Source: Bacillota bacterium (GTDB lineage Bacteria > Bacillota > Bacilli > Paenibacillales > NBRC-103111). From it: DNA of 11,185 nucleotides. The stretch lies in assembly GCA_023386955.1 (NCBI GenBank), contig JAEWIS010000001.1, forward strand, positions 1 through 11,185, in the 5' to 3' direction. Position 1 is the first letter of the stretch. Each line of letters begins with the position of its first letter. The notes beneath the pieces are model-generated. The model saw only the letters and a list, made by a program, of their open reading frames with translations. It was not told where the DNA came from and ran no database searches. Positions 1-11,185 of the stretch are shown in pieces. Made by a program: the position numbers and the translations under genes.

Positions 1-783
1 GCGGCCGCCCGGTCCGGCAGTGATACGGCAGCGGAGCATCTGCTGCCGGAAGAACGGCGGCTTGCCGGCAGTATAGCGGAGGCCGGCAAGCTGGTCAATC
101 AATTGCAGACGGCCAGGCAGACGATGGTGGCCGAGGTGGCCCATGAGCTCCGCACTCCGTTATCTGTGCTGCGGGTAGCTATGGACAATGCCTTGTACGA
201 AAACCGGCCGCTGCCTCCGGAACGGCTGGCTGTTCTGTCGGAGCAGATTGCCGCTATGACCAGGCTGGTACAAGACCTCCAGGACCTTTCCCTGGCGGAG
301 AACGGGACGCTGCAGCTGGACAAAAGCTGGTTCGAACCGGCGGCAACCGCCGCTTCCATGGCTGAATTACTGGAGCCGGAGGCGAACGAGAAGGGGATTA
401 CTATTTCACTCCGCGCGGACTACAGCATCAGGGTGTACGCGGATGAACGGCGGATCCGCCAGCTTTTGCTGAACCTGTTGGGCAATGCCCTGCGCCATGC
501 GCGAAGCCGGGTTGAGCTGAATGTTGCTTCAACGGCTGGAGAATGGGCCATTACTGTCCGGGACGACGGTTGGGGAATTGAAGCCGAGGAAGCGGAGCAG
601 CTGTTCCAGCGCTATTACCGCAAACGTACTTACGCCGACGGAAGTGCGGCACCGCGGGGAATCGGTCTGGGCTTGGCGGTTGTAAAAGGTATCGCCGAGG
701 CTCATGGGGGCACCGCTTCGGTATCCAGCCGTTTTGGAGAAGGGGCTGTCTTCATGGTGAAGCTGCCGCTGTTCCGGGAGTAG
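1..783 (+). CDS. Sensor histidine kinase, 3' part (5' end outside window)
   Basis: The reading frame is open from base 1, so the gene starts upstream; 260 residues are visible. It is the cytoplasmic catalytic half of a membrane sensor kinase, which autophosphorylates on His and passes the phosphate to a response regulator. Visible residues 1-40 look like the end of a HAMP linker. The H-box VAEVAHELRTPL follows, with the phospho-acceptor His at residue 48 (bases 142-144). The N-box LLLNLLGNALRHA is at about 155-167, the G1 box DDGWGI at 188-193, and the G2 box GIGLGL at 220-225, so the HATPase_c domain is complete. The overall type is BaeS/PhoR-like (HisKA plus HATPase_c). The TTG at 103 and the ATG at 124 are internal codons, not starts. 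The sensor domain and any cognate regulator, usually just upstream, are not visible. The ABC exporter operon 660 bp downstream on the same strand is a plausible target (inference). No clear terminator follows the stop. Confidence 0.93.
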   Translation, partial: AAARSGSDTAAEHLLPEERRLAGSIAEAGKLVNQLQTARQTMVAEVAHELRTPLSVLRVAMDNALYENRPLPPERLAVLSEQIAAMTRLVQDLQDLSLAENGTLQLDKSWFEPAATAASMAELLEPEANEKGITISLRADYSIRVYADERRIRQLLLNLLGNALRHARSRVELNVASTAGEWAITVRDDGWGIEAEEAEQLFQRYYRKRTYADGSAAPRGIGLGLAVVKGIAEAHGGTASVSSRFGEGAVFMVKLPLFRE

Positions 784-995
784 GAGTCTTTTTGCGGAAG
801 AAACAGATGATGAATGGGAACCAAGTAATTGAAGCGAGTGTAATTCGACTTGGTGGGTACACAATCAAACCGATAATGCCTTTGAAAAAATCCCGTATAG
901 CGCGATATAGCAGGATTTGTCCGTTTTAGGGTAGCATTCAACGCGGCTATGCTGAAGACCTCTGTTTATGGAAAGAGGAGTTGAAGTTTGCCGAA
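784..995. other. Intergenic stretch without a recognisable gene
   Basis: The first part of the gap between the kinase and the ABC operon has no open frame with a ribosome binding site and no convincing terminator. A weak, degenerate copy of the repeat core may sit near 941-951 (ACGCGGCTATG against ACGGAACTATG in array A), out of phase by about 5 bp. A short CCTCT/AGAGG stem lies at about 959-978. Neither is strong enough to annotate separately. Confidence 0.5.
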
Positions 996-1231
996 ACGGA
1001 ACTATGAGGGTCTTACAGTGTTATTTGCATCCTTTTGGGATTCTTACGGAACTATAAGACTCTAAAACGCGGAAAAGCCGGGGTTGGACTGCTAAAAATC
1101 CTTCTAAGAGCCGCTGAGTTCCGCTACAGCTGAAAAAGTCAAAAAAAGTGTGTCTAAGGTCGTTTAAGTTCCGCTACAGCTGAAAAAGTCAAAAAAGTAT
1201 GTTTAAGGTCGTTTAAGTTCCGCTACAGCTG
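996..1231. repeat. Intergenic inverted repeat array A (50-bp phase)
   Basis: The core CGGAACT occurs at 997-1003 and 1047-1053. Its inverse AGTTCCG occurs at 1117-1123, 1167-1173 and 1216-1222. The two forward and first two inverted cores are symmetric about 1085: 50-bp phase on each side, and 77 bp from the start of the inner forward core to the end of the inner inverted core. The conserved unit extends to about 24 bp, with CTCTTAG-like ends, and the sequence between units is not conserved across the dyad. The same geometry recurs at 9724-9908 and 10838-11020. A further degenerate copy (TCGCTTCAGCTG) may lie near 1264-1275. The array is untranslated and lies between two + strand transcription units. 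Function is unknown; it could be a palindromic intergenic element, a relic mobile element or a structured RNA. Confidence 0.85.
1118..1216 (+). repeat. Near-identical tandem duplication of one array A unit (50 + 49 bp)
   Basis: The segment 1118-1167 is followed directly by an almost identical segment 1168-1216, one base shorter in an A-run. Both begin GTTCCGCTACAGCTGAAAAA and end GGTCGTTTAA. A third partial copy starts at 1217 and diverges after about 15 bp. Here even the spacer between cores is conserved, unlike elsewhere in the arrays, which points to recent duplication of a whole unit. Confidence 0.9.
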
Positions 1232-1344
1232 GAAGCAGGCCAGGGTTTGTGAGGCTATCTGTATCGCTTCAGCTGAAAGCCAGCTAATCCAGCGGGAGTG
1301 AGGCCAGTTGAAAGGCAACGTTGTCCTCAGCTCTCCTCATAAAT

Positions 1345-1363
1345 CTGCACAACTTCTGCACAA
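1345..1363 (+). promoter_or_regulatory. Candidate response-regulator site: tandem CTGCACAA
   Basis: CTGCACAA occurs exactly twice, at 1345-1352 and 1356-1363, in phase at 11 bp, or one helical turn. OmpR/PhoB-class regulators typically bind such direct repeats as dimers. The pair ends about 30 bp upstream of the TATGAT hexamer, at roughly -61 to -43 from the expected start site, which suits activation of a promoter with a weak -35. The repeat and spacing are seen directly; the regulator is inferred from the nearby sensor kinase. Confidence 0.5.
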
Positions 1364-1390
1364 TGTCTCGACGATGGCTTCACATGGGGT

Positions 1391-1399
1391 TGTTATGAT
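1391..1399 (+). promoter_or_regulatory. Extended -10 promoter for the ABC operon
   Basis: TGT-TATGAT gives a TGn extended -10 followed by a 5/6 match to TATAAT. No good -35 hexamer is found 16-18 bp upstream, as expected for an extended -10 and/or activator-dependent promoter. Transcription would start near 1406, leaving a leader of about 39 nt before the TTG start at 1445. Confidence 0.55.
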
Positions 1400-1444
1400 G
1401 AGGGCATCACCTGCCCCGGGCGGGAGCGGAGAGGAGAGCTTTCA

Positions 1445-2131
1445 TTGATAAAAGCAGAGCAAGTCAACAAGACCTACGGTACTGGCAGGGAGGCGGCCAA
1501 AGCCCTGCGGGAGATTAGTCTGGAGCTGGGCAAGGGGGAGATGGCTGCGGTGACAGGACCCTCCGGCTGCGGGAAAACCACCCTGCTTCATGTGCTGGCC
1601 GGCCTGGAAACACCGGACAGCGGGACGATCCGGTTGGAAGGCCAGACCATAAATACGCTGGATGAAAAGGCATTAGCCGAGGTCCGGCTGCGCAAAATGG
1701 GCTTTGTGTTCCAGTCCTATCATCTGGTACCTGTGCTGAGTGCGGAGGAGAACATCCGGCTGCCCTTGCTGGCAGCGGGAATGAGCCGGAAGGAGGCGGA
1801 GGCCCGTTCCCGGGAGATGCTGGAGCTGGTGGGACTCTCCAACAAAGCGGGAGCCTATCCATCCCAATTGTCCGGCGGGCAGAACCAGCGGGTTGCCATT
1901 GCCAGGGCGGTGGCCGGCCGGCCGGGCATTCTGTTTGCGGACGAGCCTACCGGCGCCTTGGATTCCGAGACGGCCGAACAGATTATCGGATTATTGGAAA
2001 TGCTGAACCGCCAATATGCCATGACCGTGCTCCTGGTCACCCACGATGAGCGGCATGCCCGGCGGATGCCCCGGCAGATCCGGATGTTTAACGGCCGGAT
2101 TGTGGAGGATGGGGGGCAGCCAATATGCTGA
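1445..2131 (+). CDS. ABC transporter ATP-binding protein (MacB/LolD/BceA-type)
   Basis: This cytoplasmic ATPase powers the FtsX-type permease encoded by the next gene. It has 228 residues, normal for the family. Motifs in order: Walker A GPSGCGKT at 38-45, Q-loop Gln90 (GFVFQSYHLVP), signature LSGGQ at 142-146 (LSGGQNQRVAIARA, with Asn where Gln or Arg is usual), Walker B ILFADEP at 162-168 continuing into the D-loop at 170-173, and H-loop His200 (LLVTHDE). All catalytic residues are present. The start is TTG at 1445, supported by AGGAG at 1432-1436 with 8 nt spacing; no better ATG or GTG lies nearby in frame. The stop overlaps the permease start (ATGCTGA), indicating translational coupling. 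The family handles antimicrobial peptides, macrolides, lipoproteins or cell-wall signals; the substrate here cannot be read from sequence. Confidence 0.95.
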   Translation: MIKAEQVNKTYGTGREAAKALREISLELGKGEMAAVTGPSGCGKTTLLHVLAGLETPDSGTIRLEGQTINTLDEKALAEVRLRKMGFVFQSYHLVPVLSAEENIRLPLLAAGMSRKEAEARSREMLELVGLSNKAGAYPSQLSGGQNQRVAIARAVAGRPGILFADEPTGALDSETAEQIIGLLEMLNRQYAMTVLLVTHDERHARRMPRQIRMFNGRIVEDGGQPIC

Positions 2132-4893
2132 ACCATAGCCTGGCCTGGCGAATGGGAGCTTTATATCTGCGCCGCCAGCTTCGCCAAACGCTACTCAGCG
2201 CACTGGCGGGAGCTATCGGTGCTATGCTGATCACCATGTCCATTTTTCACTACGGCTCTGTCCGCGCCAGCGGCGAAGCGTGGTTGAAGGAGCATTTTGG
2301 CCCGGTAGACTGGGCGCTGGTGCCGGCCCAAACGGGGATCTTCACTCCCGAGGCAGCATCCAAAATCACTGGAGGCGGAGCACCGTCTGTTCTGCCTTAC
2401 CGCTATCTTCCTGCCGTGTCCGCCTCGGCAACGCTTTATTCCGAGGAGCATGCCAGTGCGGATGCCCTGTCCGTGTCCCAAACGCAGGTGCTGGGCTTCG
2501 AGTGGAGCGAGGCGGCTGTTTTTGACCCGGCAAACCCGCTGTGGAGCTCCCCTTTAAAGCCGGGAGAGGCCGTGTTGGACGAACAAACAGCAGGGCAATT
2601 GGGGATTAAGGCCGGGGACGCCGTATATGTATCCGGCAAGGACGGACAGCGCCGCGGGTTTGTGGTCCGGGAGACACCGGCACCGGCAGGCTTAAGCGGC
2701 TACCGTGGCGACGGCGCCCGCCTAAGCGGCACCTTGCTGCTCCACAATGATGACGCCCGGCAGATCGCGGGGGTAGACGCCGGGGAAGCCAATCTCATTC
2801 TGGCCAGCCGGATCAATAAGTCGGATAGTGTTCAAGGAATGAGCATCCTTCCCGAACAGAACGGCTTGTATGACATCCGCTATATCAAGATGAACGCAGA
2901 AGGGATGGCGGAAAGCAATTTGGTTGCGGTCATCCTGATTATCAGCATGACAGCCATATTCTCAAGTGCGTTTTTGTTGAGACAAATCGTCCTTATGCTG
3001 GCGGAGTCCCGGACGGAGCTGTACGGTGTACTGCGGGCTATTGGCCTGAACCGCGGACAGGTAAGGAGCCTGTTTCGAGCGGAGGCTCTGTTATTAGGCG
3101 TTTGCTCAGGTGCAGCCGGAATCCTTATGGGGCTAGCCGGAGGTTATGCCATGGTGCAGATTATCTATGGGACTAAGTTGGCGCAGGAGCTGGGTGCGTC
3201 AGGTATTCCGGTACACCCGGGTATGCCCGCACCGGTGCTGGTTGGGGGAATAGCGGCAGTGCTCCTCTACCAGCTGATACTGGTGCTGGCGGCCAGCCGC
3301 AGCGCAGGAGCAGGCAGCATCGTGTCGGCACTGCGCGGCGTCAACCGGGAGAGCCGGGTTTCCCGGCGTAAACCCGGGGAGGTGTTGGGAGCGCTTTTGG
3401 CCATCGTTCTGCCTTGTGCAGGTATTGTAGGGCTGCATGTCTATATGGCACTGGCATGGAAGCCGGGACAAGCCGACTCGCAGAATGTGCTGGGTTTCGC
3501 CGGGATATGGCTGATGGCGGTAGCTGCGCTGGTGCTGCTGGTGCAAACTTGTCTGATCGGAGCGGGAAAGCGGCTAAGCACCAAGGCAGGTCCGTCCGTA
3601 CTGCTCGCTGTGAAATACGCCAGCCAACGGCGGGGCCGCTCATTTACCGTTATGCTGCTGTTTGCCGTGGGGATGATGACCATTACCTTTACCTCCGGGC
3701 TGGGGGGACTCATCGTGGGCAATATGAATCCCAATCAGGGTGTGCGCACCATAATGGGCTATGACGGTTTAGTTCCTTATGAATCGGCAGCGGAAAAAGA
3801 GACGGTGGAGCAGCTGCTGAAGGAGGACGAGGTTCTGAACCGGCTTGTTTCCGACTCTGCCGACGTGAAACCGTTGATGGTTGCACCGCTAATAAACGGC
3901 GGGAATAACCGGCATAGCCAGGCCATGATTCCCGTCCGCCCTGACCTGCTGACCAACGGAAAATGGTCCCTGTCCGCCCGGGCGCCGGAATTTGCAGATG
4001 ATGAAGCCGCTTGGAACAAGGTGATGTCCGATCCCGGATATATTGTGATGCCGAATCATTACCGGGATTATGGCGGGGCGCAGTCGGAAACCTATTGGAA
4101 ACCGGAAAAGCTGTTTAAGCCGGGGGACAAAGTAGAGCTCGGGTTTTTCCGTAGCGAAAGGGTGGCTGAGGGCGCAGCCCCTGATCTTACCATGACGTTT
4201 ACCATTGCGGGGTTTGCCGACCCTAATACTGCTGACAATGTTGCTGTCCAATATGCATATGCAGCCTCTTATGTACATCCTGAAGTTTGGGGCAAGCTGC
4301 AGGATTACCACCATCCGTGGGGAAATCAGACCCATTTGGGCCTGCTGCTTCTGAAGTTTGATCGGACACAGCTGGAGCAGGATGCCCAAATTGCCCAAAG
4401 ACTGACCTCCGGCGGAGCCGGAAAGGTGATCATTCCGTATCTGGACAGCTGGCGGGAATACAATGCCAATAAGCGGCTGGTGGACGGCTTTATCGGATTC
4501 GCCGCATTATCCTCGGCCATCGGGCTTTTGGGCCTGGCTGTGCTGCAGAAGCGTTCCATCCATGAACGGCAGCGGGAAATCGCCATGCTGAGAAGTGCAG
4601 GTGTGCCTTCCCGGCTCCTGCGTCGGGCATTTTTGCTGGAAGGAAGTTTGCTGGGGGGAATGGGTCTGCTGGCCGGATGGGGGATCGGTCTGACCGGCGC
4701 GCAAGGTTTTATCCGATTGCTCCAAAGTGATCTCAGGCCATGGCAATTTGCGGTTCCAGTCCAATTTCAGTGGGGTCTCCTCGGAGGCGTCATGGTCGTC
4801 ATGATGCTGCTGGCGGTTCTGTTCCAGCTTTCGCCGGCCCGCTCCGCGCTGCGCGGTTCACCCGCGGATACCCTGCGCAAGGCGGATGTTTAG
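2125..4893 (+). CDS. Large two-unit FtsX/MacB-type ABC permease
   Basis: This 922-residue membrane partner of the preceding ATPase has about ten hydrophobic helices, at roughly 22-43, 265-290, 321-348, 369-390, 420-442, 457-478, 508-530, 787-807, 836-862 and 883-902. Two large extracytoplasmic domains, about 44-264 and 531-786, follow helices 1 and 7. The FtsX cytoplasmic motif occurs twice, as ESRTELYGVLRAIGLNRGQV near 294-313 and as ERQREIAMLRSAGVPSRLL near 814-832. The protein is therefore a fused pair of four-helix FtsX units joined by a two-helix linker. BceB-type permeases also have ten helices but one ectodomain and are shorter (about 650 residues). Like MacB relatives it probably works mechanically on extracytoplasmic substrates rather than as a through-membrane channel (family knowledge). 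The start ATG at 2125 lies inside the ATPase stop, with a G-run at 2111-2116 as ribosome binding site. No membrane fusion protein gene is nearby, as expected in a monoderm. Confidence 0.93.
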   Translation: MLNHSLAWRMGALYLRRQLRQTLLSALAGAIGAMLITMSIFHYGSVRASGEAWLKEHFGPVDWALVPAQTGIFTPEAASKITGGGAPSVLPYRYLPAVSASATLYSEEHASADALSVSQTQVLGFEWSEAAVFDPANPLWSSPLKPGEAVLDEQTAGQLGIKAGDAVYVSGKDGQRRGFVVRETPAPAGLSGYRGDGARLSGTLLLHNDDARQIAGVDAGEANLILASRINKSDSVQGMSILPEQNGLYDIRYIKMNAEGMAESNLVAVILIISMTAIFSSAFLLRQIVLMLAESRTELYGVLRAIGLNRGQVRSLFRAEALLLGVCSGAAGILMGLAGGYAMVQIIYGTKLAQELGASGIPVHPGMPAPVLVGGIAAVLLYQLILVLAASRSAGAGSIVSALRGVNRESRVSRRKPGEVLGALLAIVLPCAGIVGLHVYMALAWKPGQADSQNVLGFAGIWLMAVAALVLLVQTCLIGAGKRLSTKAGPSVLLAVKYASQRRGRSFTVMLLFAVGMMTITFTSGLGGLIVGNMNPNQGVRTIMGYDGLVPYESAAEKETVEQLLKEDEVLNRLVSDSADVKPLMVAPLINGGNNRHSQAMIPVRPDLLTNGKWSLSARAPEFADDEAAWNKVMSDPGYIVMPNHYRDYGGAQSETYWKPEKLFKPGDKVELGFFRSERVAEGAAPDLTMTFTIAGFADPNTADNVAVQYAYAASYVHPEVWGKLQDYHHPWGNQTHLGLLLLKFDRTQLEQDAQIAQRLTSGGAGKVIIPYLDSWREYNANKRLVDGFIGFAALSSAIGLLGLAVLQKRSIHERQREIAMLRSAGVPSRLLRRAFLLEGSLLGGMGLLAGWGIGLTGAQGFIRLLQSDLRPWQFAVPVQFQWGLLGGVMVVMMLLAVLFQLSPARSALRGSPADTLRKADV

Positions 4894-4900
4894 CTCAACT

Positions 4901-4922
4901 AAAAAGGGCGCCGCGCGCCCTT
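4901..4922 (-). terminator. Rho-independent terminator for the MarR gene
   Basis: An 8-bp perfect GC-rich stem (4904-4911 with 4915-4922, loop CGC) is followed on the minus strand by TTTTTAG. On the plus strand the hairpin has no T-tract. It therefore serves the minus-strand MarR gene, whose stop is about 50 bp away. Confidence 0.75.
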
Positions 4923-4931
4923 GAATACCGG

Positions 4932-4969
4932 GAAACCCAGGTCATTCGGATGGCTTTGGGTTTCTTTTT
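4932..4969 (+). terminator. Rho-independent terminator for the ABC operon
   Basis: The arms GAAACCCA (4932-4939) and TGGGTTTC (4957-4964) pair perfectly. The interior can extend the stem through CAT/ATG around a TCGG loop. A TTTTT run follows on the plus strand. It lies 39 bp after the permease stop. Confidence 0.8.
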
Positions 4970-4972
4970 CTA

Positions 4973-5470
4973 TTACTCGGCGCCTGGCTGCCGGTTGGTC
5001 CTATCCTCTTCTTCAAACAGGGTCTGCATGTTCCGGTCCAGCGCATCCATAACCCGCCAGAAGGCTTGCATGTCCTCTTCCTCTATGGAATGGCGCAGCT
5101 TGTCCCGAACATGGACGGCGGAGGGCAGGCAGGCATCAAGGAGCCGGCGGCCTTCCTCGCTAAGATGCACCTCGCTTTTGCGCTTGTCCGTATGGTCGGC
5201 GCGGCGGGAGATGAGATTCTTCTTTTCCATGGTTAACAGGATCCGCGTCATGTTCGGACGGTCGTCCATGATACTGTCCCCCAGTTCCGTTTGGGATTGG
5301 GGGCTTTTGACTGCCAATTTATTAAGGATAAACCACTGCTCCGGCGTCAGGTCAAAGCCGCTCTGCTGGAAGGTTATATAATGAAGATGGCGGATCAGGC
5401 GCGAGGTCCGGTACATCCGGAAGGCCACCGTTTCTTGAATGGGGACAAAGGAAGAGGTCGACTCCTGCAT
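4973..5470 (-). CDS. MarR-family transcriptional regulator
   Basis: This 165-residue winged-helix dimeric repressor is of usual MarR length. The helical N-terminal region (about 10-35) is followed by TPEQWFILNKLA (42-53), the helix-turn-helix with recognition segment DRPNMTRILLTMEKKNLI (70-87), a wing with DKRK (95-98), LSEEGRRLL (103-111) and a C-terminal dimerisation helix. The start is ATG at 5468-5470, because AGGAG precedes it by 5 nt (AAGGAGTCATCATG on the minus strand). A longer frame from a TTG at 5578 would run through the promoter and is rejected. The gene is divergent from the MFS transporter, so it probably controls that gene and itself in response to a small-molecule ligand (inference). 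No redox cysteine pattern is evident: there is only one Cys, in the second half (residue 114), so an OhrR-type peroxide sensor is unlikely. Confidence 0.92.
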   Translation of the reverse strand: MQESTSSFVPIQETVAFRMYRTSRLIRHLHYITFQQSGFDLTPEQWFILNKLAVKSPQSQTELGDSIMDDRPNMTRILLTMEKKNLISRRADHTDKRKSEVHLSEEGRRLLDACLPSAVHVRDKLRHSIEEEDMQAFWRVMDALDRNMQTLFEEEDRTNRQPGAE

Positions 5471-5490
5471 GATGACTCCTTTTTGGCTTG

Positions 5491-5545
5491 CTGAATTTGA
5501 ATTACCCCTAGAATAGGCCGGAAACGCCGCTGCTGTCAAATTCAG
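5491..5545. promoter_or_regulatory. Candidate MarR operator: exact 10-bp inverted repeat
   Basis: CTGAATTTGA at 5491-5500 is the exact reverse complement of TCAAATTCAG at 5536-5545, 45 bp centre to centre. One arm overlaps the minus-strand -35 hexamer; the other lies just past its start site. The left arm continues into a second TGAATT-like half. AT-rich palindromic half-sites over the regulator's own promoter are typical of MarR autoregulation. The repeat is seen; the binding is inferred. Confidence 0.5.
5510..5539 (-). promoter_or_regulatory. Promoter of the MarR gene
   Basis: On the minus strand a perfect TTGACA (complement of 5534-5539) lies 18 bp before TATTCT (complement of 5510-5515). 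Transcription would start near 5503, about 33 nt before the ATG at 5470. Confidence 0.65.
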
Positions 5546-5594
5546 GTTTGGACGGGGAAAATGACGGTTTTGTTTCAAAGGAAAGAAGCCCGGT

Positions 5595-5600
5595 TATAAT
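5595..5600 (+). promoter_or_regulatory. -10 element (TATAAT) for the MFS gene
   Basis: A perfect TATAAT lies 96 bp upstream of the MFS start codon. The -35 candidates (TTTCAA or GTTTCA, 16-17 bp upstream) are weak. A loose CAAAT-N8-ATTTG inverted repeat at 5606-5623 lies at the expected start of transcription and could be a second regulator site, but the arms are short. Confidence 0.45.
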
Positions 5601-5696
5601 GGTTGCAAATATCCCGGCATTTGTGAGATTCTTATGGATGACCATGGACTGCCAACAGGCCAGTCCCGAACAGAATTTGCGACCAGGAGTTGTTTT

Positions 5697-6926
5697 ATGG
5701 AGGCTATACCAACGGTACAGATTCTCGGCTTGCGCATGTCCCGGCAGGCCAGAACCAATTTTCAGTGGGATTTTATCGCAGCAGCCCTTTTCAGTCTTTT
5801 TAACGTGGTGTTCAATCAGTTCTACATCCCTATTGCCATCCGTGGAGGGGCAACGGACTTTCAGGTCGGGCTTTTAAGCGCGGCACCGGCTGTGGGGCTG
5901 CTGTTTTCTCCTATCTGGGCCAGCATGGCGGAGCGGCGCAGGGCCAAGTATTTTGTCACCTTCCCCAATATCATCGGACGTCTTCTGATATTTATCCCGG
6001 CTCTGTTCACATCACCATGGGTGTTTGTGGGCATTGCAATGGCCTATCAGTTTCTGCAGGGCATCCAGGCGCCGGCATATGCCACCTTGATGACGCAGAT
6101 TTATCCTGCCGATATCCGCGGGCGGATTATGGGCTATGTCCGGGTAGCTATGGGGCTCCTGATGATTCCGCTGGCCTTTACCGTGGGCATCTGGATTGAC
6201 CGTGCTGGAAGCTTCTACCCTCTTCTGATCGCAGCCTTAACCGGATCGGTGTCAATGGTTATTTTCAGCATGGTGAAGGAAGAGCGTCTGCCTGACCCCT
6301 TGGCTGCCGCCCGCAAAAGGGTCCGCTTCCGGGACCAGTTCACTGTTCTGCGGAATAACCGCCCGCTGGTGCTGTTTCTGATTGCCACCACCTTTTCGGG
6401 CTTTGGCAATATGCTGGCCAACCCGCTGTATAACATCATCCAGGTGCAGCGTCTGGAGCTGTCCAATATGGACATCGGGATTGTGCGGATCTGCTACTTT
6501 GCCCTTTTGCTCCTGGCGTATTTCTTTATGGGAAGAGTGATTGACCGGTTTGGCCCCAAACGGGCGATGATCATCTGTATCGGCTGCCATGTGATGTGTA
6601 CGCTTTTGTACGGCATATTCGGGACCTATCCGGCCGTGCTTATGGCCAGCGGACTGCAGGGTTTTGCCGATGCCACCTGGGACCTGGGCTGTCTGGCTTA
6701 TGTGTTCCGCCTGGCTCCTGGCAAGGAGGGCGTTGTGTTTGGACTGCACCTGATGCTGTTCGGCATCCGGGGCACCATTGGACCTCTGCTGGGGACAGGA
6801 TTGAATGGGGTGCTGCCCATTGAAGCCATCATCCTTGCAGCCAGCTTCTTCTGTCTGTGCGGGTTTTTGACTCTGGTTTTGGCGAAGGAAAAAGGAAAGG
6901 ATCCAGCAGAGCTTGAACCTATGTAA
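5697..6926 (+). CDS. Major facilitator superfamily transporter
   Basis: This is an integral membrane transporter of 409 residues with about twelve hydrophobic segments, at roughly 26-46, 55-75, 89-105, 107-125, 148-167, 172-192, 223-243, 263-280, 288-307, 312-332, 345-368 and 375-395. Motif-A-like loops follow helix 2 (WASMAERRRAKY, 74-85) and helix 8 (GRVIDRFGPKRAM, 279-291), giving the usual 6+6 pseudo-symmetry with a charged central loop at about 193-222. Start ATG 5697 is chosen because AGGAG at 5685-5689 precedes it by 7 nt; an in-frame ATG at 5634 has no site and adds 21 residues unlike an MFS N-terminus. The gene is divergent from the MarR regulator, a pairing usual for drug or metabolite efflux, but the substrate is unknown. 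No antibiotic-specific signature is recognised. Confidence 0.92.
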   Translation: MEAIPTVQILGLRMSRQARTNFQWDFIAAALFSLFNVVFNQFYIPIAIRGGATDFQVGLLSAAPAVGLLFSPIWASMAERRRAKYFVTFPNIIGRLLIFIPALFTSPWVFVGIAMAYQFLQGIQAPAYATLMTQIYPADIRGRIMGYVRVAMGLLMIPLAFTVGIWIDRAGSFYPLLIAALTGSVSMVIFSMVKEERLPDPLAAARKRVRFRDQFTVLRNNRPLVLFLIATTFSGFGNMLANPLYNIIQVQRLELSNMDIGIVRICYFALLLLAYFFMGRVIDRFGPKRAMIICIGCHVMCTLLYGIFGTYPAVLMASGLQGFADATWDLGCLAYVFRLAPGKEGVVFGLHLMLFGIRGTIGPLLGTGLNGVLPIEAIILAASFFCLCGFLTLVLAKEKGKDPAELEPM

Positions 6927-6952
6927 ATCTCATCTCTATTCCGTTATTCCAT

Positions 6953-6993
6953 CCCGTTGCGGCCCGGTATGATGCTGTGCAGTGCGGGTTTTT
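6953..6993 (+). terminator. Probable terminator after the MFS gene
   Basis: CCCG (6953-6956) pairs with CGGG (6985-6988), and TGC (6958-6960) with GCA (6979-6981) after a small bulge. A run of five T follows at 6989-6993. The stem is short and imperfect, and alternative pairing with CCCG at 6963-6966 is possible, so confidence is moderate. Confidence 0.45.
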
Positions 6994-7012
6994 GCTTTTG
7001 GAGGCGCCTTTG

Positions 7013-7041
7013 TTGCTTTTTGGATGCGGTCAAGGTATTGT
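7013..7041 (+). promoter_or_regulatory. Weak candidate promoter for the helicase operon
   Basis: TTGCTT (7013-7018) and TATTGT (7036-7041) are spaced by 17 bp, matching consensus at 3/6 and 4/6. The start would fall near 7048, giving a leader of about 27 nt to the ATG at 7075. No stronger candidate is visible between the MFS terminator and this gene. Confidence 0.3.
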
Positions 7042-7074
7042 AAAGGACGAGAGATGTTACAGGGGGAACCGCTC

Positions 7075-7350
7075 ATGGAGTTGAAGGTATTGAATGCCCG
7101 CATGGAATTTACCGAAGCGGACGGATATGTCGGCAAGGTGGCGTTTGAAGTCGAAGGCCACAAGGAGCCGTATGAAATTGTGCTGCAAAGCAAAAAAGGG
7201 AAAGAGTGGAGCTATGGTCTTTTCTTTCTGAGCCAGCCCGGAGACGAGGATCAGATCCTCGAGGTGGAGGATTGGCTGGAAGAGGACGACGATGCCTATT
7301 ACAGTCTGATTGATGCGGCGAAGCAAGCGCTGCCGGCTTCAGGAGGTTGA
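7075..7350 (+). CDS. Small acidic conserved-looking protein of unknown function
   Basis: This 91-residue soluble protein has no signal peptide or membrane segment. The first half looks like beta strands (MELKVLNARMEFTE, YVGKVAFEVEG, YEIVLQSKKG, WSYGLFFL). The second half is strongly acidic: residues 57-73 contain mostly Asp/Glu, including EEDDD, followed by a short helix. No domain is recognised. The start is ATG 7075 with AGGGGGA at 7061-7067, 7 nt away; an in-frame ATG at 7054 with AAAGGA upstream is a possible alternative that adds 7 residues. The stop is 2 nt before the next start, so it is co-translated with that gene and, through it, with the RNA helicase. A role linked to the helicase is inferred from position only. 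Confidence 0.8.
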   Translation: MELKVLNARMEFTEADGYVGKVAFEVEGHKEPYEIVLQSKKGKEWSYGLFFLSQPGDEDQILEVEDWLEEDDDAYYSLIDAAKQALPASGG

Positions 7351-7352
7351 AT

Positions 7353-7838
7353 ATGTCACATCCCGAACAGGCGTATTTGGATAAATTTTTTCCCAATGGG
7401 CATGAGCTGCCCCAGGACAGGCTGATTCCGGCAATCCTGAGCCAGAACGGCCGGACGGAAATGATGTTCCTGGTTAAGTCTGGGGAGCCCCAGGCGGGAC
7501 TGCTGGCACCGGAACGTGATGCCTTGATGTCCCATACAGATATTTCCGTACAGCTGATGGATACTCCGGATCAAAAAGGGGTTCCCGATCTGCGTATCGG
7601 TTTGGAGCTAACCTATCCCGATGCCGTGGTCCGGTTCCATGCGGTGATTACCGACGAAACCGGGCAGAAGCAGGCAACGCTGGCAACGGCGCTGCTTCAG
7701 GTGCGGCGGATCGCTTTCTTTTTTACGGATGCGGGCATGCAGTTTATTTCCTTCAAGGCCTTCGATTGGCAGCCGGAGGGAATGCCCCACCTGCAGAACA
7801 TTATGACCGATATTAATCGAAAAGGAACGTGTACATGA
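7353..7838 (+). CDS. Uncharacterised protein co-transcribed with the helicase
   Basis: This 161-residue protein appears soluble and of mixed alpha/beta composition, without transmembrane segments or recognised motifs. Visible features are an N-terminal amphipathic segment ([12 protein letters not shown]), a central strand-rich part ([26 protein letters not shown] at about 80-100), and a hydrophobic [22 protein letters not shown] segment around 118-139. The start is ATG 7353, with a perfect AGGAGG at 7341-7346 and 6 nt spacing; a TTG at 7347 lies too close to that site. The stop overlaps the helicase start as ATGA, so translation is coupled. I do not recognise the family. Confidence 0.82.
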
Positions 7839-9526
7839 GCGAAATGCCTTTTGCATCATTGGGAATTTCCCAACCTTATATCAAGAAGCTGCGGGAAGAG
7901 GGGATTGTGACGCCCACTCCGATTCAGGAGGCGGCCATTCCGGTTCTCCTCACCGGCAAGGATCTGATTGCCCAGGCCCAGACCGGTACGGGTAAAACCC
8001 TTGCGTTTGCGCTGCCGCTTCTGGAGGGTTTTGACCCGGAGTATCCCCATGTCCAGGGGCTGATTATCACCCCTACCCGTGAGCTGGCGCTGCAGATTAC
8101 CGCCGAGCTGAAAAAACTGGCTCCTCTGGCAGGCGCCCATATTCTCGCCGTGTACGGCGGGCAGGACGTGGAAGCCCAAAGCCGCAAGATGAAGGGCAAT
8201 CCGGCTATTGTGGTGTGTACGCCGGGACGTCTGGTGGACCATATGCGCCGGGGCAACATCGATTTGGGCCGGGTACGCAAGCTGGTGCTTGACGAAGCGG
8301 ACCAAATGCTCCACATGGGCTTTCTGACGGATGTGGAGGGCATTATCCGGCGTCTTCCCAACGCCAGACAAACCATGCTGTTCTCTGCCACTATGCCGGA
8401 CCAGGTGAAGGCCTTGGCCCGGAATTATATGAAGCAGCCGGAGGATGTGCGGATTCAAGGCAAGCAGGTGACGTTGGAGGAAATCCGCCAATTTGTGGTG
8501 GAAACTACGGACCGCGCCAAACAAGCCACTTTGTTCCGCATGCTGGAGGTTTACCAGCCGTTCCTGGCGGTGATCTTCTGCCGCACTAAGCTCCGTGCCA
8601 GCAAGTTGGCGGAAGCCATGAAGGATAAGGGCTTCAATGTGGATGAGCTGCACGGCGACCTGACCCAGTCCAAGCGGGAGCAGGTTATGGAGCGTTTCCG
8701 CAAGGCCGATCTGCAATATCTGGTGGCGACGGATGTAGCCGCCCGGGGTCTGGACGTGGAAGGGGTTACCCACGTATTCAACTACGACATTCCCCTGGAC
8801 CCGGAATGGTATATCCACCGTATCGGCCGCACTGGCCGGGCCAAACAAAGCGGTACCGCCATTACGCTGGTGGCGGCTAAGGACCGTGGTCTGCTGGAGA
8901 AAATTGAGCGGGGCATTCACATGACCCTGAAGCGCCGGAGCATGGAGGAGTTTAACATCCAGGGTACGGGGATGATGGATGAGGATTATGATCCGCTGGA
9001 GAGCGGAAGCGGCAGGAGCGGCGGCGATAGCAGTCGCAAGCGCAGCGCTTCCGGCGGCGGAGCCCGTCCGGCAGCGAGTCGCGGCCAAGGCGCGCGCAGT
9101 GGCGGAGGCGGCAGTCGAAGCGCAGGCGAATGGGCCCCGCGGCGCGGCGGCAATGCGGCCGCCGGGCCGAAGGAAGGCGGCCGCCGGAGCGGCGGTAAGC
9201 CGGAGCGCAGCGGCGCGTGGAGCGAGGCGAAGCCAGCCCGCGGTGGTGCCGGCGGCGAAGGCAAGCCGGCGTACCGCGGCGGCAGCAGTGCCGGGGCCGG
9301 CGAAGGCAAGCCCTACCGCGGCGGCGCCGAGGGTAAGGCGAAGCCATACCGCAGCGGCACAGGCGGAGGCGGCAACGCCGGCGGCGGGTTTGGCGGCAGC
9401 CGTGGCGGCAAGCCATACGGCAGCGGCAAACCGTCCGCAGGCGGGCGGCCGGCGTCTGGCGGCAGAAGCGCCGGACCGGCCAGAGGCGGCGAACGCCGCC
9501 CCGCACCGAAGGGACGCCGTCCGTAA
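7835..9526 (+). CDS. DEAD-box ATP-dependent RNA helicase with Gly/Arg-rich tail
   Basis: This cytoplasmic helicase unwinds RNA structure in cold adaptation, ribosome assembly or mRNA decay (family knowledge). It has 563 residues. Motifs: Q motif F6...TPTPIQ (26-31), motif I AQTGTGKT (48-55), Ia PTRELALQ (80-87), Ib TPGRL (129-133), II DEAD (153-156), III SAT (184-186), IV VIFCRTK (246-252), [12 protein letters not shown] (298-308), [10 protein letters not shown] (328-335). The RecA core ends near 380. Residues 391-563 form a low-complexity tail rich in Gly, Arg, Lys, Ser, Pro and Ala, likely a disordered RNA-binding extension. The start is ATG 7835, in an ATGA overlap with the preceding gene, with AAAGGA 8 nt upstream; a GTG at 7829 is less well placed. 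CshA/CshB-like is the nearest description, but the divergent tail prevents a firm symbol. Confidence 0.95.
9005..9523 (+). repeat. Low-complexity GC-rich coding repeat (helicase tail)
   Basis: The DNA consists of GGC/CGC/AGC-rich triplets that encode irregular repeats. Recognisable are [21 protein letters not shown] and GKPYGSG spaced by about 12-25 residues within 9235-9450, amid GGAGG and SGGR runs. High GC keeps several other frames open here; those are not genes. The region is prone to length change by slippage. Confidence 0.8.
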
Positions 9527-9549
9527 GCGGCGCGGCGCACAGACGGAAG

Positions 9550-9580
9550 AGACCGGCAGGGGAGACCCTCCGGTCTTTTT
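9550..9580 (+). terminator. Strong Rho-independent terminator after the helicase
   Basis: AGACCGG (9550-9556) pairs with CCGGTCT (9570-9576), with an inner stem AGGG (9558-9561)/CCCT (9566-9569), loop GAGA and one bulged C. A run of T follows directly. It lies 24 bp past the helicase stop and ends the three-gene operon. Confidence 0.88.
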
Positions 9581-9723
9581 GCTGCGTTGTTCCCTAAGTC
9601 GGTTGGAAAACCATCTAAGGTCCGCTTTTCACCGAAGTTGTTGCAGAGTTGTCACGAATTGGACTGGAATGATGTGGCGGAATTGATAAGATAAGTGTAA
9701 TGTCCCCGACATGACAAGGGAAG

Positions 9724-9908
9724 CTAACGGAACTCAGCGGCTCTTAAACCATAAAACGAGACTTGCTGCGATTCTAACGGAACTCAGAAGCTCTTAGCGG
9801 GTACGTAAGCACATAAATGGCGCCAAATCCTCTGCTAACAGTCGCTCAGTTCCGTTAGATTGGAAGTTGGCCCATTTTACCCCTCTAAAGGGAGCTCAGT
9901 TCCGTTAG
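9724..9908. repeat. Intergenic inverted repeat array B (50-bp phase)
   Basis: This is the cleanest of the three arrays. CTAACGGAACTCAG begins at 9724 and 9774; its near-inverse CTCAGTTCCGTTAG ends at 9858 and 9908. Each unit is about 24 bp with CTAA/TTAG-like ends and an inner GCTCTTA-like segment. Unit phase is exactly 50 bp on each side and the dyad centre is 9816. Sequence between units is unrelated. It fills most of the 9527-9942 gap; the remainder (9581-9723) holds no recognisable gene or good promoter. The last unit ends 34 bp before the CPBP start, so the CPBP promoter must lie within or before the array. A weak TTGGAA (9860-9865)/TCTAAA (9884-9889) pair with 18-bp spacing is all that is visible. 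Confidence 0.9.
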
Positions 9909-9942
9909 CGTCTATACGCGGAAAATGATGAGGTGGAGAATC

Positions 9943-10776
9943 GTGATTGACAGGAAGACCATGGTACAATATACAGCGCTGACATTTGCCATTGCCATTC
10001 TTGTGTCAGGTGCGTTGATTGTGCTTGGGCCATTCGGCTACAAGGTTCACAATTGGGTTTACTCGATACAGGATTTCGCAATGAATATTCCTTTTGCCAT
10101 CTACATTTTGTCTCCTGCGATTGCCTCATTTATCATTCTCAAGAGAAATCACAAAGTCACCAATTTGATGGATTGGCTGAAAACGGTTTTTTACGTCAAA
10201 AACAAAATTTTTCCTTATTTGTTCGTTATAGCAGGTCTTGCGCTTTATTTTGGAATTCATCTTGCGGTTTCAGGCCGCATTGAATTGGCGCTTCCGTTTT
10301 ATGCGTTTTTCCTGTCCCTGCCCGGTAATCTGATTATTGGAGGTTTGGAGGAAACGGGATGGTCGTACATATTGCTACCAGGGCTTAACAAAAAATATGG
10401 CTTCGTGGTATCCTGCCTCATCGCCGGGGTCATTTGGAGCTTTTGGCATATCCCGCTTTTCTTCATTCCGGGGACAAATCATGGAGAGGGACTAATTAAC
10501 TTTTGGATGTTCGTTGTGCAGCTTATGGCGTTCCGGTTTTTCTACGGGGCCATCTACCGGATCTCTGGCAAAGGCGGTGTGTTCATGTGTGTTTTATTCC
10601 ACACTATGTTCAATGCAGCCTCCCCTCTCTTCGGCACTATGACCATGACATGGGCGGGAACCATCGCCGCAAATGCCGCGTTAGTTCTTATATCCATTTG
10701 TACCGTTGCGATTTACGATAGAATTGCAGGGGACGCAGGATCGGCCATAGGGCTGAACGGACAGCGCCTGCAATAA
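9943..10776 (+). CDS. CPBP-family (Abi/CAAX protease-like) membrane protein
   Basis: This 277-residue polytopic membrane protein has about seven to eight hydrophobic segments, at roughly 11-32, 50-67, 90-110, 118-134, 152-170, 186-203, 211-228 and 238-258. CPBP motifs are in order: motif 1 GGLEETGW (133-140), with Glu136 and Glu137; motif 2 WSFWHIP (165-171), with His169; motif 3 FHTMFN (219-224), with His220 and Asn224. The Arg that normally completes EExxxR is replaced by Ser141. Members are intramembrane metalloproteases or bacteriocin-immunity-type proteins. The start is uncertain: GTG 9943 has AGGTGGAG upstream at 9930-9937, while the in-frame ATGs at 9925 and 9928 lack a ribosome binding site and would add 5-6 residues. 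The gene is visibly AT-richer than its neighbours and sits alone between repeat arrays B and C, which hints at acquisition. No partner regulator or bacteriocin gene is in the window. Confidence 0.85.
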   Translation: MIDRKTMVQYTALTFAIAILVSGALIVLGPFGYKVHNWVYSIQDFAMNIPFAIYILSPAIASFIILKRNHKVTNLMDWLKTVFYVKNKIFPYLFVIAGLALYFGIHLAVSGRIELALPFYAFFLSLPGNLIIGGLEETGWSYILLPGLNKKYGFVVSCLIAGVIWSFWHIPLFFIPGTNHGEGLINFWMFVVQLMAFRFFYGAIYRISGKGGVFMCVLFHTMFNAASPLFGTMTMTWAGTIAANAALVLISICTVAIYDRIAGDAGSAIGLNGQRLQ

Positions 10777-10837
10777 GGAGCATCAGCTTCATTACCAGTT
10801 GTTACCCGTCACCCGTTTCATTGGAGTGCTTAGTCGT

Positions 10838-11020
10838 TAACGGACTATAGAGGCGTTATTTCGAGAAAAACGGGCATTTTGCCAATCTAACGGACCCATG
10901 TTCCGTTATATGGATGAAAATGATAGTTTTCCAGCTGATTCTGGCTAAATAACGGCTCCTCAGTCCGCGAAAATCCTCCAAACGCGAAAATACGGAAAAT
11001 AGCGGCTGCTGAGTCACTGG
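10838..11020. repeat. Intergenic inverted repeat array C (diverged copy)
   Basis: TAACGGAC begins at 10838 and 10888; inverted cores AGTCCG (10962-10967) and AGTCAC (11012-11017) follow. The dyad centre is 10929, with the same 50-bp phase and the same 77-bp inner span as arrays A and B. Units are more diverged here. Some are short palindromes themselves: TAACGGA pairs with TCCGTTA across 10888-10908. The geometry has outlasted the sequence. The array follows the CPBP gene, and no T-tailed terminator is visible between 10777 and 10837. Confidence 0.78.
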
Positions 11021-11185
11021 CGATGCACTAAACTTAACATGGCTAGGTGGACGCCTAGAGATAGGGATAAACATGCTTTTGTTGAAAATATTTACATGTC
11101 CTTCTCTGCTCTTCATCAAAAAAGAGAATAGGCAACTAAACATGGCGGCATTTTCCTTTTTTTGGCTATGTGGTTGTTACTTCAC
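11021..11185. other. Right-edge non-coding stretch
   Basis: No gene with a ribosome binding site is seen. A small perfect 5-bp stem CTAGG/CCTAG with a 6-nt loop lies at 11043-11058. ATG at 11142 opens a hydrophobic frame (MAAFSFFWLCG) that runs off the edge, but no adequate ribosome binding site precedes it. It cannot be called from this window. Confidence 0.4.

Follow-up and report, generated by a model that had tools for sequence, protein, structure and literature searches.

Three intergenic arrays in the window, the 11,185-nucleotide stretch of DNA analysed here, are each best explained (probability roughly 0.7) as a site, acting at the DNA level, where DNA would wrap into a nucleoprotein complex of two-fold symmetry with a putative, probably dimeric protein. 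We favour this reading because the box spacing is fixed, the inner span changes by about one helical turn, and phased sequence blocks run through the dyad. On the same three observations, the proposal of the first-pass annotation that selection acts on geometry, through a two-fold symmetric protein assembly on ~180 bp, is well supported by the comparative sequence data. A chance origin of the spacing was rejected on the shuffles and spacing counts.

Arrays in the window

Three arrays, A, B and C, had been described in which two forward cores face two inverted cores in a 50/77/50 layout. This description was correct, the centres given for the arrays (1085, 9816 and 10929; Table 1) were exact, and the layout recurs far outside the window. 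The exact pattern CGGAACT-N43-CGGAACT occurred four times in the window (on the forward strand from 997 and 9728, on the reverse strand at 1117-1173 and 9848-9904), with a mean of 0.00 in 200 dinucleotide shuffles of the window. The inner span was 77 bp in both A and B (core starts 997/1047 and 9728/9778; inverted ends 1123/1173 and 9854/9904). Array C likewise showed the 50/77/50 layout, with forward cores at 10841 and 10891 and inverted cores ending at about 10967 and 11017, and its box letters differ. It had been regarded as a diverged copy of A and B; instead of being simply decayed, it belongs to a different box family (CGGAC...CCGTTATT), of which several relatives occur in Paenibacillus sp. 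YN15. The four-box layout held in A, B and C, but it does not describe array A completely, as a third inverted box lies 49 bp further out. Because the stretches 1142-1185 and 1191-1234 are 93% alike, this box probably arose when a single 50-bp unit was duplicated in tandem.

Table 1. Boxes and arrays located in the window.
Feature	Position	Strand	Details
Array A, outer forward box	994..1015	+	core 997-1003
Array A, inner forward box	1044..1065	+	core 1047-1053; 50 bp from outer
Array A, inner inverted box	1105..1126	-	core 1117-1123; inner span 1047-1123 = 77 bp; dyad 1085
Array A, outer inverted box	1155..1176	-	core 1167-1173
Array A, extra third inverted box	1204..1225	-	core 1216-1222; 49 bp beyond outer inverted box
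Array B, outer forward box	9725..9746	+	core 9728-9734
Array B, inner forward box	9775..9796	+	core 9778-9784
Array B, inner inverted box	9836..9857	-	core 9848-9854; inner span 77 bp; dyad 9816
Array B, outer inverted box	9886..9907	-	core 9898-9904
Array C, outer forward box	10838..10860	+	second box family, TAACGGAC...CGTTATT
Array C, inner forward box	10888..10910	+	50 bp from outer
Array C, inner inverted box	10948..10970	-	inner span 10891-10967 = 77 bp; dyad 10929
Array C, outer inverted box	10998..11020	-	most diverged box
Array A, whole	994..1176	.	histidine kinase gene (ends 783) / ABC transporter gene (starts ~1445), both +
Array B, whole	9725..9907	.	DEAD-box helicase gene (ends 9526) / Rce1-like membrane protease gene (starts ~9925), both +
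Array C, whole	10838..11020	.	downstream of Rce1-like gene (ends 10776)

Box spacing is conserved in related genomes

The arrays were compared with those of Paenibacillus sp. YN15, the nearest of the genomes available for comparison, and of a second genome of the same genus. In regions chosen for holding array matches, where counts are not genome-wide rates, all 60 arrays sampled had an inner span of either 76-78 or 86-88 bp, and arm spacing was 50-51 bp in 115 of their 120 arms. Same-strand box pairs at most 60 bp apart were spaced by 50 bp (n = 115), 51 (12), 49 (2), 46 (2), and 45, 57 or 20 (1 each). Convergent inner spans fell at 76-79 or 86-88 bp, with 80-85 empty; a span of 79 was seen in one three-box array. 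Arms outside the selecting pattern were spaced by exactly 50 bp in 23 of 31 and by 50-51 bp in 26 of 31, and four of these 31 departed by 4-7 bp (46, 46, 45 and 57). An anticipated excess of the 50-bp spacing was recovered with a pattern allowing 35-65 bp, which placed 25 of the 30 first-listed places in YN15 and its sister genome at exactly 50 bp. Nor were boxes equally often unpaired in these two genomes: single boxes made up 13 of 81 box clusters, two of them high-scoring. Box centres thus spaced, at 50, 61 or 71, and 50 bp, lie near whole turns of a ~10.1-bp helix.

Orthologous arrays showed how the layout changes. One pair differed by a 10-bp insertion near the dyad; in a second, the difference at that place was 11 bp, and one arm had also lost 4 bp. 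The third was gapless over 177 bp, with identity at 72 of the 88 positions in boxes and 49 of the 89 in spacers; within it, strongly phased spacer positions were conserved in 25 of 34 cases versus 9 of 24 for weakly phased ones. A YN15 array (C82:10674) shares the right flank of the array L149:15085, in an alignment that needs several gaps; it is a member of a multiplied sub-family and need not be an ortholog.

Spacers are phased through the dyad

The spacers had been considered free in sequence. Instead, they alternate between A/T and G/C at ~10 bp, and A, B and C each scored above all 2,000 of their self-shuffles (boxes included). A/T blocks recur every 10.0-10.2 bp with G/C blocks between them, in phase through the dyad. 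When spacers only were analysed, the best period was 10.1 bp in 19 arrays of the 77 type and 15 of the 87 type, far above every permutation, with R2 values of 0.57 and 0.63 at this period and of 0.14 and 0.13 at 10.5. The best spacer period in 31 half-arrays with CGYTATT boxes was 10.0, far above every permutation, and 60 of 62 arrays exceeded the 95th percentile of their own flanks for phasing (boxes included).

A profile distinguishing only A/T from G/C was trained on 34 arrays. It recovered these 34 and 13 of 28 arrays outside training, and also found five arrays of previously unseen box families; it gave no match in shuffles or across 80 other loci totalling 1.58 Mb. The profile missed 15 of the 28 untrained arrays and array C of the window (6.5 against a threshold of 25). 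The 10-11-bp periodicity of whole genomes has been argued, in the excerpted account, not to reflect bending (PMC7537859).

Box families and distribution across the order

The same layout was found with other boxes: inverted-partner matches within 15-86 bp lay at 50-51 bp, equivalent to 77-78 bp here, in 31 of 54. By hand count, 248 of the 392 genomes sampled from the order matched the half-array pattern with other boxes, and 84 of the 248 did so at least 10 times. As the remaining 144 of the 392 had no half-array match, the array is not required by all members of the order. The CGGAACT version gave no pairs at 49-51 bp in 80 helicase-neighbourhood loci, and the A/T-G/C scan of these was likewise empty. 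Tandem repeats of 51-52 bp (L038, L057, L058 and L073) resemble the arrays in period but were excluded, since they run head-to-tail, with no inverted halves in the stretches examined.

Boxes outside family 1 are partly palindromic, the right CGYTA having a mirror-image TARCG in 29 of the 62. Family-1 boxes are poor internal palindromes: matching is seen in 40-95% for the outer three pairs, 3-50% for the fourth and fifth, 90-97% for the sixth and 0-16% for the inner four.

Gene context and chromosomal position

Among 61 arrays, 27 lay between convergent, 31 between codirectional and three between divergent genes, on crude open reading frame calls that 13 of the 61 overlap. Within gaps of at least 250 bp, divergent arrangements made up 1 of 50 with an array versus 19 of 109 without (Fisher p 0.004), and convergent ones 21 of 50 versus 27 of 109 (p 0.04). 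The arrays are thus dispersed, intergenic and situated at gene ends, as BIME/REP elements are. No recurrent neighbour gene was found at 123 sites, some of which rest on a single pattern match and may not represent true arrays; the largest group, ABC ATPases, accounted for 12 of the 123.

Among the matches listed for six near-complete chromosomes, 68 of 101 merged positions lay in the origin-proximal half (58 of 70 on five chromosomes and 10 of 31 on G018), a count that mixes full pattern lists with listed model matches, uses rounded chromosome lengths, and leaves out G170 entirely, a tandem run in G018 and one further G018 match that is not array-like. This excess may reflect only the location of conserved genes.

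Alternative explanations

If the array acted as RNA, folding as one long stem or a row of hairpins, its inverted boxes could pair, and a within-spacer hairpin signal was indeed seen in arrays of the 87 class (0.525 against a permuted 0.42, sd 0.04), a class that holds one multiplied sub-family. In boxes of other families, position 3 pairs with position 13 more often than in permutations (0.45 vs 0.28, sd 0.04; relatedness uncontrolled), and a hairpin would give the same. However, left and right spacers were no more complementary within than between arrays (0.329 vs 0.360; 0.360 vs 0.374), which disfavours the long stem suggested in the first-pass annotation, and the spacer hairpin was absent from the 77 class (0.309 vs 0.318). 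No Rfam family reached its gathering score in the window, and neither the 10-bp phasing nor the one-turn steps have an RNA rationale. Pairing across the dyad, whether as RNA or as a cruciform, was disfavoured by the negative pairing test and the empty Rfam result in the window, and an RNA function is very improbable. Just as improbable is that the arrays are old, related repeats that have not yet suffered indels, with no selection on geometry. Copies within one family are related, and substitutions are generally commoner than indels; yet the spacing is common to box families whose spacers are dissimilar, 40 of 89 spacer positions differ in the gapless ortholog pair, and length changes usually amount to one helical turn.

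A MITE-like mobile palindrome or recombination site, its boxes bound by a transposase or recombinase and its spacing fixed by a synaptic complex, would account for one sub-family that is multiplied in YN15 with partly shared flanks. It would also fit an array of G002 (L154:1550) that is absent from G001 with synteny on both sides, the location of all three L149 arrays where synteny with G001 breaks, and a 4.7-kb stretch of different sequence in G001 next to one of the two L154 arrays; these breaks rest on five arrays in two 20-kb stretches, too few to judge. As a discrete transposon, a possibility raised earlier, the array found no support: target-site duplication stayed within the permuted range (60 arrays, k 2-6 and 8, offsets 0-11, 100 permutations), and flank similarity in 15 YN15 arrays, common to some, tapered into mosaic flanks without sharp ends. 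The lack of a recurrent neighbouring gene, the absence of a phage or plasmid match to array B at E 0.01, and spacers phased up to the dyad, which a transposon end does not need, also make a mobile origin unlikely. A strong gyrase (or topoisomerase IV) site, cleaved centrally, wrapped on both sides and placed at gene ends as in E. coli BIME-2, would explain the long, symmetric G/C-phased pattern, the gene-end placement and the excess at convergent genes. In the part of the published description cited here, the E. coli gyrase motif spans 130 bp with periodic flanks and a central cleavage part, and gyrase sites lie inside BIME-2 elements (PMC6379681). That description gives the motif a period of 10.75 bp, against 10.0-10.2 in the arrays, and the four specific, fixed boxes have no counterpart in it (PMC6379681). 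The middle of the array is only A/T or G/C phased, tolerates insertions of 10-11 bp and holds no conserved cleavage region, so a gyrase site is a decidedly unlikely explanation.

Discussion

If the arrays are wrapping sites, a box-binding protein would occupy the four ~22-bp boxes on one helix face, and the phased spacers would let the ~180 bp between them wrap round a protein core. This putative protein is perhaps a dimer, given the partial palindromes in boxes outside family 1; the poor palindromes of family 1 make the dimer a guess. Where the sequence period of curved DNA is shorter than the 10.5 bp of relaxed DNA, the path expected is left-handed and of nucleosome type. With a period of 10.0-10.2 bp, a left-handed wrap is therefore predicted for the arrays, opposite to that of gyrase. 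The several box families per genome might be read by paralogous proteins, or by one protein reading mainly the shared right half and the geometry. Since the arrays lie between convergent or codirectional genes and rarely between divergent ones, their placement suggests a role in chromosome organisation or supercoil buffering at the ends of transcription units, not in promoter control.

A search of literature listings found no described element like the four-box array. BIME/REP elements of enterobacteria, of which BIME-2 is gyrase-bound, resemble the arrays in being dispersed, intergenic, at gene ends, built of inverted units and present in many copies per genome. REP units are hairpins with variable linkers, whereas family-1 boxes are poor hairpins lacking the stem-loop palindrome of BIME/REP, and the arrays have a fixed 50/77/50 layout and phased spacers. 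Eukaryotic and archaeal nucleosome positioning sequences have no fixed specific boxes and show A/T at ~10-bp intervals about a dyad, G/C being in antiphase; the arrays share this phasing around a dyad and differ in their boxes. The E. coli gyrase motif and the strong gyrase site of Mu are likewise symmetric, longer than 100 bp and helix-phased in G/C; as far as the cited portion describes it, the motif covers ~130 bp at a period of 10.75 with a central cleavage part, in contrast to 180 bp, 10.0-10.2 and four boxes in the arrays (PMC6379681). In Bacillales, octamers of RemA and of LrpC/AsnC have been proposed, in the excerpt drawn on here, to wrap DNA in a ring-like manner on phased degenerate sites, those of RemA being AT-rich 7-bp direct repeats, 3 bp apart, upstream of promoters (PMC8481266). 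The boxes of the arrays, by contrast, are 22 bp long, 50 bp apart, inverted and rarely between divergent genes. On the basis of published work, RemA and Lrp were weighed as candidate binders.

More tentatively, and short of an even chance, the array may be an order-wide programmed positioning element, in which four box-bound dimers would hold ~180 bp in a nucleosome-like, probably left-handed form at fixed intergenic places, with the geometry selected and box and reader co-evolving between species, perhaps marking transcription-unit ends and the origin-proximal chromosome. The general view is that bacterial chromosomes, single regulators and gyrase sites apart, have no wrapped particles programmed by sequence. 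Comparative data alone point to selection that acts, at dozens of places per genome and order-wide, on both rotational phase and the distances between boxes. The geometry of the arrays outlasts their sequence, and ordinary motif and homology searches easily overlook such cases. The arrays offer a testable object for positioned, nucleosome-like complexes in bacteria.

Recurrence and spacing of the arrays

The first-pass annotation had described three intergenic arrays in the window (A, B and C), each of two forward and two inverted cores with a shared 50/77/50 geometry (arm spacing, inner span and arm spacing in bp), and all three were located as claimed; the boxes that contain these cores are about 22 bp long. 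The inner span measured exactly 77 bp in arrays A and B, and array C, despite its different box letters, also measured 50/77/50. CGGAACT-N43-CGGAACT matched the window four times, once per strand in each of A and B, whereas 200 shuffles averaged 0.00 matches. Array A carries an additional inverted box 49 bp farther outward. A Pfam search of the window genes identified as flanking genes a histidine kinase, an ABC transporter ATPase with an FtsX-like permease, a MarR regulator, an MFS transporter, a DEAD-box helicase and an Rce1-like membrane protease; one protein had no match in this search (see table).

The nearest locus to the window, reached via the helicase protein, was found in Paenibacillus sp. 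YN15 (G001; 95% amino-acid identity). In this genome, CGGAACT-N{28,58}-CGGAACT gave 136 matches (71+65) and the reversed pattern 11 (9+2). The excess at a spacing of 50 for which the annotation had proposed a scan was found: 25 of the first 30 places listed were exactly 50, the remaining ones being 51 (2), 52 (1) and 48 (2, one a 24-bp tandem repeat). A stricter pattern with CTTA occurred 118 times in YN15, 64 times in a second genome of the same genus (G002), three times and once in two other genomes, and not at all in 100 of 104 family genomes.

Sixty stretches (40 of YN15, 20 of G002) were sampled, picked for pattern matches or relatives of array C and, in one case, for an ortholog of the Rce1-like gene; the sample is thus not random. 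In these stretches and the window (1,047,570 bases), a 22-bp box weight matrix at 10 bits gave 287 hits, against 24 in shuffled sequence. The hits formed 81 clusters, 60 with exactly two forward and two inverted boxes, five with that set plus extra hits and three with other partial sets. Boxes were not equally often single, since lone boxes made up 13 of the 81 clusters (2 of these above 17 bits). Among 60 full arrays outside the window, the inner span was 76 (3), 77 (21), 78 (3), 86 (1), 87 (22) or 88 (10) bp, with none between 78 and 86, and arm spacing was 50 or 51 in 115 of 120 arms; a span of 79 occurred in one three-box array separate from these 60. The 31 arms not matching the selecting pattern were spaced by 50 (23), 51 (3), 49 (1), 46 (2), 45 (1) and 57 (1). 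For arrays with CGGAACT-core boxes, the 86–88 type accounted for 32 of 37 in YN15 and the 76–78 type for 22 of 23 in G002, as if one turn had been gained in one lineage.

Helical phase of the spacers

Profiles of the 77 class (inner span 76–78 bp) and the 87 class (86–88 bp) showed A/T blocks near 18, 28, 38–39, 48–49, 68, 78 and 88, counted from the start of the core. G/C blocks separated them, and the alternation continued into the dyad (the array centre) in both classes. From the spacers alone, the best period was 10.1 bp in the 77 and 87 classes (R2 0.57 and 0.63, versus 0.14 and 0.13 at 10.5) and 10.0 in 31 half-arrays with CGYTATT boxes, and in all three sets the periodicity far exceeded every permutation. 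With boxes included, the pooled best period of whole arrays was 10.2, and the phasing of 60 of 62 arrays lay above the 95th percentile set by 123 flanking stretches. Each of the window arrays A, B and C outscored all 2,000 of its own shuffles.

A base-blind A/T-versus-G/C profile, trained on 34 of the arrays themselves, was run over the YN15 stretches with the window and over the G002 stretches. It peaked 30 and 19 times, respectively, at box clusters and 4 and 2 times elsewhere, with no peak in shuffles or in 1,579,383 bases of 80 helicase neighbourhoods. It recovered its 34 training arrays and 13 of 28 others and missed 15; window array C was missed. One of these six other peaks lay within a known cluster; the remaining five were arrays whose boxes, of TCTAACGG or TCTAACGAATC type, were new, at unchanged spacing. 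Phase and geometry therefore reached arrays overlooked by the letter pattern, and the scan is far from complete.

Comparison of orthologous arrays

Two 20-kb loci of G002, L149 and L154, were compared with YN15 (see table). In the gapless pair, 72 of 88 box positions and 49 of 89 spacer positions were identical; strongly phased spacer positions were conserved at 25 of 34 and weakly phased ones at 9 of 24. In another pair, a single insertion converts a 77 array into an 87 array. All three arrays of L149 lie at synteny breaks with YN15, and these breaks include both ends of a 9.5-kb block located elsewhere in that genome.

Both loci also contain a repeat of about 165 bp with dozens of YN15 copies (mostly ~80–93% identity), absent at the matching YN15 site in both cases; the L149 search also found it in a third genome (G003). 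Given its apparently inverted ends (of GTTTGCAAAC type in L149), it is probably an ordinary MITE.

Positions of arrays, repeats and other features discussed in the text
Feature	Position	YN15 counterpart	Observation
Orthologous array	L154:15826	C52:79356	Gapless, 177 bp
Array differing in span	L149:13962	C22:2452	10-bp insertion near dyad
Array differing in span and arm	L149:15085	C22:1362	11-bp difference near dyad; 4-bp loss in one arm
Array with other flank of L149:15085		C82:10674	Alignment needs several gaps; member of multiplied YN15 sub-family
Array absent from YN15	L154:1550		Both sides present; 461 bp vs 60 bp between matches
~165-bp repeat	L149:7492-7658, L154:3985-4149		
50-bp tandem run	G018:C1:1740914-1741370		CGCTATT half-box on one strand
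50-bp-spaced boxes	G424, e.g. C12:57533, C22:62		Six matches in genome
Protein without Pfam match	window 7347-7838		

Reach across the order

Several box families have CGYTATT as their right half, and CGYTATT-N43-CGYTATT was therefore chosen as query. At least one match, which marks one array half only and when alone may be chance, was found in 66 of 104 family genomes, 31 of the 47 genomes from which named loci come, 248 of 392 sampled order genomes and 34 of 299 class genomes (a sample that includes order members). Ten or more matches occurred in 84 of the 392 order genomes (hand count), where the reversed control reached 12 in a single genome, with two genomes at 5 and no other above 4; some of the counts include other 50-bp tandem repeats, e.g. 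in G120 (P. agaridevorans) and the further genome G018. Several of 30 loci from the family-wide search held no array. Near-exact inverted partners 15–86 bp from the matches lay at 50 or 51 bp in 31 of 54 cases, the 77–78 layout; carriers include P. eucommiae (G020, L188), P. castaneae (G136, L236) and Paenibacillus sp. MSJ-34 (G112, L228). A sequence-only half-array model, built from 37 sequences, some of YN15 and G018, found at least 43 to at least 149 half-arrays per genome in eight genomes at E 0.001 or better, with 150 of 963 to 2,497 first-look candidates scored in each.

The tandem run in G018, with no inverted half among the matches listed, is possibly an expanded relative of the arrays. 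Most matches in G424, a class-sample genome, have boxes resembling ATAGCGGAAAA..TTTCCGCTATT, perhaps a further box family. Head-to-tail tandem repeats of 51–52 bp occur in loci of other genomes (L038, L057, L058, L073), with no inverted half in the stretches examined.

Proposed working and gene context

The first-pass annotation had offered an RNA stem, a mobile palindrome or a two-fold symmetric protein assembly on about 180 bp. A long stem or cruciform would pair left and right spacers, and this pairing was no better within arrays than between them (0.329 vs 0.360 in the 77 class, 0.360 vs 0.374 in the 87 class); a within-spacer hairpin signal appeared in the 87 class only (0.525 vs 0.42), a class that holds one multiplied sub-family. 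The mobile reading, palindrome or transposon, found no flank duplication at 60 arrays, and flanks were mosaic in 15. The protein assembly agrees with both spacing and phase. In 62 boxes of other families, moreover, position 3 matched position 13 above the permuted level (0.45 vs 0.28, sd 0.04), with pairs 0/16 and 4/12 weakly raised and the remaining pairs lacking a clear excess. We take the 3/13 pairing as a sign that a protein reads the box with two-fold symmetry, although a small hairpin would give the same pattern and relatedness among the boxes may contribute.

Among known systems, a gyrase site is unlikely: the E. coli gyrase motif repeats every 10.75 bp and is cleaved in a central part (PMC6379681), and the arrays differ in both. 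The nearest Bacillales wrapping protein found, RemA, protects AT-rich 7-bp repeats spaced by 3 bp, according to the available text of PMC8481266. Within the open-access journal literature, no listed title or abstract on intergenic, palindromic or miniature inverted repeats and nucleoid-associated proteins of Paenibacillus, on REP/BIME in Firmicutes, or on nucleosome-like or periodic bacterial sequences described such arrays.

Box centres are 50, 61 or 71, and 50 bp apart. As read from the sequence, at about 10.1 bp per helical turn all four boxes face the same side of the DNA, and the intervening DNA is patterned to bend in register. We infer that the boxes would be bound by a protein, perhaps dimeric, which would link all four in a two-fold symmetric body with about 180 bp wrapped around it. 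The inner span of 77 or 87 suggests two rigid half-sites joined with whole-turn latitude.

On six near-complete chromosomes, arrays were scarce near the terminus, with 7 of 101 listed positions in the last fifth of the origin–terminus distance; five of the six showed an origin-proximal excess, on which no claim rests.

By simple ORF calling in non-random loci, 61 arrays lay in 27 convergent, 31 codirectional and 3 divergent contexts. Gaps in these loci measuring 250 bp or more were divergent in 1 of 50 cases when they held an array and in 19 of 109 when they did not (p 0.004); the corresponding figures for convergent gaps were 21 of 50 and 27 of 109 (p 0.04). These counts suggest that the arrays may work at gene ends.
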